From Candidatus Nitrosocosmicus sp. (lineage in GTDB: Archaea; Thermoproteota; Nitrososphaeria; Nitrososphaerales; Nitrososphaeraceae), in contig JAICXY010000022.1 of the NCBI GenBank assembly GCA_025934495.1, positions 1 through 39,107 of the forward strand: 39,107 bases of DNA, in the 5' to 3' direction. Position numbers and translations under genes: made by a program. Below the pieces are notes generated by a model. It saw only the letters and a program-made list of their open reading frames with translations, was not told where the DNA came from and searched no databases. Shown here piece by piece: positions 1 to 39,107 of this stretch. The number at the start of each line of letters is the position of its first letter. Positions within the stretch are counted from its first letter, which is position 1.

Positions 1-112
1 AAAATAAAGATGCAAAGAATAAACTATATCTTCTGAATTCGTTCTCTTTCTTATCTGGTATAACATAAAGAATAAACAAAAAGGAAATCTATAGTTTTTT
101 GCTTAACTTTAC
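1..112 (-). mobile_element. Terminal fragment of an IS6-like element, running off the left edge
   Basis: Read on the minus strand, this begins with the terminus GTAAAGTTAAG at 112. It then encodes a start like MLYQIRKRTNSEDIVYSL, which matches the N-terminus of the better preserved IS6-like element at 21561-22248 (MLHQIRKRTYPKDIIHSL). The rest of the transposase lies outside the window. The element end directly abuts IS5-like sequence at 113, so it appears to have inserted into or deleted part of that element. Family assignment rests on the longer copies. Confidence 0.6.
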
Positions 113-506
113 AGAGCCAAAAGAACCATCCAATCATTCCAAAAGAAGTTCTAAATATATTTGATCTTGGATACCTTGGTGGAGTAGAAAAGGATTTCCC
201 ATAACAACTACTATCTGTCTTACCAAATAGAAAGAAGAGAAATCAAAAAGAGTTGCCACAAGAAGAAAAAGAGCATAATAAAAAACATTCTAGAATGCGA
301 ATAGTGATAGAGAGCATACCATTTGCAGATTAAAAAAGTACAGGATAATGAACGACGTATTCAGAAATAAGTTAAGAAAATATAACAAGGTGTCAGATAT
401 AGTTGTAGGTCTAGTCAACTATAGAAATAATGAACCTGCATCAATAGAAGAAAAGTAGAATATCATTAGTGAAACGAATAGAATGTTCCTAATTATGCAA
501 GATCTA
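113..506 (+). mobile_element. Truncated IS5-family (DDE_Tnp_4-type) element, 3' part
   Basis: The plus strand encodes a decayed transposase C-terminus around KNHPIIPKEV and FDLGYLGGVEKDFP (about 125-190). It aligns with the C-terminal part of the copy at 30915-31969 (LIPKQVVSVFDLGYLGVEKDFP). Frameshifts and stops follow. The element ends near 506 with a slightly deleted GCAAGATCTA, the right terminus of this family. The 5' two thirds are missing because the sequence is cut at the junction with the IS6-like end at 112. Confidence 0.65.
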
Positions 507-584
507 ATATATTATACGATTGTTAAATAACTGGATGATTAGCAATAAAAAATTTTTTATTAAAAAAAGTTGATGTTTTGAAAA

Positions 585-764
585 CTAGGATCTTATATAT
601 GATTTTATTTTATCTTGCATTTCAGTAGTCAATATTTCTTCTGCTTTGAAATGATGATCTTATACTGCATGCTTTTTTGCATTTTCCATTATCTCTGCTT
701 CAGTTTCTCCTTTGCATACGTAGTCACTATTCATGCCTACTTCTCTACATGATACTGTTGACAT
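585..764 (-). pseudogene. DUF1059 small protein gene with an in-frame stop
   Basis: A 60-codon frame starts MSTVSCREVGMNSDYVCKGE and continues DHHFKAEEILTTEMQDKIK. This is the DUF1059 pattern: a C-(7-11)-C pair, a D/N-x-D-Y/F-V-C-x-G-E-T-E segment, an HA...DH motif and an EEM/TPEM tail. Codon 35 is TAA (660-662 on the plus strand) where family members usually carry lysine or similar; otherwise frame and length (about 59 aa) are intact. DUF1059 proteins are small, probably metal-binding and of unknown role. It is most simply a recently broken gene; a sequencing error cannot be excluded. No other gene is visible between 507 and 983. Confidence 0.7.
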
Positions 765-983
765 AGATAATTGGAATAATGCTTGCTATTAAATCGCATG
801 GTCAAAAATACTATGCCAATTAGTGGATTCCGTTACTTTAAAATAAGATATGGATTATGTTGTTGCATAGATTTTGTTTATATTTTACTGACTGCTTTAA
901 GACAGACAACTACATATAAGTAGTTAATACAGAGAAACATCTAAACTATCACTAATATATTAAAGCATGCTTTTCTTGATTGG

Positions 984-1697
984 TCAATGCAGTAGCCCAT
1001 GCAATAGTCCACCGATTGGTCCATTTTGTAATCCATTTTGTAATTGATTAATTGATCCATGCAATAGTCCACCGATTGATCCATTTTGTAATCCATTTTG
1101 TAATTGATTAATTGATCCATGCAATAGTCCACCGATTGATCCATTTTGTAATCCATTCGATGATCCACTTGGTCCATTTGTCGATCCATTATTGTTGGCT
1201 ATAATGCCATAAAAAGGGGTATCTCCAAAATGATGTTGTACGCTATTTGGATCAAACATTATACTTATTATATTATTATTAGATAACAATAAAGTAGTTG
1301 GAACATTCATGATTGGCCCCCCTTTCATAGTTACTGTAGAAACACCGTTATACATTATTGTATTACTATTTGGATAGGAGATATTAATCACTGTAAAATT
1401 AGTAAGAGTATGAGTATGTCGGCCTGTACCATCCGGTTTTATCATTTCAATTGTAGCATCAAAAACATTCGAGTTTTGTCTATTTGTGTTACTTAATAAA
1501 TTGGATTTCCAATTTCCAGTTATGACCCAATCAACTTTCCCGCTTGCATTTTGAGATAGGCCCGAAAGCGGTCCATTAATAAATTGTTGAGGGACAACTG
1601 ACGGTGGATCTGCTATAGTTGTGCTTATATTAAATGCAAACAACATTGTAGTTGAAAAAATTAATGAAGCAATTAAAATGATTTGTAAATTCTTCAT
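984..1697 (-). CDS. Secreted protein with C-terminal 20-residue Gly/Asn/Gln-rich repeats
   Basis: A 237-aa protein. It begins with a clear signal peptide (MKNLQIILIASLIFSTTMLFA, cleavage probably near residues 22-30), so it is likely exported by Sec. Residues about 50-165 form a domain with a GNWKSNL segment, an FDATIEMIKPDGTGRHTHTL stretch and a C-terminal FDPNSVQHHFGDTPFYGIIA region. Proteins of this shape occur in Nitrososphaerales as uncharacterised extracellular proteins; I do not know the function. Residues about 170-237 are a low-complexity tail of repeats built on LQNGSIGGLLHGSINQ. The ATG at 1697 is preceded by an AT-rich TATA-like stretch. Nothing links it functionally to the flanking IS debris. 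Confidence 0.8.
   Translation of the reverse strand: MKNLQIILIASLIFSTTMLFAFNISTTIADPPSVVPQQFINGPLSGLSQNASGKVDWVITGNWKSNLLSNTNRQNSNVFDATIEMIKPDGTGRHTHTLTNFTVINISYPNSNTIMYNGVSTVTMKGGPIMNVPTTLLLSNNNIISIMFDPNSVQHHFGDTPFYGIIANNNGSTNGPSGSSNGLQNGSIGGLLHGSINQLQNGLQNGSIGGLLHGSINQLQNGLQNGPIGGLLHGLLH
998..1157. repeat. 60-bp tandem repeat in coding DNA
   Basis: The segments 1021-1080 and 1081-1140 are identical, and partial units flank them on both sides (998-1020 and 1141-1157) with one substitution (gattggt versus gattgat). The unit is a multiple of three, so each copy adds 20 residues to the tail of the secreted protein read on the minus strand. Identity of the inner units suggests recent expansion or gene conversion. 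Confidence 0.95.
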
Positions 1698-2245
1698 TCT
1701 AATATTATATGATGGAGATATTATTATATTTTATAAATAAAAAGATAAATTCGATTACGAATTGAGAAAAGGTGTTATGATCATAACTTGTTATCTGTAG
1801 ATTATTTTTATTGGATTTATGCTATTCCTCTAAACAAGTTGTACAATGATACTTTCATAGCTTCTATTTTATGATTTTTCTGGAAATTGGCAGCACATGT
1901 ATATTCAAAAACCCCATTTAAAAAAGAAAATACCGTTTGTTTAGACATCTTTCTCCATAACTTACAATGCTGTTTTATCCTATTTTACAATTATTTCTTT
2001 GTGAATTTTGACTCTATAGAACCCATAACTAATTGTATGAGCCCACTTTGAACTGAGGGCTCTTTTAACTTAACGATTTTATAAACCGTTTTTAATTCAT
2101 CAGCTATATTTTATCTTATATTTTTCAATAATTTATGTTAATCTGAATTGAAAATCAGATAAAAAATTTTGTAAAATCAATACAAATTCGATGTTTAAAG
2201 TAAAGTTTTTCATGTTAACAGAGCCCAATTGAGTTACATATCCAT
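1698..2245. other. Intergenic, no gene seen; one hairpin
   Basis: No supportable open frame was found. A GAGCCC/GGGCTC inverted repeat with a 12-nt loop lies at 2039-2062 and is followed by TTTT on the plus strand. It resembles an intrinsic terminator, but no plus-strand gene precedes it. Confidence 0.5.
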
Positions 2246-3319
2246 TAGATCTCTTGCATAATTAGAAACTACCCACAACACCATTCAATCATTGATTTTG
2301 TATTTGGTTCTGGCCTAGTTATGATTTAATATTCTATAATTTACCAAACCTGTTACTATGTCTGAGCCTTGTTATATTTTCTCATCACTTTGTTTTTAAA
2401 TACATCTGCAATTATCCTGTATTTTTCAAATGCACATATAGCATGCTCAATCACTTCTTTTTTTTAGAATGGTTTTTGTTATATTCTATTTCTTCTTCTT
2501 CTTCTTCTTGTGAAAGTTCTTGATTTCTTTTCTTTTTATTATAGGTTGTGTGGATGAGAGTTGTTTTGGAAATACTTTTCTATACCAAGAAATCCTAAAT
2601 CAACTACATTAACAACTTGTTTTGGGATCAGAGGATAATCCCTTTATATACTCAATATATAGTCATGCCTCTTCTTCCTTTCTTATAACTTACTTTAGGA
2701 TGATAATACCACGATTATTAGCCACAATATGTGTCTTTACCGTATATGCCTTTTTTTTTCTGAATAGAGAACATCTTTCTGCCATTCTTATCTACTGATC
2801 CTGATTGTATCGATTGTTCTATGTACAATTATAAAATCAAGAAAACCATGAAATTGTTCAATCTATTGTGGATATTTAAACTTTTTGTTATATTAAATAA
2901 TTTTGAGGTATCGGTAAAAAGTTTCTGATAGGTGGCTCTATCTTTTGTATATCTCTGCAGACGTTGCTCTTGATCCAAATCAAATAAAAAGCCATTTAGA
3001 GTGTGGATTGTGCAAAGGTGGTAATAAACAAGCAGCATCGGAAACATGTTTTTAACACGTAGTTTGAAAGGCCTTCCTGCAACCACATCTCGTTCTCTAT
3101 TCTTTCTTTTTGATAGATGTTTTTGTTCATGTTTATGATATCTTTTTACTATCTATTTATCGTAAATATCATCAGATTCTTGTACTGTCAAGCCAGCAGT
3201 GAATGATTTGAAAAGTAGTAGTGATTTTTTGGATAACAATAGTATGAAAACAAAGAAATGATAAGAAAATTGATGGAATCAAAATATAGATGTTTGCAAG
3301 TAATCATACAAGAGATCTA
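2246..3319 (-). mobile_element. IS5-family (DDE_Tnp_4-type) element, decayed, full length
   Basis: The two ends are inverted copies of TAGATCTCTTG, about 1.07 kb apart, matching the copy at 30915-31969. The minus strand encodes fragments of one transposase: GRPFKL..KNMFPMLLVYYHLCTIHTLNGFLFDLDQ (2829-3086), then an IDCTEQ-type region and a PLIPKQVVNVVDLGFL region near 2580-2650. Multiple stops and frameshifts rule out a functional protein. An in-frame TAA after HDYILSI (near 2655) is shared with the other copies of this family. Confidence 0.75.
2489..2509. repeat. TTC/GAA trinucleotide microsatellite
   Basis: Seven uninterrupted TTC units lie inside the dead IS5-like transposase. In the related copy the same place reads LSEEEKE, so a short Glu run appears to have expanded here to EEEEEE after loss of function. 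Confidence 0.8.
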
Positions 3320-3439
3320 ATATTTACAAAATTCAGTGAACTTGGTCTTGTATAAAACATTCTTTCTGAAGATTCATAGGCTTAAATTAATTCTCTAATG
3401 GTACTATTACTTTTTGAACAAATATATATATACTACTTT

Positions 3440-3571
3440 GGAATTATTTCTTAAATAAAGACATTAAAATAGGGTATAAAGAATAAAATATATCTTCAAG
3501 TTTGATCTATCTCTCAATTGGAAGTAACATAAATAATAAACAAGGTGCCTAAATCTTTTTCCTTAACTTTC
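3440..3571 (-). mobile_element. Short terminal fragment of an IS6-like element
   Basis: On the minus strand a terminus-like GAAAGTTAAGG at 3571 is followed by sequence parallel to the other IS6-like left ends and by LEDIFYSLYPILMSLFKK. This is the counterpart of YPKDIIHSLYLYFNDCLPL in the copy at 21561. Only about 130 bp is recognisable; similarity fades towards 3440, so the inner boundary is approximate. 3320-3440 shows nothing identifiable. Confidence 0.5.
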
Positions 3572-3674
3572 TTAGGTGGCTTCAATTGATTATTCATTTA
3601 AACAATTTATTGTATAAGACAGCAAAGAATCACAAATTAATAAATCCGTTTTCTTTTATTGTGACTAAATCTCC

Positions 3675-4202
3675 TTATTGATGATGATTGATAATTTTTA
3701 TTTCATTTTTGGTAAAGTCCTCAAACTTTCTTTTTATTTCTTCCCTCATTCCCTCCGGAACTTCATAATATACAATTAATTGTATAGAGTTATTTGCAAG
3801 AATATGAGACTGAGAACCATGAGTTTTACCATTATACTCTTTTATCAAATCAGCTAATGCCTCATATTGTTTTCTTATTGTATCGGTTGAGGTGCCTTGT
3901 AATATTTCTAAAGAGTTATCCACCATCGATTTTTTATTATTAAACTTTGAAGACCATGATTTCTTGTAATTGTAGTTGTTGTTATAATTATTATTGTGTG
4001 GTATTGGCTTTGGTGTAGTAATATCATTAGTTTGTGCTGCTGTAACATGTTTATTATTATTACTAGATCTATTAGGACAAATGTGTTTCTTCTTTGTAAA
4101 AACCTCCCAATATTCACTAATTAAAGTATTCCAATATATCCGAGTATTACAACCATAAACACAATCTTTAGGATTAATGTTAGTGGCATTAGTAGAACTC
4201 AT
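3675..4202 (-). CDS. Hypothetical protein with N-terminal Cys/His zinc-type site
   Basis: A 175-aa hydrophilic protein, function unknown. Residues about 13-45 contain DCVYGCNTRIYW followed by KKKHICPNR. The C-x3-C and H-x-C arrangement suggests a structural metal site. A low-complexity Asn/Tyr/Lys/Ser stretch follows (about 65-95), then a C-terminal half with DTIRKQYEALADLIKEYN and IQLIVYYEVPEGMREEIKR that looks folded and alpha/beta. It has no membrane segment or signal peptide. Proteins with this N-terminal motif recur in ammonia-oxidising archaea by my recollection, without assigned function. The ATG at 4202 sits about 28 nt downstream of a TATA-like element, consistent with a leaderless transcript. 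Confidence 0.75.
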   Translation of the reverse strand: MSSTNATNINPKDCVYGCNTRIYWNTLISEYWEVFTKKKHICPNRSSNNNKHVTAAQTNDITTPKPIPHNNNYNNNYNYKKSWSSKFNNKKSMVDNSLEILQGTSTDTIRKQYEALADLIKEYNGKTHGSQSHILANNSIQLIVYYEVPEGMREEIKRKFEDFTKNEIKIINHHQ

Positions 4203-4555
4203 TTTTAGTATAATAATATACTTTTGACAATATAAATTAATTTTTGCTAATAACTATTTATTGATTTTAAAAAAATGCTCAAAGAGGTCCATAATATATA
4301 CAATATTAAACTTCATGGGCAGTGAAGTAATATGTTTCTTATCCCACCTCAATATCACAAATATAGTTATAATAAGAAAATAAGAATTAATTTAAATTTA
4401 CCATTACGGCAAATAGCATAACACAATTCCAAATAATAAAATTTAGTTCTACATGCAAAATAACACGAATTTATGTATGACTCTCATATAACAGAAAAAA
4501 ATATCAAAACAATACTATACCTTAATACCATAATCGTTAGTTTATATTATTTTGT
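4203..4555. other. Intergenic, AT-rich; probable TATA box for the upstream hypothetical gene
   Basis: Minus-strand ATTTATAT at 4230-4237 is 28 nt before the ATG at 4202, the right distance for an archaeal TATA box with little or no leader. The remainder to 4555 has no recognisable gene. Confidence 0.35.
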
Positions 4556-5095
4556 TTAAATATGTCTATCCACATTATCTGAATTCGTAGTATTTTGCAA
4601 TTTTTTAATTATAAAATCAACAGCAAGGTTAGGGGATTTGTATTTTTCTATTATAACTCTTTTCCTTTCGTCCAAAAATTTCCCACCATACATATCCGAT
4701 GTACCTCCGCTACCCTCAATCGAAACCATTATCTTTTTAGCCATATATCCAACACATAATTCAATTAAAGTACCTACACCTCCACCAACGGCTATTAGAG
4801 CATCCGATGAATAAGATACTATAAAGTCTCTTGAATACCCGATTCCTGTACAAATAACTATATCGCAAAATTCATTGGCTTTGGAATAATTATCTTGAGG
4901 AACTATGCCCACTGTTAACCCTCCATTATCTTTGGCACCTTTACAAGCATATTCCATCACACCACCAAGTCCACCGCAAATTAATACAGCTTTTTTGTGG
5001 GCAATCTGTCTCCCAACGTCATATGCAAGATCCAAAATTTTTAATGGTATTGAATTTTGATTGTGTCCTATAACACCGATCTGTATTTTTTTCAA
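4556..5095 (-). CDS. SLOG / LOG-like family protein (TIGR00725 type)
   Basis: A 179-aa Rossmann-like protein of the lysine-decarboxylase-like (LOG/SLOG) superfamily. Visible marks are an N-terminal beta strand IQIGVIGHN, then ICGGLGGVMEYACKGAKDNGG (about 38-60), TVGIVPQD, and ALIAVGGGVGTLIEL (about 99-113). The last replaces the classical PGGxGTxxE phosphate-binding motif with GGGVGTLIE, as in the TIGR00725 subgroup. LOG enzymes cleave nucleoside 5'-monophosphates to base and ribose phosphate; for this subgroup activity is unproven. The start is TTG at 5095; the conserved strand begins two residues later, so no other start fits. It is divergent from sec61-beta with a shared 118-bp intergenic region. 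Confidence 0.85.
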   Translation of the reverse strand: MKKIQIGVIGHNQNSIPLKILDLAYDVGRQIAHKKAVLICGGLGGVMEYACKGAKDNGGLTVGIVPQDNYSKANEFCDIVICTGIGYSRDFIVSYSSDALIAVGGGVGTLIELCVGYMAKKIMVSIEGSGGTSDMYGGKFLDERKRVIIEKYKSPNLAVDFIIKKLQNTTNSDNVDRHI

Positions 5096-5148
5096 TCGAA
5101 TATTAATTTCTTAAATTCTAATTAATTTGTTTGATTAATATTGATAAT

Positions 5149-5159
5149 AAATATATATT
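5149..5159 (+). promoter_or_regulatory. TATA-box-like element for sec61-beta/DUF2070
   Basis: AAATATATATT lies 55 nt before the preferred ATG at 5214 and 22 nt before an upstream in-frame ATG at 5181. It probably sets transcription start near 5180 for both following genes. Confidence 0.4.
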
Positions 5160-5213
5160 CATATCCAATTCGACACAGAAATGTATTTATTCCCATGGTT
5201 AGGATTTTTAGAT

Positions 5214-5384
5214 ATGAGTAAGAAGGCAAAAAAAAATGCACCATTACCCGCTTCAAGTGCTGGTCTGCTAAGGTTTTTTGAAGATGAAACAAAAGGGATA
5301 AAAGTAAAGCCGGAAATTATTTTGGGTATATCAGGAGCTTTGATTGCGATCTCTGTAGCAATAAAGATTTTATTTCCGGTATAA
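5214..5384 (+). CDS. Preprotein translocase subunit Sec61-beta (SecG-equivalent)
   Basis: A 56-aa single-pass protein of the archaeal Sec61-beta family, the small non-essential subunit of the SecYE-beta channel. The cytosolic head MSKKAKKNAPLPASSAGLLR holds the conserved ASSAGLLRFFEDE..GIKVKP pattern. One C-terminal helix (about 35-56, IILGISGALIAISVAIKILF) anchors it in the membrane. An in-frame ATG at 5181 would add 11 hydrophobic residues (MYLFPWLGFLD) that are atypical of the family, so I prefer 5214, which has AGGA upstream; the promoter distance would also allow a leaderless start at 5181. The stop is 21 nt before the DUF2070 gene, so the two are likely co-transcribed. Confidence 0.9.
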   Translation: MSKKAKKNAPLPASSAGLLRFFEDETKGIKVKPEIILGISGALIAISVAIKILFPV

Positions 5385-5405
5385 TATCTCTTTTTCTGAC
5401 TTTTA

Positions 5406-7178
5406 ATGAGCAATCCCGAATCAGACAGTATTTCCAGCCTTCATAAAAGATGGATATTTACAAATATCAATCCAACTTCTCAAAAGTTTTCTTTTATAAT
5501 TGCAATTGCAAGCCTAATAACTAATATAACTGTAATTAATTTTGTAATAACAACTCATAATCTTGTAGAATTTATTATTTCATCTCCTATAATTGTTAGT
5601 ATTTTTTCAGCAACTTTATTATTTGATTATCTTTCACTTAAAGGAACTCCACTTAATCGATTTTCAAAAGTTTTACATGTAGCAGCATTTGCTAGCATCC
5701 TGTGGACTTTAACTGTAATTCTTAGCTATGTTTCAGGGTTCATAATTTATACAAATCATGCAGCTATTAATTCAGTTTTACAAGGGATGTTTATGGCGAT
5801 AGGTTTACGAATTGGAATTTTTACATCAGTATTTGGTGCTTCGCTAAAGAGGGCGATTCCGATATCTTTTATACAACCATTAATTATTTTTATAATAATT
5901 TCATTTCTCTATTTTAATCATATTTTCTTTACAAATCTTTCTGTTTATTTGTTTGGAGCAACAATTTTGACCACTGGTGTATTGTGGGCAATAATAATAG
6001 ACCGGTTAGGAAGGCCTAGTTTTGCCAGCGCATTTAAGATATTACAAGCTTTTCTAAAAGCATGGACTGAAAATAAATATGAAGAAATGGAGAGGATAGC
6101 GGAAGAAAAAGCAAATTCAAGAGTTGTTAAAACCCTTTTAGTAAAATTGAGATCTCAAAAAAATGTTACAATAGTACTTCCAGAATTACATCCTGGCCCT
6201 TTCAATCCTATAGGAGGCAGTAATCTTCCTTTTGATATTTTCAAATTTTATTCAAAATCTGCGATGGTTATGCATAGTATTTCAGACCATTCACTTAATA
6301 TTCCATCTCATAAAGAAGTAAAAAAATACTTAGATTCTCTTAATCAATCGACCTTTTTAGAATCAGGAGATAGATGCACGATACCAATTACCCAATCCAT
6401 AAACGATTGCAATTGTTCAGGATTAGCATTGGGCAAAAATGTTATACTATTCTTATCTAAATCGCCGTCAGGGATGGAGGATATTCCTCAGGAGGTTAAA
6501 TTACATCTTGAACGACATTCACAAGATTTAGGATTTGAGCAGACTTTAATCATTGATTCGCATAATTCTATGGGGGAGAAAATTGAAAATCAGGATATCA
6601 ACAATTTTATTTATTTAGGAGAAAAATGTCTTGAAAAAATTAAAGATTCAGAACAATTTCCATTTAAAATAGGATATTCAAATAGTTTTCAAATAGATCA
6701 AATTAAAAATGAAATGAAAAAATCATCTGATTTGGGAAATGGTCAATTCGGTTTGTTAACTATTTCAATAAAGGATAATGAATATGGATTATGTTGGTGC
6801 GATTCCAATAATATGAAAAACGGGATAAGAGAAAAAATTATGAGTACCCTAAAACAAGAAGGACATAATATCATAGAAATTTGTACCTCAGATACACATT
6901 CCACATCAGGTAAAAGAAATACCAAAGGCTATTACACTTTGGGAGATACAACAAATGAAACTAAAATAATAGATATATTCAGACAGCTAATTAAACTATC
7001 TCAAAAATCAATTAACGAATCGACATACGAAATCTATAAATCAGAAAGTAAAGTAATGGTTATGGGAAACGATCAGTTTGATGATTATTCTAAGGCTTTA
7101 GAAAAATCTTTCAAGGTTACCAAGATTTTTCTTGGGATCACATTTGTCATTTATATTGCAATGCTACTAATTACCTAA
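5406..7178 (+). CDS. DUF2070 family multi-pass membrane protein
   Basis: A 590-aa protein of DUF2070, an archaeal family without known biochemical function. The N-terminal third (about 30-205) contains some six hydrophobic segments. A long soluble region follows with the family's hallmark ELHPGPFNPIGGSNLPF (about 257-275). It continues through SGMEDIP, IDSHNSMGE and a CTSDTHSTSG segment (about 495-504). One C-terminal helix (about 571-590) closes it. The His/Asp-rich motifs look like a metal or phosphate-handling site, which is inference only. Length matches the usual 550-620 aa. It follows sec61-beta by 21 nt on the same strand, so a membrane-biogenesis role is conceivable but unproven. Confidence 0.9.
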   Translation: MSNPESDSISSLHKRWIFTNINPTSQKFSFIIAIASLITNITVINFVITTHNLVEFIISSPIIVSIFSATLLFDYLSLKGTPLNRFSKVLHVAAFASILWTLTVILSYVSGFIIYTNHAAINSVLQGMFMAIGLRIGIFTSVFGASLKRAIPISFIQPLIIFIIISFLYFNHIFFTNLSVYLFGATILTTGVLWAIIIDRLGRPSFASAFKILQAFLKAWTENKYEEMERIAEEKANSRVVKTLLVKLRSQKNVTIVLPELHPGPFNPIGGSNLPFDIFKFYSKSAMVMHSISDHSLNIPSHKEVKKYLDSLNQSTFLESGDRCTIPITQSINDCNCSGLALGKNVILFLSKSPSGMEDIPQEVKLHLERHSQDLGFEQTLIIDSHNSMGEKIENQDINNFIYLGEKCLEKIKDSEQFPFKIGYSNSFQIDQIKNEMKKSSDLGNGQFGLLTISIKDNEYGLCWCDSNNMKNGIREKIMSTLKQEGHNIIEICTSDTHSTSGKRNTKGYYTLGDTTNETKIIDIFRQLIKLSQKSINESTYEIYKSESKVMVMGNDQFDDYSKALEKSFKVTKIFLGITFVIYIAMLLIT

Positions 7179-7211
7179 TTTTAAAACATTTCTAAAATTT
7201 TAAAGATATAG

Positions 7212-7284
7212 TGGATGGAGAGAGATTTGAACTCTCGATCACCTGTGTGTGAGACAGGTATCTTAACCACTAGACTATCCATCC
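7212..7284 (-). tRNA. tRNA-Val (CAC)
   Basis: The minus strand folds as a full cloverleaf: acceptor GGATGGA/TCCATCC with discriminator A, D arm GTCT/AGAT, anticodon arm CCTGT/ACAGG with loop CTCACAC (anticodon CAC, valine GUG), five-base variable loop and T arm GAGAG/CTCTC with TTCAAAT. It is 73 nt with no intron and no encoded CCA. Confidence 0.95.
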
Positions 7285-7379
7285 ATCATTATGGCAAACC
7301 ATTTAAGATGTATTTATTTTTAATAATTTTCTATTGATTTATAAATTTAACACTCCATTTTTAGTCTCTACTAACTTGA

Positions 7380-8011
7380 GAAAAAACTCTAGTTTGAAGA
7401 TGCCATACTTCATTTGTAAATAGAAAAAGCAAAACACTATTCTCAAATTTTCTTTTATGATTGTAATTATATTTCTATGAATATCCTTCAGTATGTTGCA
7501 AAAGCATCATCTCTTTTTCACATAGTTAAAAGTCCTTTTGGAAATAGATGCAGAATAAAGGCCAAAAAAGATATCAACAAACAGGTGTATTTCCTCGATA
7601 TATAATCGGCAAAAAATTCATTAAAATGGTTTTAGATAAATTTGGCTTAGATGCTAATCGATCGAAGTAATAAATTTTCAGATTAAGCATATCAAAAGGA
7701 CAAAATCTGTTTATTGCAGATCTTTTTCTATCAGTTATGTTGATAATATCAAAAACATCCTGTTTCTAAATGTATATGTAACGGTATCTATCAGACCTCT
7801 GAAAATTTTGAAACTCCATCATCTTGTTCATTCTTCTTATGCAAAAGTATTATTGAAATAACGCTTTGTTACATAATTCAGTATTTATCATATAACAACG
7901 CATAGAAAGAACGATTCATTGCATCTAGGATATTTCCTTGTAAAAAGAACAAATATAAATTAAAATATATTGAGAATGAGTTCTGTTCACTTAAGATATT
8001 GCTTCTTTATT
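7380..8011 (+). mobile_element. Decayed IS6-like transposase (IS240-type DDE)
   Basis: Across shifting plus-strand frames the order of a DDE transposase is recognisable: SPFGNRCRIKAKK, then IIGKKFIKMVLDKFGLDANRSK, then LSISKGQNLFIADLF and KHPVS (the region before the TDGGTWYP motif of relatives), then KSIIE and FPCKKNKYKLKYIE. These match the family's EYIWLWVAIE, KERNMFIAE, KSIIERT and FPCRKKNCKLKH blocks as I recall them. Many stops make it non-functional. The left end shares TTGAAGATGyCATA with the copy at 38966; the right end abuts the IS5-type element at 8012. Boundaries are approximate. Confidence 0.55.
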
Positions 8012-9027
8012 GATTTGTTGTATGCTTCTTAATATCTCTAATTTTACTATCTGTTTTGTCTAAATAGATATCATCTTATTGTACAAAGATGCTTTTAGCA
8101 TTATTTCCTATATCATGTTCTTTAATATAACCGAATAAACATACTCCCCAAACGTTCTCTTTATACAAGAGAACACGGTTTTGGCAAACAATCCATCTCA
8201 ATCTATAGTTTTTACTATCTTTCCATATTTTTAAATCATTTTTCTGAGATATAACTGAAAGTTTCTTCGAATGTTCTCTTTTTTCAATCCCGCTCTAGCA
8301 CTCAAGCATTCTTTCTTACTTTAATGCATGGCAAAATTCCATTATCTTCCAGATGCCTAAAAATATTATTATCTTCATATAGCACCATCACAGAATAGTT
8401 TGCCTATTGCTACTGTTACATTGTATAATTTTATAATATTATCAACCATCCTTGGTAACGGCTTACTATCATGAACATGCTTGTCCGTGACCTTTATCAT
8501 TGAAAGAATTTTCTTACTCTTTACTAACTGGTATGTATTTTTAAATATCCTTTCTTTCTTATTTTCCATTTATCTTGCATCCACTGACCTCTGTTTGTCA
8601 CTTTGCCAGTACTTTCAATTGCGATGACAATGTATTCGTCTTCAAATTCCTTGTTTCTATTACAGTCTCTTAACTTGATGTCTAACCTGTTTATTCTTCT
8701 GTTTATTGTAGTGTAATCTGGAAGAGAAAATACTTTTCCTTTAGCATGGCCTTGTGCAATACTCTCGGTTTATCTAAATGACTAGTGATAGTATACTTTA
8801 GCATAAAACAGTAAACGAAGAAAGGTATTAGGATAATGAAATGTTTCACCTATTTTGCCTTTATTCATCTCTTTTAATTCGGTATGCCAGTTGTTAATAA
8901 CATCAAAGCCTAGCAAGATTTCATCGCCTCTTCTAACCAAAGATTAATTGTAGATAGGCCAATTCACAGAATTTGTTGATATATGTTAGCTAAATGTATT
9001 TAGAAAAGAGAAATCATGCAACAAAGC
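8012..9027 (-). mobile_element. IS5-family element (DDE_Tnp_1 type), decayed
   Basis: The left end GATTTGTTGTATGCTTCTT and the right end (read inward) GCTTTGTTGCATGATTT match the inverted ends of the copy at 16500-17528, and the length, 1016 bp, is close to its 1029 bp. The minus strand keeps VTDKHVHDSKPLPRMVDNI and GKLFCDGA (8375-8569), the segment before and around the second catalytic Asp. Frameshifts are numerous. It truncates the partial gene at 9028-9392. Confidence 0.75.
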
Positions 9028-9392
9028 ACAGTAGATAAATAATCGATTGATAATTTATTTGCAGTAGAATTATTAGCTCCCAAAAAATCATAGAAAAATT
9101 CATAACTTTTAAATTCATTAGCAAACGACTTTACATAGTTTTCCTTTACTTTTATTTTTTATATGTGCATCAGTATTATTAAATTGATTAAACTATATTC
9201 CAATTTTGATAACAATCTTTCTGTAATTTTTGCCAAGTCGATATTCGAAAAACTTTGATTATCCCAAAGAGCAGTTTCATCTTGATATGCCTTTGAATTA
9301 ATAGATTTGTCTACTGTTTCTGTCAAATACTTTGAATAATTCGATTTAATCGTTCTTGTCGATCGAGATTCAACAGGATCTTTTTTTACCAT
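9028..9392 (-). pseudogene. Truncated unknown gene cut by an IS5-type insertion
   Basis: From an ATG at 9392 an open frame of 77 codons (MVKKDPVESRSTRTIKSNYSKY...) is hydrophilic and normal in composition. It hits one TAA at 9159. The same frame then stays open (KIKVKENYVKSFANEFKSYE...) right up to the IS end at 9027. The pattern suggests a gene interrupted by the IS and later hit by a nonsense or frameshift mutation. No family is recognised. It could instead be an intact 77-aa orphan ending at 9159. Confidence 0.4.
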
Positions 9393-9868
9393 AGAAAATA
9401 AGCCTTGTATCTCATTTATGCGGCTTAAAAAAAAGGTTAATTAAAATACTATGATAGTTTTTTTAAGTATGCAATAATTTTATTTTATCTTCTTTTGCCT
9501 CAAAGCAACAAGCTTTTTGTGCATATATTGTCTTTGGAAGGTTTAAATCAAAAAATATTAAAAACATAGAAAAGATAACTATGACTACGATAAAAAAAAT
9601 GAAAAGAATTTCATTAAGTTGTAATATTATAATTATAATAAATGTAATATTATAATCATATGGTTTTTAGATATTGTATTTTGTAATATTATATTTCTTT
9701 TATCAATTTATTATATTTTTGAGATAAATGGAACTATTTAATAAAATAAAATAAATGAGTTTTAATTAATTTTACTAATGGGAATAGCACAAGATTGTAG
9801 AATTCTATTATTATCACCTAACAACCTTTATCCATAATTATGATATGTAATATTACAAGGTAAAAAGA
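9393..9868. other. Intergenic, strongly AT-rich, no gene seen
   Basis: Runs of A and T (for example around 9600-9740, with repeated TAATATTATAAT) hold no plausible coding frame. The last 30 bases form the upstream region of the DUF151 gene, with AAGG about 10 nt before its ATG. Confidence 0.4.
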
Positions 9869-10315
9869 ATGTCTGATAATTTATTTGCAGGAGATGACTC
9901 GGACTATGTGGAAGCAAGAATTAACAATATTGGTTTTCTAGATACAATGGGATTGGAAGGTGCAATTGTTCTAAAATCCATAGATGGAATTGATTTTCCC
10001 ATTGTTGCATTTTCAGGTGAAGTGGCACAGCATATTGCACTTTTTCAACAAGGAAAAAAAAACGACATACCTACAATCTATAACTTAGTTGAAGAAATTG
10101 CAGTAATGCATGACTTACTTTTATTGGAAGTGCGGATATACCAGAGCGATTCTGTTTTACGATCTAATCTTTATTTTCAAAATAGGAAAAAAGAAATTCT
10201 GATATTACGAAATTATCGAGCTTCTGATGCAATAGCGCTAGCGGCATATTATGATGCCCCAATTAAATTAAGAAAGACATTATTAGAGAAAAAGGATAAT
10301 GAGAGGGGGGTTTGA
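9869..10315 (+). CDS. Bifunctional nuclease family protein (DUF151/BFN)
   Basis: A 148-aa cytosolic protein matching DUF151. Visible marks are a first strand pair (VEARINNIGFLD...AIVLKSIDGIDFPIVAFSGEVAQHIALF, about 15-58), a YNLVEEIAVMHDLLLLEVRIYQ segment, and the diagnostic RNYRASDAIALAAYYDAPI (about 112-130), equivalent to the family's D-x-RPSDAIALA-x-R-x2-aPI. In plants and Thermotoga, members have nuclease activity or a related fold. Here the Arg-Pro of RPSDA is replaced by RAS, so catalysis is uncertain. It stands alone between AT-rich gaps, with no operon partner. Confidence 0.85.
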   Translation: MSDNLFAGDDSDYVEARINNIGFLDTMGLEGAIVLKSIDGIDFPIVAFSGEVAQHIALFQQGKKNDIPTIYNLVEEIAVMHDLLLLEVRIYQSDSVLRSNLYFQNRKKEILILRNYRASDAIALAAYYDAPIKLRKTLLEKKDNERGV

Positions 10316-11148
10316 AGAAATTATAATTAGTCATTCCTTATGGTATATACATAAAAGAGACTTGCACAACATCAACATAAAAGACCCATTTGACTTTATT
10401 TGCATAAAATATTTTTTACGATTTAACTATTAATAATCTTAATTAACTGATTCCTATTTGTTAACAGTTCTTTAAATTGTATTCCTTTTTTCCTATAAAA
10501 TAATTATTGTGTTTGTTTAGATATCCTCACATCTTCAAATGCCACACTAACTATGAAAAGCAATCAGCAAGTATACGAATAAATATAAAAAAAATCATGA
10601 GAGGATCATAAATATTTTACAAGAATATGTACCTTTATGTTTATACAGCTGTTAACCAAATAATCAAGTACCAATCAAAAAAATATTAAAAATATTCTAT
10701 CATAAATAATATTTTGAAAATTATAATTTTGATCAATAAAGTAGAGTTAACAAAACACTTGTTAATGACATATAAATGTAAATACGAAGATATGAATTAC
10801 CGAAATAAAACATACAATTCAATGATTCATATACTTATAGAAAATAATAGGTATATTTAAGGTATAATCATATTCATTTCATTTCAAAACATAACAAATA
10901 AATCAATAGATTCTATTGTATGTATAATAGATAATGATGTGTTGATATTGGCGAGTATCAAATCTAAAAATATTTTTCAGTTTTGATCATTTGCATAATG
11001 TAATTTATAAAAAGTATTAATTGACGGTATTAACAAACACTAAAAAAGGTAAAATTGAATATATTTTTGAATTTTTGGTCATTATTAAAAGATACTTAGT
11101 GTGATAATTTGGAAATCCATCTTTTTATCATATTTGTAAGAGGATAAT
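10316..11148. other. Long AT-rich intergenic region, no gene seen
   Basis: An 833-bp stretch with no open frame of coding character on either strand. Its composition is even more AT-rich than its surroundings. The 3' end holds the Shine-Dalgarno AAGAGGA (11138-11144) that supports the TTG start of the ABC ATPase. Confidence 0.4.
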
Positions 11149-12156
11149 TTGAAAATAACTTATTATAAACTAAAAATATTTATAGATAGTAATATTTTGA
11201 TAACGCCGCCTGAAAATAGGTACTGTATCAATGTATCGGATTTAAGAAAAGAATATGGGCAAAAAAAAATTGCACTAGATAGGATATCATTCACAGTAGA
11301 ATATGGTAAGGTATTTGGATTCCTTGGTCCGAATGGAGCAGGTAAGAGTACAACAATAAAGATTCTCACTACATTATTAAATCCAACTTCTGGATCGGTA
11401 CATATATTTGGAAAAGAAATAACAAAACATGGACTTGAAATTAGAAAGAGAATAGGTGTAATATCTCAACATCCAAGTTCAGAAAATAATTTGAAAGTGG
11501 AAAAAGCATTAGATCTGTATGGATTATTATGGGGGATTGGAAAACAAAAGAGAAAGGAAAAAGTAAAAGAACTACTAGATGCCTTTGATTTACAGGAAAT
11601 AAGAAATACGAAAAATGACGAGCTATCTATAGGTCAAAAAAGAAGAGTACAGCTTGCAAGGGAATTTATTCATGATATGAAGCTTCTTTTTTTGGATGAA
11701 CCTACAATTGGTTTAGATCCTTCTGCACGGCGAATGCTATTAGATTATATTAAAAGTCAGGTGAAAAAAGGACTAACGGTTTTTTTTACAACTCACATAA
11801 TGGAAGAGGCAGAATATTTGTGCGATGAAATAGCCATCATTAATAAAGGAAAAATAATTGCCTTTGATACTCCGAATGGCTTGAAGCATAAATATAATGG
11901 AAAAAACATTATTGACATAAAAGTAAAGGATATTGCAGCTAAAACTATTCTTCCTGTAATAAATACAATTGCTTTTGATGATCAAGTTGAGGTCGATAGT
12001 GAGAATAGTTTTCAAATAAAATCTTTTAATTCTCAACAGGTAATAACTCAAATTATGGAAATCTTCTCAAAAAATAAAATTAACATAGAAAGTATTACTA
12101 TAAAATCTCCTTCTTTAGAAGAAATATTCCTTGATATGGTGAATAATAAGAAGTAG
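11149..12156 (+). CDS. ABC transporter ATP-binding protein (DrrA/NatA type)
   Basis: A 335-aa cytosolic ATPase for an ABC-2 type exporter. Walker A GPNGAGKST lies near residues 59-67, the signature LSIGQKRRVQLA near 163-174, Walker B LLFLDEPTIGLDP near 183-195, and the switch histidine in TTHIMEEAE. A C-terminal extension (about 250-335) with IESITIKSPSLEEIFLDMV is typical of the DrrA/CcmA-like group. The TTG at 11149 is supported by AAGAGGA five bases upstream. It leaves about 25 extra residues before the conserved YCINVSDLRKEYG start, so a shorter protein is possible. It ends 26 nt from the stop of the probable permease, which runs on the opposite strand. Confidence 0.9.
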   Translation: MKITYYKLKIFIDSNILITPPENRYCINVSDLRKEYGQKKIALDRISFTVEYGKVFGFLGPNGAGKSTTIKILTTLLNPTSGSVHIFGKEITKHGLEIRKRIGVISQHPSSENNLKVEKALDLYGLLWGIGKQKRKEKVKELLDAFDLQEIRNTKNDELSIGQKRRVQLAREFIHDMKLLFLDEPTIGLDPSARRMLLDYIKSQVKKGLTVFFTTHIMEEAEYLCDEIAIINKGKIIAFDTPNGLKHKYNGKNIIDIKVKDIAAKTILPVINTIAFDDQVEVDSENSFQIKSFNSQQVITQIMEIFSKNKINIESITIKSPSLEEIFLDMVNNKK

Positions 12157-12182
12157 CAACATTTGTATAAAAAGGAAAAAAA

Positions 12183-12953
12183 TTATACTTTGATTTTTAG
12201 CATAGAAATAGCAGCGATAAAAAAAGATATTGTTGAAAGTATCAGAATAACAACAACTTCCATATTTGTGAAATTTGTGATCTGAGAATATATCCCTGCT
12301 CTTGTAATATCAACTATATATGTTAGAGGATTAATGTAAAAGGTCGTTTTGAGAGGTTCGGTTACACCTTGTGCAGGATAAAATGTAGAGCTTGCAAAAG
12401 CGAAAAACAAAAAAATGCCGTTACTTATTACAGTAAAACCTTCACTGCTTTTTAATCTAGTAGATATTATTACTGTAAAAGATCCAAAAAATACAGCACC
12501 TACAACAATTGAAAAAATTGTATAAAGGATGCTCCATAAAGTAGGATTTGCATTGCCCAACATAGTTGGCAGGCCAATTACTAGGATTATGACAGCACTA
12601 GTCAGACCCATAATCATTATCGTGATAAGATTACTAATGATATATTGGATTTTAGTAAAAGGCATTACAAGTAATTGTTGGAACATACCATTTCTTTTAT
12701 CATTCCAAATAATGCTTCCTGCTACTGTACTGCTATTCATAACATTAAAACCAATCATTCCTGCAGCTAAAAATGAAGGATATGAAACAAATATTTCACC
12801 TAATTGTACACCATGATTTCCAATTAAGCCCGAGTATGCATATCCTGAAATAAATATATAAAAAACAGGGAATACAACTTGCCACATTAAAAAAACTTTA
12901 TCAACCGAAGCTATGAGATTTCTATAGGTCAACTTGAAAATTCCAATAATCAA
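12183..12953 (-). CDS. ABC-2 type transporter permease (DrrB/NodJ-like)
   Basis: A 256-aa membrane protein with six predicted helices (about 25-45, 60-75, 105-130, 140-165, 172-192, 232-252). It has the family features LMWQVVFPVFYIFISGYAY near the N-terminus, GSIIWNDKRNGMFQQLLVMPF on the cytosolic loop, and SSTFYPAQ...INPLTYIVDITRAGI near the end. With an ATPase it would export a lipid, drug or polysaccharide; no substrate can be read from sequence. The start appears to be TTG at 12953. It is transcribed convergently with the adjacent ATPase, an unusual arrangement for a two-gene exporter. Confidence 0.9.
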   Translation of the reverse strand: MIIGIFKLTYRNLIASVDKVFLMWQVVFPVFYIFISGYAYSGLIGNHGVQLGEIFVSYPSFLAAGMIGFNVMNSSTVAGSIIWNDKRNGMFQQLLVMPFTKIQYIISNLITIMIMGLTSAVIILVIGLPTMLGNANPTLWSILYTIFSIVVGAVFFGSFTVIISTRLKSSEGFTVISNGIFLFFAFASSTFYPAQGVTEPLKTTFYINPLTYIVDITRAGIYSQITNFTNMEVVVILILSTISFFIAAISMLKIKV

Positions 12954-13319
12954 GATATGGATGGATTATTGTGTTGCTATATTTATTATGTTCTTCATTT
13001 AAGATATATTTTTAAAAGATATTACCTTAAAAATATTACGATATAATATGATTCTATAGATATACATCAAATATGATTATATTATATTAATAGATTTATA
13101 TTTATGAAAAATAAGAATTTTAATCATCCTTAATTCTATCATTTTTAATTTATAACACCTATCATAACCCACTTTTCACAGAATATGTACTTGTATCTTA
13201 GTTAATTATCGAGGCATGGTCATAATTCAAATTATCCCTTGATACATTTACAACAGCTTAAAGCTAACTTATGGAATGTTATTTTGAGAAAAACTGTTCT
13301 AAAGATTAGATACTTATAG
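12954..13319. other. Intergenic, no gene seen
   Basis: AT-rich upstream region of the permease gene followed by featureless sequence up to the transposase remnant. No open frame or repeat stands out. Confidence 0.35.
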
Positions 13320-13321
13320 AC

Positions 13322-14310
13322 TAAAGGAATCCATACTCTTTAACATTCTGTATCTGATAGATTGTATACCATGGCCTAGTATGCCAAGGAGGAAACATGG
13401 GGGACCATATGTATATTTTCCAACCATTATTTTGAGATGTTTTATTGTAAGATAGGTTTAGAATTACTCTAACAATGCATTGCATACTTTTCTTATTATG
13501 GACTGTCAGTATAAACATAAACTAGCAGTAGCCTGTGGCCTAGTATCCATTCTCAGCAGTAGACGTACGTTTAACAGGCGGTTGAAGACCATTCCTACTA
13601 TAGATATTAAACAAAGGAATTCCGCAATGGGATATCTGTTTGCAGTGGATGGTATGGTTATGGTTGATGATGACTATTCTATAGCAGCAGTATACAGCGC
13701 TCAAAACAAATAGTAGTGTATAGCACAAATCATCAATGAAAAAAGGTATATTGCCACATTCGGGCATCGATACAGGTGCTAGGGGGACTATAGCAATACC
13801 AATAAGGGTTGGATACTTGGAAATAAACTACATTTAACATGTACAACAATAATAGATGAGCTTGTAGTATCTCTAACAGCAGATGTAACTACTGCTAATA
13901 TCCCAGATAATAGGATGTACATTCCTTTAACATAATTATCATTATCATCTGTATTTCTTTACCGTGTGTACTATACCTGATATCTAATCCAAGCTATGAC
14001 GATAAGAATCTGCTGTATGAGCATAGCAAGAAGGTTCCGGAAATAGACCGGGTTTGTTCTGTTGAAAGATAAAAGTTTTCCCAAAGATAGACTTGAGCTT
14101 GTATGCTTTTATCACTTGGTATCCGGAAAGGCAATCTACAAACAGAGAAAAATATCGGTAGAGCCGTTATTGATATAGCATATCAAATCGTTGTTGAGGA
14201 TAGGTCCATTACCTGTATCGGATTTTAGGCTATATCTGCAATTGTACTCTTATCTGTTTTATTGTATCAGCTATGGTGTACGATACCTGTAAAACAGACA
14301 AATCTAAACC
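13322..14310 (+). pseudogene. Decayed IS4/IS5-superfamily transposase
   Basis: In alternating plus-strand frames one reads PRRKHGGPYVYFPTIILRC, then ACGLVSI...RRTFNRRLKTI and AMGYLFAVDGMV (13480-13713), then TNKGWILGNKLHLTCTT and SLTADVTTANIPDNRMYIPL (13790-13935). These are followed by YDDKNLLYEHSKKV, KGNLQTEKNIGRAVIDI and AIVLLSVLLYQLW. This is the colinear order of a DDE_Tnp_1-type transposase: N-terminal domain, GYKLH and LTADVTTANIPD catalytic-region blocks, and C-terminal helix. Many frameshifts and stops are present. I could not identify terminal inverted repeats, so the element's borders are unknown. Confidence 0.65.
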
Positions 14311-14570
14311 AAAATCGATAAAATATCTGCTCGGTACTTGATGAAATGGATTTCTAGATAAAAGAAGATGGAACTCGAATTAAAGCCTCATAAATATGAA
14401 AAATACAATATCAAATATAACATAATAGCTTACAATAGATATTATGTAGTAATTATATTTCATGATAAAATAGTAGATAAACAATAATTATTTCGATTCA
14501 TATATAAAAATTGGAAATATGATGATATTTTTTATTTAACCGTTGTTTTACAGATAAAGATAGCGATATT

Positions 14571-16232
14571 TTATTTGTATAAAGGCAGGCTAAATGAAAA
14601 GGTAGCACCTTTACCATCTTTATTGTTTTCTGCCCATATCCTTCCACCATGAGCTTCAACTATATTTTTTGATATAAAAAGCCCAAGTCCCATACCTTGA
14701 AATGATTTTGTAATAAACTTTGTAAACAGTTTTGGAAATATATCACTACCTATACCTATACCTGTATCTTTTACACTGACAATAACTATTTCCCCACCTT
14801 TTTCATCTTTATGTTCATTGGTATTAGAAGTATCTTTTTTTTGAAGAATTATGGACACGATTCCACCATTCGGACTAAATTTAATAGAGTTGTCAATCAA
14901 ATTTGAAATAACACGACTTACCCCGATTCTATCAGCATAAATAGTAAAATCATCATCTAATATATAATCAAATTTTACTTTTTTGAAATTAGTATTGTTT
15001 TTGTAATTAATAATAATGTGAAGAATTAGTTCTTTTATTTTAAAATGTTCTTTATCTGAATTTAAAGAATTGCTTTCAATTCTTGTTACGTCTATAATAT
15101 CTTCTGATAATTTTTTTAATCTTTGTGCATTTCTACTTATAACTGTAATAAGATCCTTTTGTCTACCATCTTTTAATTCCTTTCTGATTATCTCGGTTAT
15201 ACCAATTATCGGTTGTACTGGTGTTCTTAGTTCATGTGCTGCTGTATTGATAAACTCTTTTTGCATTTTTTCCTGAATTTTTAATTGTTGATACATTTCC
15301 GCCTGCTTCCAAAGGCTATTAAATATTGCAGCATATGATGAAACAGTAGGTGTACTATTAGAATAGATCGCAAAACCTTTTGCTTCAGCAAGTGTTTTTT
15401 TTGAATCATCTTTTAATTCTACAACCAAGGAATATTTTCTATCCACCATCAAAAAAGATACTTTAGATAATGGCTCGGTGAACCTAAAAGTAAAATTTGA
15501 ATTAGTCATTTTATCGGCCATATTTTCTATTTCAATATCTTTGGGAGTTAGAATTTTAATTGCTATCCAGGGTTTATTTTGACTTATTTCCAATAGTTTT
15601 TGTATAGATCCGGCTTTTTTTTGCCTATGAAATGCATTTGAACTTGAAGATATTATTAATATTTCATTATTGGCCGAGTTTAAAAGGTCAAATATTCTAT
15701 CTTGGATATCGAAAGAATTATCAAAGGTTTCAATAACCTTTGGTATAATACCTTCCTCAATTTCCATTATTCTTTGATCAAAAGATATCGCCTTTTTCCA
15801 AAATGTATCAAAAATATAACGTTGCTGCTCTACAACTTCTTTCTCATTGCTGTAGGTAACAGGTGTCAAAAGCTGTGTTTCTCTCCATGTTGTTGAACCT
15901 AAGAATTCGAAATCATTGACAGCTATTGATCCTTTGAGATTATCAAGATGTCTAAATTCATCAACAATCGTTCTTAATTCTTTACAATATTGAATATTAT
16001 GTTTTGTAATCTCTGTAACAAATCTTATTTTTGCGCCTCTTCTCCTTGCCTTTATATAGTTATCTTTGTAAATATCATATTTTATAATCATGGCAGGTCC
16101 ATTTTCATCAATAAAAACATCCATTCTTTCTTTAACATTCTGAAGAAATTTTACTCCATATGATATTGCACTCTCAAGATCATATATCATCTTGGTTATC
16201 TGATTTGGAGTAATTCCTTCGGATATTGTCAA
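14571..16232 (-). CDS. Cytosolic sensor histidine kinase
   Basis: A 553-aa two-component kinase without membrane segments. The H-box FINTAAHELRTPVQPI places the phosphorylated His at residue 333, the N-box is NLIDNSIKF (444-452), G1 DTGIGIG (489-495) and G2 GMGLGL (513-518), ending in a regular FSFSLPLYK. The N-terminal 320 residues form the input region. Residues about 165-300 (EILIISSSSNAFHRQ, IKILTPKD, FRFTEPLSKVSFLMVDRKYSLVVEL) resemble the PLD-like/TrmB-type sensor fold found in kinases of Nitrososphaerales, which is inference. No response regulator lies nearby. The start is TTG at 16232; Met15 is an alternative. A decayed relative lies at 22268-23827. Confidence 0.9.
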   Translation of the reverse strand: MTISEGITPNQITKMIYDLESAISYGVKFLQNVKERMDVFIDENGPAMIIKYDIYKDNYIKARRRGAKIRFVTEITKHNIQYCKELRTIVDEFRHLDNLKGSIAVNDFEFLGSTTWRETQLLTPVTYSNEKEVVEQQRYIFDTFWKKAISFDQRIMEIEEGIIPKVIETFDNSFDIQDRIFDLLNSANNEILIISSSSNAFHRQKKAGSIQKLLEISQNKPWIAIKILTPKDIEIENMADKMTNSNFTFRFTEPLSKVSFLMVDRKYSLVVELKDDSKKTLAEAKGFAIYSNSTPTVSSYAAIFNSLWKQAEMYQQLKIQEKMQKEFINTAAHELRTPVQPIIGITEIIRKELKDGRQKDLITVISRNAQRLKKLSEDIIDVTRIESNSLNSDKEHFKIKELILHIIINYKNNTNFKKVKFDYILDDDFTIYADRIGVSRVISNLIDNSIKFSPNGGIVSIILQKKDTSNTNEHKDEKGGEIVIVSVKDTGIGIGSDIFPKLFTKFITKSFQGMGLGLFISKNIVEAHGGRIWAENNKDGKGATFSFSLPLYK

Positions 16233-16499
16233 ATAATCTTATATGGCAAGTATTCTTATATAAGGATAATAATTACTTTAACTTTTATGAATTTATTTAA
16301 ATTTACTTTTCTATATCAATGATAAAGGCTTTTATGTTATTTCAGCATTTTATTTGTTATTTAAAACAATGTATAATTTTTCTTCCAATATCGTGCTATG
16401 AATTAGTTAATAAATTATCTAATGACTGTACTTAATATAGTAAACTTAAAGTTAAAGAACCATTTAATGATATATTGATACAATCATTATTTTTTATAT

Positions 16500-17528
16500 G
16501 CTTTGTTACGTGATTATTAAAATCCCTGATTTTACTATCTGTTTTGTCTAAATAGGTATCATCTTATTGTAAAAGGATGCTTTTAACATCATTTCCTGTA
16601 TTATTTTCTTTAATCTAACCTCCGAGTATCCATATTAATCAAATATCCGCATTATCGATGAGAATATAGTTTCACCAACAATCCATCTTTGCCCATAGAT
16701 TACAATGCTGTTTTTCACTTTTGTAAATCATTTTTCTGAGATATAACTGACAGGTTTCTAAGGATATTTTTCTCTTTTTTCCATTTAAATCTAAGCATTC
16801 TTTCGTACTTTAATACATGACAAAATTCCGTTGTATTCTATATATCTAAAGATCATTACTTTCATAGGGGCCATCATCACAGAATAGTTTGCCTATTGTT
16901 GTTGTCATGCTATCAGATGATATAATATTTTCTTCAACCAATTCTGGTAACACATTACCATCATCATGAACGTGCATGTTCATGACCTTTATTGTAAGAA
17001 TTTTCTTGGTCTTCACATAAACTGCTATATGTATTTTTGAATATCCTTTATTCTTGTTGTTAGCATGCCATTTCTCTCTCTTCCACTGGCCTCTGTTGGT
17101 AACCTTGATACCGGTACTATCTATTGCAATGACGATATATTCATCCTGAAAATCCTTATCTTTCTTATCCACATCTTTTATCTTGATATCCAAACGATTT
17201 ATCCTTCGGTTTATTATGGTATACTCAGGAATAGAAGGTACCTTTTCCATAGGCATGTCTTCTTATGCAATACCATCTTCGGTTTGTCTATAAGGAAGAC
17301 GAAAGTATATTTTGACATATCCAAGTAAAAGAAGAAAGATATTAGGATAATGAAAGGACTCACCAACCTTGTCTTTGTTCATCTATTTTAGATCGGTATC
17401 CCATTTGTGAATAATATCAAAGTCTAACAATATTTCACCTATTCTAACTAGAGACCGGTTGTTGGTTCATATGATCTCTTAAAGTATGTAAGCTAAATGT
17501 ATTTAGAGTGGGAATCATGCAACAAAGC
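16500..17528 (-). mobile_element. IS5-family element (DDE_Tnp_1 type), complete ends
   Basis: The ends are GCTTTGTTACGTGATT at 16500 and, inverted, GCTTTGTTGCATGATT at 17528, with 1029 bp in all. The minus strand carries one transposase with several frameshifts, described at 16846-17256. Downstream the C-terminal block GQRWIVGETIFSSIMRIF (about 16620-16690), containing the third catalytic residue (Glu), is still recognisable. No convincing target-site duplication is visible. Confidence 0.85.
16846..17256 (-). pseudogene. IS5-family transposase, central DDE fragment
   Basis: This 136-codon open stretch is the best preserved part of the transposase. It carries INRRINRLDIKIKD, the first catalytic Asp in IVIAIDSTGIKVTNRGQW, the strand KGYSKIHIAVYVKTKKILTIKV, the VHDDGNVLPELVEE block, and CDDGPYESNDL, equivalent to the GDGAYDS second Asp. 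The N-terminal domain (17260-17460) and the C-terminal Glu region (below 16846) lie in other frames, so the intact protein of about 300 aa cannot be made. Confidence 0.8.
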
Positions 17529-17933
17529 ATTTTTCATATAGCCAGTTGCTAATAATACCTATATTTGAAATGAACATAACTTATAATGGCATGGGTATTA
17601 GAATTTAAAGTAATAGGTTGGAGTATAATCCATATGATAAATCCATTCATAACTATTTTTATTGTTCTAAAAAATATCTTATTATCGATAAAATAGATCG
17701 TATATAATGTTAAATAGTAGATAGAACTATCAGTGTCACAGAAAGTCCAATTAAAAAAAAGTTTTCACAAATACTATAAAAACGTAAATTCAAAACATAT
17801 CAATCGTTATGGATAAAATCGCATATGTACTGCTAACAATTGATGACATATTATTTTCTTTTTTTTAAAAAGTTGGATTAATACTGCAGAAATTTGATTC
17901 TCAATAGAATATCACAAGCATTTAGAAAAGGTT
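17529..17933. other. Intergenic, no gene seen
   Basis: Featureless AT-rich sequence between the IS end and the stop of the MFS gene. Confidence 0.35.
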
Positions 17934-19358
17934 TCAATAATTATTTTTTTTATAACTCCATTGTACAATAGACGGCACGATTGAAATAACCATTAAAATT
18001 GCTGATATAAAAAAAATAAAATGCAAAGAGTCCAAAAATTTGCTAATTTCAATTGTGGTGATATTCATTGTAGCAAATGAACCGGAAAAGATTCTTTGAG
18101 CTTCATTTAGGGGCATATAATTAACAAATACTGCGAATACAAAACCGATACTAAATGCACTACCCGTCATGACCAACATTGTGCTAACACCTGCTGCTAT
18201 TCCTCTTCTGTATGAAGGGACAGAACTCATAATTGAAGCTCTGTTAGGTGATGCAAATATGCCCATACCAGTACCAACTAAAAGCAGTGGTAAAATGGAT
18301 TCGTAAAAGGATGTCACAGCATTCATTCTTGTAAGTATTAGAAAACCAGCTGCTGATATAAGTAAACCAACTGGAGTAAATATTCTTGATTTGTATTTGT
18401 CATGTAACCATCCACTTATAGGTGCAGAAATAGCTAAGGATAAAGAAATAGGAATTAAATAAATGCCTGCATGGAATGGATTTAGCCCCATTGATGGACC
18501 CTGAAGATAAAATGTCATAACTAATGTAAAGGCGCCCCTCGCCAGTGCATTGAGAAATATTGCTATTATGCCGCTAGTAAAATATTTAATTTTAAATAGG
18601 CAAAAATCGAACATGGGTTTGGAGACTTTTTTCTCCACAAAATAAAATAGTGTTAAAAAAGCAACGCTACTTATGACAAATAATGAAATTCTAAATGAGT
18701 CGAGAATCTGAAACGAACCAAAAGTTATGGCAACTAAAAGAAGCAGTAATCCTGCGAACAATGTGGCATTTCCTAGCCAATCTATTTTCTCTTTTCTAAT
18801 CGCGCCTAATTCGTGTAATTTAGTATACGCCCAAAACGTTGCAAATAATCCTATTGGTATGTTTATCCAAAAAATGGATCTCCATCCCAAATATGAAGTA
18901 AGTAAGCCCCCAAATGCCAGCCCAATTACGGAACCTATAACTATAGATATTTGATTTAACCCTAATGCTTTACCTCTTTCATTTTCTGGAAACGCATCCG
19001 TGAGTATTGCAGCACTATTTGAAAAAAGAAATGCTGCACCTAGGGCTTGGACAATTCTAAATACTATTAACTGTTCTCCGGTATAGGAAATGCTACATAA
19101 TGCAGATCCGGTAGTAAACAGTACAAATCCGACATTATATAATTTGATCCTACCAAACATATCTGCCAGTCTACCAAAAGTTAATAGTACTGAAGCAGTA
19201 ACTACCCAATATCCGATAGCTATCCATACAAGTGTTAAAAGAGATGTATGAAGCTCTGATGCTATTGTAGGTAATGCTATAATAACAATATTTCTATCAA
19301 GTGAAGCCATTAAAGTACCTATTGTAGTATTAGTTAATGCGGTCCATTTATATTCCAA
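17934..19358 (-). CDS. MFS transporter, DHA2 (EmrB/QacA-like) family
   Basis: A 474-aa polytopic protein with about 14 hydrophobic segments, matching the 14-helix drug:proton antiporter family DHA2. The N-terminus carries LMASLDRNIVIIALPTIASEL, the family's D1 motif around the first helix. WIAIGYWVVTASVLLTFGRLADMFGRIKLY contains motif A (GRLADMFGR), and the fifth helix region QISIVIGSVIGLAFGGLLTSYLGWRSIFWINIPIG carries motif C and the W-R-x-I-F-x-I-N-x-P motif. It would export small hydrophobic compounds by proton exchange; the substrate is unknown. The start is TTG at 19358, about 20 nt after an AT-rich TATA-like stretch. Met17 is a possible alternative. It is monocistronic by spacing. Confidence 0.92.
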   Translation of the reverse strand: MEYKWTALTNTTIGTLMASLDRNIVIIALPTIASELHTSLLTLVWIAIGYWVVTASVLLTFGRLADMFGRIKLYNVGFVLFTTGSALCSISYTGEQLIVFRIVQALGAAFLFSNSAAILTDAFPENERGKALGLNQISIVIGSVIGLAFGGLLTSYLGWRSIFWINIPIGLFATFWAYTKLHELGAIRKEKIDWLGNATLFAGLLLLLVAITFGSFQILDSFRISLFVISSVAFLTLFYFVEKKVSKPMFDFCLFKIKYFTSGIIAIFLNALARGAFTLVMTFYLQGPSMGLNPFHAGIYLIPISLSLAISAPISGWLHDKYKSRIFTPVGLLISAAGFLILTRMNAVTSFYESILPLLLVGTGMGIFASPNRASIMSSVPSYRRGIAAGVSTMLVMTGSAFSIGFVFAVFVNYMPLNEAQRIFSGSFATMNITTIEISKFLDSLHFIFFISAILMVISIVPSIVQWSYKKNNY

Positions 19359-19616
19359 GTTATTTGTTAACCTATTATATTATAATTAATATTTTCAGGT
19401 TGTCGATATACAATGCAATGGAGTTGTTAGTTTATTTGTCGTGGAATAAGAAATTTAAATTAATTCTGCTTTAAAATAATGCATTTATAATCGAGAATAA
19501 TATTATTTATGAATAAGAAGAAGTTTTCAATTTTAAAAGAATTATAGCATAATAATTTAAAACAAAGAGAAAAAGGGAAATAATCTGAAGCCCAAGATAA
19601 TTTCAAATGTTATTTC

Positions 19617-20918
19617 TTATCCAGATGCCGCAGAAGATGAAGATGGGACTATTTTATAAATTGTACCTGAAAGCGAAAGGACATAAAGGTAGCCATCTCC
19701 AGGTCCTACTTTTATATCAGAGATACCTCCATCAAATCCGCTAGCAAATATAAATGGATTATAATCATTTGGCGAATATGCAATGTTGTTATTTAGTTTG
19801 GCATCATTCAAGGATAATCCCGTTCTATTTTCATTTAATTTAAAATCATATAGATTACCATTGTTGTAATCTCCTACAAACAAATCGTTTTGATACTGCT
19901 TGCCAAGTTTTGTAGAATTAAAAAATTTTAATGCAGTAGGAGCTACTGTTTGAAACCAAATAAATGCAGGTTCTCTATATTTGCCTTTTCCTTCAAAATT
20001 AACCAAGCTAGCAGGTAGATGAAGATTAACTTTACCTGCATTTTCATTTCCTATTTTACCTTTAGGAGTCCATATGCCCATTACTTGTGCCCATCCACTG
20101 TTAAATCCTTTTTCGACAAGATTAATTTCATCTCCATAGTTAGGACCGTTTTCTGTATCCCATAATTTTCCTGTAATAGGATCAAAATCCATGCCAAAAC
20201 TATTGCGTATTCCATATGCATAGTATAAGTTAAGAGAAGAAGTATCGCCTAATGGTGCATCTGGAACAGCTTTACCATCTTGGGTTACTCTAAGTATCCC
20301 GCTAGAATTATCCACAGGAGGTCCATTAACTACATTTTGAGATTGAGTTCGATGAGACCTAAGGTCGCCAATAACAATATACACATTTTTATCAGGGCCA
20401 ACAATAACCTTACCACCGTCATGATTTGGGCCTGGGATTGCTGGAAGTTTAAGTAAAAGTTTTGGATTTATTAAATGGTCATTTATTAATTCATACCTAT
20501 AGAGAACATTAGCATTTGGTTTTATTCCATCAGTTACATCATCGCCAGTTTTTCCTCCACCTGATTCCGTGTAATACAGGAAAACATATGTAGGACCATT
20601 ATTATGTTTTGCAACATCTATTCCAAGTAGACCTCTTTCACTTTTTGTAGCAACAGGGATTTGAAGGAAGGGCTGTGGTAATACATTACCATTAATAATC
20701 CTATTTACAATACCATCATCCTTCTCAACAACCAAAATATCTTTTGGTCCTAAGAACGCCATACTGGTAGGAGAGTTCAAACCTTTTGCTACTACATCTA
20801 TTTTTAAATTTTTATCCTTTATTACCGGTTGAGAAAAAACAGCTAAAACTGGGCAAATTCCGATTATTAAAGCAATAACTAAAACAAAGGCTAATAAATA
20901 CTGAATAGTTTTAGTCAT
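19617..20918 (-). CDS. Exported PQQ-dependent sugar dehydrogenase-like protein
   Basis: A 433-aa protein of the soluble aldose/sorbosone dehydrogenase (GSDH, YliI-like) beta-propeller family, which oxidises sugars using PQQ. Met at 20918 begins a signal peptide (TKTIQYLLAFVLVIALIIGI), and an upstream ATG at 20951 would only add 11 residues. Family marks are LNSPTSMAFLGPKDILVVEK, ERGLLGIDV, GPNHDGGKVIVGPDKNVYIVIGD, YAYGIRNSFGMDFDPITGKLWDTENGPNYGDEINLV and FNSGWAQVMG. The catalytic-type His of GPNHDGG is present. The tail is a short Ser/Ala-rich SSSSAASG. Whether this archaeon makes or scavenges PQQ cannot be judged here; many archaeal members have unknown substrates. Confidence 0.88.
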   Translation of the reverse strand: MTKTIQYLLAFVLVIALIIGICPVLAVFSQPVIKDKNLKIDVVAKGLNSPTSMAFLGPKDILVVEKDDGIVNRIINGNVLPQPFLQIPVATKSERGLLGIDVAKHNNGPTYVFLYYTESGGGKTGDDVTDGIKPNANVLYRYELINDHLINPKLLLKLPAIPGPNHDGGKVIVGPDKNVYIVIGDLRSHRTQSQNVVNGPPVDNSSGILRVTQDGKAVPDAPLGDTSSLNLYYAYGIRNSFGMDFDPITGKLWDTENGPNYGDEINLVEKGFNSGWAQVMGIWTPKGKIGNENAGKVNLHLPASLVNFEGKGKYREPAFIWFQTVAPTALKFFNSTKLGKQYQNDLFVGDYNNGNLYDFKLNENRTGLSLNDAKLNNNIAYSPNDYNPFIFASGFDGGISDIKVGPGDGYLYVLSLSGTIYKIVPSSSSAASG

Positions 20919-20951
20919 GTAAATTGATAAAATATATATATTTGATTCCAT

Positions 20952-21560
20952 ATATCTTTTTTTATAAATTAAAGACTCGATTTATCTAGAAATAGAAAAA
21001 CAATTGATTTCCTAATTATTTCAGCAAATTCCTAACCCTCATGACTAGTATTTACATTGATATGGAATACCGAATTAGACTAGGCGATGGTTCACTAATA
21101 CCGATTCAGATTAACAAAAGTGAAAATTTACAAATTAGATGAAATATCATCAAGGTATAAACTCGGTTAGAATAAAACTATTATGATTTGTTTTCCTTGT
21201 TATTACCTTCATTTATTTAATTTGAAAGAAAATATTGTTTTTTTATTTTTTTAATATTAAAATCCTTTGTTGAATAACCTTCATTTTCTTTATAGTAAAT
21301 AAATAAAATCAGCAAAGGATTAAGTCACCATCAAACAAAAGTAGTTTTATTTTACTTTGATGCATTATTTGAAAAATAGTTAATTAAAACTATACTCTAT
21401 TTAGGACTATAATCCATTTTCACATTTTCCGTTATAATTCTATCGACGAGACGGTAATAAATAACGATAAATTAATTATACAACAAAGCAGTTTATTTTA
21501 ATAATGAATAATAGCAAAGAAATGAATTTTATAATTATATGATAGATGAAAAACAGATCT
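20952..21560. other. Intergenic, no gene seen
   Basis: 609 bp of AT-rich sequence between the dehydrogenase promoter region and the left end of the IS6-like element. No coding frame or repeat was found. Confidence 0.4.
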
Positions 21561-22248
21561 GTAAAGTTAAGGAAAAATATATAGACTCTGCATTGTTTAT
21601 TAAATATGCTCCATCAAATAAGAAAAAGAACATATCCTAAAGATATTATACATTCTTTATATCTTTACTTCAATGACTGTCTTCCATTAATATATCCATC
21701 TATTGCTATATCTTTTGGTATAAAAATTGTTCAAAGAAGTCATGGTGCATAGGACATTGGATACAAAAGTACAAATCGCAGAAAGGTTATTTTATAGATG
21801 AGCCAAAATCTCGGAATTTTTGGTTGATGAAACTCAAATCAAAGTTGTTGGCTCAAATACATTTGGCTACGGATAGGAATAAAATCCAAAAGTAGAGATT
21901 GTATGATTAAGGATATCCAGGAAGAGGAATATGTTTGTGGTAACAGGGAAATTTCTGTTAGACATCGTTGAAAAATGGAGGACATCCTGTTTCAACAGAT
22001 AAGGAGTATATGGTATCCACGACAAGCCTGTCAATTCTTAAATATAATCAATCATATTCATTCCAATTATGAGAAAACCTCATTGAAAGAACTATGCAGC
22101 AGTATATCAAGAATAGAACCAAAGAATGTTTTGACAACTACTACTACTTTCCATGTTGAAGATAGAGGGATTTTAAACTAAAACATATGAAACAATGCCT
22201 AATCTATTTGCTCATTACTATAACAAAGAAATAATATATTAACTTTAC
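21561..22248 (+). mobile_element. IS6-like element (IS240-type DDE), decayed but with both ends
   Basis: The element is bounded by GTAAAGTTAA at 21561 and its inverse TTAACTTTAC ending at 22248, 688 bp in all. The plus strand holds a transposase in pieces: MLHQIRKRTYPKDIIHSLYL near the start, YRLSY-like and VDETQIKVVGSNTFGY-type segments around 21800-21870, and VSTDKEYMVS at about 21990. Then come a HSNYEKTSLKEL frame (21975-22181) and NRTKECFD..YYFPC. The TDGGTWYP, YEKS-IIERT and DYFPC blocks are those of archaeal IS6-like transposases. There are several stops and frameshifts. No 8-bp target duplication is seen. Its right end is only 20 bp from the histidine kinase pseudogene. Confidence 0.7.
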
Positions 22249-22267
22249 ATGGCGTGGAAAACATCTA

Positions 22268-23827
22268 TCAAGAATATTTAAAAAGAATATCCATCCAATG
22301 GAGACTAAAGTAATAAATAGAATCATTTCCATCTTTCTCATTTTCAGTCCATATCCTTCCACCATGAGCTTCAATTATTTTTTTGCAAATATATAATCCC
22401 AATCCTTACCTTGAAAAGATTTGGAAGAAAATTTTGTAAATAATCGTGGTAATATCTCTGTTTCGATTCCGCTGCCTGAATCTTTTACGGTAATAATAAC
22501 AAGTTCTTTAACTCTGATAGCATAACTATTTCTTTTTAGCTTTTCAGTGGTAATTGATATAATTCCCCATTCCTCAGGTATAAATTTGATTGAGTTATCA
22601 ATTAGATTTGGAATAACTTGAATTATTATATCTTTATCTGCATAAAGTATAAATTCAATATCTGAACTATGGAAAAGAATTTTGAAATTTGGAAATATAC
22701 TAAAAGTTTCTTTATAATCTCTAATTATTTCTAATACAATCTCGTTAAAATAAAATTTTTCTTTATGTAGATTTAATGAATGAATTACTCTCATTCCTTG
22801 AAACATCTAAAAGGTTTTGAATTAGAATTTTTAATTTCTTTGAATTTCTATTTACAATATCCACTAATTTTTTTTGTTCATCGTTTATTTTATTGGCAAG
22901 CAAGATTATAGAAACAACTATTGATCGAACAGGATTTCGCAATTTGTGAGCTGCGATGTTAATAAAGTCATCCTTTACCTTGTTTGCTTCTTGTAACTTG
23001 CATTCAATTGAGTTAATTCATTTGTTAATTCGGTTTGTTTTTTATGTGATTATTTATTGTAGAGATCATAGAGTTAAAAGATTCTGCGAGAGATGAAATC
23101 TCATCCTTACCTTTATAATTGATTGAAACTGCGAGATTTCCCTTTTTTACTTCCGAAGTTGTCTTTGTAAGTAAATTTACTAATTTAAGCAATTGTCCAA
23201 CCAAAAACAATACAAAAATAATTAATCGTACTTTGACATACCTAAAATAATTGTATTCTAACAATATCTTTGATATTTTTTCTGATTCTTTTCCTAATTG
23301 TGTAACCAATGTATTAGATGAATTAATAATACCTAAAGCAAATGGTGTAATTTCCTTTTTTATCAAACTATATGCCGAGATATGGAATTTTGGTATTAGC
23401 ATAGAATTTTTAATTGCAATGCTTTGTTTGTTTTCTTTTCCAATTTTATATTTAGTCTGATAAAACTGCTTTCAAGTCAATCCATCTCTTGGATTGAATT
23501 CAAAATATTTATAAATTTCGATGGAATTGGTTATACCTATATATTAGAAGTGTTTCAACCATTTTTTAATATCATTAAATTTGATTCTAGCTGCTTTTCT
23601 GCAGCTTTTATTTGCAAAATATTATTACTAGTATAATTTGTTGTTATTATTGTTGTCATAGATTTAGATATAAAATCGGCAATTTGATAAAGAAGATTTG
23701 AGGCAAGGAAACGATCTTTACTGACAATATTAATGGTATTGCCCAAAAGAGTTTGTTGTGACTGAAAATAAACAAGTATCGCAAAAATAATAATTATAGA
23801 AATGATTTGTAAGAGCCACTTTTCCAA
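22268..23827 (-). pseudogene. Frameshifted membrane sensor histidine kinase
   Basis: This is a broken transmembrane kinase. Piece one (23827-23555) has an N-terminal helix LLQIISIIIIFAILVYF and an extracellular start. Piece two (23402-23025) has a second helix (RLIIFVLFLVGQLL) and a HAMP domain, NLLTKTTSEVKKGNLAVSINYKGKDEISSLAESFNSM. Then, in another frame near 22990-22890, comes the H-box FINIAAHKLRNPVRSI, with HKLRNP in place of HELRTP. Piece four (22806-22375) has the N-box NLIDNSIKF and G1 DSGSGIE. Finally, after a frameshift at about 22405 that destroys GMGLGL, it reads [12 protein letters not shown]. At least four frame breaks are needed. The C-terminal half is closely related to the intact kinase at 14571-16232. 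Confidence 0.8.
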
Positions 23828-24042
23828 TTTTCACCATTATTTTGGAATTAATTACTTTAAATATCCTCAAATGATATAATTATAACAATAACACATTAAT
23901 AGGAATATGCCAATGTAATTCTATTTGTTATCTTTTTGAAAATAGAAATATTTTACATTCTATTCATATTTTTAATAAATTTTAAAGTTGACAAATAAAA
24001 TTTTTTATTACATATATTAATCATTATGGATTATAATAAGTG

Positions 24043-24438
24043 ATGATAAAGATTAAAGAAGAGGAAGAAGATATAGAAAATAAAAAAACACCATCTTTGA
24101 GGAAAATACATGTTACTTTAGAGAATAGCGAAGAAAAGGTTTTCAATAATTATCCAATCATAGTAAAATCAAAGTATGTAAAACATTCAACCTATAAAAT
24201 TCAAAAATCCACCAAGACAAAAACCCATTCAATGGAAAAGGATGGCATTATGGATATGGTTATAGAAAAAGCTAAAGACGTTAAAGATAAAGTTATAGAC
24301 GTTGCAAAAGATACGACAGAGAAAACAAAAGATATAGTAAATACAAAGACACAAATTAATCAAGAAGACATTCATAGAGAAAATAGTTCAGATACAGAAA
24401 TAGAAAGGTTTGATGACCCGTTAATATCTAGAAAATGA
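24043..24438 (+). CDS. Small highly charged LEA/YtxH-like protein, unknown function
   Basis: A 131-aa, very hydrophilic Lys/Glu-rich protein with no signal peptide. Residues about 65-100 (MDMVIEKAKDVKDKVIDVAKDTTEKTKDIV) form an amphipathic repeat with roughly 11-residue spacing of V-x-D-x-A-K-D. This is reminiscent of late-embryogenesis-abundant and YtxH-type stress proteins. The rest is low complexity and probably disordered. A GTG one codon upstream could also start it. Its codon usage fits the neighbours, and it stands alone between divergent and convergent genes. A desiccation or stress role is speculation from composition. Confidence 0.6.
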   Translation: MIKIKEEEEDIENKKTPSLRKIHVTLENSEEKVFNNYPIIVKSKYVKHSTYKIQKSTKTKTHSMEKDGIMDMVIEKAKDVKDKVIDVAKDTTEKTKDIVNTKTQINQEDIHRENSSDTEIERFDDPLISRK

Positions 24439-24634
24439 ATAGTAATAAATTGAAAAATTGTCATCTTTTTATAAATGGCTTTAGGATGCATTTTTAAATA
24501 TCTTTGTGCTCCTATATCTTTATTGCTTTTAGTTATTCTGTGATTTGTTATTTTACTGTGTTGGTGATTGTCACTGAAGATATGGACAACCGAATATTTC
24601 TGGATGCTTATTGATGCTCCTCTTCCCTTTATGA

Positions 24635-25777
24635 TCAAGCATGTTTATAAGCTTCCAAAATATATTCTTCATGGTTTTCCCATAAAATATACTGTCTTGC
24701 AAATTCAAAAGTCTTTAATCTTTTAGAAAATGCCTCATCCGGTTTGGTTTTAAAATATTTTAATTGCTGAATCATTTCATCATAATCCTCAAAACCAATC
24801 ACATTATCCTTTAATTCATCAAATATCGGCTTTATTGAATTTGTAGACAAAATTAAAAGACCGGCATGAGCATATTCATAGGCTTTATTGGGATTCATAT
24901 AATAATGAAAAGGATGTTTTTTAAAAGGTAATAGACCAACAGAGTTATTTGACATTTCTGAAATCATTTCTTTTCTATTAAGAAATCCATGGTATAGTAC
25001 ATTCTTTGAGTAATCTGATTTCCACCCTATAATATTCAGTACTCCAATATCATATTTTTCAAACAATGGGATAAATCCATCTATGTTTTTGAATGGAGTA
25101 ATAGATCCCAAATAGGGAGCGGTACCAGCATAAACCGAAGATAAATCATTATGCATTTTTGGTTTCTCTATATATTCAAGTTCACTTTTCATTGGAAAAT
25201 TCGGTACAGTAAAGATTTTTTTTCCAAGGTGGGAAAGATCAACAGCAATTGTTTTTGAAGGCACTAATGTAGGGATTATCGATACAAGATCCAAGTCCCA
25301 TTTTATCCACTTTTTTATTGAATATTTTTTTAATACATTGTCTAACTTTGATTTAATGAGCACTTGTGGATTGCGGAAACTAGTAGAAATATCAGTGCTG
25401 TCAGACTCGGTTTCTAGAATTTCAAGATATTTTGACCAATATTCGTGATTATCATAAATGAATGGATAATTCCCAACTTCTTGAACTAATCTAGCCGATA
25501 GTACATTATGTGCATGAATAATATCAGGCCTAATTTCATTTAAAATTTTATTAATTTGGTTTTTAATTTTAAACCATTCATATGGAATTTGATATCTGGT
25601 CCTAGGATTCCAATTTAAATGAAAGGTTGTATTAAAAACTTTACGATTATAAGTAAGCGATGGTTTTAAACCAGCAAAATATACTAAATTTCCTTTATTT
25701 TTTAAACTAATTGCAGATTTTTCAACTCTCCAATCAGGTAGTGGATCATCCGAGACATGAAGTATTTTTAAAACCAA
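24635..25777 (-). CDS. Glycosyltransferase, GT4-like (GT-B fold)
   Basis: A 380-aa cytosolic or peripheral glycosyltransferase. The N-terminal Rossmann half begins VLKILHVSDDPLPDWRVEKSAISL and contains RPDIIHAHNVLSARLVQEV and FIYDNHEYWSKY (about 93-130). The C-terminal half has the donor-site region VLYHGFLNRKEMISEM, VGLLPFKKHPFHYYMNPNKAYEYAHAGLLILSTN (about 287-322) and a closing LWENHEEYILEAY helix. The NPNKAYEYAHAGLLIL motif corresponds to the family's PnKlfEYmaaGlPVI with nucleotide-sugar contacts. No partner genes for a polysaccharide cluster are nearby, so the acceptor is unknown. The start is TTG at 25777 with AGGA five bases upstream. Confidence 0.88.
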   Translation of the reverse strand: MVLKILHVSDDPLPDWRVEKSAISLKNKGNLVYFAGLKPSLTYNRKVFNTTFHLNWNPRTRYQIPYEWFKIKNQINKILNEIRPDIIHAHNVLSARLVQEVGNYPFIYDNHEYWSKYLEILETESDSTDISTSFRNPQVLIKSKLDNVLKKYSIKKWIKWDLDLVSIIPTLVPSKTIAVDLSHLGKKIFTVPNFPMKSELEYIEKPKMHNDLSSVYAGTAPYLGSITPFKNIDGFIPLFEKYDIGVLNIIGWKSDYSKNVLYHGFLNRKEMISEMSNNSVGLLPFKKHPFHYYMNPNKAYEYAHAGLLILSTNSIKPIFDELKDNVIGFEDYDEMIQQLKYFKTKPDEAFSKRLKTFEFARQYILWENHEEYILEAYKHA

Positions 25778-26235
25778 ATGATTCCTGTTTACGAATAAAT
25801 TTATTTAAGTGTGATCAATAGTTTGCTACTATTAATTTTCCTAGATATGCCTAGAATAATTCAAAAATTGTAACAGATCGTTGTTTTTATGATGCATTCC
25901 TTGATTCAAAATAAAATACTTATGGCTTAGGAATATCCCGAAATAGATGAAATAAATTATTAAAAAAGATGAATCAAAACAACAAGGTTAATCTAATTAT
26001 TCATTTTCTTCTGATATGTCATAATATTTTCACCTGCTTTTGGATAGGCAATGAAGAAATAATAAAATTAAATAATAAGAAAGAAATTTCATTTATCCTT
26101 TTCATTCATGGAGATTTAGGAAAATAGCAATTGGACATTAATAAAATATCCATGACAATTAAAAAAAATAAGTGTGCCATTTGATAATGACACTTCTAAA
26201 ATAATCTAAAGGGAGTTCTGAATATAGGAAGTTAA
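25778..26235. other. Intergenic, no gene seen
   Basis: AT-rich, only very short frames. It separates the glycosyltransferase promoter from the IS5-like remnant. Confidence 0.35.
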
Positions 26236-27287
26236 TAGATCTCTGTTATAATTAGAATAAAATTCTATATGACATGATTCATCAATTTCTTGTCCATTCT
26301 TTGCTCTCATATAACAAATTGTCCAAAAAGCCACTGCCCTCTAAATCATTGACAGCTGGATTGGCATTACAAGAGTTTGATAACATTTATGATGAATAGA
26401 TAACAAAAAGATACTACAAAAATGAGATGCAGCGGTTATCAAAAAGAAAGAATAGGCCGCGATCTATAGGTGATATAAAAAAGACCTTTCAAACTGGATA
26501 TAACGGATAGATTTGTAATGATTTAATATATTATCGTCTTTATATCACTTGTACATTATCGGGATTTCTCTTTGACATTGATCAGAAGAGTACAATCTGC
26601 AGAGACAGCCAAAAGGTTGAATATTAGATATGATAAGAAAATGTGTTACTTGCCCATCAAAAGATATATAGAATAACAAAAAGGCTTCGAACAGTTGATA
26701 AAGTTGAACAATATTTTCTAGGTTTATATCTTTCATAGGTTCCATAGAACAATAGCAAATTACAAGACCTATATATAATACAACGTGAGGCACACTATTC
26801 TTGAGGCAAAGACACAGCTAATGGTTAACGATCATGGTCTTGTTATTCACAAGTTGGACTATAATAAAGGAAAAAGACATGACTATATATATGGTATATA
26901 AAATAACCACCTATCAATTCCTTAAAACAAGTTGTTAATGTAGTTGGAACAGATTACCCTAGTTAGAAAAGGATTTCACAGAACAACTATCATCGCACTA
27001 CCGCATAGAAAGAAGAGACCACAAGAGTTATTACCAGAATAAGAAAAAGAACACAACAAAAGTCATTCTATAAAAAAATTAAATTAGTGATAGAGAGCAT
27101 ATACCATCACCATCATCTGTAGATTGAAAAAGTACAGGATAACTGTATATATATTTAGGAATAGGCTAAGAAAGTATAATAGAATATCGATAGGTACAGG
27201 CCTTGTTAACTTCAGAATAATGAATCATTATCCTTATCATAGCTATAGAATATGGAGATAATTTAGATTATTTTTAATTATGCGCTA
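26236..27287 (+). mobile_element. IS5-family (DDE_Tnp_4-type) element, heavily decayed
   Basis: The left end TAGATCTCTGTTATAATTAG at 26236 corresponds to the upstream end of the copy at 30915-31969. The plus strand then shows parallel transposase pieces: RWPRSIGDIKKTFQTGYNG near 26450, RFVM near 26510, IDQKSTICR near 26580, KRHDYIYGI-stop-NNHLSIP near 26880-26920 and LGKDF..QLSSHYRIERRDH near 26960. The right end (TTAATTATGCGCTA, about 27273-27287) is degenerate and lies 3 bp from the stop codon of the DUF763 gene. All frames are broken. Confidence 0.65.
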
Positions 27288-27290
27288 TAT

Positions 27291-28511
27291 TTATTGTCTA
27301 TTTGGTTTGAACATTCTATCCGAATACTCCGATAATTTCTTTAAAGCATCAATTCTTTCCTCTCTTTGTATTTCTGCACCTTCAATTGCAGAAGACAGAT
27401 AACTAATGGATTTATCATATGTCTTGCGAGCAATAGGATATGGTACACCATCTTTACCACCATGTGCAAAATTGAATTTCACAGGATCTTGCCATGATGC
27501 TTTTGTTCCAAAAATTATTTCGCCTATAAGAGAAAGCGCTCTAACACTTGCTGGCCCAAATCCAGGAATTGAAATTAGATCCTCATAATTTTGAGGTTGG
27601 ATATCATAAGATTTTCTAAATATATTCCAATCAAGCTTAAAAGGCATTTCATAATGTTCGCCGTCGTTCAAGTAATCACGACTTTTTCTTTTTTTATCAC
27701 CCAAGTCATACCCATTATCATCACTTATAGTATTATCCATTACCGATGCTTCTGCAATCCAACTATCGAGTGTATTTGTTCGAGGTTGGAAATTTTTTGT
27801 GATTTCTTTGATTTTATATACTGAAGATTTCAGATAGTTTATATCGCTTTTTGCCAATTCGACACATATTTTTTGATTTTCAATAGAATCAATTGATGTC
27901 ATATTAAGTGTATTGGGAATTTTTTTATCATCTATAATTCCTACATGGGGTTCGTATACAAAGCTCTTTAAATTATCAGATGTCCAATGATACCTCCTTG
28001 CCATTTTTGTATTTGGATTCATTCCTTGTTGAACAACGGTCCAATTTCCATTTTTGTCAAAAAAAATTGCGTGATGGTATAAAGAGTAACTATCTTGTAT
28101 TGCAGCATTATCTATTTTCGCTGTCATTTTACTAGCATATAATAATTCATCAATTTTAGTGGATGATAAATTGTAATGCTTTTCAGCAAGTTTTGGGATT
28201 TCGTTTTTAGTTTCTGTAGACTTTCTTCCTTTCCCACCGGCAATAGATATGCCATGAACATTTTCATTAATTGATTCTTTTAAAACACCTGTTACTACAG
28301 TTGTGACTCCTGAAGAATGCCAGTCAAATCCAAGTACACATCCAAACGCCTGAAACCATAACGGATCGGCTAATCTCATTAAAAATTCATGTTGACCATA
28401 TTCTTCTATTATTACTTTAGAAATTGAACCTGAAAGTTTAACCATTCGTCGGATTAAATAAGGAGGTGCATGCCCACCATGGAGTGGAAGGTTAATGGTA
28501 GAAAAATCCAA
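27291..28511 (-). CDS. DUF763 family protein
   Basis: A 406-aa protein of DUF763, a family shared by archaea and some thermophilic bacteria, of unknown function. The hallmark N-terminus STINLPLHGGHAPPYLIRRMVKLSG is present (about 4-30). It is followed by ADPLWFQAFGCVLGFDWHSSGVTTVVTGVLKE, SISLYHHAIFFD-type and WTVVQQGMN segments. A helix-hairpin-helix-like stretch DLISIPGFGPASVRALSLIGEIIFG (about 319-345) then suggests DNA binding. Next is PVKFNFAHGGKDGVPYPIARKTYD, conserved at the C-terminus. The start is TTG at 28511, directly before the conserved motif. A DNA-repair or nuclease role is inference. The stop lies 3 bp from an IS5-like remnant, which may have replaced its native downstream region. 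Confidence 0.9.
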   Translation of the reverse strand: MDFSTINLPLHGGHAPPYLIRRMVKLSGSISKVIIEEYGQHEFLMRLADPLWFQAFGCVLGFDWHSSGVTTVVTGVLKESINENVHGISIAGGKGRKSTETKNEIPKLAEKHYNLSSTKIDELLYASKMTAKIDNAAIQDSYSLYHHAIFFDKNGNWTVVQQGMNPNTKMARRYHWTSDNLKSFVYEPHVGIIDDKKIPNTLNMTSIDSIENQKICVELAKSDINYLKSSVYKIKEITKNFQPRTNTLDSWIAEASVMDNTISDDNGYDLGDKKRKSRDYLNDGEHYEMPFKLDWNIFRKSYDIQPQNYEDLISIPGFGPASVRALSLIGEIIFGTKASWQDPVKFNFAHGGKDGVPYPIARKTYDKSISYLSSAIEGAEIQREERIDALKKLSEYSDRMFKPNRQ

Positions 28512-28664
28512 GTTCTTAAAGATAATAATTTAAATCTAATTAATATATTGTTGCTACAAGTATTTCATATTTAGAATTATATTAATTAGCATATGTTATC
28601 GAACCTCCCTTAACAAATAGTTTCTCATATCAAGATGGAATATTTTTATTGAGATACCAAGATA

Positions 28665-29640
28665 TACAATTCTTTAAATCTGTAAAGGATGAATAAAATT
28701 TAATACTAATAGATCTCGTTTGGCTATAACATATCCCCTTTCTCTTCCATTACCATGAACTCTGGTGATGCGGTATTTGGAAGATATATACCGGTATAAG
28801 AGTATTGTTGTTTTCTTCAAAATATCAGATTGCCTTCTTCGATATATAATGAGGAGATGATGCCTTGTCCATAAAAAGATAGCATTTAGGAAATTTAGCA
28901 TGTATTAGTTAGATAATCAACAAGGAATGTATCTCACCGCCGTTGAAAATATCATACTATCTTATAGTTGCTTCTTCTTATCCTCTATGCTTACGTCTCC
29001 AAAAATACAAGAATGTTGGTGCGAGCCTGTTATTCTAACAACAGGTCTTTTTCTCTCATCAATCCAAACGTGTCTTACAAGAGAATCATAAAAGAAAAAT
29101 GATTCATCTACACAGATACTATGGTAAAGCCTTTTTTTCATTTTGTTGTGCTGCTGCTGTTGTTGTTGTTGTTGTAGCTGCTTATCCACAAGTATCTGTT
29201 CTGTAACCTTTTCTGAAATCCTCTTTTTCCTAAGATGCAGTATTAACATGTACTTTTCTTGGCATCTTCTTTTGTTTGAAAACTCATTTACGGAGGATAC
29301 GACGGTCTATGTGTATGGATAAATGGATATTTTATTACGCTTTTCTTTACGATTCACTCTTCTTCCACCTGTTTTGTGGTTCTCTAACCATGACTGTTGC
29401 TTTCTATTAGTTCTTTCTTAATCTGATACTCTATCTCTTCTTCTGATAGTTTGGATGGTCTACCGCTTTTAGGTCTAGGTTTTAATTTATACATCGTGTA
29501 TTTTTAACCAGTCTGAAGCCCAAGCTTTACTTTGATGAAGAAGGTCTCTGACTACCTGAGCGGACATCTTGTCTTGATAAACTATATTGAGAACAAGGAG
29601 CATCTTTCCTTTGTTTTTATATTTTGTCCATATCTGTAGA
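28665..29640 (-). pseudogene. Decayed IS630-family transposase
   Basis: The minus strand reads, in shifting frames, QDKMSAQVVRDLLHQSKAW and a RPKSGRPSKLSEEE-type linker near 29420-29620, then the best preserved piece at 29249-28962. That piece holds ICVDESFFFYDSLVRHVWID and RPVVRITGSHQHSCIFGDVS, the DDE_3 catalytic Asp-Glu region of IS630/Tc1-mariner-type enzymes. The C-terminal pieces follow (28901-28674): MDKASSPHY, IYFEENNNTLIPVY and AKRDLLVLNFIHPLQI. Frameshifts are abundant. A Gln run interrupts the linker (see the repeat at 29144). Termini were not identified, so the limits are those of recognisable coding sequence. Confidence 0.75.
29144..29182. repeat. CAA/CAG trinucleotide run in transposase remnant
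   Basis: About twelve (T/C)TG-type triplets in a row encode a run of eight glutamines on the minus strand within the dead IS630 transposase. Its position between domains and lack of conservation suggest replication slippage. Confidence 0.8.
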
Positions 29641-30440
29641 TATTTTCAAATGATTCTCGGGTAAGAATCAGATGAATATATAGGATGATAATGGATTAAC
29701 TTAGCTAAAAGGATTTATTAAGAAAAATAAACTGATGGCAACGTTTAGTTTGGATATATGTCAATTGGTATAGATAATCAATAACAGAAATTATTAATAT
29801 TCTCTCGTTCATTAATGGAATCCATACAACATAAAAATAAAACAGATTTATATGTCCAATAGAATAATTTCGACAGTTAAAGAAGGCTGAAATTGTAATA
29901 AATTCCATTTTTTTGAAATTCAGAACTAGTTACTTATCGAAATATTCGCCATAGGAGTTAAAGATAAATCGATAAAATTTCCATGCCAAAAATTTCCCTA
30001 TAGGAAAAGGATGTTTTTAAATTCTCGACCCAATAGTTATGCAATTCATAATCTCAAATAAATTATGGTTCTTTTATAATATATTTGTACCTTATATAAG
30101 GAACAACAACTAAAAAAGAAATAGATATTGAATGACTATTTTTTAGAAAATCCAAAAAAATAAAACACTAAAAATATCATATTTAAAATAGGAAATAGGC
30201 AATACTATTTATTGCATGATCTTTAATATTGATATCACTGCATTTTAATTATTAGTTTAGGATCTTACAAAAATGGTAAATTATTGTAAAATTATTTTAT
30301 TTCGTCTAAAAGATACTCACCTTAAAATGGCATCAAAATGCAAAAGGTTAACTCATATAACTTTCATTATCTAATGATTAATGGAGATTATAAAAAAAGG
30401 TATCTTTTTGGTTTATTAAAAATTTATCAAATAAATAATT
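29641..30440. other. Long intergenic region, no gene seen
   Basis: About 800 bp, strongly AT-rich, between the IS630 remnant and a small hypothetical gene. A short minus-strand frame at 29705-29908 has atypical composition (many Phe, Ile, Tyr) and is not believed to be coding. Confidence 0.35.
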
Positions 30441-30719
30441 TCATTTTTTATTCAAAACTGTATCTATAGTTTTCTTTTTTTCACTGTCAAGCTCATCCAA
30501 TGTAATACCATTCGCCAAGACTATAGTATTATTATTATCTTTAGTAAAAATCGCGGCATAGGATGAATTTTTCAATATGTAAATAATAGAATCATCGTTG
30601 TATGGTAGATCAAGTTCTAGTTTTTCCAATGCAATTATTCCTCCAAAATCATCAATGTCAAGCATTGTAACCTTTACCTTGTGTTTTTCCTCGTTAATGC
30701 TATTTATTTTAACTAGCAT
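30441..30719 (-). CDS. Small hypothetical protein
   Basis: A 92-aa cytosolic acidic protein, no family recognised. It is predicted to be mostly beta strand in the first 70 residues (LVKINSINEEKHKVKVTML, IIALEKLELDLPY, SIIYILKNSSYAAIFT, NTIVLANGITLDEL), followed by a charged C-terminal helix DSEKKKTIDTVLNKK. The balanced composition and clean ATG at 30719, with TATA-like sequence just upstream, argue it is real despite its isolation between IS elements. Function unknown. Confidence 0.6.
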   Translation of the reverse strand: MLVKINSINEEKHKVKVTMLDIDDFGGIIALEKLELDLPYNDDSIIYILKNSSYAAIFTKDNNNTIVLANGITLDELDSEKKKTIDTVLNKK

Positions 30720-30914
30720 ATGTATATCATATAAATAATATACAGCTTCTGGTAATTACGTATTTCTAATATAATATTAAATACAACGGATTATTGTCAT
30801 ATTACTTGATAGTAATAGCTGAAACATTTTGCTTTTTTGGTTTCCGACAGATTGGGATAATCAACATATAATTAAAAACATTTTTCATAACTATTAAATT
30901 GCAAATTTAAAAAA

Positions 30915-31969
30915 TAGATCTCTTGCATAATTAGAAACAATCTATACCTTTGGGTATAATATTTGCTCAGTTTCTACCGATACGGATTCATTATTCTATA
31001 GTTTACCAGTCCTGATACTATATCTGATATTCTATCATATCTTCTTAAATTGTTTCTGAATATATCGCTTAATATCCTGTATTTTTTTAGTCTACAGATA
31101 GCATGCTCTCTATCACAATCCTTTTTTTAGAACGCATTTTGTTGTATTCTTTTTCCTCTTCAGATAATTGCAATTTTCTTTTCCTTCTGTATGGTAAGGT
31201 GGACAGTTGCTGTGGAAAGTCTTTTTCTACGCCAAGATATCCTAGATCAAAGACACTAACAACTTGTTTTGGGATCAAAGGATGATTCTTTTTATATACT
31301 CAATATATAATCATGCCTTCTTCCTTTTTTATGGTCTGTTTTGTGAATGATAATTCCATGATTGTTAACCATAAGCTGTGTCTTTACCGTATGTCTCTTT
31401 TTATTTCCAGAATACAAAACATTTTTTCTTTTATTATCAACAGGTCTTGGAATCTGTTGTTCTGTACAATCTATGAAAGCAAGAAAGCCAGGAAAGTATT
31501 TCTCAACTTCATCAAGGGTTCGGAGCCTTTTAGTTATGTTGTATATCTTTTGTGGAATCGCTAGGCATTGTCTTACCAATCTTTCTATCTTTTGAATGTC
31601 CCTGCAAATGTTGCTATTCTGATCCAAATCAAACAGAAAGCCCGCTAGAGTATAAGTTATGTAAAGGCGATATTAAACCAAAAGCATTACAAATCTGTCT
31701 TTTAAATCCAGTTTGAAAGGTCTTCCCGCTCCGATTTTTCTTTCTCTAATATCTCTTTTGGCGGATGATAAACGTTGAATCTCATGTTTATCATATCTTT
31801 TTGTTATCTCTTCATTGTAGATATTATCAAACTTGTACTGAAAGTCCGGTGAATGATTTAAAGAGCATTGGTTTTTTGGACAGTCTGCCATATGAAAGCA
31901 ATTATAGTACAAATTGATAGACAACCAAAGATCATAAAGCTGTTTATTCTAATTACGCAAGAGATCTAA
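30915..31969 (-). mobile_element. IS5-family (DDE_Tnp_4-type) element, best preserved copy
   Basis: The left end TAGATCTCTTGCATAATTAG at 30915 and the right end, inverted, TAGATCTCTTGCGTAATTAG ending at 31969, match over 20 bases with one difference and delimit 1055 bp. Because every copy begins with TA, a TA target duplication versus a TA-containing terminus cannot be decided. It is the reference for the other three copies (113-506, 2246-3319, 26236-27287). Transposase details are given separately. Confidence 0.85.
31087..31924 (-). pseudogene. IS5-family transposase with stop codons and a frameshift
   Basis: Starting at the ATG at 31924 the frame encodes the N-terminal part up to GRPFKLDLKDRFVMLLV, then a TAA at 31673, and resumes in frame as YRLYITYTLAGFLFDLDQ. 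The segment 31627-31292 contains FLAFIDCTEQQIPRP (first catalytic Asp), NVLYSGNKKRHTVKTQ and the DHKKGRRHDY region. After the stop following HDYILSI and a one-base shift, 31278-31087 carries IPKQVVSVFDLGYLGVEKDFPQQ, the DLGY (second Asp) block, and EEEKEYNKMRSKKRIVIE with the final Glu region. No active protein is expected without recoding. Confidence 0.8.
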
Positions 31970-32093
31970 TCTCCATAGAGCTATAACTTATTTAGAACCA
32001 GGCGATCTAAATATATACATAATTACTTTTCTTTTTTTTATAATTAACCGAACATAATTATTATTTAATTCTGTCGTACATACTTGATATACG

Positions 32094-33380
32094 ATGATAA
32101 TTAATTCTGATTTGTATCCCTCTATAGATACTGCTTTTACAAAACTATTACAATATATAAAATTTTGTCAAGAAACAGAATCTATAAAAGTTTTTAACTC
32201 CAAAGGATATGTTCTAAAAGAAGATATCATATCAAAAGATGACCTGCCTCCATACCCCAGCTCTCATATGGATGGATTTGCTTTAAAATCAAATGAAACA
32301 GATAATGCTTCTGAATCAAATCCCATTTCTTTTAGAATTTCAAGGAGTACTTCTATTTTAGGCAATCAACCAACCGATGTTCTAAAACCAGGTGAGGTAT
32401 TTAGAATACAAACTGGTGGATTTTTACCTTATCAATCAGATGCAATAGTTCCTATTGAAAACATAAAACAGATAGATGATAAAACTATACATATCTTTTA
32501 TCCAATTAAAAAAGGAAATTTTGTATATAAATCAGGAGCAGACATCAAAAAGGGCGAAAAAGTTCTTTCAAAAGGACAAATAATTAGAGTACAAGATATG
32601 GCTTTTCTAGCCCATTTGAAAATTAACAAGATATCTGTATTTAAAAAACCAATAGTTGCATTAATACCAACAGGAACAGAGCTTACAGATAATATTGAAG
32701 AAAATATAAACAGCAAAGTCAAAAAGGTTATTAATACAAATAGTCCTATAATTTCAGGTATAATCAATGAAATAGGTGGAATGCCAATAGATTATGGAGT
32801 AACACCGGATGAATCAGATATTTTGAAAAGTAAAATAAAATTTGCTTTAGAGAAATCAGACATTGTTATTACAATAGGAGGATCATCCGTAGGAAAAAAA
32901 GATATAGTGGAAACAACAATAAATTCCATTGGTTTACCTGGAGTAATAGTTCATGGCGTTAGACTAGATAGAGGAAGAGTATCAGGTTTAGCAGTAATTA
33001 ATAAAAAACCTATAGTAATATTACCCGGTCCTATTCAAGGAGCATTGAATGCATTTATTGTATTTGCAAGACCATTAATTAGACTTTTTTCTGGTTTGTC
33101 TCAAAAAAATGAATTGACAATTTTAGCTACAATTACTGAAAATTGGAATGCTCGCAAAAAATTCATTAATTTTACAAAGATAGTTTATGTTAAAGTATTT
33201 AAAGACGTCAAAGGTTTTATGGCTACTCCTCAAGTTGGGGAAACCCAAAGTATATCTTTACTATATAAGAGTAATGGATATCTTATAATACCAGAAGAAG
33301 TGACCAGTATTACAGCAGGTGAAAAGATCGAAGTTAATTTACTACCTGGTTTTTCTTTTATAAAAGATAGTCTCATTTAA
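32094..33380 (+). CDS. moeA: Molybdopterin molybdenumtransferase MoeA
   Basis: A 428-aa cytosolic enzyme that inserts molybdate into adenylated molybdopterin, the last step of Mo-cofactor synthesis. Domain order is usual: an N-terminal region with LPPYPSSHMDGFALKS (about 52-66; the SxMDGfA motif), a beta-rich second domain (VFRIQTGGFLPYQSDAIVPIE near 102-122), and a MoCF-binding domain with VALIPTGTEL, TNSPIISGIINEIGG and VITIGGSSVGKKD (about 258-271). It then has VSGLAVINKKPIVILPGPIQGALNAF and a C-terminal domain IV. Length is typical of archaeal MoeA lacking the PBP-like extension. It starts a Mo-cofactor block with moaCB, the molybdoenzyme, moaA and tatC. Confidence 0.93.
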   Translation: MIINSDLYPSIDTAFTKLLQYIKFCQETESIKVFNSKGYVLKEDIISKDDLPPYPSSHMDGFALKSNETDNASESNPISFRISRSTSILGNQPTDVLKPGEVFRIQTGGFLPYQSDAIVPIENIKQIDDKTIHIFYPIKKGNFVYKSGADIKKGEKVLSKGQIIRVQDMAFLAHLKINKISVFKKPIVALIPTGTELTDNIEENINSKVKKVINTNSPIISGIINEIGGMPIDYGVTPDESDILKSKIKFALEKSDIVITIGGSSVGKKDIVETTINSIGLPGVIVHGVRLDRGRVSGLAVINKKPIVILPGPIQGALNAFIVFARPLIRLFSGLSQKNELTILATITENWNARKKFINFTKIVYVKVFKDVKGFMATPQVGETQSISLLYKSNGYLIIPEEVTSITAGEKIEVNLLPGFSFIKDSLI

Positions 33381-33526
33381 AATAATATTTATTTTAAAAA
33401 TGAATTATGTATCCTGATAAAATATACATTCAATAAAAAAATGTAAAGTAGAATCAAAACAACAATACATTTCTAAATCTATTTATAGTTTAGTTATTGA
33501 TTGTAGTATAAAAAAAACTTGTAATG

Positions 33527-34438
33527 TTAATTATGTCCTTGTCCTGATATCATCTTAAATCCGTGCATTATCGCAGGAAATAATACATTAAGTGATTGAG
33601 ATACAGCCATTGTACTTCCTGGAAGATTGATGATTATTGTGTTTCCTCTTATTCCTGCAACTCCTCTTGATAGCATAGATAGAGGTGTTCTTTGCTGTCC
33701 ATAATTCCTTAAACTTTCTACAATACCATTAATCTCTTTTTCTAAAATATTTTTAGTTGCTTCAGGTGTAGTATCCCGAGGACCTAAACCTGTTCCACCG
33801 GTCGTTATAATAATATCAATATTTGATTCATCACATAAACGTTTTAATTCATACTCGATTAGTTTTATTTCATCTGGCAATACTTTGTATTCGATTATAT
33901 CAAATCCATTTAAAGATAATATATCGATTATTATTTTACCAGATTTATCTTGTTCTATCTTTCTAGTGTCACTAATTACAATAACTACTGCATTAAGTTT
34001 TCTGCCAACTTTATCATGAAAATCTCCAATTCCACCATGCTTTTCTATAACTCTCACAGATTCAATTGTTAAAGATTTATCCAGTGGTTTTAACATATCA
34101 TAAATTGTTAGTGCCGCAATACTTGCCCCTGTTAGTGATTCCATTTCTACTCCCGTTTTCCAAACGCTATTTACATTAACAATTATTTTAATGAAATTCT
34201 GTTCCATTTTAAATTCTACCTTGATTCCATCTATAGGAATTGGGTGACAATATGGTATCAGTTCGGATGTTCTTTTTACACCTATTGTTGCAGATATTTT
34301 TGCTGCTTCAAAAATATTTCCTTTTGGTGAATTACCATCAAGTATTTTATTCATTATACTAGGATCAATGACTACTACTGCCTGTGCAGTTGCTGTTCTG
34401 TATGATTCGGGTTTATCGCCAACATCGATCATGCCCAT
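33527..34438 (-). CDS. Fused MoaC-MoaB: cyclic pyranopterin synthase plus molybdopterin adenylyltransferase
   Basis: A 303-aa bifunctional protein. Residues 1-142 are MoaC, which with MoaA converts GTP to cyclic pyranopterin monophosphate. It shows MIDVGDKPESYRTATA, IPYCHPIPID (61-70) and GVEMESLTGASIAALTIYDM (96-115). Residues about 149-303 are MoaB/MogA, which adenylates molybdopterin, with VVIVISDT, ITTGGTGLGPRDTTPEAT (211-228) and INLPGS (270-275). Separate genes are more common in archaea; the fusion is known in bacteria. I place the start at 34438 rather than 34516 because MoaC homology begins there and a TATA box sits 24 nt upstream, implying a leaderless message. It is convergent with moeA. 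Confidence 0.9.
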   Translation of the reverse strand: MGMIDVGDKPESYRTATAQAVVVIDPSIMNKILDGNSPKGNIFEAAKISATIGVKRTSELIPYCHPIPIDGIKVEFKMEQNFIKIIVNVNSVWKTGVEMESLTGASIAALTIYDMLKPLDKSLTIESVRVIEKHGGIGDFHDKVGRKLNAVVIVISDTRKIEQDKSGKIIIDILSLNGFDIIEYKVLPDEIKLIEYELKRLCDESNIDIIITTGGTGLGPRDTTPEATKNILEKEINGIVESLRNYGQQRTPLSMLSRGVAGIRGNTIIINLPGSTMAVSQSLNVLFPAIMHGFKMISGQGHN

Positions 34439-34462
34439 ATTAATTAAAGATATACTATAATC

Positions 34463-34470
34463 TATATAAA
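34463..34470 (-). promoter_or_regulatory. TATA box of the moaC-moaB gene
   Basis: TTTATATA on the minus strand ends 24 nt before the ATG at 34438. This spacing places transcription start at or next to the start codon and helps choose the shorter MoaC start. Confidence 0.5.
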
Positions 34471-34600
34471 AAAAATTATAAAACTTAAATAATATCAATA
34501 GAGATAAACAAAACAAAGATTATCAAAAATTATTTGAATAATAATGAATTTTGACTTAATTTGGAAAAACCTTAAATTCTTCGATTCATCAGGTATTTAA

Positions 34601-36301
34601 ATGGTCCGGAAATTATTAAATTGGTCACAAGGTATATTTTTTATTTGCGGACTTGCTGCAGGTATTGCTGCACTTTCTTTGTCACTATTTTTTAAAATAT
34701 CTTTTAACGGAATATTTGTTCCTGAAGCAGCATCACAGGCATTAGTTTCGTTAACCTCAGGTCAAGTCGAGTCTGTTGCTGTGGAGACGTTAGGCCCGCT
34801 TGCTAAATATTCATCTTTTTTTGGGGCCATTTTTGCCAATATATTACTATATGGTATAATAGGCATATTTCTCGGTGTGCTATATAATAAAATCCGTACA
34901 AGGAAATTTATCCCAAGGGCTTTATTATCATCTTTTATATCTTATATTATTTTATTAATCCTTACTGTTTCCTTTATCATAATAAATACAGTACCCGGTC
35001 AAAAGTTATTAATTTCATCAGCTCAACTTACTGCACTTTTTGTACCACATCTTGTTTATGGCTTCATCTTTTCTTTCTTCTTTGAAAGACTAAGAAAGAG
35101 CAAATCTTTTTCTCCCCCTGCTTCTAAACAAAGGCCGCAGACTATTGATTATATGGCGAAAGAATCAGTGGCTAATGCAACAACTGAAATAGATATCAAA
35201 AAAAGAGCTTTACTTCGTGCAATTGGAGTATCTGCAATTGCTTTACCTATAATGTATTTTGGACTTAACCGACTTTTTTCTCAGCAGGAACAACAATCAC
35301 CTATTCCATCCTCTTCACCAGCATCACAAAATAACCAAATTGAACCAAAATCTCGACCGCCGGGTTTTGGAGATGCAGTACTAACTCCATTAATTGATGC
35401 CGAGGAAACTCCAACTTACCTCTTTTACCGGATAGATAAAAATGCCATTGTACCTGAGGTTGATGTCACAGGATGGAGTCTCAACGTCAAAGGACTGGTA
35501 AATAATCCATTGGTCATAAATTACAATCAAATTAAGGCAATGAATTCCATAGAGCAATATGCTACTTTATCATGTGTAAGCAACAAGATAGGTGGAGATC
35601 TGGTCAGTACTGCCTTATGGAAGGGGGTGCGTCTAAGAGATATTCTTGCAAAAGCACAAATCAAACCAGAAGTAAAATATATTATTTTCAGATGTTTTGA
35701 TGGGTATGACGTTGGAATACCTATAGAAAGCGGTCTGATGGATGGTACAATTTTGGCATACAATATGAACAATAATCCACTTACAAATGACCATGGTTAT
35801 CCACTTAGAGCTATAGTTCCAGGCTTCTACGGTATGATGAATCCAAAGTGGATTACAGAAATAGAGCTCGTTGATTCGACCTATGAGGGCTTTTGGCAGA
35901 GAAAAGGATGGACGAATAATGGAAATGATAATATTTATTCATCCATAGTTACCCTAGGAAATCAAGATATTATAAATAGATTTCCACATTTAGTTACTGA
36001 TAACTTGGCAATTGGTAAAACATCTCAAATTGCAGGAGTTGCTTATGCCGGGGATCGCGGAATATCTAAAATAGAGGTTAGTACAGATGGAGGAAATACC
36101 TGGAAATCCGCTATTGTAAAGGATCCTCTGTCCAAATATACATGGGTGTTATGGACTAGTGGATTTACTCCGAAAGTAAATGGCAATTATAATATTATTG
36201 TGAGAGCTACCGATAAAACGGGGAAAGTTCAAACATCCGATTTTGCTGAACCTTTTCCTAATGGGGCTTCAGGATATGATATGGTAAATGTAAGCGTATA
36301 A
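34601..36301 (+). CDS. Membrane-anchored sulfite-oxidase-family molybdoenzyme with N-terminal four-helix domain
   Basis: A 566-aa two-part protein. Residues 1-165 hold four hydrophobic helices (about 10-32, 70-94, 107-130, 140-162). A linker follows, then IDIKKRALLRAIGVSAIALPIMYFGL (198-222): a fifth helix preceded by KKRALLR, which resembles the Tat motif [S/T]RRxFLK with Lys for the first Arg. Residues about 250-430 are the oxidoreductase molybdopterin-binding domain (PF00174 type). They include ATLSCVSNKIGGD with the likely Mo-ligating Cys325 and HGYPLRAIVPGFYGMMNPKWI (398-418). Residues about 455-566 are the Ig-like sulfite-oxidase dimerisation-type domain. Substrate unknown: sulfite oxidase, nitrate reductase and YedY-like proteins share the fold. 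Flanking Mo-cofactor genes and tatC fit an exported, anchored enzyme. Confidence 0.9.
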   Translation: MVRKLLNWSQGIFFICGLAAGIAALSLSLFFKISFNGIFVPEAASQALVSLTSGQVESVAVETLGPLAKYSSFFGAIFANILLYGIIGIFLGVLYNKIRTRKFIPRALLSSFISYIILLILTVSFIIINTVPGQKLLISSAQLTALFVPHLVYGFIFSFFFERLRKSKSFSPPASKQRPQTIDYMAKESVANATTEIDIKKRALLRAIGVSAIALPIMYFGLNRLFSQQEQQSPIPSSSPASQNNQIEPKSRPPGFGDAVLTPLIDAEETPTYLFYRIDKNAIVPEVDVTGWSLNVKGLVNNPLVINYNQIKAMNSIEQYATLSCVSNKIGGDLVSTALWKGVRLRDILAKAQIKPEVKYIIFRCFDGYDVGIPIESGLMDGTILAYNMNNNPLTNDHGYPLRAIVPGFYGMMNPKWITEIELVDSTYEGFWQRKGWTNNGNDNIYSSIVTLGNQDIINRFPHLVTDNLAIGKTSQIAGVAYAGDRGISKIEVSTDGGNTWKSAIVKDPLSKYTWVLWTSGFTPKVNGNYNIIVRATDKTGKVQTSDFAEPFPNGASGYDMVNVSV

Positions 36302-36310
36302 AATAATAAA

Positions 36311-36329
36311 TGTTTCTTCTTTTTTATTA
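36311..36329 (+). terminator. Possible T-rich terminator of the molybdoenzyme gene
   Basis: A T-rich tract (TTTCTTCTTTTTTATT) begins about 10 nt after the stop codon, the type of U-rich signal that ends archaeal transcripts. No strong hairpin precedes it. The region to 36519 separates convergent genes. Confidence 0.35.
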
Positions 36330-36519
36330 TGATATAAAATAATAACAATACATCTATCTATCCATTTATCGCCTTTTTGGATAATCAAAAATAAAAATAA
36401 AAACAAATCCATATTATATTTTTGATAATGGTGATGGTGAAGATTCTACATACACTATAACCTTTTTTATATAATTCCCGTTTTTGCTTGCAATATTTTT
36501 TCTTAACCTGGAATCATTA

Positions 36520-37536
36520 TTATCCACCAATAGTGTGCATTTGATTTAATGTAGGTTTCAATAAATTCAATCTTGTTAAACTAATTATACCTTCAGGCTT
36601 TTTCTTTATATTTTCCAGAATATATTCACCAATTTCTGCATCGGACTTTCCTTCCTGCAGTAAAACCTTCAAGTCATAGATTTTTTTCTCAAATAAACAA
36701 GTATAAAATTTACCATCCGAAGTTATTCTTATTCTATCACAGTATTGGCAAAATGGCTCTGTTATAGAAGGTATAAATCCGACAATTCCGATTCCATCTT
36801 CAAAAGAATAAAGTCTTGCTGGGTCAGAATTATCATTAAATAAAGGTACTAGTTTTTTTACTTTTGTATTTATCAACTGAATCATTTCTCTTTTACTAAA
36901 AACAAGATTATTAGTCCAAATACCCGTCCCATCCAGAGGCATAAATTCTATAAATTTCACTATTGTATTTGTTTCTCTTGAAAATTGTGCAAAGTGTACA
37001 ATCTCATCCTCATTCCATCCTCTCATTATTACTACATTTATTTTTACTTGTAATCCGGCAGTTTTGGCTGCATCTATCGAATCTAACACTTTAGTAAGCC
37101 CTCCTTCAATCCCGGTGATGGCTTTAAATCGTTTTTGATTAAATGTATCTAGGCTAATTGTTATGCTATTTAATCCGGAATCCTTAAGTTTTTTTACTTT
37201 GTCCTTTAGCAAAAGTCCATTTGTTGTCATACTAATTGATTTTATTCCATCGATATTAGAAAGAGATTTTACAAGCTCTTCTATTTTAGGACGTACTGTT
37301 GGTTCACCACCTGTAATTTTAATTTTTTCGATTCCAAATTTTGCAAAAATGTTGACGAGGTGAACAATTTGCTCATAACTCAAAAGAGTATTCTGTTCAA
37401 GCCAATTAGTATTATTATATGGCATACAATATACACATTGCATATTGCATCTATCTGTAACCGAAATTCGAAGCTTTTTTGCAATCCTCCCATAGCTATC
37501 TTCCATATTTTTTTTAAATATGGAATCTTTGTCCAT
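36520..37536 (-). CDS. moaA: GTP 3',8-cyclase MoaA
   Basis: A 338-aa radical-SAM enzyme that starts Mo-cofactor synthesis by cyclising GTP, working with MoaC. The first [4Fe-4S] cluster ligands are C30-x3-C34-x2-C37 (TDRCNMQCVYC), and the SAM-binding GGEP lies at 76-79. The second cluster ligands are C263, C266 and C280 in the pattern C-x2-C-x13-C (FCQYCDRIRITSDGKFYTC). The chain ends in the conserved double glycine (MHTIGG), required in the family for inserting its tail into the active site. ATG at 37536 is used; Met11 is possible. It is divergent from tatC and convergent with the molybdoenzyme gene. Confidence 0.95.
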   Translation of the reverse strand: MDKDSIFKKNMEDSYGRIAKKLRISVTDRCNMQCVYCMPYNNTNWLEQNTLLSYEQIVHLVNIFAKFGIEKIKITGGEPTVRPKIEELVKSLSNIDGIKSISMTTNGLLLKDKVKKLKDSGLNSITISLDTFNQKRFKAITGIEGGLTKVLDSIDAAKTAGLQVKINVVIMRGWNEDEIVHFAQFSRETNTIVKFIEFMPLDGTGIWTNNLVFSKREMIQLINTKVKKLVPLFNDNSDPARLYSFEDGIGIVGFIPSITEPFCQYCDRIRITSDGKFYTCLFEKKIYDLKVLLQEGKSDAEIGEYILENIKKKPEGIISLTRLNLLKPTLNQMHTIGG

Positions 37537-37650
37537 GATATGATATAGACAGATATTATATTTAGGTGTGTTTAATTTATCAATTTTACCTTCAACAAGA
37601 GTTCAATTATCAATCATGTTTTTAACATCTATACATGTAATAAATATCTA

Positions 37651-37656
37651 GAGGAG
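37651..37656 (+). promoter_or_regulatory. Strong ribosome binding site of tatC
   Basis: GAGGAG is eight bases before the ATG at 37665. It is one of the few canonical Shine-Dalgarno sites in the window and fixes the tatC start. Confidence 0.6.
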
Positions 37657-37664
37657 TTGATTAA

Positions 37665-38465
37665 ATGGTAACCAAAGTATCTGAAGAGTCTGCTTTTACT
37701 GTATTATTACACGAATTTAGAGGGATATTTATTAGAATTTCAGTACCTGTAATAATTATTATCTTTTTCTGTATGACCATGAGCATCTCTATGATAAATA
37801 TAGGCGATTATCAGATACCAATACTTTATCCTAATTCTATACACAGTATTTCAATTCAGATCATTATTCTAATGAAAAATACTTTATTACCAAAAACAGT
37901 TACGCTTATTCAAGTAGCACCAGGTCAAGCATTTATAGCACAAATCTATGTATCTATTATATTGGGCATTATTGTTGCTCTGCCGATAATGCTTAGAGAA
38001 CTAAACGGATTTATAGGTCCTGCACTTTACTTTCAAGAAAAAAAAATAATTAAAAATGTCATAATTTCTTCAATAATTCTTTTTATCGCAGGTTGTTTTT
38101 TTTCATATTATCTTGTAATACCATATACAATTGAATTTTTATATAAATATGGTGAATCAATGGGAGTTGCCTCTTTTTTTGATATAACGCAATTTATTTT
38201 ATTTGTAATGAATATGCTAATCTTATTTGGTTTTGCATATCAACTTCCCCTTATTATGTGGGCCCTTACTAAAACCAAAATTGTAAATCAACATTTCTGG
38301 AGAAACAATTTTCGTTTTGCTATTTTATTTCTAGTTATTTTAGGTGCTTTTATAACACCTGACGGAAGTGGAGTTACAATGTGGTTTGTTGTGGGGCCAT
38401 TGCTACTTCTTTATATTATAGGTATGATTGTTGTAAAGACAAAATTTAACAATATTACTTTATGA
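37665..38465 (+). CDS. tatC: Twin-arginine translocase subunit TatC
   Basis: A 266-aa membrane protein with six helices, the receptor for twin-arginine signal peptides in the Tat export machinery. Family marks are the cytosolic LLHEFRGIFIRISVP entry (about 14-28), a periplasmic-side loop before VAPGQAFIAQIYVSIILGIIVALPIMLRELNGFIGPALYFQEKK (with the F-x-x-P-x-L and Glu of the TatC signature), and GAFITPDGSGVTMW (the V-x-T-P-D motif). TatA is not in the window. Position beside a molybdoenzyme with a Tat-like internal signal suggests a direct working link. It is transcribed divergently from moaA across 128 bp. Confidence 0.95.
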   Translation: MVTKVSEESAFTVLLHEFRGIFIRISVPVIIIIFFCMTMSISMINIGDYQIPILYPNSIHSISIQIIILMKNTLLPKTVTLIQVAPGQAFIAQIYVSIILGIIVALPIMLRELNGFIGPALYFQEKKIIKNVIISSIILFIAGCFFSYYLVIPYTIEFLYKYGESMGVASFFDITQFILFVMNMLILFGFAYQLPLIMWALTKTKIVNQHFWRNNFRFAILFLVILGAFITPDGSGVTMWFVVGPLLLLYIIGMIVVKTKFNNITL

Positions 38466-38621
38466 TTATGGAATATGGCATATCTTCTATTTTTGTTATA
38501 ATTATACAAATTTTTATAAAGCTAACAAATTCTTAAATTAATATTTTGATTTTGAAATTTTATATTTATATTATTTCAATAAAAATATAAAGTTCTCATG
38601 TTAGATACATCGAGATATTAT

Positions 38622-38965
38622 GCTTTGTTGCATATGCCTCTTTCCCAAATATTTTAATCAAACACCTTTTAAGAAAACATTTGAAATGGTCTACCTTCAA
38701 TCAATCTCTTGTTAGACACGGTGAAATACTCGTAGGGTTTGACATCATTAACAACTGCGATTCGGAGCTAAAAGAATTGAACAAAGACAAAATTGGAAAG
38801 CCGTTTAATTATCCCAATATCTTTCCTCTTTTACTGCTTGGTTATGGTAAAGCGTACTGTGATCATCCTTATAGACAAACCGAAGAAGGTATTGGGCAAG
38901 AGGACATGCCTATGAAAAGTATCTTCCATTCTTGAATATACCATAATAAACAGAAGGATAAATAG
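38622..38965 (+). mobile_element. 5' part of an IS5-family (DDE_Tnp_1 type) element, interrupted
   Basis: The end GCTTTGTTGCATATGCCTC at 38622 matches the ends of the elements at 8012 and 16500. After the transposase N-terminus, at the ATAATAAACAGAAGGATAAAT stretch (the INRRINR segment), recognisable sequence stops at about 38965 and IS6-like sequence takes over. The rest of the element must lie beyond the window or be lost. Confidence 0.75.
38681..38935 (+). pseudogene. IS5-family transposase N-terminal fragment
   Basis: An 84-codon frame with NQSLVRHGEILVGFDIIN, ELKELNKDKIGKPFNYPN and YCDHPYRQTEEGI. This is the N-terminal domain of the transposase whose catalytic part is seen at 16846-17256. 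Frameshifts after QTEE (EGIGQEDMPMKSIFHS instead of the family's EGIAQGHAKGKVPSIP) end it early, and the downstream part is replaced by another IS. Confidence 0.75.
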
Positions 38966-39107
38966 AGCACTGTTCATTTAACATAAAATCCATAGCTTGA
39001 AGATGTCATATCTCTTTTTATGAATACTAGAAACAGAACACCTTCAGAATATGTTAAATATGGATTATATTTGTATTTTTCAGGATTATCTTTAAGAAGG
39101 ACATCAG
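38966..39107 (+). mobile_element. IS6-like element, left end, running off the window
   Basis: Starting within the IS5-like element, this sequence shares the leader TTGAAGATGyCATA with the copy at 7380 and encodes an undisturbed transposase N-terminus (39020 onward). It appears to be inserted into the IS5-like element or to have fused to it by deletion. Confidence 0.65.
39020..39107 (+). CDS. IS6-like transposase, N-terminal part
   Basis: From ATG at 39020 the frame is open to the window edge, reading MNTRNRTPSEYVKYGLYLYF then SGLSLRRTS. It aligns with TYPKDIIHSLYLYFNDCLPL of the decayed copy at 21561 and with the archaeal IS6-like pattern SEYVKYGLYLYF-x-GLSLR. With no stop in 29 codons it is the least damaged copy and could be part of an active gene. 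Confidence 0.6.
   Translation, partial: MNTRNRTPSEYVKYGLYLYFSGLSLRRTS

Follow-up and report, generated by a model that had tools for sequence, protein, structure and literature searches.

A five-helix sulfite-oxidase-family enzyme of a soil archaeon with an internal Tat motif and a putatively co-specialised second TatC

Introduction

Molybdopterin enzymes of the sulfite oxidase family receive their cofactor in the cytosol. The closest described architecture is that of the five-helix protein Sco3746, for which Tooke et al. (2017) established Tat dependence and the presence of five helices by means of E. coli reporter fusions (PMC5449189). Homologues of Sco3746 occur in actinobacteria, firmicutes, chloroflexi and euryarchaeota, all carrying an RR pair, and in Sco3746 fusions the replacement of RR by KK abolished Tat export (PMC5449189). 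That variant was KK, whereas the enzyme considered here carries KR; it is encoded in a stretch of 39,107 nucleotides from Candidatus Nitrosocosmicus sp., analysed as a whole and referred to as the window. The host is an ammonia-oxidising soil archaeon, and its genome was assembled as a 3.56 Mb draft of 200 contigs.

The window enzyme and the Sco3746 family have in common four helices, a cytosolic linker and a basic-pair motif before helix five (the topology being predicted here), followed by a C-terminal molybdopterin domain, with a positive charge after helix five. They differ in the motif, the window lineage having KR for RR and Leu, Met or Ala for Phe, and in the second TatC linked to the gene. 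Sco3746 homologues also possess three conserved heme-ligand histidines in TM2-4 and a positive predicted TM5 insertion energy, in contrast to the Nitrososphaeraceae members and the window enzyme, respectively. The sequence-only reading had proposed an archaeal case of Sec-then-Tat insertion. A member from Nitrososphaeria is indeed present, but euryarchaeal members of the architecture had already been reported (PMC5449189), so an archaeal case is not by itself new. The five-helix Sec-then-Tat idea is thus right at its core but known, a KR-bearing enzyme from Nitrososphaeria extends it, and the new part is the putatively co-specialised second TatC beside the enzyme.

Nitrososphaerales sulfite-oxidase-type MoZymes with N-terminal transmembrane helices, proposed to form a novel cytochrome domain, were described in a study that mentions neither Tat nor tatC (PMC7603488). 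These likewise combine PF00174 and a dimerisation domain behind several helices and are almost certainly the same proteins as the window enzyme type. MsrP/MsrQ (YedY/YedZ) offers another likeness, pairing a Tat-exported family member with Sec-inserted helices, but these are separate polypeptides, the membrane subunit carries heme b, and the sequence is more distant (MsrP 54 bits, cut-off 207). In Bacillus subtilis, the TatAdCd-PhoD system has a second TatC that is encoded next to, and dedicated to, one substrate. PhoD, however, is a soluble substrate with its own TatAd and an RR signal, whereas no tatA is linked to tatC2 in the window, and here the signal too has diverged. TatC isoforms have been surveyed elsewhere (PMC3827258).

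Results and discussion

Enzyme and catalytic domain

The enzyme gene and its catalytic features are as follows.

34601..36301, + strand: sulfite-oxidase-family molybdoenzyme with five helices, 566 aa (open reading frame; Pfam PF00174 and PF03404)
35447..35896, + strand: molybdopterin-binding domain (Oxidored_molyb), residues 283-432 (PF00174, E 6.8e-45)
35573..35575, + strand: Cys325, presumed Mo ligand (conserved Cys motif of the family)
36011..36238, + strand: Mo-co_dimer dimerisation domain, residues 471-546 (PF03404, E 4.7e-9)

With both the Cys ligand and the dimerisation domain present, the enzyme belongs to the sulfite oxidase superfamily (PF00174 plus PF03404). Cys325 is unchanged in all 73 aligned homologues, and the nearest solved structures are SorA and the animal and plant sulfite oxidases, with E values down to 6e-27. 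The NCBIfam equivalog cut-offs are all missed, the scores being 145 of 600 bits for SorA, 129 of 420 for SoxC, 97 of 570 for SorT and 54 of 207 for MsrP. Homologues of the enzyme were found in 40 of 61 related genomes.

Two further family members were seen. The genome of the window encodes a second, distant sulfite-oxidase-family protein (L002, G000:C76:289-777) with 30% identity and one in-frame TAA in the match. Genome G047 (L031/L093) encodes a 366-aa thaumarchaeal form with a single helix, in which RRRFIK directly precedes the sole helix and the catalytic part stands without the four-helix domain.

Helices and predicted topology

Five hydrophobic segments were located in the N-terminal part.

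34631..34699, + strand: TM1, residues 11-33 (dG scan; homologue hydropathy; helix in a low-confidence AlphaFold model)
34817..34885, + strand: TM2, residues 73-95 (dG scan)
34916..34984, + strand: TM3, residues 106-128 (dG scan)
35027..35083, + strand: TM4, residues 143-161 (dG scan)
35198..35218, + strand: internal Tat motif KKRALLR, residues 200-206, with K201 at the first-Arg, R202 at the second-Arg and L204 at the consensus Phe position
35207..35266, + strand: TM5, residues 203-222, predicted Tat-dependent helix (dG -0.23)
35270..35272, + strand: R224, positive charge just past TM5, invariant in 16/16 congeneric copies

The open reading frame, the Pfam matches and the dG scan agree with the initial description of four hydrophobic helices, KKRALLR at residues 200-206, a fifth helix and a molybdopterin domain with Cys325. 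The AlphaFold model, with a pLDDT of 55, served for helix positions only. An N-in topology is predicted and fits the loop charges, the counts of Lys plus Arg being 2, 4 and 11 for the inside loops and 1 and 1 for the outside loops.

Insertion energies, estimated with a re-implemented dG formula that had a single control (A16L3 = -0.01), were -1.1 to -2.0 for TM1-3, +0.89 for TM4 and -0.23 for TM5. Helix five had been described as less hydrophobic, which holds relative to TM1-3 but not relative to TM4. Four Sec-type helices and a conserved motif at helix five fit Sec-then-Tat insertion as first proposed, but the positive predicted TM5 insertion energy, the Sec-avoidance feature of the Sco3746 family, is absent here. 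Congeneric TM5 values lie between -0.7 and -1.8, and those of KR lineages as a whole between about 0 and -1.8.

Since these energies are near zero or negative, unlike those of the known family, insertion of helix five by Sec has to be weighed. In KR lineages, helix five would then have switched to Sec, the motif acting as a positive-inside anchor, and the domain would be exported unfolded or stay inside. The predicted insertion of TM5 in these lineages speaks for such a switch, as does the fact that twin-basic stretches before helices are a common background. It would leave both the linked, constrained tatC2 and the invariant K-R pair described below unexplained, and an exported enzyme that takes up its cofactor in the cytosol could not be exported by Sec in loaded form. 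A Sec switch is accordingly considered improbable.

A heme-binding role of the membrane part was also considered and rejected: the alignment contains no conserved histidine in TM1-4 of the Nitrososphaeraceae members, which disfavours bis-His heme binding.

Internal Tat motif across the family

Homologues were gathered from 61 related genomes, 80 named genome contigs and plasmid records. Motif-bearing members span Nitrososphaeria, Acidobacteriota, Chloroflexota, Actinomycetota and haloarchaea, with SRRxFLR as the commonest form. The initial proposal had named homologues without a twin-basic motif before helix five as the finding that would count against it; a basic pair stands at the identical column in 71 of 72 alignable homologues, an outcome that favours the proposal. 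Across the 72 tree rows the pair is RR in 48, KR in 19, RK in 4 and RS in 1. Strict RR, the form of most of the family, is thus replaced by KR in the window enzyme and all its congeners. Within the genus, K201 and R202 are invariant in 16/16 copies while the rest of the linker is highly variable.

The background frequency of such motifs is considerable. In an 800 kb sample of a relative's genome, the loose pattern [KR][KR]x[FLMIV] before a hydrophobic stretch gave 34 matches among 730 ORFs, with KK and KR more frequent than RR in that congener. A twin-basic motif before a helix in a single sequence is therefore unremarkable; judged from the alignment, it is the family-wide conservation of the column that exceeds chance. 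Soluble Nitrospira relatives carry the same catalytic domain behind an N-terminal RR Tat signal. The Phe position varies, too, among bacterial and deep archaeal members without a known TatC2.

Another non-RR Tat-like motif, SRHDFLK, occurs in the same genome as the signal of a 440-aa predicted exported protein (L247:316-1635, - strand; G000:C171).

Gene cluster and the second TatC

The enzyme gene lies among genes of molybdenum cofactor synthesis and is followed by a tatC gene.

32094..33380, + strand: moeA (domain matches)
33527..34516, - strand: moaC-moaB-type fusion, MoaC plus MoCF_biosynth (domain matches)
36520..37536, - strand: moaA, between the enzyme and tatC2 (PF04055 and PF06463; order conserved)
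37665..38465, + strand: tatC2, enzyme-linked second TatC, 266 aa (PF00902, E 1.5e-43)

A transposase fragment (DDE_Tnp_4) at 31292-31627 on the - strand lies just upstream of the cluster. The order moeA, moaCB, enzyme, moaA, tatC2 is kept in much of the genus. The enzyme gene has tatC2 downstream on its own strand in three genera, and at two of the loci (one in G008, the other in G015, which belongs to a different genus) tatC2 follows directly, with a gap of 75-80 bp. No tatC was found near the enzyme in TatC2-lacking genomes with long contigs (e.g. G024, L064).

The initial description of tatC as a near neighbour was accurate as to position, since a tatC gene adjoins the locus, but searches and trees identify that gene as a separate paralogue and not the general tatC. 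TatC2 forms a single clade with support of 100/98 (100/99 in an 89-row tree), distinct from the housekeeping TatC1 clade (98/95). The TatC2 model has a pLDDT of 91, and its fold matches the E. coli and A. aeolicus TatC structures. The dN/dS values were 0.10-0.47 for TatC2 and 0.02-0.16 for TatC1, and on these ratios TatC2 evolves under purifying selection. A search for a second, linked tatA found none, so that TatC2 would share TatA.

A search for TatC in 61 genomes gave two or three tatC genes for most congeners, with one beside each enzyme copy. Two enzyme copies are accompanied by two extra tatC genes in G006, G009 and G005 (one of them broken in the last), while the complete congener genome G004 has no enzyme and one tatC. 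A conserved genetic linkage of one TatC isoform with one substrate, as in dedicated TatC-substrate pairs, is thus present.

These copy numbers bear on whether the catalytic domain might stay in the cytosol as part of a membrane-anchored enzyme, TatC2 serving another substrate. The topology is a prediction, and TatC2 may have other substrates outside the cluster, which leaves some room for such an arrangement. The twin-Arg motif, however, is kept across phyla, soluble relatives bear canonical Tat signals, and tatC2 copies follow enzyme copies, so that a cytosolic catalytic domain is regarded as very improbable.

In three genomes, tatC2 is broken beside an intact KR enzyme: G013 (L218:6869-7665), G012 (L216, after 8712) and G005 (L200:803-1607, one of two copies). 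The breaks differ in position, and the enzymes of G012 and G013 are still constrained (dN/dS 0.097). Either the need for TatC2 is not strict or the gene was lost recently; the sequences argue against strict dependence of the enzyme on TatC2 in G012 and G013.

A decayed tatC also lies next to tatA in G034 (L226:1500-2300), and a similar one in G063 (L348); these genomes of genus g7 have other tatC genes. Replacement of TatC1 by TatC2 in g7 was considered and rejected, as an intact TatC1 is present elsewhere in related g7 genomes, and G034 and G020 may be incomplete.

Signal pocket residues in TatC1 and TatC2

In E. coli, L99 and E103 of TatC are needed for signal binding, and the E103A exchange inactivates the protein. 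How the signal is read has recently been resolved structurally in the TatBC-MdoD complex: the first Arg meets E15 (via water) and F94, the second Arg meets Y100 and, in a salt bridge, E103, and the signal Phe occupies a pocket formed by F94, L9, H12 and L13 (PMC13323110). The following TatC2 residues were aligned to these positions.

37704..37706, + strand: L14, at the E. coli H12 position (Phe pocket)
37713..37715, + strand: E17, at the E. coli E15 position
38037..38039, + strand: E125, at the E. coli E103 position, kept in 17/17 TatC2

TatC2 keeps the equivalents of E15, F94 and E103 and has Leu for H12. The canonical binding set is thus incomplete, and TatC2 is a TatC by profile and fold, but a variant. 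Among 32 columns conserved in TatC1 and the other thaumarchaeal families, H12 alone is wholly lost in TatC2 (0/17, against 100% in TatC1 and the other families). Conversely, among 30 columns conserved in TatC2 and the other families, the only two that most TatC1 have lost are L99 and E103. In the TatC1 of Nitrososphaeraceae, E103 is lost in 91% and L99 in 94%, while other families of the order keep both. Because the lost columns are H12, L99 and E103, the receptor changes fall on the signal site, and by alignment to the E. coli complex the loss of Phe in the enzyme and of H12 in TatC2 are matching ligand and receptor positions.

Two other pairings were tried and rejected. The first idea, that TatC2 lacks E103 to fit KR, fails as TatC2 keeps E103. 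Nor does loss of the second Arg (RK, RS) pair cleanly with the absence of E103 from TatC1, given that the RK genome G024 has Glu at this position and that RR enzymes are served by many TatC1 lacking E103. There is only a family-level tendency: RK and RS enzymes are confined to genomes without TatC2, and most of them occur where E103 is missing.

The housekeeping TatC of the family, for example that of the window's genome (L192:1426-2229; G000:C150:14063-14764), presumably still exports the RR Rieske protein. In the TatC1 of genus g5 (L350, L351, L353, L356, L357), tens of residues are inserted into the cytosolic loop that immediately follows the E103 position, within the region that binds the signal.

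Motif change and TatC2 presence

Seventy family genomes were searched for TatC and the enzyme, giving 44 Nitrososphaeraceae enzyme copies: 19 with TatC2 now or formerly (in three of these tatC2 is broken, and in two it lies on a different contig), 22 without, and 3 assigned to neither. With TatC2, the first position is Lys in 18/19 and the consensus Phe is found in 0/19, being replaced by Leu, Met or Ala. Without TatC2, the first position is always Arg (Lys 0/22), Phe is kept in 21/22, and the second Arg is changed in six copies (SRSAFLR or [ST]RKxF in L017_G027, L020_G033, L021_G024, L028_G032, L078_G070 and L352_G087), all lacking tatC2. The Lys that had been taken for a stray oddity is therefore fixed in the genus and tied to Phe loss, and first-position Lys is confined to lineages whose enzyme is linked to a second TatC and to cases that the assembly leaves undecided.

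Two exceptions were found. G034 has TatC2 yet carries RR (KRRALLR), and G021 has KKRLLLR with no tatC2 found, in a genome that is 75% complete and on a contig that stops 280 bp past the gene. A missing tatC2 in drafts may partly reflect missing data; G024, G032, G022, G018, G017 and G027 are 95-99% complete. On the enzyme tree TatC2 presence switches only some three times. This yields two to three independent pairs, all agreeing, a number with which no sign test can reach significance.

The Rieske signal [ST]RRDF(L/I/M)K is retained in 14 congeners and in 21 sequences of other genera, four of them TatC2-bearing. As this signal is unchanged in the same genomes, the Tat code of the genus has not been altered in general.

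This position-specific association can be set against neutral drift, under which the protein would be an ordinary Sec/Tat enzyme served by any TatC, tatC2 would be linked for reasons of the cluster, and KR and Leu would have drifted because a tethered helix needs only weak recognition. Tethering may indeed relax motif needs, given the low-level Tat export seen after RR to KK in a Rieske fusion (PMC5449189); RK and RS variants occur without tatC2, and enzymes persist next to broken tatC2 genes. Drift nevertheless sits poorly with a K-R pair invariant in 16/16 congeneric copies amid a variable linker, with motif changes that follow TatC2 presence and not a generally relaxed constraint, and with a TatC2 altered in just that pocket residue which corresponds to the ligand position that changed. 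Neutral drift is consequently held to be rather unlikely, though the most serious of the alternatives.

Proposed mechanism

The explanation judged probable, with modest confidence, is that the enzyme is inserted by both Sec and Tat and has a co-specialised TatC2 that is partly dedicated to it. By analogy with the known relative, Sec would insert helices 1-4 with the N-terminus inside, leaving the linker and helix five in the cytosol, where the catalytic domain, as is general in the family, would fold and take up molybdopterin. The Tat translocase would then read the internal K-R-x-L-L-R motif and carry the folded domain across, leaving helix five in the membrane. Linkage and covariation suggest that TatC2 is at least the main reader of the motif in this lineage. 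Pocket and motif would have changed together, TatC2 losing His12 as the enzyme lost Phe and its first Arg became Lys, and TatC2 keeping E103 while the enzyme kept its second Arg. The housekeeping TatC1 would serve ordinary SRRxFLK substrates such as the Rieske protein.

TatC2 and the internal tag look like a natural private lock-and-key pair. More tentatively, and with less confidence than in the mechanism as a whole, the two receptors may be naturally orthogonal, with TatC1 (H12 present, E103 and L99 absent) reading SRRxFLK and TatC2 (E103 present, H12 absent) reading KRx[L/M/A][L/I]R.

Significance

In this lineage evolution appears to have altered both sides of the TatC-signal contact, with an unchanged substrate in the same cells as a control. 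With this system it can be tested directly which contacts determine specificity, whether one Tat receptor can be insulated from another, and how Sec passes a half-inserted membrane protein on to a particular Tat receptor. A further question is how the housekeeping TatC of the family can function without E103. The transmembrane part of Nitrososphaerales sulfite-oxidase-type enzymes would serve insertion and not act as a cytochrome; if the orthogonal pair is real, a membrane-tethered Sec-then-Tat substrate would have its own translocase entrance.
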